A program made the translations under genes and the position numbers. Below, one piece after another: positions 1-26,844 of a stretch of 26,844 nucleotides of DNA; position 1 is the first letter of the stretch; each line of letters starts with the position of its first letter. The stretch covers positions 1 to 26,844 of the IMG/VR virus record IMGVR_UViG_3300044707_000467. One strand, given 5' to 3'. The stretch comes from a virus. The notes under the pieces were generated by a model. That model made no database searches, was not told the origin of the DNA, and saw nothing but the letters and a program-made list of their open reading frames with translations.

Positions 1-212
1 TTTCCACGAAGCCCGCTTACATTTCCACTAATTAGGCTTACATCTCCACGAAGCCGCCTTACATTCCCACTAATTACGCTTACGTTCCCACTAATTGCGC
101 TTACATTTCCACTAATTGCGCTAGCATCTCCACTGATTCCGCTCACATCTCCAATTAACTTGCTTGTATCGCCTATTAATGTTTTAGGTTTTCTTGTTAA
201 TTTAGGTTTCAT
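1..212 (-). CDS. Heptad-repeat (xGDVSxx) protein, truncated by window edge
   Basis: The gene begins at the complement of 210-212 and runs off the left edge, so only 70 codons are visible. After an 11-residue leader (MKPKLTRKPKT) there are eight complete seven-residue units of the form [LI]-x-G-[DN]-[VAT]-S-x, plus the start of a ninth, all in perfect register. The leader is nearly identical to that of the gene immediately upstream (213..584), and the two are adjacent paralogues: the upstream TAA abuts this ATG. The Shine-Dalgarno AAGGAG lies inside the last codons of the upstream gene, implying translational coupling. Regular glycine and hydrophobic spacing suggests a beta-solenoid or similar repeat fold (inference). 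No function is assigned. The C-terminus is not visible. Confidence 0.75.
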   Translation of the reverse strand, partial: MKPKLTRKPKTLIGDTSKLIGDVSGISGDASAISGNVSAISGNVSVISGNVRRLRGDVSLISGNVSGLRG

Positions 213-584
213 TTACTCCTTCCCAATTAAATCTTTAATATCAATACCAGCTTCTCTTTCTTCTTGAGTAATCTCACACTTGTCTAAATCGCCGTATATT
301 TCACTTGCTCCACCGCGTAAGCCAGTTATATTTCCACTTAAACCGCCTACATTACCAAAAAGACTTGATGCATCTCCTTTTATCCCCGTTACATCTCCAC
401 GAAGCCCAGTCACATCACCAAAAAGCCCGCTCACATCTCCACGGATTCCGGTCATATCTCCACTAATTCCGTGTGCTTCTCCCCATAGCCTTGTTGCATC
501 CCCAAAAAGATTGCTTGTGTCGCCTGTTAGTTGGCTTGTATCGCCTATTAATGTTTTAGGGTTTCTTGCTAATTTAGGTTTCAT
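213..584 (-). CDS. Heptad-repeat (xGDVSxx) protein with acidic C-terminal cap
   Basis: This 123-residue protein has an 11-residue leader (MKPKLARNPKT), exactly 13 consecutive seven-residue units (residues 12-102, consensus [LI]-x-G-[DN]-[VAT]-[ST]-x) and a 21-residue tail, CEITQEEREAGIDIKDLIGKE without its last residue, rich in acidic residues. No unit is shifted or interrupted. The start has a strong Shine-Dalgarno (GGGGAGGA, about 6 nt upstream), and a leftward terminator sits just upstream at 599..630. Proteins of this appearance are familiar to me from phages and bacterial genomes as uncharacterised repeats (recollection, not a search). The regular Gly/hydrophobic pattern is compatible with a stacked beta-solenoid. 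It is not a pentapeptide-repeat protein because the period is seven. Function unknown; it may be a surface or binding protein. Confidence 0.8.
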   Translation of the reverse strand: MKPKLARNPKTLIGDTSQLTGDTSNLFGDATRLWGEAHGISGDMTGIRGDVSGLFGDVTGLRGDVTGIKGDASSLFGNVGGLSGNITGLRGGASEIYGDLDKCEITQEEREAGIDIKDLIGKE

Positions 585-598
585 TTATTCCTCCCCAA

Positions 599-630
599 TT
601 AAAAAAAGAGCTATGCTCATCACATAGCTC
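599..630 (-). terminator. Intrinsic terminator downstream of the DUF669 gene
   Basis: Perfect 8-bp arms, GAGCTATG at 608-615 and CATAGCTC at 623-630, enclose a 7-nt loop. On the minus strand the stem is followed by seven T residues (A run at 601-607). It would end leftward transcription of the Sak4/DUF669 operon just before the heptad-repeat genes. Those genes must then use readthrough or their own promoter; none is obvious in the short gap. Confidence 0.8.
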
Positions 631-640
631 CTTAGTTAAC

Positions 641-1189
641 TTACCAGTTAGGCTCACTCTTCCAAAACTCTCCATCTTGTGCCGGAGCTGGTGTTTCAAC
701 TAACTTGGGCGGCTCAATCAAAGCCTTTGGAGTCGGTAGCCACTTCTTAATGGTGTTCTTATCCTTTTGGATAACTTGTCCTTGTTGAGTGGTATACGGC
801 TTATCCTTCTCAACATCTACTTCGATATCTAACGGTTTATTGAGTAATGCCGTAAAGTCATTGTTTTTAAATATCATCACGGATTCAATTTGCCTCTTAT
901 CGGTTAAATTTGCAGCAATCGACCTACACAAAGCCGAAAGCTCCTCCATCGCTCGATTCTTAACTGCTGGTTTTTCATGCCCAATGTTAAAAAAGTCTGT
1001 TAGAGTATGACCATAATAATCTCCTAGAATGACCCCATAAGTTACGCGCAAGTGAAAACCTGCACTGCTTTTATTTTGGTATATATCAGCCGATTGAACC
1101 TGTACGGTATATCTACCTTTTGGGAGTACCTCGTTACTGCCGGACGTTCTCCCTAGTGCTGCTGTAATGTTAGTTAAATTAAATTCCAT
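641..1189 (-). CDS. DUF669-family protein, phage ssDNA-binding-like
   Basis: The 182-residue product resembles the DUF669 family of phage proteins, which commonly accompany AAA/RecA-like recombination ATPases and are thought to act in single-strand DNA binding during recombination. Visible traits are the N-terminal segment LPKGRYTVQVQSADIYQNKS, the beta-rich stretch GFHLRVTYGVILGDYYGHTL, and a low-complexity proline/acidic tail ending in FWKSEPNW, like the acidic tails of ssDNA-binding proteins. It lies 20 bp downstream of the Sak4-like ATPase on the same strand, a typical pairing. The start has an AAAGGGAT Shine-Dalgarno. A terminator follows the stop codon. The family call rests on motif memory and context. 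Confidence 0.7.
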   Translation of the reverse strand: MEFNLTNITAALGRTSGSNEVLPKGRYTVQVQSADIYQNKSSAGFHLRVTYGVILGDYYGHTLTDFFNIGHEKPAVKNRAMEELSALCRSIAANLTDKRQIESVMIFKNNDFTALLNKPLDIEVDVEKDKPYTTQQGQVIQKDKNTIKKWLPTPKALIEPPKLVETPAPAQDGEFWKSEPNW

Positions 1190-1209
1190 TGTTTTATCCC
1201 TTTATTATT

Positions 1210-1989
1210 TTAATTTTCTACTATTTTTTGAGTGTTTGAATTTGCTTTAATTAATGTTACCAATTCTCCCCAAAACTTAGACGGCTCACCTTCAGCAATT
1301 TTTAATTCATGCGGTAACTTATAACGATTTTTAGCGGCATAAGCTGGACGTTCTCCGGTATAGATTATCCGTTGACCATCTCCGAAAGCCTTAGTCTTAA
1401 TCGTACCGAAAGACCCCTCAGTCCTCATAACGCTCACATCATAGGTTAAAAAGAAAAGGCAATCACACCATTCAGAAAGGATAGCCGAAGCTCTTTTATT
1501 TAAATCTAATTGGAACCTCTCGTAACTATCTTGTCCCGGTAATTCAACTTTCCTCACTTGACTATGAGCAAGCAAAAAAACTACCATATTTTTAGCGCGT
1601 CTTAATGTATCTAACTTAAATACAATTTTTTCCCACTCAACCGCAGCCGCGTCATAGCCTCGACCATAAGGCACTGCGCTGATATCAGGCACGTTTAATT
1701 GCTCAGCAACATGCCGATGAACTAAGCGCTCAAGCCAATCAAGCGAATCGATAACAACTGTACCGTGTGTGTGTTCATTGTTTAATAAAAAATCTAGTAC
1801 ACCGATGAAATCGCTATACTTTGAAATTAAATCAGTAGCCGGAACGCTTAGATCCACTAGCCCATCCTCTAACTGTATAAATACAGGTAATGGAGTCTTA
1901 GACGCTAAAGTGGTTTTCCCAGCTCCTTGGATACCGTATAAAATAATTCTTGGCGGTAGTAATTTTCTATTTGCATTAAATGGTGACAT
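1210..1989 (-). CDS. Sak4-like / AAA_24 RecA-fold ATPase (phage recombinase)
   Basis: This P-loop ATPase probably acts as a Sak4-type single-strand annealing/recombination protein with the DUF669 partner downstream. Residues 19-27 (GIQGAGKTT) form Walker A. Residues 77-81 (TVVID) form Walker B, and VVFLLAHSQVRKVELPG resembles the strand and sensor region of this family. I placed the start at complement 1987-1989 (MSPFN) because GGAGGAG lies 4 nt upstream. A longer in-frame extension of 13 codons to 2028 would run through the palindromic promoter/operator and lacks a ribosome-binding site. The product is 259 residues. Expression probably starts from the divergent control region at 1990-2049. 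Confidence 0.8.
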   Translation of the reverse strand: MSPFNANRKLLPPRIILYGIQGAGKTTLASKTPLPVFIQLEDGLVDLSVPATDLISKYSDFIGVLDFLLNNEHTHGTVVIDSLDWLERLVHRHVAEQLNVPDISAVPYGRGYDAAAVEWEKIVFKLDTLRRAKNMVVFLLAHSQVRKVELPGQDSYERFQLDLNKRASAILSEWCDCLFFLTYDVSVMRTEGSFGTIKTKAFGDGQRIIYTGERPAYAAKNRYKLPHELKIAEGEPSKFWGELVTLIKANSNTQKIVEN

Positions 1990-2001
1990 GTTCTCCTCCG
2001 A

Positions 2002-2027
2002 TGTTGTATAAAATATAATATACAACA
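2002..2027. promoter_or_regulatory. Perfect palindrome in divergent promoter region (putative operator)
   Basis: TGTTGTATA at 2002-2010 and TATACAACA at 2019-2027 are perfect 9-bp inverted repeats around an 8-nt AT core. The element fills the 60-bp gap between the divergent Sak4-like and primase-helicase genes. It overlaps -10-like sequences on both strands: TATAAT at 2014-2019 on plus and TATATT on minus, the latter 17 nt from a weak TTGCAC. A dimeric repressor bound here could silence both transcripts. A related sequence occurs at 4338-4355. Confidence 0.65.
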
Positions 2028-2049
2028 AGTAAGAGGAGAGTGCAAGGGT

Positions 2050-4143
2050 ATGTTAACAGCTCAAGAGTTTTTAGAAAGGTTTAGAAGTTTGCATTGTTTT
2101 CAGATATTTGGAGACAATGCCGAAGCGAAAAAGACTATATTCCCTCGATGGTTTTTTAATACCTTTAATGAAGCAGAGAAGCAACTAAGAGAATTAAATA
2201 ATCGAGGCGGCGGTATTTTTTTTGTAGTAAATGAAACCGATGGACAAGGCAGAACAGAGAAGAACATTACAAAGATTACGAGCTGTTTTGTTGATTTAGA
2301 CGGCGCACCTTTAGACGCTGTTTTAAATTGCGAGATAATGCCTTCTATTGTGGTTGAGACTAGGCCAGGCCGTTATCATTGCTATTGGTTCGTGAAAGAC
2401 GTTAGCTTACAAGACTTTCCAGTTATTCAGTTAGCTTTAGCTCAGAAGTTTAACGGAGATAAGACCGTCAAGGATGTATGTAGGGTAATGAGAGTCCCTA
2501 CCTTTTACAATCAAAAAGATAATTCCTTTTTAGTTAGAGCGAAGAGCTTAAATAAAGATGTAATATCAGGCGACCAGTTAATTACTAAGCTAGAATTAAA
2601 CATTCACGCAAGTATTTCTGAGTATACAAAAACAACTGTAAAACTCTCTGAAACTCATTTAGTAGGAGAGGGAGAGCGTCATGAAACTTTGATGAAACTT
2701 GCTCGTAAATGGGCAGCAAAAGGGCTTGAAGAAAGCGAAATACTGGATATCTTAACTATAGCTAATAATAGATTTACGCCGCCATTACCGGCATCACGGT
2801 TTGAAGAAGAAGCACGTCGCATTATATCCACTGTCAAAAATTATGAAGGCGGTACCCTTGGCACTGTTCAGATTGTAAGCGATGAACCAGACGAGGAAGA
2901 GGAAGAGCACAAGATAGAGCTACCAGCTACGGCAATTACAGACGATATAGTAGCAAAGGCTCCTAACTTAGTAGGCGAGCTAGTCAAAGCAATAACAGAT
3001 AGTGCTATATTCCCGATTCCTATTTTAGCTTTACAAAGTGCTTTGGTGATTGTGTCAATGCTGAAGCGCAAAAACTATGTAGGATATTTTAACGGATTTT
3101 GTAACCTGTACACCATCGGCACCGGCTCTGCTGCGGGCGGTAAAGGTCATAACCTAAGCTGTGTCGATAGCATCCTAGCTGCGTGTGGTGCTGATGGGTA
3201 TACAGTTGGGAAGCTTGTGTCCAGTCCTTCAGTTAGTACCGCATTAAATAGGACAGGAGGATGCTCCTTGAGCATGATTGATGAAGCCGGTATTTATTTA
3301 AAGCCTTTATTAATAAATAGATATTCAGACAAAAACGCATTAGGGCTTAGGGAAACCCTAATGGTAATGTTTAATGCTAACAGGAAGGTGAGGGGGGCTG
3401 AATACAGCTCAAGACAAGGCGCAACCGAACGTTTAGACGTGCAGAGTCCATTTTTAAGTGTCTATGGTGTTACAACTCCTGAGACTTTTTATAGCAACAT
3501 TAGCGCAGAACACGCAGCCGATGGGTTTTTAAGTCGATGGCTTATATTTGAAAGCATTGAACCTGAACAGCGAAAAAGAAATTGGAGCGCAGGCAATAAA
3601 GAAATAGACATAAAGCTACTTGAAGAGCTGCAAAGAATCTCCAACATTCTTACCGCTAGGCCGATGAAACTTAAATTTACATCAGGAGGAGAGGATTTAT
3701 ATAGAGATATTATAAATTACTATGATAAAATAACCCAAGAAAAGAAAGATACTAACGAAGTAAGTATAAGAGGACGACAAGGTGAACACTTTGATAAATT
3801 GTGTACTATTTTATCTAATATTGATAATGAAACCAACATTGAGGCGATAGAGTATGCCAATAAATTAGTAATCGGATGCTCAGATACTTTATGTACTCAT
3901 CTAACGGATGAGAATTTACATAAAAGCTCGATAGGGGAAAAGACTGAGCAATTTATTAAGTTTTTAAAGTTAGGCGGTCGAAATGGACGCACAAAAACTG
4001 AAATATCAAAGCGAATGTATCACATACCAGCGAAAGAGCGCGAAGAGATTATGAATACTTTATTGGAAGGTAAAAGAGTCAAGGTATGGCAAAGGCCGAC
4101 ACGCACTGGACGGCTTGAAACAAGACTTAGATTTGTAAACTAA
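2050..4143 (+). CDS. Primase-helicase fusion (RepB-like primase + PriCT + DUF3987-like ATPase)
   Basis: This 697-residue replication protein would make primers and unwind DNA. The N-terminal third resembles archaeo-eukaryotic-type RepB primases: catalytic-looking DLD at 82-84, histidine at 110 in GRYHCYWFV, and RVMRVPTFYNQKD near 145-157. Residues about 206-266 match a primase C-terminal (PriCT_1-like) helical domain, with NNRFTPPLP. An acidic linker (278-288) leads to a DUF3987-type ATPase. It has the glycine-rich P-loop GTGSAAGGKGHN (357-368) and Walker B LSMIDEAG (D411, E412). The P-loop lysine is followed by glycine instead of the usual Ser/Thr. The C-terminal 60 residues look like a winged helix. 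Weak AAGGG plus a more distant GAGGAG precede the ATG. It is transcribed alone and ends at a terminator at 4164..4220. Confidence 0.8.
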   Translation: MLTAQEFLERFRSLHCFQIFGDNAEAKKTIFPRWFFNTFNEAEKQLRELNNRGGGIFFVVNETDGQGRTEKNITKITSCFVDLDGAPLDAVLNCEIMPSIVVETRPGRYHCYWFVKDVSLQDFPVIQLALAQKFNGDKTVKDVCRVMRVPTFYNQKDNSFLVRAKSLNKDVISGDQLITKLELNIHASISEYTKTTVKLSETHLVGEGERHETLMKLARKWAAKGLEESEILDILTIANNRFTPPLPASRFEEEARRIISTVKNYEGGTLGTVQIVSDEPDEEEEEHKIELPATAITDDIVAKAPNLVGELVKAITDSAIFPIPILALQSALVIVSMLKRKNYVGYFNGFCNLYTIGTGSAAGGKGHNLSCVDSILAACGADGYTVGKLVSSPSVSTALNRTGGCSLSMIDEAGIYLKPLLINRYSDKNALGLRETLMVMFNANRKVRGAEYSSRQGATERLDVQSPFLSVYGVTTPETFYSNISAEHAADGFLSRWLIFESIEPEQRKRNWSAGNKEIDIKLLEELQRISNILTARPMKLKFTSGGEDLYRDIINYYDKITQEKKDTNEVSIRGRQGEHFDKLCTILSNIDNETNIEAIEYANKLVIGCSDTLCTHLTDENLHKSSIGEKTEQFIKFLKLGGRNGRTKTEISKRMYHIPAKEREEIMNTLLEGKRVKVWQRPTRTGRLETRLRFVN

Positions 4144-4145
4144 CT

Positions 4146-4316
4146 TTATTCTGTATAAGATATAACGCTCCTAGGTCGTCTACCTGTATATATGTAGACG
4201 ATAGTAGCGTTTATTTTTTCTAAGTATGCAAAGCGTGATTCTTTGCTAGTCCGTGGGTTAGCTCGCGCATATTGAGTCAAGCTCCAACCATTTTTTAAAT
4301 TTAGTTTTTTGTCCAT
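4146..4316 (-). CDS. Small protein of unknown function (56 aa)
   Basis: The ORF starts at complement 4314-4316, preceded by GGGG about 6 nt upstream, and encodes a basic 56-residue product (MDKKLNLKNGWSLTQYARAN...). The W-S-L-T-Q-Y-A-R segment could be the first helices of a small DNA-binding fold, but this is only suggestive. It converges tail-to-tail with the primase-helicase gene with a 2-bp gap, and its last third contains the plus-strand terminator hairpin. It is separated from the other leftward small genes by a terminator, so it would need its own promoter. An AT-rich palindrome-like element at 4321..4359 lies directly upstream. Coding status is uncertain. Confidence 0.45.
   Translation of the reverse strand: MDKKLNLKNGWSLTQYARANPRTSKESRFAYLEKINATIVYIYTGRRPRSVISYTE
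4164..4220 (+). terminator. Intrinsic terminator of the primase-helicase gene
   Basis: A two-part stem is formed by AACGCT (4164-4169) with AGCGTT (4206-4211), and inside it CGTCTAC (4176-4182) with GTAGACG (4194-4200). It is followed by a T-rich tail, TATTTTTTC. It lies about 20 bp after the primase-helicase stop and inside the 3' half of the opposing small ORF. Confidence 0.8.
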
Positions 4317-4320
4317 TATT

Positions 4321-4359
4321 CCCCGTTGTTTTTAACTTATAATATACAGCAACAAGGGG
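4321..4359. promoter_or_regulatory. Imperfect inverted repeat with -10-like core (putative operator)
   Basis: CCCC-G-TTGTT at 4321-4330 pairs with AACAAGGGG at 4351-4359, leaving one bulged G. The centre contains TATAATATAC. The segment TATAATATACAGCAACAA (4338-4355) matches the right half of the 2002-2027 palindrome apart from three inserted bases, suggesting the same regulator could bind. It lies directly upstream of the 56-residue ORF on the minus strand. Confidence 0.4.
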
Positions 4360-4360
4360 C

Positions 4361-4402
4361 AAAAAAAAAGAGAATTAAACCTTTTTAAGGGCTTAATCCT
4401 CT
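4361..4402 (-). terminator. Intrinsic terminator of the leftward methyltransferase/small-gene operon
   Basis: AGAGAATTAA (4369-4378) pairs with TTAATCCTCT (4393-4402) with one mismatch. Inside it CCTT and AAGG extend the stem. On the minus strand the stem is followed by nine T residues (A run 4361-4369). It would end the operon running left from 7467. Confidence 0.8.
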
Positions 4403-4427
4403 AAAAAACTTACACAAGTAAGGTATT

Positions 4428-4577
4428 TTACCTTGCGAACTCTCTCTCTACACAACTAACAGCGATAACATCACATGAGCGAGCTAGTAGCTCCTTTCTA
4501 AACTCTTCTGCTCTTTCAAGCGAATCAGTCCTGAACACATAAACGTTACCCTCTTCTTTCCACGTTACTTTATACAT
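4428..4577 (-). CDS. Small protein of unknown function (49 aa)
   Basis: The ORF begins MYKVTWKEEGNVYVFRTDSL and ends EREFAR, with AGGGGA upstream at suitable spacing. Its start overlaps the last 8 nt of the upstream small gene, a normal coupled arrangement. A short N-terminal beta-like segment is followed by a charged amphipathic helix (ERAEEFRKELLARS) and two cysteines. It is the last gene of its operon, followed by the terminator at 4361..4402. I do not recognise a family. Confidence 0.6.
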   Translation of the reverse strand: MYKVTWKEEGNVYVFRTDSLERAEEFRKELLARSCDVIAVSCVEREFAR

Positions 4578-4779
4578 ATATCCCCTTACTATTTAAAATA
4601 CTAATTTTTAATTTGGTAATAGTTTTAAATACCCCGACTAGTGATTCTTGCCTGTTAAATAAAGCGTAGCCTCCTTCTACTTTATTAAAAAACCCCACAA
4701 TATCGCGATCCAATGTCACGCAAAACTTAAAATCTGGATGCGTAGTTTTTCTTGCACGCATACTCTGTAATCGTATCAC
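4570..4779 (-). CDS. Small protein of unknown function (69 aa), GTG start
   Basis: I place the start at a GTG (complement 4777-4779) because it overlaps the upstream stop as GTGA and has GGAG seven nt upstream. A TTG two codons earlier lies only one nt from that GGAG. The product begins MIRLQSMRARKTTHPDFKF and ends ILNSKGIYV. It is basic, with several beta-strand-like stretches (DFKFCVTLD, GYALFN, SLVGVFKTITKL). No family recognised. It sits inside a run of overlapping short genes, which supports it being real. Confidence 0.6.
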   Translation of the reverse strand: MIRLQSMRARKTTHPDFKFCVTLDRDIVGFFNKVEGGYALFNRQESLVGVFKTITKLKISILNSKGIYV

Positions 4780-4910
4780 TTGCAAACTCCAGCCATACTT
4801 TTTAGTTGCTCGACTGTAACCTTTAATTGCCTAGCAAGCTCTTTTAATGTTTCTTGGTCATTAATATCAACGCATTGTTTAACTAGCTCAATTAATTCTT
4901 TGGGATTCAT
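4776..4910 (-). CDS. Small helical protein of unknown function (44 aa)
   Basis: The ORF has one of the best ribosome-binding sites in the window (AGGAGG, 4 nt before ATG). It encodes MNPKELIELVKQCVDINDQE followed by TLKELARQLKVTVEQLKSMAGVCK. The second half resembles a short helix-turn-helix-like segment, but the protein is too short for a firm call. It is coupled to the next gene by GTGA overlap. It may be a small regulator or host-takeover peptide (inference). Confidence 0.65.
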   Translation of the reverse strand: MNPKELIELVKQCVDINDQETLKELARQLKVTVEQLKSMAGVCK

Positions 4911-4921
4911 AAGTCCTCCTA

Positions 4922-5029
4922 TTATGCCTTATACTTTTTAGATGCGTCCTTCTCTTTTTGGGATTCAGGTAAATTCTTTACTTTTTCATAAGCTGTAGTC
5001 ACTTGTTTTTTAGTAGGTTGTTTAGTCAT
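4922..5029 (-). CDS. Very small basic protein (35 aa)
   Basis: The ORF starts at complement 5027-5029 with GAGGGA upstream and encodes MTKQPTKKQVTTAYEKVKNL plus a lysine-rich tail ending KKYKA. It lies between the first methyltransferase and the next small gene, with 11 bp to the following start. No family is recognised. Composition (Lys, Gln, Glu; no Trp) is like short phage early proteins. The tight spacing and ribosome-binding site are the main support. Confidence 0.55.
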   Translation of the reverse strand: MTKQPTKKQVTTAYEKVKNLPESQKEKDASKKYKA

Positions 5030-5059
5030 GTTATCCCTCTTTTTATTGTTAATGTATTA

Positions 5060-6073
5060 TTATAACTCTGTAAGTAAAGGCATCTGAAAAGTTTGCATTC
5101 GTTTTTCTATAACTTTAAACCAATGAGGATCTAATTCGATCCCAATAGGAAACCTCTTTAATTTTTCGGCTGCAACTAAGGTCGAGCCACTTCCAGCAAA
5201 ACAATCAAGCACTATAGCACCGGGACGAGTCGAGGCACTAATAATGTTCTCAAGCATCGCTGCAGGTTTTTCACAAGGATGCCTTCTATAACAAATATGC
5301 ACTGCAGGAAACGTCCAAACATCCGTGAAAGGTACTTTTGCCGACACCGAAAAAGGACGGCGTAGGTCTTCATACTCGCGGCGTAAATCGTCATATTCAC
5401 GGCGTAGGTCGTCATATTCACGGCGTAGGTAGTCCCCACCGTTGGCATTAAATAATTGGCGTAAAGTTGCGTAATGTTTAGCTGTTGGCAAAATCCACTG
5501 TTTTTGAGCAAACCAGTGGGACGCCATTTGCGTATTAGTACACTCATCCACTTGTTGCAGCGTAATGTTTGCTTTTTGCCTTTCCCCGTCTAAATATGCT
5601 CGCAAAGGCTCAAAAATAAATCCTCGTAGCTCATCACATTTAGCTGCGTAGCCAGCTTCTCCCTTAGTAATGTTATCTGCTCCGTAATGTTCACAAAAAA
5701 TAATCCGCTCAGATTCTGGAAAATAATGCCGCATAGTTTCTTTGCAGTTTAATCTGCTCCAACTATAACCGTTTTTATTCCAAACGATATGATTTAATAC
5801 ATTAAATCTTTCTCCCAGCATCACCTCTACCCGTGCCGCCATTTTAGAGGAGGCGAAGCAATACAGCGAGCCATTAGGCTTTAAAATACGCTGCCATTGC
5901 TCCGCCACTTGGTCGAGCCATGCTAGAAATTGAGCCGGTTTATCCCACTGCCGATCCCAATAATCAGCCTTTACTTTAAAATAGGGTGGATCGGTTATAA
6001 TAGCGTCAACTGAATTGGCTTCCATCGAAGCCATAACCTCGAGGCAATCCCCGTGATGTAGTGTGTATGTCAT
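5060..6073 (-). CDS. DNA (adenine-N6 or cytosine-N4) methyltransferase, beta-class, with internal heptad tract
   Basis: This 337-residue S-adenosylmethionine-dependent DNA methyltransferase has catalytic motif IV DPPY (residues 28-31) near the N-terminus. The SAM-binding FAGSG follows near the C-terminus in VLDCFAGSGSTLVAAEKLKR, an order typical of the beta class. DPPY favours adenine-N6. The middle third, the presumed target-recognition region, contains seven-residue repeats LRREYDD encoded by 21-bp DNA repeats (5358..5435). The first 31 residues are almost identical to those of the methyltransferase encoded immediately upstream. No restriction endonuclease gene was recognised nearby, so it probably acts as an orphan enzyme protecting or marking phage DNA (inference). 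No clear Shine-Dalgarno precedes the ATG; the short gap from the upstream stop suggests coupled translation. Confidence 0.85.
   Translation of the reverse strand: MTYTLHHGDCLEVMASMEANSVDAIITDPPYFKVKADYWDRQWDKPAQFLAWLDQVAEQWQRILKPNGSLYCFASSKMAARVEVMLGERFNVLNHIVWNKNGYSWSRLNCKETMRHYFPESERIIFCEHYGADNITKGEAGYAAKCDELRGFIFEPLRAYLDGERQKANITLQQVDECTNTQMASHWFAQKQWILPTAKHYATLRQLFNANGGDYLRREYDDLRREYDDLRREYEDLRRPFSVSAKVPFTDVWTFPAVHICYRRHPCEKPAAMLENIISASTRPGAIVLDCFAGSGSTLVAAEKLKRFPIGIELDPHWFKVIEKRMQTFQMPLLTEL
5358..5435 (-). repeat. 3.7 tandem 21-bp repeats inside the methyltransferase
   Basis: Units start at 5358, 5379, 5400 and 5421 (last one partial). The 5400 unit reads CGGCGTAGGTCGTCATATTCA without its last base, with one to a few differences in the others. 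Each unit encodes one charged heptad, L-R-R-E-Y-[DE]-D, so gain or loss of units keeps the frame and changes the length of a probable alpha-helical spacer. Confidence 0.85.
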
Positions 6074-6099
6074 GTTTAGCTTTAAGTTGATGTATTAAA

Positions 6100-7104
6100 T
6101 TAAAATAGTTTTTGCGGTGCGTAGGTAGCATGTTTTATTCGAGCTTCTGCAATGCGTAAGTATTCCTCTTCTAATTCTATCCCAACAAATTTAAAGCCTT
6201 CTAGGATTGCAGCCTTGCCGGTGCTGCCACTCCCCATAAAAGGGTCAAGCACGACTCCGCTTAATGGTGTTACTAATCGGCACAAGTAGCGCATAAGATT
6301 AATTGGTTTAACTGTGGGATGAATGTTTTTATTTCTAGGGATTGGACGGCCTCGAGAGTCTTTCCCTTTTAATGTTCTTTTAGCTTGTTTTTCTTCAAAT
6401 TCATCAAGCCCTTCGTCGCGGTCACGCTGAGTAGCCTTAGAGCAATAAAAGAACCGGGCGGCGGAGCCGGTGTCGGCATACCCAGAGACCACCCCAGGTA
6501 AGCCACTGGCGCCGCCGTGGTAGCCCATGGTTCCGTTTGGGTCGCGTACACCACAAGTACTTGAGGCCGCCTGCGGAAACAACCCCATAACCTCATCGCT
6601 TCCATCATGGGTAAAATTAGCTGGCCAGCGGCCGAAAGTAAGAGCTCCTACCCGGCATCCATCTATATTGATTGCGCCAGTGCCATACTTCAGCACATTG
6701 GCGGCTACAGTGCCCTTTAAGGGCTTGCGGGCCATGATCACGGGCTCCCATGCCGGTTTAAGCGCAGTGCCCCAGCCTTGCCATTGGCCTTTAAGATTAT
6801 GCGACTTAGGGAAACCACTTGAGTAGACCCACATCACACAATCGCGAATCTCCCAGCCAGCATCCTCAATAGCACATGTTAACCGGTGAAATGTGCGAGT
6901 ACCGCCGAAGGCCAACAAGTGCGCTCCCGGTTTAGCGACTCGCAAAGCTTCTTGCCAAAAAGCCTTGCCCGGTACGCCACAATCCCAATTCTTACCCATA
7001 AAAGATAAACCATAAGGCGGATCAGTCACGATAGCATCAATCGAGTTGGCTTCCATTAAAACCATAACCTCGAGGCAATTTCCGTGATGTAGTGTGTATG
7101 TCAT
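6100..7104 (-). CDS. DNA methyltransferase, beta-class (second copy)
   Basis: This 334-residue enzyme has motif IV DPPYG (residues 28-32), followed by GLSFMGKNWDCGVP, a pattern common in phage N6/N4 methyltransferases. HPTVKPINLMRYL and the SAM-binding DPFMGSGSTGKAA lie near the C-terminus. The region between about 100 and 240 (WVYSSGFPKSHNL, INIDGCRVG) differs fully from the neighbouring enzyme, so the target sequence is likely different. The two genes share the leader MTYTLHHG[DN]CLEVM and near-identical 5' DNA. AAGG precedes the ATG. It is part of the leftward operon starting at 7467. Methyl target cannot be read from sequence. Confidence 0.85.
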   Translation of the reverse strand: MTYTLHHGNCLEVMVLMEANSIDAIVTDPPYGLSFMGKNWDCGVPGKAFWQEALRVAKPGAHLLAFGGTRTFHRLTCAIEDAGWEIRDCVMWVYSSGFPKSHNLKGQWQGWGTALKPAWEPVIMARKPLKGTVAANVLKYGTGAINIDGCRVGALTFGRWPANFTHDGSDEVMGLFPQAASSTCGVRDPNGTMGYHGGASGLPGVVSGYADTGSAARFFYCSKATQRDRDEGLDEFEEKQAKRTLKGKDSRGRPIPRNKNIHPTVKPINLMRYLCRLVTPLSGVVLDPFMGSGSTGKAAILEGFKFVGIELEEEYLRIAEARIKHATYAPQKLF

Positions 7105-7125
7105 ATTTAGCCTTAATTCGACTTT

Positions 7126-7152
7126 CAGTTGTTAAGGATTACTTAACAACTG
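7126..7152 (-). repeat. Perfect inverted repeat overlapping the stop codon
   Basis: CAGTTGTTAAG (7126-7136) and CTTAACAACTG (7142-7152) are perfect 11-bp arms around GATTA. The element spans the end and TAA of the 111-residue gene and lies just upstream of the second methyltransferase. Neither flank has a T run, so it is not a standard terminator. It could be an mRNA stabiliser, processing site or attenuator. Confidence 0.7.
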
Positions 7153-7467
7153 CCTTAAAGTGTTAATCTCAATACAGCAATTACCCGGGCAATCATTCTC
7201 GGAGCCCTCACCTGTAGGGCATGCCGCTGTAATGAACGTAAAAGTAGCTAGAATCGCAAGTTTCGCCATTTGCTTAGTAATATACCTCGAAGCATGACCA
7301 AGCGTCTTAAAAGGGTTGCAAGGCCGTAGGCATTGCCACTGCCAATAACCATCAATTAGGCGAGCCTCGAAAGGGTACCAGTTTTCTTTATTGTCCTTGC
7401 GAAGCTCCCAGCGTATAGAAGCAAGTTGCCAAGAGCTAGGGCAGATTACGTTCTTTTCGTTTCTCAT
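7132..7467 (-). CDS. Cys-rich protein with membrane/lipobox-like segment, function unknown
   Basis: This 111-residue protein is the first gene of the leftward operon, with a strong GGAGGA seven nt before ATG. Its N-terminal half is rich in tryptophan (WQLASIRWELR, GYWQWQCLRPCNPF). Residues about 67-83 (MAKLAILATFTFITAAC) form a hydrophobic segment ending in a lipobox-like ITAAC, followed by the short cysteine-rich stretch CPGNCC. That layout could reflect a fused or internally started lipoprotein, but the internal ATG has only a GAGG some 16 nt away. No family is recognised. An imperfect palindrome lies upstream at 7495..7515. Confidence 0.6.
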   Translation of the reverse strand: MRNEKNVICPSSWQLASIRWELRKDNKENWYPFEARLIDGYWQWQCLRPCNPFKTLGHASRYITKQMAKLAILATFTFITAACPTGEGSENDCPGNCCIEINTLRQLLSNP

Positions 7468-7494
7468 AATATCCTCCGTCGATTATGTTTATAT

Positions 7495-7515
7495 GATGCA
7501 TTTATAAAATGTATC
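7495..7515. promoter_or_regulatory. Imperfect palindrome upstream of the leftward operon (putative operator)
   Basis: GATGCATTT-ATA-AAATGTATC has 8 of 9 arm positions matched. It lies 28 bp before the ATG of the 7467 gene, next to a minus-strand TTGACC (complement of 7516-7521) that could be a -35 element. A good -10 at correct spacing was not found, so the promoter is unproven. Confidence 0.4.
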
Positions 7516-7576
7516 GGTCAATAAAAATAAAAAAAATGATATTTTTTTAAAATATAATACTGTTTTAGAAAAAGCT

Positions 7577-7877
7577 GATGTAAATTACATGCCCTCATGC
7601 CCGGGGCGTCAAATGGGTGGTTTCAGGGGTGGTGAGAAAGCTGTGGAAAAGATAGATAAGTATATAATATATATAGATAATATTTTTTATTTCATTTTCA
7701 CTTCTCTCACACCCTTTTTTTTTCCGACACGCGGTTTTTTCTCTCGCTTCGTGATGTATTTATGCTTTTTTTTTACGGGTGTGACGGGTGTGAGGTTTGC
7801 TTAATAAAATCACACTAGTTAGATGCTTTTAATGTTCCTAAAATGACCACGGGCATCACGGGCATGTAATTTGCATC
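7577..7877. repeat. Long interrupted inverted repeat (27/28-bp arms)
   Basis: The left arm at 7577-7603 starts GATGTAAATTACATGCCC and continues TCATGCCCG. The right arm at 7850-7877, read on the other strand, starts GATGCAAATTACATGCCC and continues GTGATGCCCG. Apart from one substitution and a small change after base 18 they match. The arms are 246 bp apart. A second nested pair, CTCACACCC (7706-7714) and GGGTGTGAG (7786-7794), lies inside. Confidence 0.8.
7775..7866 (+). repeat. Two tandem 9-mer pairs, ACGGGTGTG x2 and ACGGGCAT[CG] x2
   Basis: ACGGGTGTG occurs directly repeated at 7775-7783 and 7784-7792. ACGGGCATC/ACGGGCATG occurs at 7849-7857 and 7858-7866. Both pairs share the ACGGG core, 9-bp period and orientation, like iterons bound by a replication initiator or repressor (inference). 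Confidence 0.7.
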
Positions 7878-7945
7878 AAATAATATCAAGGGGTTACGGT
7901 CAAAATCAGGCACTTACGAGCGCCAAAACGGCATTTTATTTTATT

Positions 7946-8070
7946 AGGTAAAACATAATGTTATCTAGTGAGACAGAAACGGTGGTTGGGTTCTGACAGG
8001 TAAAACATTGGTTGTAAAACGTCGGTCTAGTTCTACCAGATAAAACAATAGTTGACAAACGGCGTTTGAT
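7946..8070 (+). repeat. Degenerate direct repeats around [AG]G[GA]TAAAACA
   Basis: AGGTAAAACAT starts at 7946 and 7998, and AGATAAAACAA at 8038, giving spacings of 52 and 40 bp, close to whole helical turns. The last two lie in longer similar blocks, 7991-8030 and 8031-8070, each starting TTCT and containing GTTG..AAACG. The similarity is about two thirds, so these are degenerate binding-site arrays at best. Confidence 0.5.
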
Positions 8071-8080
8071 TTATATTAGT

Positions 8081-8096
8081 TAGAATGACCATTCTA
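8081..8096. promoter_or_regulatory. Perfect palindrome TAGAATG-AC-CATTCTA
   Basis: Seven-bp perfect arms flank a 2-bp centre. Its size and spacing fit a dimeric repressor operator. TTGACT, a -35-like hexamer, follows at about 8104, but no good -10 was found at 16-18 bp. Confidence 0.5.
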
Positions 8097-8232
8097 CTAG
8101 GGGTTGACTATCTTTTTTAGATGTAATAGGCGCAGCACTTTTTATTCCTTTAAAATTCCACTAATCGTTTAAATATAGCGAATCCCTATTTTACCTATTG
8201 ACAAACAAAAAAAAGTGATAGCGATTCTTACC

Positions 8233-8256
8233 TACTGAGAACTGTAATTCTCAGTA
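8233..8256. repeat. Perfect 9-bp inverted repeat TACTGAGAA...TTCTCAGTA
   Basis: The arms at 8233-8241 and 8248-8256 enclose CTGTAA. The right flank is an A run. Because neither strand has a T run on the exit side it is not a terminator in either direction; an operator or a structured RNA is possible. Confidence 0.6.
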
Positions 8257-8345
8257 ACTAAAAAAAAGTAAATTGAAATAGAAATTGCAAAAACAAATTG
8301 AAACTTACTGGCATATTTTGTAGGGTGCCCTATCCTCAAAAAGTG

Positions 8346-8380
8346 TTAGTATAAAAGTATACTAATGTTTCTCAAACATT
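8346..8380. repeat. Two adjoining perfect palindromes
   Basis: TTAGTATA-AAAG-TATACTAA (8346-8365) is followed, sharing two bases, by AATGTTT-CTC-AAACATT (8364-8380). Two stacked dyads within 35 bp, about 170 bp before the rightward promoter, look like adjacent protein-binding sites or mutually exclusive hairpins. Confidence 0.65.
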
Positions 8381-8442
8381 GTTTTAAAACTAGATGCGCC
8401 TAGGGCGTAGGTGTGCTTGGTGCTGGCCAAAATTCCCAGCGG

Positions 8443-8504
8443 AAAAACTCGAGGGGGGGTATGGGGTCTTTGCTTTTTGGTAAAGTCCTTGTCTACCCTC
8501 CCCG
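8443..8504 (-). terminator. Large GC-rich hairpin, probable leftward terminator
   Basis: GGGGGGGTA (8453-8461) pairs with TACCCTCCCC (8494-8503) with one G-U. A nested stem of GGTCTTTGC with GGTAAAGTCC adds length. On the minus strand it is followed by CTCGAG and then five T residues (A run 8443-8447). It would stop antisense transcription entering the control region from the right. On the plus strand there is no T run. Confidence 0.55.
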
Positions 8505-8547
8505 AAAGATTTTAGCCCTCACTTTCGCCTCAAGCTCCGCGCTTACC

Positions 8548-8576
8548 TTGACGAACTTTATATATACATATATAAT
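8548..8576 (+). promoter_or_regulatory. Sigma70-type promoter of the rightward gene block
   Basis: TTGACG at 8548-8553 and TATAAT at 8571-8576 are separated by exactly 17 bp. This is the best promoter match I found in the window. Transcription would start near 8583, giving a leader of about 20 nt containing GGAGGAGG before the ATG at 8603. No obvious operator overlaps it. Confidence 0.8.
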
Positions 8577-8602
8577 CATCAAACGATGAAGGAGGAGGCG
8601 CT

Positions 8603-8842
8603 ATGGATATATTTTCTATGTTTACCGGCTCAACGGCTGGCATTGCTGCTTTGGTTGTATTGTTTGCTATGGTGGTGAAGAATCTAGGTGGTGCATGGGA
8701 GCGTGGCGTAATTATAGTCTCGCTATTTATTGGGGGGATATATTTAGCTAGGACGCTTAACGTGCAGCATCAACAAAGAATAAAATACGCTCAGATGAAA
8801 TCTGAAGAGCGCAAAAGTATATGGGGGGGTATTTTCAAATGA
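8603..8842 (+). CDS. Small membrane protein, two membrane segments (79 aa)
   Basis: This is the first gene after the promoter, with a very strong Shine-Dalgarno (GGAGGAGG). Residues about 8-25 (GSTAGIAALVVLFAMVVK) and 34-50 (RGVIIVSLFIGGIYLAR) are hydrophobic, predicting two membrane passes. A charged cytoplasmic-looking tail (QHQQRIKYAQMKSEERKS) follows. Size and topology resemble class II holins, but position far from the endolysin argues for caution. It could instead be a membrane partner of the anchored nuclease encoded two genes on. It overlaps the next gene by 4 nt (ATGA). Confidence 0.7.
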   Translation: MDIFSMFTGSTAGIAALVVLFAMVVKNLGGAWERGVIIVSLFIGGIYLARTLNVQHQQRIKYAQMKSEERKSIWGGIFK

Positions 8843-8949
8843 TAGCAGGTGGAGAGTTATCGCATTTTGGGTTTTTTACTGGTGGAGTATTTTTAGGGAT
8901 TGCTTGTGGTGCTTTAATATCAATGGCTATTTTTTCACTTTCACTATGA
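8839..8949 (+). CDS. Single-pass mini membrane protein (36 aa)
   Basis: This ORF joins its neighbours by ATGA overlaps at both ends, strong support for translation. It reads MIAGGELSHFGFFTGGVFLG followed by IACGALISMAIFSLSL, essentially one hydrophobic glycine-rich helix. No family recognised. The coupled membrane-protein/nuclease arrangement suggests a small envelope complex (inference). Confidence 0.6.
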   Translation: MIAGGELSHFGFFTGGVFLGIACGALISMAIFSLSL

Positions 8950-9350
8950 GTTTTGACCAGCTAGCACTTATTTGCATTGGCTCAGGGGTGGTAGCTGGGC
9001 AGTTTATCTCGCCTGTAGTGCTGTGGGCTTGCAGGATGCGCCACGTTGTCCGAATCATTGACGGTGACACTATAGAGATACGCGGTAGTTTTTTTGCAAG
9101 AGAAGCCAAGCGTGTGACTCTTAGGCTTAATAGGATTGATGCTTCGGACAAAGAGCCGACTAAAACGGAAGCTACTAAGTTTTTACGAAGCAAGATTGGT
9201 AAGATTGTAAAGGTTAAACTTATTGGTCGGGATAAGTATGGGAGGACATTGGCTGAGATATTTTATCCTATTCCTTGGATAGATATAAATATAAATGACC
9301 TGATGGTTAAAGCTGGGCATGCTAGGTATTACGACGGGGGGAAGAGATGA
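8946..9350 (+). CDS. Membrane-anchored thermonuclease (SNase-like)
   Basis: Residues 34-130 match the staphylococcal-nuclease fold. Metal-binding IDGDT gives D39 and D41, RLNRID gives R60 and D65, and DKYGRTLAEIF gives R100; these correspond to D19/D21, R35/D40 and R87 of the Staphylococcus enzyme. The usual general-base glutamate (E43) appears to be aspartate (D68), which may lower activity. Residues 5-28 form one hydrophobic anchor, so the nuclease domain probably faces the periplasm. I chose ATG at 8946 (ATGA overlap with the preceding gene) over a TTG 14 codons earlier. Possible roles are degradation of host or competing DNA, or entry exclusion (inference). Confidence 0.8.
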   Translation: MSFDQLALICIGSGVVAGQFISPVVLWACRMRHVVRIIDGDTIEIRGSFFAREAKRVTLRLNRIDASDKEPTKTEATKFLRSKIGKIVKVKLIGRDKYGRTLAEIFYPIPWIDININDLMVKAGHARYYDGGKR

Positions 9351-9643
9351 GTCTTATTGATTGTGGTCAATGGTTTATTATGGGCTTGGCTGGTGGGTGG
9401 GCTATTGGCTTTTCAATGAAGATGATAGCTTTTAAGCGTGCCTTTAGAAAATGGGGACCTACTCCCGAGTCTTTGAATGAGTTTTTAGATAAAGAGTTAA
9501 AGATGTTTGATTCTCTTACTGAGCGCAATATCGCTCAGCAAGAGATGGTTAAAATATGCGAATTAAAACGCAGGTTGATAGAGAGCGGCCGTGTTGGTTG
9601 GTCGGAAATGGATGTCAATGACATGATTGGTCGAGTGTTATGA
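9347..9643 (+). CDS. Single-pass membrane protein of unknown function (98 aa)
   Basis: ATGA overlap links it to the nuclease gene. Residues about 7-24 (GQWFIMGLAGGWAIGFSM) form a hydrophobic anchor. The rest is charged and helical (LNEFLDKELKMFDSLTERNI) and likely cytoplasmic. It ends the first rightward cluster, followed 6 bp later by a terminator. No family recognised. Confidence 0.65.
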   Translation: MSLIDCGQWFIMGLAGGWAIGFSMKMIAFKRAFRKWGPTPESLNEFLDKELKMFDSLTERNIAQQEMVKICELKRRLIESGRVGWSEMDVNDMIGRVL

Positions 9644-9649
9644 TGTAAG

Positions 9650-9689
9650 CTTCGGGGGGAGCCATCTCTCCCTTCGAAGTTGTTTTTTT
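9650..9689 (+). terminator. Intrinsic terminator after the nuclease cluster
   Basis: CTTCGGGGGGAG (9650-9661) pairs with CTCCCTTCGAAG (9668-9679), the two central positions as G-U pairs. It is followed by TTGTTTTTTTA. It should strongly limit transcription from the 8548 promoter, so FtsK and the later genes need readthrough, antitermination or another promoter. Confidence 0.85.
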
Positions 9690-9745
9690 AATATAGAGAG
9701 CTTTTAAGTGTAAAAAGTTAGTTTTTTTATGGGGAGAGGAGGGAA

Positions 9746-11215
9746 ATGAGCGGAGAGAGGGGTTCAAGAGCTGGGAAGTTTATTGGCAAGAGGGATAGAG
9801 AGAGGGGTATATTTCAATTCCTAAGTTTAAAAAGCTGGTATAAACCTACTAAGTCAATACAGAGAGAGCGCAGAGAGGAGACGAAAATTCCTATCAAACG
9901 GTTAGATAAAAATATAGAAGCATGTTTGATTAGTCATGGGATACAAGGTAAGGTGATAAATTGCCATGAGGGCTCATCCGTTTGGACTTATGAACTACAG
10001 CTCAGCGCAGGTCAGAGAATAAAGAGCTTAATGGGGCTAGATGCTGAGCTGGCTATTTCATTAAAGACTTCGAGCGTGAGGGTTATCCCTTTATTAAACA
10101 GGGGCACTGTTGGAATAGAGATTCCTAAGACAAAGCGCAACCCTGTTTTATTCTCTGACGTTATTTCTAGTGTAGCCTTTGAAAGAAAGAAGGCAGGTAG
10201 AGATGCTTCTCTTTCTATAGCTTTAGGGAAAGATACACTTGGAAACGATGTTATAGTTGATTTGGCTACCCTACCCCATTTATTAATTGCGGGGGCTACT
10301 GGAACAGGTAAGTCTGTTTGCTTAAACGTCATTTTATTATCCTTCTTGAAAAGATACTCCCCGAAAGAGTTAGGGCTTATTTTAATTGACCCTAAGATAT
10401 TAGAATTTTGTTTATATGATAAATTGCCTCACCTTATGCATCCGGTGGTGATAGATGCTAATGTGGCTAAGAATGTTCTAAGCTGGTGTGTTCAGGAGAT
10501 GGAGTATAGGTACTCCCTTATGAAAGATAGTGGGGCAAGGAACATCCAAGAATATAATAGTTTAAATAAAAACGACATTCTAAAAAGGATTGTTGTAGTA
10601 GTTGATGAGCTAGCAGATTTGGTGCTATGCGGTGAGAAGTCTATAGTCGAGTCTATAACACGGCTAGCACAAAAGGCGCGTGCTGCTGGTATCCATTTAA
10701 TTCTTGCTACTCAACGACCTTCCGTTGATGTTGTCACAGGGCTTATAAAAGCGAACTTCCCTGCAAGGATAGCTTTTAGGGTAGCCTCTTCCATTGACTC
10801 AAGAGTTATTCTTGATAGCAAAGGAGCAGAAAAGCTCCTAGGTAAAGGAGATGCGTTGATGGTGCTTCCGGGAGGAGAAGGCCAGCAGAGGGTGCAGGTA
10901 TCGTATATTTCAGATAGTGAAGTTAAAAGTATATGTCAACAGATAACAGCTTCTTTAGCTCCCCAATACGAAGAGTCCCTTATAAGCTATGTAGAAACCA
11001 AGCCAGAGACTATCACGGGAAAGAATGGCGAGGAGTACGGGAAAGTCATAGAGTACGCTCAAGGACAAGAAGAAATAAGCGCATCAGAAATACAAGCGCA
11101 ATTCTCTATAGGCGTGGCAAAGGCCACGAAATATTTAAAACAGTTGATAGCGGACGGGATAGTTAGCGAGGAACTTGTTTCTAAGGGAAAGAGAAAAGTT
11201 ATCTGGAATAATTAA
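9746..11215 (+). CDS. FtsK/SpoIIIE-type DNA translocase
   Basis: This 489-residue motor carries the canonical FtsK core. An alpha-like domain spans about 45-135. The RecA-like domain has Walker A GATGTGKS (183-190), LILIDPK, LPHLMHPVV, Walker B VVVVDELADL (D287, E288), the LATQRPSVDVVTGLIKANFP stretch, and a GDALM segment. The C-terminal about 65 residues form the winged-helix gamma domain (ISASEIQAQFSIGVAKATKY) that in cellular FtsK reads oriented DNA sites. The N-terminal membrane domain is missing, replaced by about 45 basic residues. Shine-Dalgarno AGGAGG precedes the ATG. Cellular FtsK pumps double-stranded DNA in chromosome segregation. In a phage it could act in genome segregation, dimer resolution or DNA entry (inference). 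Confidence 0.9.
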   Translation: MSGERGSRAGKFIGKRDRERGIFQFLSLKSWYKPTKSIQRERREETKIPIKRLDKNIEACLISHGIQGKVINCHEGSSVWTYELQLSAGQRIKSLMGLDAELAISLKTSSVRVIPLLNRGTVGIEIPKTKRNPVLFSDVISSVAFERKKAGRDASLSIALGKDTLGNDVIVDLATLPHLLIAGATGTGKSVCLNVILLSFLKRYSPKELGLILIDPKILEFCLYDKLPHLMHPVVIDANVAKNVLSWCVQEMEYRYSLMKDSGARNIQEYNSLNKNDILKRIVVVVDELADLVLCGEKSIVESITRLAQKARAAGIHLILATQRPSVDVVTGLIKANFPARIAFRVASSIDSRVILDSKGAEKLLGKGDALMVLPGGEGQQRVQVSYISDSEVKSICQQITASLAPQYEESLISYVETKPETITGKNGEEYGKVIEYAQGQEEISASEIQAQFSIGVAKATKYLKQLIADGIVSEELVSKGKRKVIWNN

Positions 11216-11240
11216 TAATATTATGTTATAGGTAAAGACC

Positions 11241-11567
11241 ATGACTAACACTGTCCAAATAGCTTTAAAACTATTAAAAATTCCTGAAGTGCAAGAGCTG
11301 TTAAAGATTCCGGCCGTACAGCAGCTGCTGATGGCGCAATCATCTTTGCAATCTGTAGAGCTTGTACTAGAGGAGGCAATGCAATTTGTCGATTCCGTTA
11401 TTGATAGCCTTACTATTAATAATCCCTCTCCTGCTGAGTTAAATACGGAGATTATTCCTGAACCCGTCGCGCCTGAAGCTAATACCTTTATATTAAATTT
11501 TGCTATTCAAGTTAAAAGTAGGCTCAAGGTTGTATTAGATATAGTTAGAGCAACCGCGACTTTCTAG
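11241..11567 (+). CDS. Protein of unknown function (108 aa), helical
   Basis: AGGTAAAG precedes the ATG. The N-terminus contains a repeated motif, LLKIPEVQELLKIPAVQQLL, predicted helical and amphipathic. A proline-rich linker (NNPSPAEL, PEPVAPEA) separates it from a C-terminal helix (LNFAIQVKSRLKVVLDIVRA). It lies between ftsK-like and coiled-coil membrane genes. No family recognised. Confidence 0.65.
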   Translation: MTNTVQIALKLLKIPEVQELLKIPAVQQLLMAQSSLQSVELVLEEAMQFVDSVIDSLTINNPSPAELNTEIIPEPVAPEANTFILNFAIQVKSRLKVVLDIVRATATF

Positions 11568-11568
11568 T

Positions 11569-11925
11569 ATGGAAAACTTCTCGGAAGTGAAAAGCCTTCT
11601 GGAAGATATCCGTAAAGACGTAAACAAGTTACATCCTGTTTTTGACCAGCTCGTTAAAGAGATACAAGAAGCAAGAAAAGAGCGCAGAGAACTAATCAAG
11701 ATTACTACAGGAAAGGGGCAAGTACCTTTAAGTGTAGTAATAGTGCTTATTGTGGCTATGGGAGGTACTCTCTTACTAGAAAAGCTACAAGGTAATGATT
11801 TTGAGATTTTAGGGTCAGGGCTTGGCGTATCTGGCTCCATCTCAGCAAAACAGCGGCGGAATCAAATACTACAGCAAGCTATAGAAACAAGGGAAAGTAA
11901 TGGCGAACTGGATAAAGATAATTAA
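11569..11925 (+). CDS. Coiled-coil membrane protein next to endolysin (118 aa)
   Basis: Residues 1-45 form a charged coiled-coil-like helix (EVKSLLEDIRKDVNKLHPVF, KEIQEARKERRELIK). Residues about 53-70 (PLSVVIVLIVAMGGTLLL) form one membrane helix, and a basic, Gln-rich tail follows. It overlaps the endolysin start by 26 nt. Position suggests a lysis accessory (holin or spanin-like) role, but the topology, with a long coiled coil before the membrane helix, matches no standard class I recognise. No clear Shine-Dalgarno precedes the ATG. Confidence 0.65.
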   Translation: MENFSEVKSLLEDIRKDVNKLHPVFDQLVKEIQEARKERRELIKITTGKGQVPLSVVIVLIVAMGGTLLLEKLQGNDFEILGSGLGVSGSISAKQRRNQILQQAIETRESNGELDKDN

Positions 11926-12415
11926 CCAGACAATTAAGCGCGAGGGTGGGCTTGCTAATAGGCCAGCTAATCAAGACCCCGGCGGCCTTACTAACTTTGG
12001 TATTACCCAATCTTTTTACGAGCAGAACGGCTATAAGGGCTCCGTGAAAGACCTTACTATAGAAAAAGCTAGAGAATTTTATAATAAAACAATCGTTGAG
12101 ACTTACCGATTAGAAGAACGGTTTGGATATGATGAATGGCTCTCTGAGTTTATGTTTGATTCTATCGTACATCATGGGATTAAAAACCCTATTTCATTTT
12201 TACAGATATGTTTAGCTTGTATATTACAAGATACAAAAATAATAGTTGACGGCATTTGGGGGGTCAATACTAAGCTAGCACTAGAGAAGGTTTATGATGA
12301 CTGTAAACCGAAGGTTTTAAAAGAGGCTTTAAAGGTTGCGCGGTATACCTACCTTTGGACGAGACCTCATGCTGGGCATAATCCCGGCTGGTTTTTTAGG
12401 GTAATAAACTTATGA
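11900..12415 (+). CDS. Endolysin, GH108-type N-acetylmuramidase
   Basis: The 171-residue enzyme has the GH108 signature REGGLANRPANQDPGGLTNF near residues 14-33, with the presumed catalytic glutamate in EGG at residue 15. A C-terminal peptidoglycan-binding-like region follows (VDGIWGVNTKLALEKV). It would cleave the glycan backbone during lysis. No signal peptide is visible, so it needs a holin or other export. AAGGGAAA precedes the ATG inside the upstream gene. Length fits the family. It is followed by the secreted protein gene with an ATGA overlap. Confidence 0.88.
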   Translation: MANWIKIINQTIKREGGLANRPANQDPGGLTNFGITQSFYEQNGYKGSVKDLTIEKAREFYNKTIVETYRLEERFGYDEWLSEFMFDSIVHHGIKNPISFLQICLACILQDTKIIVDGIWGVNTKLALEKVYDDCKPKVLKEALKVARYTYLWTRPHAGHNPGWFFRVINL

Positions 12416-13329
12416 CAATTAACTTTTATAAAAAGTTGTTGTTGTTTTTAATTTTATATCAGGGGGTTTATGCGGAATCGTATGCGCAGGGCATTGTCGG
12501 GACTAGTCCACTCTCGTTATTCCATCCGGACTTTAAATGTAGCTCGTTGCTTAACATTGCACACCGCCGAAAAGATTTTGCAATTGCAACTTTGTATAAG
12601 ACCTTTGGAACTAGCACAAAGTGTTTCGAACGAGTCTCCCTTATTAGAAAACGAATCACTAGAAAACACTATAACCGAAGAGGAAAAGTCCGAAGCAAGA
12701 CGCTCCGAAGTGTTGTCGAAATACATCTACTCAACGGCGCAGGCCGACGAAATAAACGTCTGGCACAACCTGAATTTAGACCGAAAACATCTAGCAAACG
12801 ATTTTGTAGTAGTATACGAAAACAGGATCCTGCACTTTTATATTCACTAGAGCGGTACTTAATATCAGTCAAAAACCTTATTAATAAACATCCTCATTTA
12901 GAGTGGCTAATCTCTCCTGAGCTAGAGTCTAATTGTTCCAATACCCAAGGTAAGACCCTACTAGGGATAGTCCAACAGTGGGCGATTAATAACCTTATAG
13001 AAGGTATTAAATATAGTTGGGTATGGAATCCATTAAAAGAGAAACGGATAGAAGGAGCGTATCATGAGCTTCACGGGTTTAACTGGCCTATAGCTCCTTG
13101 CATTTATAATTTTGATGGGCTTGATATAAAGATAGAAGGGAGAAACCCATTATCTAACAATATATCTATACATGATGCTAAGTGGATAATTAAAGAGCAA
13201 AAAAGAAGATGTGATTTTGTTTTTATCTGGACGAAGGAGATGAACGGCATTAGTAGTGATAAGTTTATTAGTCCACGTTTAAGAAAGGATTATAGTATTC
13301 CTTCATCAATTGACTTACTTTTAAAGTGA
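12412..13329 (+). CDS. Secreted protein of unknown function (305 aa)
   Basis: The N-terminus MTINFYKKLLLFLILYQGVY followed by A is a type I signal peptide with likely cleavage after A21. The mature part has a basic first half with the notable segment VEIHLLNGAGRRNKR and FHPDFKCSSLLNIA. The aromatic-rich second half contains YSWVWNPLKEK, GAYHELHGFNWPIAPCIYNF and WTKEMNG. Tryptophan/acidic-rich loops like these are frequent in carbohydrate-active secreted proteins, but I cannot name a family. ATGA overlap with the endolysin suggests a lysis or envelope role. Its 5' half contains a second open frame (12470..12850). Confidence 0.7.
   Translation: MTINFYKKLLLFLILYQGVYAESYAQGIVGTSPLSLFHPDFKCSSLLNIAHRRKDFAIATLYKTFGTSTKCFERVSLIRKRITRKHYNRRGKVRSKTLRSVVEIHLLNGAGRRNKRLAQPEFRPKTSSKRFCSSIRKQDPALLYSLERYLISVKNLINKHPHLEWLISPELESNCSNTQGKTLLGIVQQWAINNLIEGIKYSWVWNPLKEKRIEGAYHELHGFNWPIAPCIYNFDGLDIKIEGRNPLSNNISIHDAKWIIKEQKRRCDFVFIWTKEMNGISSDKFISPRLRKDYSIPSSIDLLLK
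12470..12850 (+). CDS. Possible embedded alternate-frame gene (126 aa)
   Basis: The ORF lies in another plus-strand frame wholly inside the secreted-protein gene, with AGGGGG 3 nt before its ATG. The product starts MRNRMRRALSGLVHSRYSIR, has a hydrophilic acidic middle (LLENESLENTITEEEKSEA) and no membrane helix. Embedded genes are typical for Rz/Rz1 spanins next to endolysins, but neither product here has the expected lipobox plus membrane-helix pair. The local DNA is poor in stop codons on both strands, so the frame could be open by chance. Confidence 0.25.
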   Translation: MRNRMRRALSGLVHSRYSIRTLNVARCLTLHTAEKILQLQLCIRPLELAQSVSNESPLLENESLENTITEEEKSEARRSEVLSKYIYSTAQADEINVWHNLNLDRKHLANDFVVVYENRILHFYIH

Positions 13330-13330
13330 T

Positions 13331-13357
13331 AGTATATTTATAAATAAACTTTTTTTT
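13331..13357 (+). terminator. Weak AT-rich terminator after the secreted protein
   Basis: AGTATATTTA (13331-13340) and TAAATAAACT (13341-13350) are 9/10 complementary and are followed by seven T residues after the final T of the arm. The stem is almost all A-T, so strength is doubtful. Confidence 0.4.
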
Positions 13358-13369
13358 ATTAGGAGTGTT

Positions 13370-13462
13370 ATGGGATGCGGGTACAAAAACGGGATGTCAC
13401 CAAAAAAACCATCGAAGCCGTCGAAGCCGTCGAAACCGTCGAAGCCAATGAAACCGCGGTAA
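13370..13462 (+). CDS. Lys-Pro-repeat mini protein (30 aa), overlapping frame
   Basis: ATG at 13370 lies 4 nt after AGGAG, a better spacing than for the ATG at 13375. It encodes MGCGYKNGMSPKK followed by four PSK repeats and PMKPR. Small basic proteins of this style occur in phage structural/lysis regions (recollection). The nucleotide repeat CCGTCGAAG underlies it and, in the next frame, encodes EAV repeats of the longer gene. One or both frames may be translated from the same ribosome-binding site. Confidence 0.45.
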   Translation: MGCGYKNGMSPKKPSKPSKPSKPSKPMKPR

Positions 13463-13668
13463 CTCCTTTACCTTCTATCGAAGAGGCTATCTTTAAAGAT
13501 AAAGAAGAATTTAGCGAATACTACGACCCTACCCTAACAGATCCAAAGAACTTAGATCCTATTTTTGATAAGGTTAAACTAGACGAGAACGGGTGGGCTG
13601 AAAGACTCGTAAAGATAGTATCTAGGATAGATAAAGAACTAAAAAGTATTAAAGGGAAAAATGGATAG
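13375..13668 (+). CDS. Acidic protein of unknown function (97 aa)
   Basis: ATG at 13375, nine nt after AGGAG. Residues 13-26 are an EAV/ETV repeat (IEAVEAVETVEANE), followed by an acidic middle (FKDKEEFSEYYDPTLTDPKN) and a basic helical tail (LVKIVSRIDKELKSIKGKNG). No other start codon is available downstream before the conserved-looking part, so if the gene is real its 5' end overlaps the Lys-Pro mini gene. It overlaps the holin-like gene by 8 nt. No family recognised. Confidence 0.6.
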   Translation: MRVQKRDVTKKTIEAVEAVETVEANETAVTPLPSIEEAIFKDKEEFSEYYDPTLTDPKNLDPIFDKVKLDENGWAERLVKIVSRIDKELKSIKGKNG

Positions 13669-13834
13669 CAAGTTTTTAAATAAAGGGACGCTATCGGGGC
13701 TAGCTACTATTCTTTCAGGGATACTAGCCATCTTCTCATCTTATGGAGCTACTCCGCCGGATTTGATTGTATCAGCTATCGCTTTACTAGCTGGTATAGT
13801 TACGACCAAGGACTCAATAGATGCGAGAAAGTAA
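13661..13834 (+). CDS. Holin-like small membrane protein (57 aa)
   Basis: The ORF begins MDSKFLNKGTLSGLATILSG and ends DSIDARK. Two hydrophobic segments (about 10-29 and 34-48) are linked by a short turn containing YGATPPD, and the ends are charged. That layout fits small class II holins, which permeabilise the inner membrane for endolysin release. AAGGGA precedes the ATG, inside the end of the upstream gene. Lysis genes lie 1.2 kb upstream. The assignment is by topology and context only. Confidence 0.6.
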   Translation: MDSKFLNKGTLSGLATILSGILAIFSSYGATPPDLIVSAIALLAGIVTTKDSIDARK

Positions 13835-13842
13835 CAGATTTT

Positions 13843-13907
13843 ACCCGTTAAGTGTTAGCCTTGTACAAACCTCGAACCTCCCCGATTGACACTTAACGGG
13901 TTTTTTT
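13843..13907 (+). terminator. Large perfect hairpin with T run directly before terS
   Basis: ACCCGTTAAGTGT (13843-13855) and ACACTTAACGGGT (13889-13901) are perfect 13-bp arms, followed by TTTTTT up to the terS ATG at 13908. The 33-nt loop contains the palindrome TTGTACAA. It scores as an intrinsic terminator by eye, yet it touches the next start codon and hides any ribosome-binding site. A role in terS control, or as a packaging (pac/cos) site, is possible. Confidence 0.65.
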
Positions 13908-14426
13908 ATGGCTTCAAAGAGTTTAGAACCAGTTACCCTCCCAAAATTAACAGATACAGCACTTTGGAAGAAATACAAAAAAGCCTTTGATTTATTTACA
14001 TCTGGTGCTTCAATTGAAGAATCTGCAATAGAATCAGGACTAGAACCATCTTTAGTAGATGGGTGGGCAAAAAACTATTGGAGCGAACAAAGAAAAATAC
14101 AAGTAGCTGAGACAGCGAAAGAAGTTATACAACTTAATCGCAACCGTGTTGCTAATATCTTAAATGATGTTTTAGAAGTAGTAGAAAAGCAAGTCTCTTA
14201 CTTGAAAGAAGCAGATGCAATGCTACCCCCACGAGATATAAAGCTACTTGCTGAGACAGCTAAGAATCTTCAAACTTTAGTAATCCAAGATGAAAAGCAG
14301 TTACAGAATGCCGACTCATTCGTTGACATTATAAAGACGGCTACTATTCAGAGTGTGGCCGATATAGCCAAGCTGCTTCAAGCGGCTGACCCTGACATAG
14401 ATTATACTAATATAGAAATAAAGTAG
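13908..14426 (+). CDS. terS: Terminase small subunit (putative)
   Basis: The 172-residue product lies directly upstream of the large terminase. Its N-terminal part (about 17-60) looks like a helix-turn-helix: LFTSGASIEESAIESGLEPS, with WAKNYW following. The centre (75-130) is a long helical, coiled-coil-like oligomerisation region. TerS rings recognise viral DNA and regulate the packaging motor. The start follows the hairpin at 13843..13901 and has only GGG at suitable distance. The call depends on position and architecture. Confidence 0.7.
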   Translation: MASKSLEPVTLPKLTDTALWKKYKKAFDLFTSGASIEESAIESGLEPSLVDGWAKNYWSEQRKIQVAETAKEVIQLNRNRVANILNDVLEVVEKQVSYLKEADAMLPPRDIKLLAETAKNLQTLVIQDEKQLQNADSFVDIIKTATIQSVADIAKLLQAADPDIDYTNIEIK

Positions 14427-14427
14427 C

Positions 14428-15852
14428 ATGACGACTAATCAGGCAGCATTAAAAGAATATGCTACTAGAATCTACCAATTAGAAAAACACATTACTTTAT
14501 CGCCTATCCAGAAAGAAGTCAAAAAAGCTATTTTTGAAAAAGGAAAAAAAAAGATATTTTGCAGAAAAGGCCGGAAAGCTGGCGGTACTGAAGTGTTGCT
14601 ATATGTTGCTACTAGAATCGTAGGAACACAAAGAAATAAATTAGGTTATTTAGTTTATCCTGATTCTCCTAGTGCTGATAGGATATTAAATCAAACTAAC
14701 AGAGTACGAGCGTTTTTTCCAAAAGAATGGGACGTAAAAATTACTTGGACGGATAAGAAAAGAGAAATTTTTTTCTCTGAAATAAACAGCCGAATAGTTA
14801 TAATGGGTGCTCACCAATGGGAATCCATGCAGGGCTTTGAATTTGACTTTTGCGGATTTGATGAACTAGCAGACCATGACCCAAGAGCTTATCAATACTG
14901 TTATCCTAATATAGCGGCTAGGGATGCTGTGTGGATGGTGATAGGTGCTCCGCCGTTATCTAAGACTAACTTTTATGTAAAGATAGAGAATGAGGCGTTA
15001 GCAAGTAGTAATGTATGGGCGCACTTTTGCTGGAATCTATACGATAACCCTTTCCTACCTGATAGCTTTGATATAGAACAAGAAAAGATTCAACATGAGA
15101 TTAGGGGCGATTGGGACATTTGGTTAGTGCAATGGATGGCCGAATATATAACAGGCGGCTCGCGTTCTGTTATAAAAGCGTTTAAATCAGATGTGCACGT
15201 TAAGCCTTATAATGAAATTTTAGACCTCTTGAAAGATAATCCCGGCACTAAGTGGTTTGGTTTATTTGACCCGGGTTTTGCAAAGTGTTTTGCTGCGCTA
15301 TTAGTTGGGTATTTAGGCAAGACTAGGACGGTTTATATAGTAAGAGAAATTTACGAGACAGACAGGTTGAAAATATCTTCTCGTAAAATATGGGAAAGAT
15401 TCCAAGAAATAGTCTCTGAGTGTGTACCTGCTTATTCTCGTGTAACTTGCATTTACGATTCGGCAGCACTAGGATTTGCTAGTGAATTACGAGATATAGG
15501 GGTCAATCTCCCTTTGATTCCAAGTAATAAACAAAAAGACGATGAAGATAAGTATTTTAGATTTATTAATGATTTATGTAGCCAAGACAGGTATATAGTC
15601 ACGACAAAATGCCCAGCTACTATATTTGAAATAGAAAACTACTTGACAGATGAAAGCGGAAGATATCCCGATAAAGACAATCACACTTTAGATTTACAGC
15701 GTTATGTAGTAAAGTGGTTAGAAAAAAATATAGCAGGGTTTGAAGATAGGCAAGTTATAGTTTCACCTGAGAGTGTTTCACATGTAGCGTTGGCAAAGCA
15801 TCAACTTTGGGGAACTCCGATAGAACCTGCTGAGGATTGGCCGTTTTTATGA
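14428..15852 (+). CDS. terL: Terminase large subunit (packaging ATPase-nuclease)
   Basis: The 474-residue protein has a variant Walker A CRKGRKAGGTE (45-55), Walker B FCGFDELADHD (D145, E146 as catalytic pair) and a C-terminal RNase H-like nuclease. The nuclease acidic residues are visible in GLFDPGF (D281), CIYDSAALGFASELRD (D344) and KDNHTLDLQRYV (D417, D422). It drives DNA into the procapsid through the portal and cuts genome units. Length is normal. It starts 2 bp after terS with no clear Shine-Dalgarno, implying coupling, and overlaps the next gene by ATGA. Confidence 0.92.
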   Translation: MTTNQAALKEYATRIYQLEKHITLSPIQKEVKKAIFEKGKKKIFCRKGRKAGGTEVLLYVATRIVGTQRNKLGYLVYPDSPSADRILNQTNRVRAFFPKEWDVKITWTDKKREIFFSEINSRIVIMGAHQWESMQGFEFDFCGFDELADHDPRAYQYCYPNIAARDAVWMVIGAPPLSKTNFYVKIENEALASSNVWAHFCWNLYDNPFLPDSFDIEQEKIQHEIRGDWDIWLVQWMAEYITGGSRSVIKAFKSDVHVKPYNEILDLLKDNPGTKWFGLFDPGFAKCFAALLVGYLGKTRTVYIVREIYETDRLKISSRKIWERFQEIVSECVPAYSRVTCIYDSAALGFASELRDIGVNLPLIPSNKQKDDEDKYFRFINDLCSQDRYIVTTKCPATIFEIENYLTDESGRYPDKDNHTLDLQRYVVKWLEKNIAGFEDRQVIVSPESVSHVALAKHQLWGTPIEPAEDWPFL

Positions 15853-16196
15853 ATGATTTACACATTGCTATTATAGGGGCGATTATCCTTAATTTTTATT
15901 TATTGGGTAGACTATCTACATTAATACAGATAACTAAAAAGCAATCTGATATAACCGCACTAGCTTCCATTCATGCGTTAATATCCTCTGAGGGGCTACG
16001 TCGTTCTACTATTATTCAAAGGATTATAGAAAAGTATAATATAGTTGATAATGACCTAGCTAATAAAGCTAATGAATTAGACAAGGAACTGCAAGACGCT
16101 ATTTTAGGTACTTCCGAGAAAATAACAGCCGAAAAATTGAAAATAAAACAGGAACTCTGGGGGGCGAATAACTTAAAGCCTGAGGACTTAGTATAA
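15849..16196 (+). CDS. Membrane-anchored helical protein between terL and portal (115 aa)
   Basis: I place the start at ATG 15849, which overlaps the terL stop as ATGA; a TTG four codons earlier has no better ribosome-binding site. Residues about 3-24 (DLHIAIIGAIILNFYLLGRL) are hydrophobic. The rest is helical (NDLANKANELDKELQDAI) and ends with KPEDLV. Its stop overlaps the portal start (TAATG). Role unknown. Confidence 0.65.
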   Translation: MNDLHIAIIGAIILNFYLLGRLSTLIQITKKQSDITALASIHALISSEGLRRSTIIQRIIEKYNIVDNDLANKANELDKELQDAILGTSEKITAEKLKIKQELWGANNLKPEDLV

Positions 16197-18382
16197 TGAC
16201 ATCCGCTTACGACACAATCTTACAATACCAAGAAAGAACGATAAAAGGCGGTCAAAGCTACGCGACTACTAACGAGCTATTCCCCTTCCCTTTAGTTGCT
16301 TATGCTGATGATGAAGAAAAGTTATTAAATTGGTTAGAGGATACATGCGAAGCCTTGCAGATTATGCAAAGAGACCGCGCATGGCAGATGATTGAGAATG
16401 TCAACTTTTATAATGGTATTCAGCATCTTGCTGAAAACGAATTTAGTGATGGTATCGCTAGAGATATGAGAGGGCAATATCTCCAAGATGGTGATATTTT
16501 TGTAATGAATCATGCTAGGGATTTTATTAATCAAAAAGTCTCGATGTTAACTAGATTTAAACCTGCAATAAACGTGCTTCCTTGGAATAGCACCTACCAC
16601 GACAGGTTAGGGGCTAAGTTTAGCAAAAGAGCTATTGACACTATTTTTTATGAGAACGAAATAGGCCAGATTGCAAGAGATGTAGCTTTTCATGCTGCTA
16701 CTTGCGGCGAAGGATACGCAAGAATCAAGTGGGATAAAACTATAGGAGAGCTTACTCAACAACAAGCACAAGCCAATATAGCAGCGCGAGAAATCGGGCT
16801 GATAGATCCGAAAGAGATTATGACTCCTTATGAAGCCTCAGATGGTAGCATGGTTTATTTTGACATGCAGCAGAGGCTAGGAGATGTAAGGATTGAATTT
16901 TTATATCCTTGGATGGTGCTTAAAGAACCTGCTTATTCTTGGCGCGATGTTAATTATCTCTTTGTATTGCATGTAAAGCACCTAGAACAAGTTAGGATGG
17001 AGAATCCTACCGTAGATATAGATGGAAGCATGGGGCGAACTGATGGCCGATATAAAGGGCTATTTACTAGCTTTTTAGGTGAAGGCGAATACGTCGTAGA
17101 GGTAGAATTTTACCACAAGCCTACTGAATTTTTAGATTCTGGTTTTTATGCTAAGTTTTGCGCCGGAACATTGCTAGAAACTGCACCTTTACCTTTTAAG
17201 AAGCTCCCTATAGCAAGATTAACAGATTATGACGACTTGATTACTCCTCATGGACGGTCGTTTTTAACTGATATTAGGCCGCCATTAATACTACATAATA
17301 AGTTATTAAATTTGATGTATAGGAACGTCGCAATAGCCGGTCATCCTAAGCTATTAGTGCAAAGGGGAACTGTAAACCTAACCTCAATGGCGGCGGGTCC
17401 TCTCATTGTAGAATATGACGGGCAAGTAAGGCCGGAGATTATGACGTTTAATGCAATTGGTGGGGAAGTATTTAGCCTAGCACAAAACTTTATGAACCAG
17501 ATTCAGCAAGTGGCTGGAGTGTTTGGTTTATCAAGAGGCGACACTGTTCCCAATGCTAGGGCGGCTGAGATTCTCAGTATTTACCAAGAGCAAGAAGAAC
17601 AGCGGAACGGACCCCTAACCGACAAGTGGATCGCATGGATTGAAAAACTTGCAAAGTTGACTCTTGATTGTGCTGCTGAAAATTACAAGGCAGATGACAA
17701 CCGAGCACTAAGGATTTTTGGTAAAAATAACGGTTATAAGCTCCGTAGATTATTAGATGTTGATGGACTGAAAGGTCCTTCTTCTGTAATTGTAGAAAGG
17801 ACTACAAGTCTAGATGATACTAGACAAGGGAAAATAAATAAGATTGTACAACTGCAACAGCTCCCTATGGGTGATGGTGCTCCTGGAGTGTTTAAGCGCG
17901 AGCAGATTATAAGGATGCTTGATTTAGCTGATACAGAAACCTTTTTCGACTTGTATACTGCTGCGGTAGATTCAGCACAAAGCGAAAACGAAGATATGTA
18001 CGAGGGGCTACCTGTGGAAGCTCCGCAACCGTACCAGAATTTGCCAGTGCACTGGAACGAGCACTTCTTATTTATGCAATCAAAGGAATTTTCAGACACA
18101 ACAAGTGTCCCGCAAGCAGTTAGACAGTATTTTGCGGAACATCTTTTAGCTACTGAATATTTGATGTATGAGAAAGCCAAGAAATCGTTTGCTTTTGCTC
18201 AAGAGCTGATGACCATGCCTCACTTCCCTTGTTTATTGGAGATAGGGTCACAATCAGCTATACCTGAGACTCAAGCGACTATTGCACAGATTCTTTTACT
18301 TCACCAACAGCCGCCGTTACCAGCCGCGCCGATGGAGGTAGCTCCAGAGGTACCAGCTACTACGGAGGAACCAACTGTATAG
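16196..18382 (+). CDS. Portal protein (P22-like size)
   Basis: The 728-residue protein follows terL and precedes scaffold and capsid, the standard place for portal. P22 portal is of similar size (about 725 residues). Visible hallmarks are an N-terminal helical region (EALQIMQRDRAWQMIENVNF), QKVSMLTRFKPAINVLP, the wing and stem-like middle (TPHGRSFLTDIRPPLILHNK) with long helices, and QVAGVFGLSRGDTVPNARAA. The C-terminus is helical (barrel-like) and ends in a Pro/Glu-rich tail. It forms the dodecameric DNA channel at one capsid vertex. Family assignment is by pattern and synteny. Confidence 0.85.
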   Translation: MTSAYDTILQYQERTIKGGQSYATTNELFPFPLVAYADDEEKLLNWLEDTCEALQIMQRDRAWQMIENVNFYNGIQHLAENEFSDGIARDMRGQYLQDGDIFVMNHARDFINQKVSMLTRFKPAINVLPWNSTYHDRLGAKFSKRAIDTIFYENEIGQIARDVAFHAATCGEGYARIKWDKTIGELTQQQAQANIAAREIGLIDPKEIMTPYEASDGSMVYFDMQQRLGDVRIEFLYPWMVLKEPAYSWRDVNYLFVLHVKHLEQVRMENPTVDIDGSMGRTDGRYKGLFTSFLGEGEYVVEVEFYHKPTEFLDSGFYAKFCAGTLLETAPLPFKKLPIARLTDYDDLITPHGRSFLTDIRPPLILHNKLLNLMYRNVAIAGHPKLLVQRGTVNLTSMAAGPLIVEYDGQVRPEIMTFNAIGGEVFSLAQNFMNQIQQVAGVFGLSRGDTVPNARAAEILSIYQEQEEQRNGPLTDKWIAWIEKLAKLTLDCAAENYKADDNRALRIFGKNNGYKLRRLLDVDGLKGPSSVIVERTTSLDDTRQGKINKIVQLQQLPMGDGAPGVFKREQIIRMLDLADTETFFDLYTAAVDSAQSENEDMYEGLPVEAPQPYQNLPVHWNEHFLFMQSKEFSDTTSVPQAVRQYFAEHLLATEYLMYEKAKKSFAFAQELMTMPHFPCLLEIGSQSAIPETQATIAQILLLHQQPPLPAAPMEVAPEVPATTEEPTV

Positions 18383-18395
18383 ATAAAGAGGAAAA

Positions 18396-19619
18396 ATGGA
18401 ACAAACACCAAGCGGAAACAATACACCAAGCTTTGATGGATCGAATTTTAACATCGACCAGATGAGCCGATTGATAGAGGAAGTCGAAACTAATGCTGAA
18501 CTGGACGAAGTGGCTCCTTCTGCTGAAGAAACAAGCGAAGAAAAAGTTGAGACACAAGAAGAGGGAGATGATGCTCTTAGTGAATCTTTGGAGGTTGAGG
18601 ATTCTAGCGACGACGAAGAAAAAGACGAAATAGAAGAAGATGCTGAAAAACCTGAAGAGCCTGAAAGTAAACTAATTAAGGCTAAGAAAGGAGATAAAGA
18701 GTTTAGTGTCCCTGAAGATGCAGTCGTTCCGGTAAAAGTCAATGGCAAAATTACTCAGGTACCTATTAAAGATTTAGCTGCTGATTATAGCGGTAGGACT
18801 GAAATACAAAAACGATTTACTCAATTAGACAACGAAAAAAAGACTTACGAGAAAGAAAGAGACTCTTTTGTTACCCATAAAAACGAGATAAGCGCACATT
18901 TGCAGCTTATGGCGACGCTGGAGCCTGATGAATTTATTCATCATTTAGCGACTTTAAAAGGCGAAGACCCTGACGAGCTATATGGGCGGATGGTGCAAAA
19001 AACCGTTGAGTTAATCAACACAATGGCTGGAATGACTCCAGAAGTTAGAAAGATTTATAATGAGAACAGGAAGTACAAGATACAACAAGCACTTGCGCAA
19101 AAAGCAAAAGAGCTAAACGAAAGCTCAACTAAAAAAACAAAAGAACAAGAGGTTAAAGATAAAGCAAAACAACAAGTATTTGCACAGATGGAAAAACTTG
19201 AGATTACACAGGATGAATTTTTTGCTGCTGGTGAAAAGATGGCCACTCTTATTGATGAGGGTAAGATTGAGGGTAACTTTAATGAATACGATATTCTAGA
19301 ATGGGCTAGAGAAGAAAAAGTATTGACATTGATTGATGATACAGTTAAAGTCGAGCTACCTAAAGCCACTACTGAGTATAAAAAGAATCTCAGGAAAGCT
19401 TTAAAAGCTGAGGAAGCCTATTTAGGTAGGTATCTAACTACAGATGAAATCTCAGCTATAGTTGAGCGATTAATTAAAGATGATCGCGCGGCTGTTAAGA
19501 AAAACCTAAGTACGAAAGCGGATACCGCTACATCTCAAAGGGCACGTTCTAAAACAGCAAACACAAAAGATGAAAAACTAGTCCTCTCCGACTTTATGAG
19601 ATTTATGGGGAGAGTTTAA
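18396..19619 (+). CDS. Scaffold-like acidic protein
   Basis: The 407-residue product lies between portal and capsid genes. Its first 95 residues are strongly acidic (EEKVETQEEGDD, DDEEKDEIEEDAEKPEEPE). A probably folded segment follows (FSVPEDAVVPVKVNGKITQV), then long charged helices (KIYNENRKYKIQQALAQKAK). The C-terminus, about 370-407, is basic before LSDFMRFMGRV, as in scaffolds that bind capsid protein. AGAGGAAAA precedes the ATG. It would direct procapsid assembly and be lost or cleaved during packaging. Confidence 0.8.
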   Translation: MEQTPSGNNTPSFDGSNFNIDQMSRLIEEVETNAELDEVAPSAEETSEEKVETQEEGDDALSESLEVEDSSDDEEKDEIEEDAEKPEEPESKLIKAKKGDKEFSVPEDAVVPVKVNGKITQVPIKDLAADYSGRTEIQKRFTQLDNEKKTYEKERDSFVTHKNEISAHLQLMATLEPDEFIHHLATLKGEDPDELYGRMVQKTVELINTMAGMTPEVRKIYNENRKYKIQQALAQKAKELNESSTKKTKEQEVKDKAKQQVFAQMEKLEITQDEFFAAGEKMATLIDEGKIEGNFNEYDILEWAREEKVLTLIDDTVKVELPKATTEYKKNLRKALKAEEAYLGRYLTTDEISAIVERLIKDDRAAVKKNLSTKADTATSQRARSKTANTKDEKLVLSDFMRFMGRV

Positions 19620-19643
19620 AAGTGTTTGTTAAAATTTTAGAAA

Positions 19644-20987
19644 ATGTCCAATATTACAAAACTTACTGATGCAGATATTGCCCGTTTACTTAAACGGCGA
19701 TACCGACCTTTAGCCAATAACACTTACGCTTTTTATGATGCGATCCTTGCACAATTCCCAAGCGAAATTGGAGGATTCGGCGAAGAGTTACAAAGAACAA
19801 TCCAGACCTCTCTAGGTGGATCGGTTGGTGCGTCTTTAGACGGCTCCGCGCTTCCAGGGTCTAACGTAGCGGCTACTATCCGTGAAGCACATTCAGGAAA
19901 ACGACACTACGCTAGAGCGATGATTGACCAATACGCTATTGAAAATAGCAGACAATCTGAGGACGCAATAGTAAAAGTTGTTGACTTTGAAATTAAAAAT
20001 AAACTTCTCTCTTTCAATAGAAACCGAGCGAGAAATTTTTTCAACGATACAACCGGAGTTTTAGGACAATTTAGTGCGGCCTCTGGTATAGGTGGGACTG
20101 CTGCGAATCCAACAGTAACTATTCAAAGTGGCGGACGTTATAGACGACGACCATTACACTTTGAGCCAAAAGATTTTGTTAACGTAGGTGAAGCCGGTTT
20201 AGTTGCTAGCGGAATCGCGGCTGCTATTCCTCCTTTTACAACTGCGCCTAACTCTAGCGTATTTGAGATAACCTCATATAACAAAAACACTGGCGTACTT
20301 TCATTAAAAAGAATAAGCGGGTCTTTAGATATTACAACTGGGTTAGATGCTCTGAAGTTTTATAACGTATACATGCAAAACTCTTGGACTGCTGATAGAA
20401 CAGGGATTTTTGATGTATTATTTGCTAGCTCAATCTACGGAGTGACGAAGCAATACCGCTACGAGCCTTTTATAGTACCAGGGACAACAGCATCGGATGT
20501 TGGGGGCGTAGAACTTACACCAGATCTAATCACTAGCGTATTTGACCAATACAGCGCAGAGACAGACGGAAAGAGTTTTACTCATATCGTGCTCCCTCCT
20601 TTACAATGGCGGAAACTAAAAAACCAATTAGAAGGCCAAGGCGTAAGACTCCAAGGAACGACCGTAAAAGCTGCAAGCTCTGGAATAGGCGACAAAAACG
20701 TATTTGCTGAAATTGGATACAATGCAATCAAATACTACGGCCAAGACAACAACTGCGTATTAATGCAACATAGATTGCTACGCGATGACATGGTAGTATT
20801 CTTTAATAAAAATGAGCATGTTATCCGTGATATTATGCCCGCCGGTTGGTTTGAGAAAGACGGCACGATGTGGCTAAGACTACCAGAGCAAGACTTCTAC
20901 GAAGCGCGGTATGGTTGCTACGGTGATAACTTGTTTAACCCTTACCACTTTGGATTTATTCAGAACCTATCTATCACAGAAGGATAA
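19644..20987 (+). CDS. Major capsid protein (HK97-fold type, putative)
   Basis: The 447-residue product follows the scaffold gene. It has an N-terminal helical segment (ADIARLLKRRYRPLANNTYA), a glycine-rich loop region (QTSLGGSVGASLDGSALPGS), the long-helix region VKVVDFEIKNKLLSF, and a beta-rich centre and C-terminus, compatible with HK97-type capsid folds. Few other proteins of this size occur here, and position is canonical. Unusually, no Shine-Dalgarno is seen before the ATG (TTTTAGAAAATG), odd for the most abundant virion protein. Possible alternatives are start-codon coupling from the scaffold stop 24 bp upstream. Confidence 0.85.
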   Translation: MSNITKLTDADIARLLKRRYRPLANNTYAFYDAILAQFPSEIGGFGEELQRTIQTSLGGSVGASLDGSALPGSNVAATIREAHSGKRHYARAMIDQYAIENSRQSEDAIVKVVDFEIKNKLLSFNRNRARNFFNDTTGVLGQFSAASGIGGTAANPTVTIQSGGRYRRRPLHFEPKDFVNVGEAGLVASGIAAAIPPFTTAPNSSVFEITSYNKNTGVLSLKRISGSLDITTGLDALKFYNVYMQNSWTADRTGIFDVLFASSIYGVTKQYRYEPFIVPGTTASDVGGVELTPDLITSVFDQYSAETDGKSFTHIVLPPLQWRKLKNQLEGQGVRLQGTTVKAASSGIGDKNVFAEIGYNAIKYYGQDNNCVLMQHRLLRDDMVVFFNKNEHVIRDIMPAGWFEKDGTMWLRLPEQDFYEARYGCYGDNLFNPYHFGFIQNLSITEG

Positions 20988-20989
20988 GA

Positions 20990-21379
20990 ATGGGATTTTT
21001 AAGACCAAGATGGATTGAGCAGAAGCAAGATTTAGGCTTAATCCTTATTACATTCCGAGTAGATGCCTCTGAGGTACCTGCCACAGCTTCCGCAAAAGCT
21101 ACCGATGCCGCGAATAAAGCGGCATTACCTGAAGGATGGAACCATGCGATAGTAAATAAGCCTGCTACTGGTAGGTTTGTTTTTAGCTTATCGGCTCCTT
21201 CGGCTAGGGACATCGTAATCCAAGGTATTACTATAGAGGGGACAACCGCTAGACTACATGGTGTGACTGCCATAGGTAAAACGGGTTTTGAAGTGCAGAC
21301 GTATAATAGCGGTGGAACTCTTACAGATAATGATTTTTTTGTAACTATAGGCGTGTTTAAAACTAACAAGGTTTACTAA
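20990..21379 (+). CDS. Small structural protein after capsid gene (129 aa)
   Basis: AAGGA in the capsid gene's last codons precedes the ATG. The product is Ala/Thr-rich and beta-strand-rich (GRFVFSLSAPSARDIVIQGI, TIEGTTARLHGVTAIGKTGF) and ends with TNKVY. This is typical of minor capsid, decoration or head fibre proteins, but I cannot identify which. Its stop overlaps the next start (TAATG). Confidence 0.65.
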   Translation: MGFLRPRWIEQKQDLGLILITFRVDASEVPATASAKATDAANKAALPEGWNHAIVNKPATGRFVFSLSAPSARDIVIQGITIEGTTARLHGVTAIGKTGFEVQTYNSGGTLTDNDFFVTIGVFKTNKVY

Positions 21380-21918
21380 TGGGTGTTGATAGAGGACTAG
21401 AAATTTTAAGCCGATTGGTACGCTTACAAAGCGATGCTGGAGACATAGAAATAGCAAACACTGATGCAACTGGGAAGCTATCAGCTACGCTAGGAGCATC
21501 GGCGATATTAGAACTATTTGCTGGTACTGATAAAGTCATTGACGTAGCTGCTGGATTAAAACTCAAGATAGAGACAAAGACAGCAACAACCGCGGATGCT
21601 ACCGAGACGTTAATATGGAATCGTGCAGTCCCGACCTCTGGATGTGTGGGGGCATTGGCTTTTGTAGTTGCTAAACATACAGGCGCAAACGCTGATGGCC
21701 TTGTAGCTGTAGTTTGGAACGCTTGCACAAACAACGCTGGTACTACTGCAATACTTAACGCAACAGACGGCGGATCTGTAATAGAAAATGCATCGGGATC
21801 GCCTACTACGGATTTTGATGTCAATAATACAGCGGACACGATAGAATTAAATGTAACTGGTATAGCTGCGCAAACTTATAAGTGGACGGCTATTATAGCT
21901 TCATTTGAAGTAGTTTAA
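21379..21918 (+). CDS. Small structural protein, beta-rich (179 aa)
   Basis: TAATG overlap and AAGG ribosome-binding site support the start. The sequence is Ala/Thr/Val-rich with alternating hydrophobic patterns (DVAAGLKLKIETKTATTADA, IELNVTGIAAQTYKWTAIIA). It resembles head decoration or fibre subunits and contains two cysteines. No family recognised. Same cluster as the capsid gene. Confidence 0.65.
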   Translation: MGVDRGLEILSRLVRLQSDAGDIEIANTDATGKLSATLGASAILELFAGTDKVIDVAAGLKLKIETKTATTADATETLIWNRAVPTSGCVGALAFVVAKHTGANADGLVAVVWNACTNNAGTTAILNATDGGSVIENASGSPTTDFDVNNTADTIELNVTGIAAQTYKWTAIIASFEVV

Positions 21919-21960
21919 CGCTATAAGAGGGGGTATCTTCTTTTATACTGGAAAGGTGGA

Positions 21961-22284
21961 ATGGCTTATAAGACTTTTGCAACTTCTGGGGTTGTAGCGG
22001 CTGCTTCAATTGCGGTGACTGGAAACGCTCCTACGCAATTAATTACAAACACTAGACAGGCGGTCATCGTTGCTATTGAAAATAAACTAGATCAACCGTT
22101 GCAGATTTTTTTTGATAGGCCAGAAGCTCCGGCGGCTGGTGCTACTCCTGATTTAGTGCTTTTAGCTTCAACTAACATTACTTTAGATTTGCAAGCAAGC
22201 CGACGACGAACATCATCAACAATTTATGGAAGGATTGGGGCTGGATCTGGTAGTGGATCAGTGGTGGTTAATATAGTAATGTAA
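21961..22284 (+). CDS. Small structural protein, beta-rich (107 aa)
   Basis: GGAAAGGTGG precedes the ATG. The product has an Ala-rich start (TSGVVAAASIAVTGNAP) and beta-like strands (AVIVAIENKLDQPLQIFF). It ends with a Gly/Ser turn and VVVNIVM. It is likely a virion or head-tail protein by position, and function is unknown. The 42-bp gap upstream is the largest in the capsid cluster. Confidence 0.65.
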   Translation: MAYKTFATSGVVAAASIAVTGNAPTQLITNTRQAVIVAIENKLDQPLQIFFDRPEAPAAGATPDLVLLASTNITLDLQASRRRTSSTIYGRIGAGSGSGSVVVNIVM

Positions 22285-22288
22285 GTTT

Positions 22289-22738
22289 ATGAAGATAAAC
22301 TGGGGCAATATACTAACTAATACAATCCAATCAGGGCTTGAAGTTGGAGCAAGTTACCTTGCCGGGGAACGACAACGAAAAGAGCAAGAAGAGCAAGAAC
22401 AACAATTACAAGTCCAAGAAAACATTGCAGATGAAGAAGCAAGGCGGCGATTTGATGAGATGATGAAATACCGCTACGCTGCACTTGCACAACAAGGCGC
22501 AGGTGGTGGGACTGACCCTAAGTTGTTAGCATTAAAACAAGCTGAACTTAAACTACAACAAAAACAATTAGCCGAAGAAGTGAAATACAATCAGGCTGTA
22601 CTTGCTGCAAGAGAAAAAGAGGCTTTACAAGAGGGCTTTTTTAGAAAGCTACAAACTCAAGGTGAAGCGGAGCGAGTAAGATCCCAAGGATTCCGCGATT
22701 TATTATCGGCCTACCAGACAGCGTATGGCAATAGATAG
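22289..22738 (+). CDS. Coiled-coil protein, probable internal virion/ejection protein
   Basis: The 149-residue product is almost wholly helical and rich in Gln, Glu and Lys (ERQRKEQEEQEQQLQVQENI, LKQAELKLQQKQLAEEV). It has a short glycine-containing break (GAGGGTDPK) and an N-terminal amphipathic/membrane-like stretch. It lies directly before the virion transglycosylase, overlapping it by 14 nt. In podoviruses this place holds ejection proteins that extend the tail through the envelope (inference from synteny). Confidence 0.65.
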   Translation: MKINWGNILTNTIQSGLEVGASYLAGERQRKEQEEQEQQLQVQENIADEEARRRFDEMMKYRYAALAQQGAGGGTDPKLLALKQAELKLQQKQLAEEVKYNQAVLAAREKEALQEGFFRKLQTQGEAERVRSQGFRDLLSAYQTAYGNR

Positions 22739-24101
22739 CGACCCCAAGACTATTATTGAATACACTATTCAAGCGGCAGATTTTTACGGAGTGCCGCGAG
22801 CGGATGCGCTTAGAATCGCTGCTGCTGAGAGTAGCATGGGAGCCAATACGGCGAATTATAAAAATAAAGATTATGTAGGAGCTTTCCAATTAGGCGAAGC
22901 TGCTGCGAAAGATGTAGGAGTTACTAACAGAAACGACGTTAAACAAAATGTATTTGGTGGAGTTGCGTACTATAAGCAGATGCTAGATGCAAACCAAGGG
23001 GATAGAAACCTTGCTTTAGCTTCTTATAATGCTGGGCTAGGAAGAGTTAAACAAGCTGGGGGTGATATATCAAAGCTTCCAGTGGAAACTCAAAACTACG
23101 TTAGAAATACACCTAACATAGACTTAACACAATATGGGGTTACGCCTAGCCAGATTGGTTCGCCTATTCCTTCAGCGAAGAAAGCTAGTGTTAGCGCATT
23201 TGGGCAACCTTTACAAAGAAAGCAGGTTAGTAATGTTCAACAACCTAATATTAGAGATTTAGCCGAAGCACAAGCGAAAGAGCGACTCCAAGAAGTTGCG
23301 AAAAATAAAATTAGTAGCCAATTATCAAACAAGCCAACGGCGGCTTCTCCTAGCATGTTCTCTGTATCAAATATCGGTAGCTCTGGTAATGTGATACTTC
23401 CAGCAGCGGGTGCTTATGGTATGTATGATTTATTTGGTAATGACAGACGAGGGGGGCGAGCTGTTATCCAAGGTACTGCAAGTGGCGCAGCGTTAGGATC
23501 ATATTTCGGACCCATGGGGGCGGCTGTAGGTGCTGGGGTTGGTACGTTATTAGGTGGTGGTGCTGCTTTGATGAATAAACCGCCTAAGACTAAGAAAGAA
23601 GAGCAACGCTGGCAAAGATTAGCAAAACAAGGTTTAGATATTCCTGATTGGGTACAAGATGGGGTCAACATTAAGGCGAAAGATGCTGGATATAGAGCAG
23701 ATTTACCTTCTGATTTTATTGGGGTGGCTCCTACTGCTGGTAAAAGCTCTGGTGGTATAGCTGATCAAGCTGGCTCGTGGGTCAACAATGCATTTGCAAA
23801 AACTAGGGATGAAAAATACCTTACCGGTAAAGATATTTGGGGTTATGCTGTATGGGCAGAGAAATTGGGCAACTCATGGATGGCTGGAACTTCTGAACAA
23901 CGCGAAGCTATAGCAGACGAGGCTTTAAAGCGAGGTTTAGTAGATGAAGCTAAGGGAACTATTAACATCAAGAATGACCCTGAATTCTGGAAGTTTGCAG
24001 AAAGCACAATAAAAAACATACCGTTAAGTAATTCGGTTAGAACAGCTATAACAGGTTTAGAATCAGGAAGGATGAAGCCTGTTACGCGACCGATTGCTTA
24101 A
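22725..24101 (+). CDS. Virion-associated lytic transglycosylase
   Basis: The N-terminal ~130 residues match the SLT goose-lysozyme-like domain. The catalytic-looking glutamate is in AAAESSMG (E35), followed by VGAFQLGEAAAKDVGV and LASYNAGLGRVKQ. A low-complexity linker (150-230) follows. A glycine-zipper membrane-active segment lies at about 250-280 (GTASGAALGSYFGPMGAAVG), and the C-terminal domain is soluble and has KNDPEFWKFAES. Such proteins make a local peptidoglycan hole for genome ejection. At 458 residues it is shorter than the T7 gp16 type. Confidence 0.8.
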   Translation: MAIDSDPKTIIEYTIQAADFYGVPRADALRIAAAESSMGANTANYKNKDYVGAFQLGEAAAKDVGVTNRNDVKQNVFGGVAYYKQMLDANQGDRNLALASYNAGLGRVKQAGGDISKLPVETQNYVRNTPNIDLTQYGVTPSQIGSPIPSAKKASVSAFGQPLQRKQVSNVQQPNIRDLAEAQAKERLQEVAKNKISSQLSNKPTAASPSMFSVSNIGSSGNVILPAAGAYGMYDLFGNDRRGGRAVIQGTASGAALGSYFGPMGAAVGAGVGTLLGGGAALMNKPPKTKKEEQRWQRLAKQGLDIPDWVQDGVNIKAKDAGYRADLPSDFIGVAPTAGKSSGGIADQAGSWVNNAFAKTRDEKYLTGKDIWGYAVWAEKLGNSWMAGTSEQREAIADEALKRGLVDEAKGTINIKNDPEFWKFAESTIKNIPLSNSVRTAITGLESGRMKPVTRPIA

Positions 24102-24122
24102 AAAGCTACTGTTTCGTATAAT
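24094..24122 (+). promoter_or_regulatory. Putative internal promoter before the tail genes
   Basis: TTGCTT (24094-24099) and TATAAT (24117-24122) are separated by 17 bp. The -10 is perfect and the -35 is partial. It is followed by the 12-bp palindrome AAAACTAGTTTT (24124-24135), possibly an operator. Start would be near 24129. Confidence 0.45.
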
Positions 24123-24158
24123 TAAAACTAGTTTTATCAAAGTAAAATAAGATACTTT

Positions 24159-24353
24159 ATGAAAAAATGTGAATACTGCGGCAAAGTCTTAGAAAAGATG
24201 GACGACGAAGAAGTTTCAGAAGATGAGATGGAAGAAGAGGAGCCAGAGGAAGAAATAGAAATTAAGGTTATTACCGCCGGCAATGAAAAGATGGGGAAAG
24301 GTGTTAAGACTTTAGGCGATATAGCGGAAAAATTCTTTAAAAAGAATAAATAA
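24159..24353 (+). CDS. Small CxxC acidic protein (64 aa)
   Basis: It begins MKKCEYCGKVLEK, with one CxxC pair like half of a zinc ribbon. A strongly acidic block follows (MDDEEVSEDEMEEEEPEEEI), then a basic helical end (EKFFKKNK). A second metal-ligand pair is missing, so it would need to dimerise or bind otherwise. It lacks a clear Shine-Dalgarno and overlaps the following gene as TAATG. Confidence 0.6.
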   Translation: MKKCEYCGKVLEKMDDEEVSEDEMEEEEPEEEIEIKVITAGNEKMGKGVKTLGDIAEKFFKKNK

Positions 24354-25369
24354 TGACTCTTATTTATGTGGGTGAACTTGTTTTACAAAGTCGAGAGGAT
24401 ACACAGAACCTTTACGATATCCCCACGGCTACAAGCAAAAGAGGCATTACCGACGAAGCGTATGTCAGATATTTGAATTATGCCCAAGAGAGCATAGAGC
24501 GGCAGATTACCGCTAAGTATTCCAACATAATGTTTAACACCGCTGAGATAGCAATAACAGAAGGTGTAAATAAATACTCGCTCCCTGATAATGTTTATTT
24601 AGGGCTAAGAATTGGCCTTGTTCAATACTCACGAGATGGCAAAGAAGAGAACTTTGTTACTTTATATCAAAAACCTGATTTAGAAAATGATACATCAAGC
24701 GGCACTCCTTATGCTTGGCATAGGGAAGGACCTTTTGAGCGTGATAGTGTTCAGATAGTAGTTGAGCCTATCCCTACAGGTGTTATATCTGGTGCTAAGT
24801 TGCGCGTACGATATCAGAGAGCAATAGACCGCCTATCTTTAAGGATAGGTCAGATAACCTCTGTAACGGTCGCTGGTGGCCTTATTACGGCGATTACTTT
24901 AAACAATAGTACAGCACTTACCGACCAATTAAACGCGGCAGCACTTAACCGCAAGCCTTTATGCATCGTTTCACCGGAAGGTATACCAGTTGCTTATAAT
25001 CTCATTTATACTGGGTATAATAGCTTATCTGGAGTAGTGACGTTAGCGACTCCCTATAAGTCCCCTATCCTATCGACGCGAGCGCCTCAAAATAACGACT
25101 ATATAACACTAGGCGAATACGCTACGACACATTGCACACTTCCACAAAGCGCACAAAGTTATTTGATAGAATACTGTAATCGTAGGATTAAGAAGCGCGA
25201 AGCATCCAAGGCAGATTGGCGAGCTATAGACCAAGAAGTAGCGCAGATTGCATTTGAGATAAGCAACGCTTACGCGATGAGTGACAGCACAACTCCAAAA
25301 CCTATCGCATTAACTGGATGGGCTAAAAATATGCTTACAATAGATGGCGTATTTAGACGGGGGTTATAG
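24353..25369 (+). CDS. Head-tail adaptor / connector-like protein (putative)
   Basis: The 338-residue product follows the internal-protein genes and precedes the propeller tail protein, matching the adaptor place in podoviral tails. The N-terminal half contains a helical start (EAYVRYLNYAQESIERQITA) typical of adaptors, then a beta-rich section (YSLPDNVYLGLRIGL). An inserted beta domain (about 165-250: ITSVTVAGGLITAITLNNST) separates it from C-terminal helices (SAQSYLIEYCNRRIKKREAS). The call is by synteny and pattern. Confidence 0.55.
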   Translation: MTLIYVGELVLQSREDTQNLYDIPTATSKRGITDEAYVRYLNYAQESIERQITAKYSNIMFNTAEIAITEGVNKYSLPDNVYLGLRIGLVQYSRDGKEENFVTLYQKPDLENDTSSGTPYAWHREGPFERDSVQIVVEPIPTGVISGAKLRVRYQRAIDRLSLRIGQITSVTVAGGLITAITLNNSTALTDQLNAAALNRKPLCIVSPEGIPVAYNLIYTGYNSLSGVVTLATPYKSPILSTRAPQNNDYITLGEYATTHCTLPQSAQSYLIEYCNRRIKKREASKADWRAIDQEVAQIAFEISNAYAMSDSTTPKPIALTGWAKNMLTIDGVFRRGL

Positions 25370-26844
25370 GTGGTTAACATTGTTAATAATGACGCGCAGA
25401 TAAAACAATACTTTGAGAACGCGCAAGGGATTCAAAGAAAATTAACGCCATTAACAGCGAAAGAAAACTATTTTAAGTCCTTGCAGAATATGCAATTAGG
25501 ACTGGGATATTCTTTAGAGGGTGAAACGGGGTTTCAACAAATAGGCCAATTTGGGCGATTTTATGGGCTAGCTAGTTATAGCTATTTAAATACTAGTACA
25601 GGAAAGAATCAACAAGATTTACTCGCTTTTAATGGTTGGATGTGGAAGCTAGTCGAATATGGTTTTACTATAACAAGGGTATCCGGTAACACTAGCTGGG
25701 GCTGGAAACATTACTATAGCACATCGGCTGGACAGTTTAGATTTGAAATTATCCAAGGCGGCGCGGTTGTTTTTAGCCAAAATTTAGGCTCTGGATTAGA
25801 GGAACTCCCGTATAACATTGACAACTTGATAGTTGCTATAAATGCTTCGGGGATATTTACCGCAGCGTATACTACAACACCTTCGGCAATTAGTAACGCT
25901 AATCAAACTGTAATTGGTCCGAATCCTATCATCTCGGTAGATTCTAGCAGATTAAATGCTAATGTTGGCGACTACTTAACTTTTTATAATTACTATAATA
26001 GCTTTAATCCTGGAGTCTTTTTAAATAGGAACTCTTTATCACAAGCACTAGTAACAGCCAAAACATCTTCAACAATCTCGCTTCAATATCCTGGGTATAT
26101 CCAGTTAGTAAATAATCAAGGGCTAGGTTTAGCAAGTATTCCAGCGGCAAACATTCCTTTACAGGAAGTAGCTGCGGATACAAATAACACTAAAACTATT
26201 CCGTTTCATTCTTGGACTAAGGTTATATCAGCTTTGGATTTTACTCCAACTACCGCATGGACTGGAATTGTAGCTTTAGGTACTGATATTTATGCAACCG
26301 CTTATGATGATGATGTATACAAGCAGTTTAATTTGGGCGGTGAATTTGGGAAATTTGGATTTGGGTTTCAAACACGAAACTGGAACGGTATCGATATTTT
26401 AAGTAGTAATGTTTACGCATGTTTAGAAAATGGGGATATTTATAGACAATTAAACGGAGCAGGTGCTTGGGCTCCTCTTAATCAAACATCAAGAGCATGG
26501 CGAGCTTTAGGAGCGCAAGGTGCGGATATGTACGCTTGTGTTACTAATGGCGATATTTATCAGCAATTTGGGGGAGCTGGTAACTTTATAGCACTAGGTC
26601 AAACTTCTCGAAACTGGGCAGGTTTAACGCAATTAGGCGACTTTTTGTATGCTAGTGTAAATAATGGGGATATATATAAAGCCTATAGAAAGATTAATCC
26701 TCTAGCTGCATTAAATCAGACTTTAAGAGATTGGTACGGGATGACTGTAAACGGGAATAATGTATACGCTGCTGATAATGGCGGTGATATTTACATGCAG
26801 ACCAACGGGACAGGAAACTTTAACGCATTAAGCCAGACTTCTCG
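25370..26844 (+). CDS. Tail protein with beta-propeller-like repeats, truncated at right edge
   Basis: Start is GTG at 25370 directly after the previous TAG; the frame is open to the window end (491 codons visible). Residues 1-300 are an unfamiliar beta-rich region (FNGWMWKLVEYGFTITRVSG, WGWKHYYSTSAGQFRF). From about residue 308 there are repeats of roughly 39 residues, each ending [DN]x[VLM]YA...NGDIYxQ...GxGxFxAL.QTSRxW. The repeats resemble propeller blades of phage tail or lectin-like proteins. Placement after the adaptor suggests a tail tube/nozzle or receptor-binding component; the choice cannot be settled because the C-terminus is missing. Confidence 0.7.
   Translation, partial: MVNIVNNDAQIKQYFENAQGIQRKLTPLTAKENYFKSLQNMQLGLGYSLEGETGFQQIGQFGRFYGLASYSYLNTSTGKNQQDLLAFNGWMWKLVEYGFTITRVSGNTSWGWKHYYSTSAGQFRFEIIQGGAVVFSQNLGSGLEELPYNIDNLIVAINASGIFTAAYTTTPSAISNANQTVIGPNPIISVDSSRLNANVGDYLTFYNYYNSFNPGVFLNRNSLSQALVTAKTSSTISLQYPGYIQLVNNQGLGLASIPAANIPLQEVAADTNNTKTIPFHSWTKVISALDFTPTTAWTGIVALGTDIYATAYDDDVYKQFNLGGEFGKFGFGFQTRNWNGIDILSSNVYACLENGDIYRQLNGAGAWAPLNQTSRAWRALGAQGADMYACVTNGDIYQQFGGAGNFIALGQTSRNWAGLTQLGDFLYASVNNGDIYKAYRKINPLAALNQTLRDWYGMTVNGNNVYAADNGGDIYMQTNGTGNFNALSQTS
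26291..26844 (+). repeat. 117-bp coding repeats (propeller blades)
   Basis: Repeats start near codons for YA at 26291, 26414, 26531, 26648 and 26765, the first about 41 codons and the next three exactly 39 codons. Shared elements are NGDIY, QTSR and a tryptophan two residues after the R. The fifth is cut by the edge. Confidence 0.8.

Follow-up and report, generated by a model that had tools for sequence, protein, structure and literature searches.

RSF1010 carries one primase site (ssi) on each strand. In satellite phage P4, the alpha protein is a single primase-helicase whose C-terminal winged helix binds short repeats, and the proposal for plasmid pRN1 and phage BIP-1 places the origin in a stem-loop that has no iterons and immediately follows the gene on its 3' side (PMC4234260). 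For the primase-helicases of the PrimPol-PV1 supergroup, Kazlauskas et al. proposed that the winged helix recognises the origin (PMC5862659). Proteins of this type occur widely among mobile elements, and their recognition of origins through the winged helix is so far only a proposal. Here we describe a repeat element at positions 7576-7878 of a virus record of 26,844 bases, classed as a linear fragment (the window, meaning the whole stretch that was analysed). A phage replication origin is in our view the best explanation for this element, with a probability of roughly 0.6, and replication from it would probably be of the theta type.

Family matches to terminase, portal and FtsK proteins point to a tailed bacteriophage. 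A near-identical, permuted copy of the window, IMGVR_UViG_3300035663_000043 (37,796 bases), starts at window position 10764, passes the window end, continues for 13.2 kb and stops at window position 8515, and both records were combined into a map of ~40.0 kb. From ~36.0 kb round to 7.5 kb the genes are mostly leftward (SSB, Sak4, YqaJ nuclease, DEAD helicase and two methyltransferases), and the rightward structural genes extend from 8.6 to 36.1 kb. The replication module includes a match to the single-strand DNA-binding protein family (SSB, 641-1189, minus strand) and a Sak4-like single-strand annealing protein (1210-2028, minus strand), and the primase gene is the exception within this block, being rightward. 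No DNA polymerase family was matched among the proteins searched, except the primase/polymerase families matched by the primase, so the phage presumably relies on the replicase of its host. Searches with the primase, a 79-aa ORF, FtsK and terminase returned near-identical copies, the only close relatives, and among these searches terminase alone gave distant matches (about 24-43% identity). The DNA of the intergenic region had no match in 50,697 phage records, nor did an Rfam search give one. Elsewhere in the window, genes at 1-600 contain 21-bp tandem repeats and their products ISGDVS-type repeats, with several related copies in the neighbouring record. Two adjoining DNA methyltransferase genes, both phrog_67, occupy 5060-7104, one of them with a 21-bp tandem repeat (5357-5434), and a FtsK/SpoIIIE-like protein with alpha, motor and gamma domains is encoded at 9746-11215.

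The primase gene (2050-4143, plus strand) encodes a 697-aa protein, our proposed initiator, with a RepB_primase domain (PF16793, E 6.6e-11, above the cut-off), PriCT_1 (E 1.3e-8), a DUF3987 match that falls under the curated cut-off and a predicted C-terminal winged helix. In its structure model, most of residues 1-260 are predicted with confidence and the helicase part is poor, and the C-terminal ~70 residues (626-697) are modelled as a winged helix with fair quality (pLDDT about 80). The best PDB matches by Foldseek were RSF1010 RepB' (3h20, E 4e-9), the PrimPol of cyanophage S-2L (6zp9) and RepB' with initiator DNA (3h25), and many winged-helix proteins matched a stretch of 66-80 residues with high probability and a weak E-value. 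This bears out the first-pass annotation, according to which the genome has its own primase-helicase: a RepB'-type primase and a DUF3987-like helicase are fused in one protein. A strong hairpin (4164-4211) followed by TTTATTTTTT, probably a terminator, lies just downstream of the gene, and none of 200 shuffles folds as well as the 257-nt 3' flank (z -3.7). No array was found in this flank in the window.

The repeat element belongs to a non-coding region of 1.1 kb (7468-8602, from the ORF list) between divergent gene blocks. Its ends are inverted arms at 7576-7606 (minus strand) and 7847-7878 (plus strand), 240 bp apart, with 28 of 32 aligned columns identical and one gap; the arms recognised in the first pass are real, and the values given for them, 27/28 and 246 bp, are corrected here. 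The left arm contains minus-strand boxes at 7587-7594 (one mismatch) and 7595-7602, and the right arm two exact tandem 9-mers CACGGGCAT (7848-7865). Between the arms, two exact tandem 9-mers ACGGGTGTG at 7775-7793 (plus strand) include the boxes GGGTGTGA at 7777 and 7786, and an inverted copy of this box, TCACACCC, is nested on the minus strand at 7707-7714. Both tandem pairs, including the one in the right arm, and the nested copy had been noticed earlier, as had AT-rich tracts beside the repeats. A core with 10% G+C over 50 bp (7647-7696) sits between the box groups and is a candidate unwinding element. The box family GGGYRTSA explains most of the repeat pattern, with 7 exact matches in the window, 6 of them within 7595-7858 and on both strands, a count that is descriptive because the consensus comes from this same site. 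Since boxes of the same family occur in both orientations, the earlier argument from a one-sided iteron-like pattern fails; the ACGG tally itself was accurate, with the motif present at all eight positions and no CCGT, its opposite orientation, in 7577-8100.

An inverted pair this good appeared in 1 of 120 shuffles of the whole window (dinucleotide shuffling in 500-bp blocks) and, under a stricter score, was matched in 2 of 300 shuffles of the intergenic region only. Three exact 9-bp tandem registers were obtained in 0.2% of shuffles and eight ACGG in 0.6% (P 0.006); four of the eight come from the 9-mer pairs and three from degenerate repeats at 7926-8100. When 300-bp intervals of the ~40-kb map are ranked by direct and inverted 8-mers together, 7576-7875 comes first, and the element is the only inverted pair in the window with a score of at least 20 and a gap of 60-600 bp. 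As in iteron-type origins, tandem short repeats are therefore present in non-coding DNA above chance and adjoin an AT-rich region that could be unwound.

The degenerate direct repeats (7926-8100, plus strand) have units starting at 7926, 7977, 8017 and 8057, spaced mostly 40 bp apart. None of 200 shuffles equalled them, and they rank second among the non-coding repeat sites of the ~40-kb map; tested for folded structure, they gave a z of about 0. At the edge of the AT-rich core, TTTTCCACA (7642-7650, minus strand) matches a DnaA-box pattern exactly, which is weak evidence. An exact match to the IHF consensus (7884-7896, plus strand) is found 5 bp past the right arm, and the 3 matches in the window against 2.3 expected are not significant. 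The motif GGGGGTATGGGG (8455-8466, plus strand) is considered a lead only; among the fused primases of relatives, 9 of 31 (two of the 31 being one contig) have GGGGGTA close to their 3' end against 2.1 expected, a moderate enrichment. The cumulative GC skew, proposed earlier as a check, has its minimum on the site, at 7477 (7602 after detrending), and its maximum at 36101 of the ~40-kb map. However, the skew goes positive across the rightward primase gene within the leftward block and thus follows gene direction, since this plus-strand gene reverses the local skew of a minus-strand module. We rejected it as independent evidence for an origin, as it adds little and does not discriminate.

Comparable arrays were found beside the primase genes of relatives. 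The contig L143, which has SSB, Sak4, DEAD helicase and primase in common with this phage, contains exactly one comparable inverted pair (9967-10007/10186-10226), which lies at the primase 3' end and is composed of tandem TTGACGAAAG boxes around an AT-rich core. Other arrays 3' of the primase have the repeats GGGAAACC (L182), TTTGTCAC (L193), AGTTCTCT (L196, a prophage of Nitrosomonas sp. Nm84), CATTGGCGC (L201), GGGAACA (L218), TGTCTGCA (L187) and TTGTCGA (L129). Several of them look alike, as tandem 8-10-mers inverted around a core, and the layout in L182, L193, L196 and L218 resembles that of L143 and of this phage. The helicase part differs among the fused-primase relatives (DUF3987, RepA-like AAA_25 or DUF5906). 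The box sequence of this phage differs from that of every relative, so that homology of the site itself is not demonstrated.

A genome scan provided 40 prophage-type relatives, and the locus test covered 28 loci whose fused primase has 580 residues or more. The score, the minimum of the direct and inverted 8-mer counts, replaced a coverage-based repeat score that was too noisy, and it was picked after the first examples (L143, L129, L182 and L187) had been spotted by eye. The primase 3' end was the top repeat site in 10 of the 28 fused loci against 1.34 expected (binomial P 3.7e-7, for loci that are related and therefore not fully independent), and in the other 18 the array was not the top site. 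Two of the ten (L143 and L182) come from the eye-spotted examples and the other 8 from the later genome scan; L211 and L226, also within the ten, have low scores and are less convincing when inspected. All controls were at chance: the primase 5' end (1/28), 1.5 kb downstream (1/21), 3.5 kb upstream (0/27) and split-primase loci (1/45). Such arrays are associated statistically with fused RepB'-type primase genes. In cyanophage S-2L (L230), the stretch 23025-23350, 3' of the PrimPol gene, is repeat-rich, with inverted GGCACAG-type repeats and GGGGGGGTAG; it is the top non-coding site by repeat score, and one site inside the PrimPol gene scores higher. Inverted stretches of ~120 bp, 70% alike and 330-350 bp apart, were seen upstream of the split primase gene in L089 (8268-8840), L093 (4288-4866) and L100 (9024-9590).

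The position of the element between divergent gene blocks would also suit an operator region, with the arms and boxes binding a phage regulator of leftward and rightward promoters; inverted operators are common at divergent promoters. Promoter-like sites exist both ways, a weak leftward one at 7521-7493, ~55 bp from the left arm, and a good rightward one (11/12) at 8548-8576, ahead of the gene at 8603. The latter is, however, ~670 bp from the right arm, and none of the ORFs searched was recognised as a regulator gene. An AT-rich core with tandem 9-mers in inverted arms suits origins better, and in relatives the comparable arrays flank the primase gene on its 3' side and not on its 5' side, so we regard an operator, the main rival reading, as unlikely. 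The origin could instead be in the same 1.1-kb region and be centred on the 40-bp repeats or on GGGGGTATGGGG, the inverted arms being auxiliary. The strongly non-random nature of these repeats and the recurrence of GGGGGTA near fused primase 3' ends would agree with this, but the repeat units are degenerate and do not resemble the 8-10-mers seen in relatives, and GGGGGTA is short and its enrichment only moderate, which makes such an arrangement quite improbable.

An origin in the stem-loop at 4164-4211, which would leave some other role to 7576-7878, seems very improbable. The proposal for pRN1 and BIP-1 does put the origin downstream of the replication gene (PMC4234260), and here this flank has a long hairpin and a folding z of -3.7. 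On the other hand, the hairpin followed by TTTATTTTTT reads as an ordinary terminator, a resemblance that makes a pRN1-like origin less likely; it has ~50 nt against ~100 in pRN1, and iterons are absent from it. That the arrays are packaging (cos/pac) sites and not origins is hardly credible. In L193 and L196 they lie just upstream of HNH or small-terminase-like genes, but the genes downstream of the arrays vary between relatives (L187, L182 and L218), and the near-identical records do not share a contig end at the element. The terminase genes of this phage start at 13908, 6 kb from the element, so a packaging site is unlikely there.

If the element at 7576-7878 is the replication origin, the C-terminal winged helix of the primase-helicase would bind the 8-9-bp boxes in both arms and the tandem pair, and the bound protein would open the AT-rich core. 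The helicase part may then load, with the RepB'-type primase making primers that the host replicase would extend. Recognition by the primase-helicase, for which the first-pass annotation had used the failed one-sided argument, is still the best-supported reading, given the protein family, the predicted winged helix and the arrays of relatives. The weak point of the origin reading is the distance, since 3.4 kb separate the element from the primase gene, while in relatives the array directly adjoins that gene. We tentatively suggest that phages and prophages with fused RepB'/PrimPol-PV1 primase-helicase-winged-helix proteins may share an origin class, in which inverted tandem arrays of 8-10-mers surround a core, the box sequence varies per phage, the array usually abuts the primase 3' end, and recognition falls to the winged helix as the matching domain. 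Such a class is not described in the literature searched. The arrays beside the gene in many relatives are concrete short DNA targets, therefore recognition specificity and origin function are directly testable, including in the already studied cyanophage S-2L, whose PrimPol gene is followed by a similar stretch rich in repeats.

Compared with described systems, the protein resembles members of the PrimPol-PV1 supergroup of mobile elements (PrimQH, all3500), which combine a primase, PriCT, varied helicases (DUF3987, RepA) and a winged helix. The paper on that supergroup describes no iterons (PMC5862659), unlike the element of this phage. We found no description of DUF3987 together with iterons in the literature searched, and other literature may contain one. 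ORF904 of pRN1 and phage BIP-1 also have an archaeo-eukaryotic-type primase, a helicase and a winged helix in one protein, and the stem-loop proposed as the origin there, of ~100 nt in pRN1, compares with the ~50-nt terminator-like hairpin seen here. With P4 origin/alpha, this phage has in common a single primase-helicase that carries a winged helix at its C terminus (predicted here), but the alpha primase is bacterial-type (Toprim), while the domain found here is RepB_primase, of archaeo-eukaryotic type, and the P4 box sequence and layout are unlike those of this phage. The arms were considered as ssi-like hairpins, as in RSF1010, and rejected, since they have no hairpin in common and their single-strand folding is no better than that of shuffles; an ssi hairpin for each strand was thus not found. 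A separate iteron-binding protein of the RepC type was not recognised among the proteins searched, a set that took in part of the small ORFs. The likeness to RSF1010 oriV consists of a RepB'-family primase with PriCT-1 and a matching fold, together with iterons and an AT-rich stretch. RSF1010 divides the work among three proteins (RepB', RepA and RepC), with RepC binding the iterons, whereas in this phage primase and helicase are fused in one protein with a predicted winged helix.

What the first reader, a model, noticed from the sequence alone, without database searches (positions are those of the whole stretch)
8603..9643. Envelope-nuclease cassette under the main promoter, closed by its own terminator
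Four genes linked by ATGA overlaps encode a two-pass protein, a 36-residue membrane peptide, a membrane-anchored thermonuclease and another single-pass protein. A strong promoter and a strong terminator make this a separate unit, not part of the virion block. A membrane-tethered nuclease could degrade incoming DNA of competitors (superinfection exclusion) or host DNA at lysis.
Basis: inference. Interest (0 to 1): 0.6.

Follow-up and report, generated by a model that had tools for sequence, protein, structure and literature searches.

The report
Phage operon with membrane-anchored nuclease
A bacterial virus carries a compact, separately transcribed set of four genes that make three small membrane proteins and a nuclease tied to the membrane, and the sequence predicts the nuclease faces the inside of the cell, opposite to its secreted relatives, so it probably acts on DNA at the inner membrane.

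Summary
Four genes (79, 36, 134 and 98 codons; 8603-9643, + strand) are joined by three successive 4-base ATGA overlaps. They lie between the only 11-of-12 sigma-70 promoter in the phage genome (8548-8576) and a strong intrinsic terminator (9648-9681). The third protein is an N-terminal membrane segment fused to a staphylococcal-nuclease (SNase) domain (Pfam E 3.8e-9; AlphaFold plus Foldseek agree). The other three have no relatives in any library searched.

By the positive-inside rule the nuclease faces the cytoplasm, whereas relatives with a hydrophobic N-terminus look exported. The catalytic glutamate (E43 of S. aureus nuclease) is aspartate here; 55 of 57 viral relatives keep glutamate. 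The four-gene order was found in only one other contig, of the same phage species, so conservation is unproven.

Best reading: an early operon that puts a low-activity, probably calcium-dependent nuclease on the inner face of the inner membrane, where DNA enters. Superinfection exclusion is my first choice (0.35). Rivals: a lysis-time DNase with holin-like partners (0.27), early host-DNA breakdown (0.2), a non-catalytic tether or passenger (0.15). It is a new variant of the phage SNase kind.

The parts
8548..8576 (+). sigma-70-type promoter TTGACG-17-TATAAT (11/12)
   Evidence: only 11/12 site in the genome sequence held; about 0.0017 per 100 shuffled bases
8603..8842 (+). gene A: 79 aa, two predicted membrane segments, basic C-terminal tail (predicted N-in/C-in)
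   Evidence: no significant family match
8839..8949 (+). gene B: 36 aa, one predicted membrane segment; ATGA overlap with A; least certain gene
8946..9350 (+). gene C: 134 aa membrane-anchored SNase-family nuclease; no Shine-Dalgarno, ATGA overlap with B suggests translational coupling
8964..9032 (+). membrane segment of C (residues about 7-29); 0 K/R before, R30, R32 and R36 after: N-out/C-in
9039..9347 (+). SNase (OB-fold) domain of C, residues 32-134; D41, R60, D65 and R100 kept, E43 equivalent is D68
9347..9643 (+). gene D: 98 aa, one N-terminal membrane segment, about 74-residue cytoplasmic, mostly helical, charged tail (35% K/R/D/E)
   Evidence: model low confidence
9648..9681 (+). intrinsic terminator closing the unit (T-run 9683-9689)
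9746..11215 (+). context, not part of the cassette: FtsK/SpoIIIE-like translocase (motor and gamma domain), start of the next gene block

Best explanation
The four genes form one early, independently transcribed operon. It builds a small protein assembly in the host inner membrane and holds a staphylococcal-nuclease-type DNase on its cytoplasmic face. Most likely the tethered nuclease cuts DNA as it emerges into the cell from a later-arriving phage or plasmid (superinfection exclusion or entry restriction). SNase enzymes need calcium at levels far above those of resting cytosol, so the enzyme would idle until entry of DNA, or any membrane breach, lets calcium in locally; that would also spare the phage's own DNA. 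Shown by computation: gene layout, promoter, terminator, SNase fold, membrane segment, orientation by charge rule, E43D substitution. Inferred: early expression, assembly of A, B and D with C, calcium gating, and the biological target.
For: Strong host-type promoter plus own terminator, so expression need not depend on late genes. SNase domain by Pfam, PHROG, AlphaFold and Foldseek. The anchor is what distinguishes this protein: none of the 15 isolate-phage SNases read has a membrane anchor (14 have no hydrophobic N-terminus, Mcat8 has a signal peptide), and relatives with a hydrophobic N-terminus have export-type charge. Tethering implies the substrate is at the membrane. Soluble parts of A, C and D are all predicted cytoplasmic. 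A holin candidate (11569-11925) and the GH108 endolysin sit in another block, and podovirus AP-20-A also has its FtsK, holin and autolysin genes close together (PMC13299392). A membrane-anchored phage protein with a basic cytoplasmic tail that blocks another phage is known (PdpSau, PMC10127798), though it is not described as a nuclease.
Against: No homology of A, B or D to any exclusion or defence family. E43 is replaced by D, so activity may be low or lost. Gene order seen only in one phage species. No expression data; early timing is inferred from the promoter alone. Calcium gating is from general knowledge of SNase, not tested.
Confidence: 0.35

Rival explanations
1. Lysis accessory: A (and D, B) are holin-like proteins, and C degrades leftover host DNA when the membrane is breached and calcium floods in, lowering viscosity and freeing progeny.
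For: A (79 aa, 2 segments, N-in/C-in) and D (98 aa, 1 segment, N-out/C-in, basic residues after it, charged helical tail, ATGA overlap with its upstream gene) match in layout the LysF1a/LysF1b pair of mycobacteriophages Girr and NormanBulbieJr (PMC13056207). SNase genes sit in lysis cassettes of some phages: Arthrobacter phage Abba (holin, SNase, lysin A), Atuin (SNase, endolysin), viral contig L130 (VanY-like endolysin, holin-like, SNase). Small membrane-protein genes lie within two genes of phage SNases more often than of control genes (21/108 vs 9/191, p = 9e-5).
Against: The enrichment did not replicate in annotated isolates (12/59 vs 9/67, p = 0.34). Most phage SNases neighbour terminase, portal, homing-endonuclease or early genes instead. 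Endolysin is 2.2 kb away, behind a terminator and FtsK, with its own membrane-protein neighbour. A strong early-type promoter suits lysis genes poorly.
Confidence: 0.27
2. Early host takeover: the nuclease breaks down membrane-associated host nucleoid (or RNA) soon after infection, for nucleotides or shut-off.
For: Early-type promoter; the relatives seen in isolate phages are mostly annotated simply as nucleases or endonucleases; two phage DNA methyltransferases are encoded next door, although SNase is not known to respect methylation.
Against: A tether is unnecessary for this; most phage relatives are soluble. SNase does not discriminate phage from host DNA. No nucleotide-salvage genes among the genes examined in the window or the rest of the genome.
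Confidence: 0.2
3. C is not a working nuclease: the SNase fold serves to hold DNA at the membrane (or binds something else), or the cassette is a passenger.
For: The catalytic Glu is replaced (D68) and the conserved Pro is Ser, against 55/57 Glu and 53/57 Pro in relatives; an FtsK-type DNA motor without a membrane domain is the next gene.
Against: D41, R60, D65 and R100 are kept and Asp is a conservative change; the frame is intact and the only variant position in the cassette is a third codon position in D.
Confidence: 0.15

Closest known systems
Staphylococcal nuclease family (PF00565), phage branch phrog_452
   Same: Fold, metal and arginine positions, C-terminal GGKR-type ending shared with many phage SNases
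   Different: N-terminal uncleaved membrane anchor with inverted charge; E43 replaced by D; set within three small membrane-protein genes
Secreted SNases of bacteria and plasmids (for example the F-type plasmid thermonuclease, 41-43% identical over aligned residues)
   Same: SNase domain after a hydrophobic N-terminus
   Different: Those have K/R before the hydrophobic segment (signal peptide, exported); here the charges predict a cytoplasmic domain
LysF1a/LysF1b holin-like pair of mycobacteriophages Girr and NormanBulbieJr
   Same: Two-pass about 80-aa protein, then a one-pass N-out/C-in protein with a charged tail, joined to the upstream gene by an ATGA overlap
   Different: No sequence relation established; no nuclease between them; they adjoin lysins, these do not
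Membrane proteins of superinfection exclusion or abortive infection (T4 Imm, from memory; PdpSau)
   Same: Small phage-encoded membrane proteins
   Different: None is known to me as a nuclease; no homology found
Holin-SNase-endolysin order in Arthrobacter phage Abba
   Same: SNase gene overlapping a small membrane-protein gene
   Different: Abba's SNase is soluble with intact Glu and sits directly before the endolysin

Membership tests
SNase family (PF00565) | Significant profile match over the domain | tested here: met
   Pfam 37.4 bits against a cut-off of 21; phrog_452 E 2e-17
SNase family (PF00565) | OB-fold as in S. aureus nuclease | tested here: met
   AlphaFold domain pLDDT about 86-93; Foldseek best matches SND1 and SNase, E about 6e-6
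SNase family (PF00565) | Catalytic set D21, R35, D40, E43, R87 (S. aureus numbering) | tested here: inconclusive
   Four of five kept (D41, R60, D65, R100); E43 is Asp
SNase family (PF00565) | Calcium-dependent DNase/RNase activity | not testable with these tools
   Needs the purified protein
Superinfection exclusion systems | Blocks a second phage's DNA entry or establishment | not testable with these tools
   Needs infection tests
Superinfection exclusion systems | Homology to a known exclusion or defence protein | tested here: not met
   No match for A, B or D to an exclusion or defence family in Pfam, PHROGs, NCBIfam or PADLOC; C only as SNase
Holin / lysis cassette | Small protein with 1-3 membrane segments | tested here: met
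   A, B and D by hydropathy
Holin / lysis cassette | Match to a holin family | tested here: not met
   None in Pfam, PHROGs or NCBIfam
Holin / lysis cassette | Directly adjacent to and co-transcribed with endolysin | tested here: not met
   GH108 endolysin starts at 11900, past the terminator at 9648-9681 and FtsK; co-transcription by read-through not excluded
Secreted thermonuclease | Signal peptide (basic n-region, then hydrophobic core) | tested here: not met
   No K/R before the segment, three after, no AxA-type cleavage site

The most novel reading that the evidence does not exclude
A nuclease-based entry-exclusion module: a phage tethers a calcium-gated SNase to the cytoplasmic face of the inner membrane, with dedicated small membrane partners, so that leakage accompanying DNA injection or membrane breach switches it on exactly where foreign DNA enters.
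Probability: 0.15. Interest if true: 0.7.

Novelty: new variant of a known kind. Interest (0 to 1): 0.4.

Why it matters
Phage SNase genes are common (hundreds of GenBank phage records match) and to my knowledge their role is mostly untested. A version with an uncleaved, inverted membrane anchor inside its own operon ties the enzyme to a place, the inner face of the membrane. That turns a vague annotation ('thermonuclease') into a small set of testable roles: excluding later phages, clearing DNA at lysis, or holding DNA at the membrane.

Tried and rejected
Searching IMG/VR with A, C, D, FtsK, terminase and portal returned only the same phage species at 99.9% identity, apart from distant terminases, so no syntenic comparison was possible.

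The weak NCBIfam match of A to FxsA (E 0.009, 16 bits against a cut-off of 40) is treated as membrane-composition noise.

An initial idea that phage SNases belong generally to lysis cassettes was dropped. PHROG tallies show mixed neighbours, and the membrane-protein enrichment did not hold in isolates.

The paper search for E43D kinetics found nothing usable; the effect of this change on activity is from general knowledge, not cited.

The fold of D alone is low confidence (pLDDT 52) and was not used beyond 'mostly helical'.

Full report
WHAT IS THERE. The window is part of an uncultivated virus record. Three IMG/VR contigs of the same species match it at 99.9% over 8.4-16.7 kb aligned stretches. 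Contig G001 (37.8 kb) runs from window position 10764 through the rest of the genome and back to window position 8515, so the genome is circularly permuted and about 40.0 kb long. It has a portal protein, terminase, GH108 endolysin, an internal transglycosylase-like protein, SSB, Sak4 and primase. The finding sits at the start of the rightward block, after a 1.1 kb non-coding stretch.

THE UNIT. Genes A (79 aa), B (36), C (134) and D (98) are joined by three successive ATGA overlaps. The promoter 8548-8576 is the only 11/12 sigma-70 match in the genome sequence held, and the terminator 9648-9681 folds at -21.8 kcal/mol. A ten-of-twelve site at 13310-13338 precedes the structural genes, so the cassette need not be the leader of the late block. 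A has a good ribosome site and D a fair one; C has none, which suggests coupling to B. One position in the four genes differs between the window and G002 (9589), at a third codon position of D; a second difference (9656) keeps a terminator pair.

THE NUCLEASE. C has an SNase domain (Pfam 37.4 bits; phrog_452 E 2e-17). An AlphaFold model on 38 sequences (C and viral relatives) gives the OB-fold with pLDDT about 90 in the domain and below 50 in residues 1-24. Foldseek returns SND1 and S. aureus nuclease. Against 57 aligned relatives, D41, R60, D65 and R100 match the conserved set, but D68 stands where 55 have Glu, and S67 where 53 have Pro. In S. aureus nuclease this Glu is E43, a catalytic and metal-site residue; its change to Asp is known to me as damaging, but I could not cite a figure.

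ORIENTATION. C has no K/R before its hydrophobic segment and three after it. Of the relatives with a hydrophobic N-terminus, all but two or three start-site-uncertain ones carry K/R before it, as signal peptides do. None of the 15 isolate phage SNases has a membrane anchor (14 have no hydrophobic N-terminus; Mcat8 has a signal peptide). By the same rule D is N-out/C-in and A is N-in/C-in. So the soluble parts of A, C and D are predicted to face the cytoplasm. This is a prediction from charge only.

RELATIVES AND CONTEXT. A and D have no detectable relatives outside this species. The SNase gene occurs in many phages in many places: beside terminase, portal, homing endonuclease, early genes, and sometimes in the lysis cassette (Abba, Atuin, L130). 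Small membrane-protein genes were enriched near SNase genes in metagenomic contigs (21/108 against 9/191, p = 9e-5) but not significantly in isolates (12/59 against 9/67, p = 0.34). The first test was exploratory, so I treat the link as suggestive.

HOW IT MOST LIKELY WORKS. The anchor, early-type promoter and own terminator argue for an early assembly acting where DNA meets the inner membrane. I favour exclusion of incoming DNA (0.35). The layout match of A and D to LysF1a/LysF1b (PMC13056207) keeps a lysis role close behind (0.27). Early host-DNA breakdown (0.2) and a non-catalytic tether or passenger (0.15) follow. Need for calcium is a known property of SNase (PMC5362813 notes its calcium dependence); gating by calcium entry is my inference.

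VERDICT. Observation confirmed. New variant of a known kind; interest 0.4.

Noticed in passing
9746-11215: FtsK/SpoIIIE-like DNA translocase with motor and gamma domains but no membrane segment, placed before the lysis genes; a similar grouping is reported for Sinorhizobium podovirus AP-20-A (PMC13299392).
   Followed up: partly
5060-7104 (- strand): Two tandem paralogous DNA methyltransferases starting with nearly the same peptide (MTYTLHHGxCLEVM).
   Followed up: no
1-584 (- strand), continuing in contig G001: Tandem paralogous proteins made of repeats like SGDVSGLRGDVS; at least three copies in G001, a possible source of assembly breaks.
   Followed up: no
7468-8602: 1.1 kb AT-rich stretch without convincing genes between divergent gene blocks, with G-runs and short repeats; candidate origin or regulatory region.
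   Followed up: no
8516-10763: The near-complete contig G001 lacks exactly this stretch (its two ends), which holds the promoter, cassette and the first part of FtsK; this could be an ordinary assembly break or strain variation.
   Followed up: partly
11569-11925: 118-aa protein with one membrane segment after a basic coiled-coil-like N-terminus (predicted N-in/C-out), directly before the endolysin: candidate holin.
   Followed up: partly
12412-13329: 305-aa protein with signal-peptide-like N-terminus, ATGA overlap with the endolysin gene, no family match.
   Followed up: no
L130:4272-5368: Metagenomic phage lysis cassette with VanY-like endolysin, holin-like protein, SNase and lipoprotein-like gene in close succession.
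   Followed up: partly
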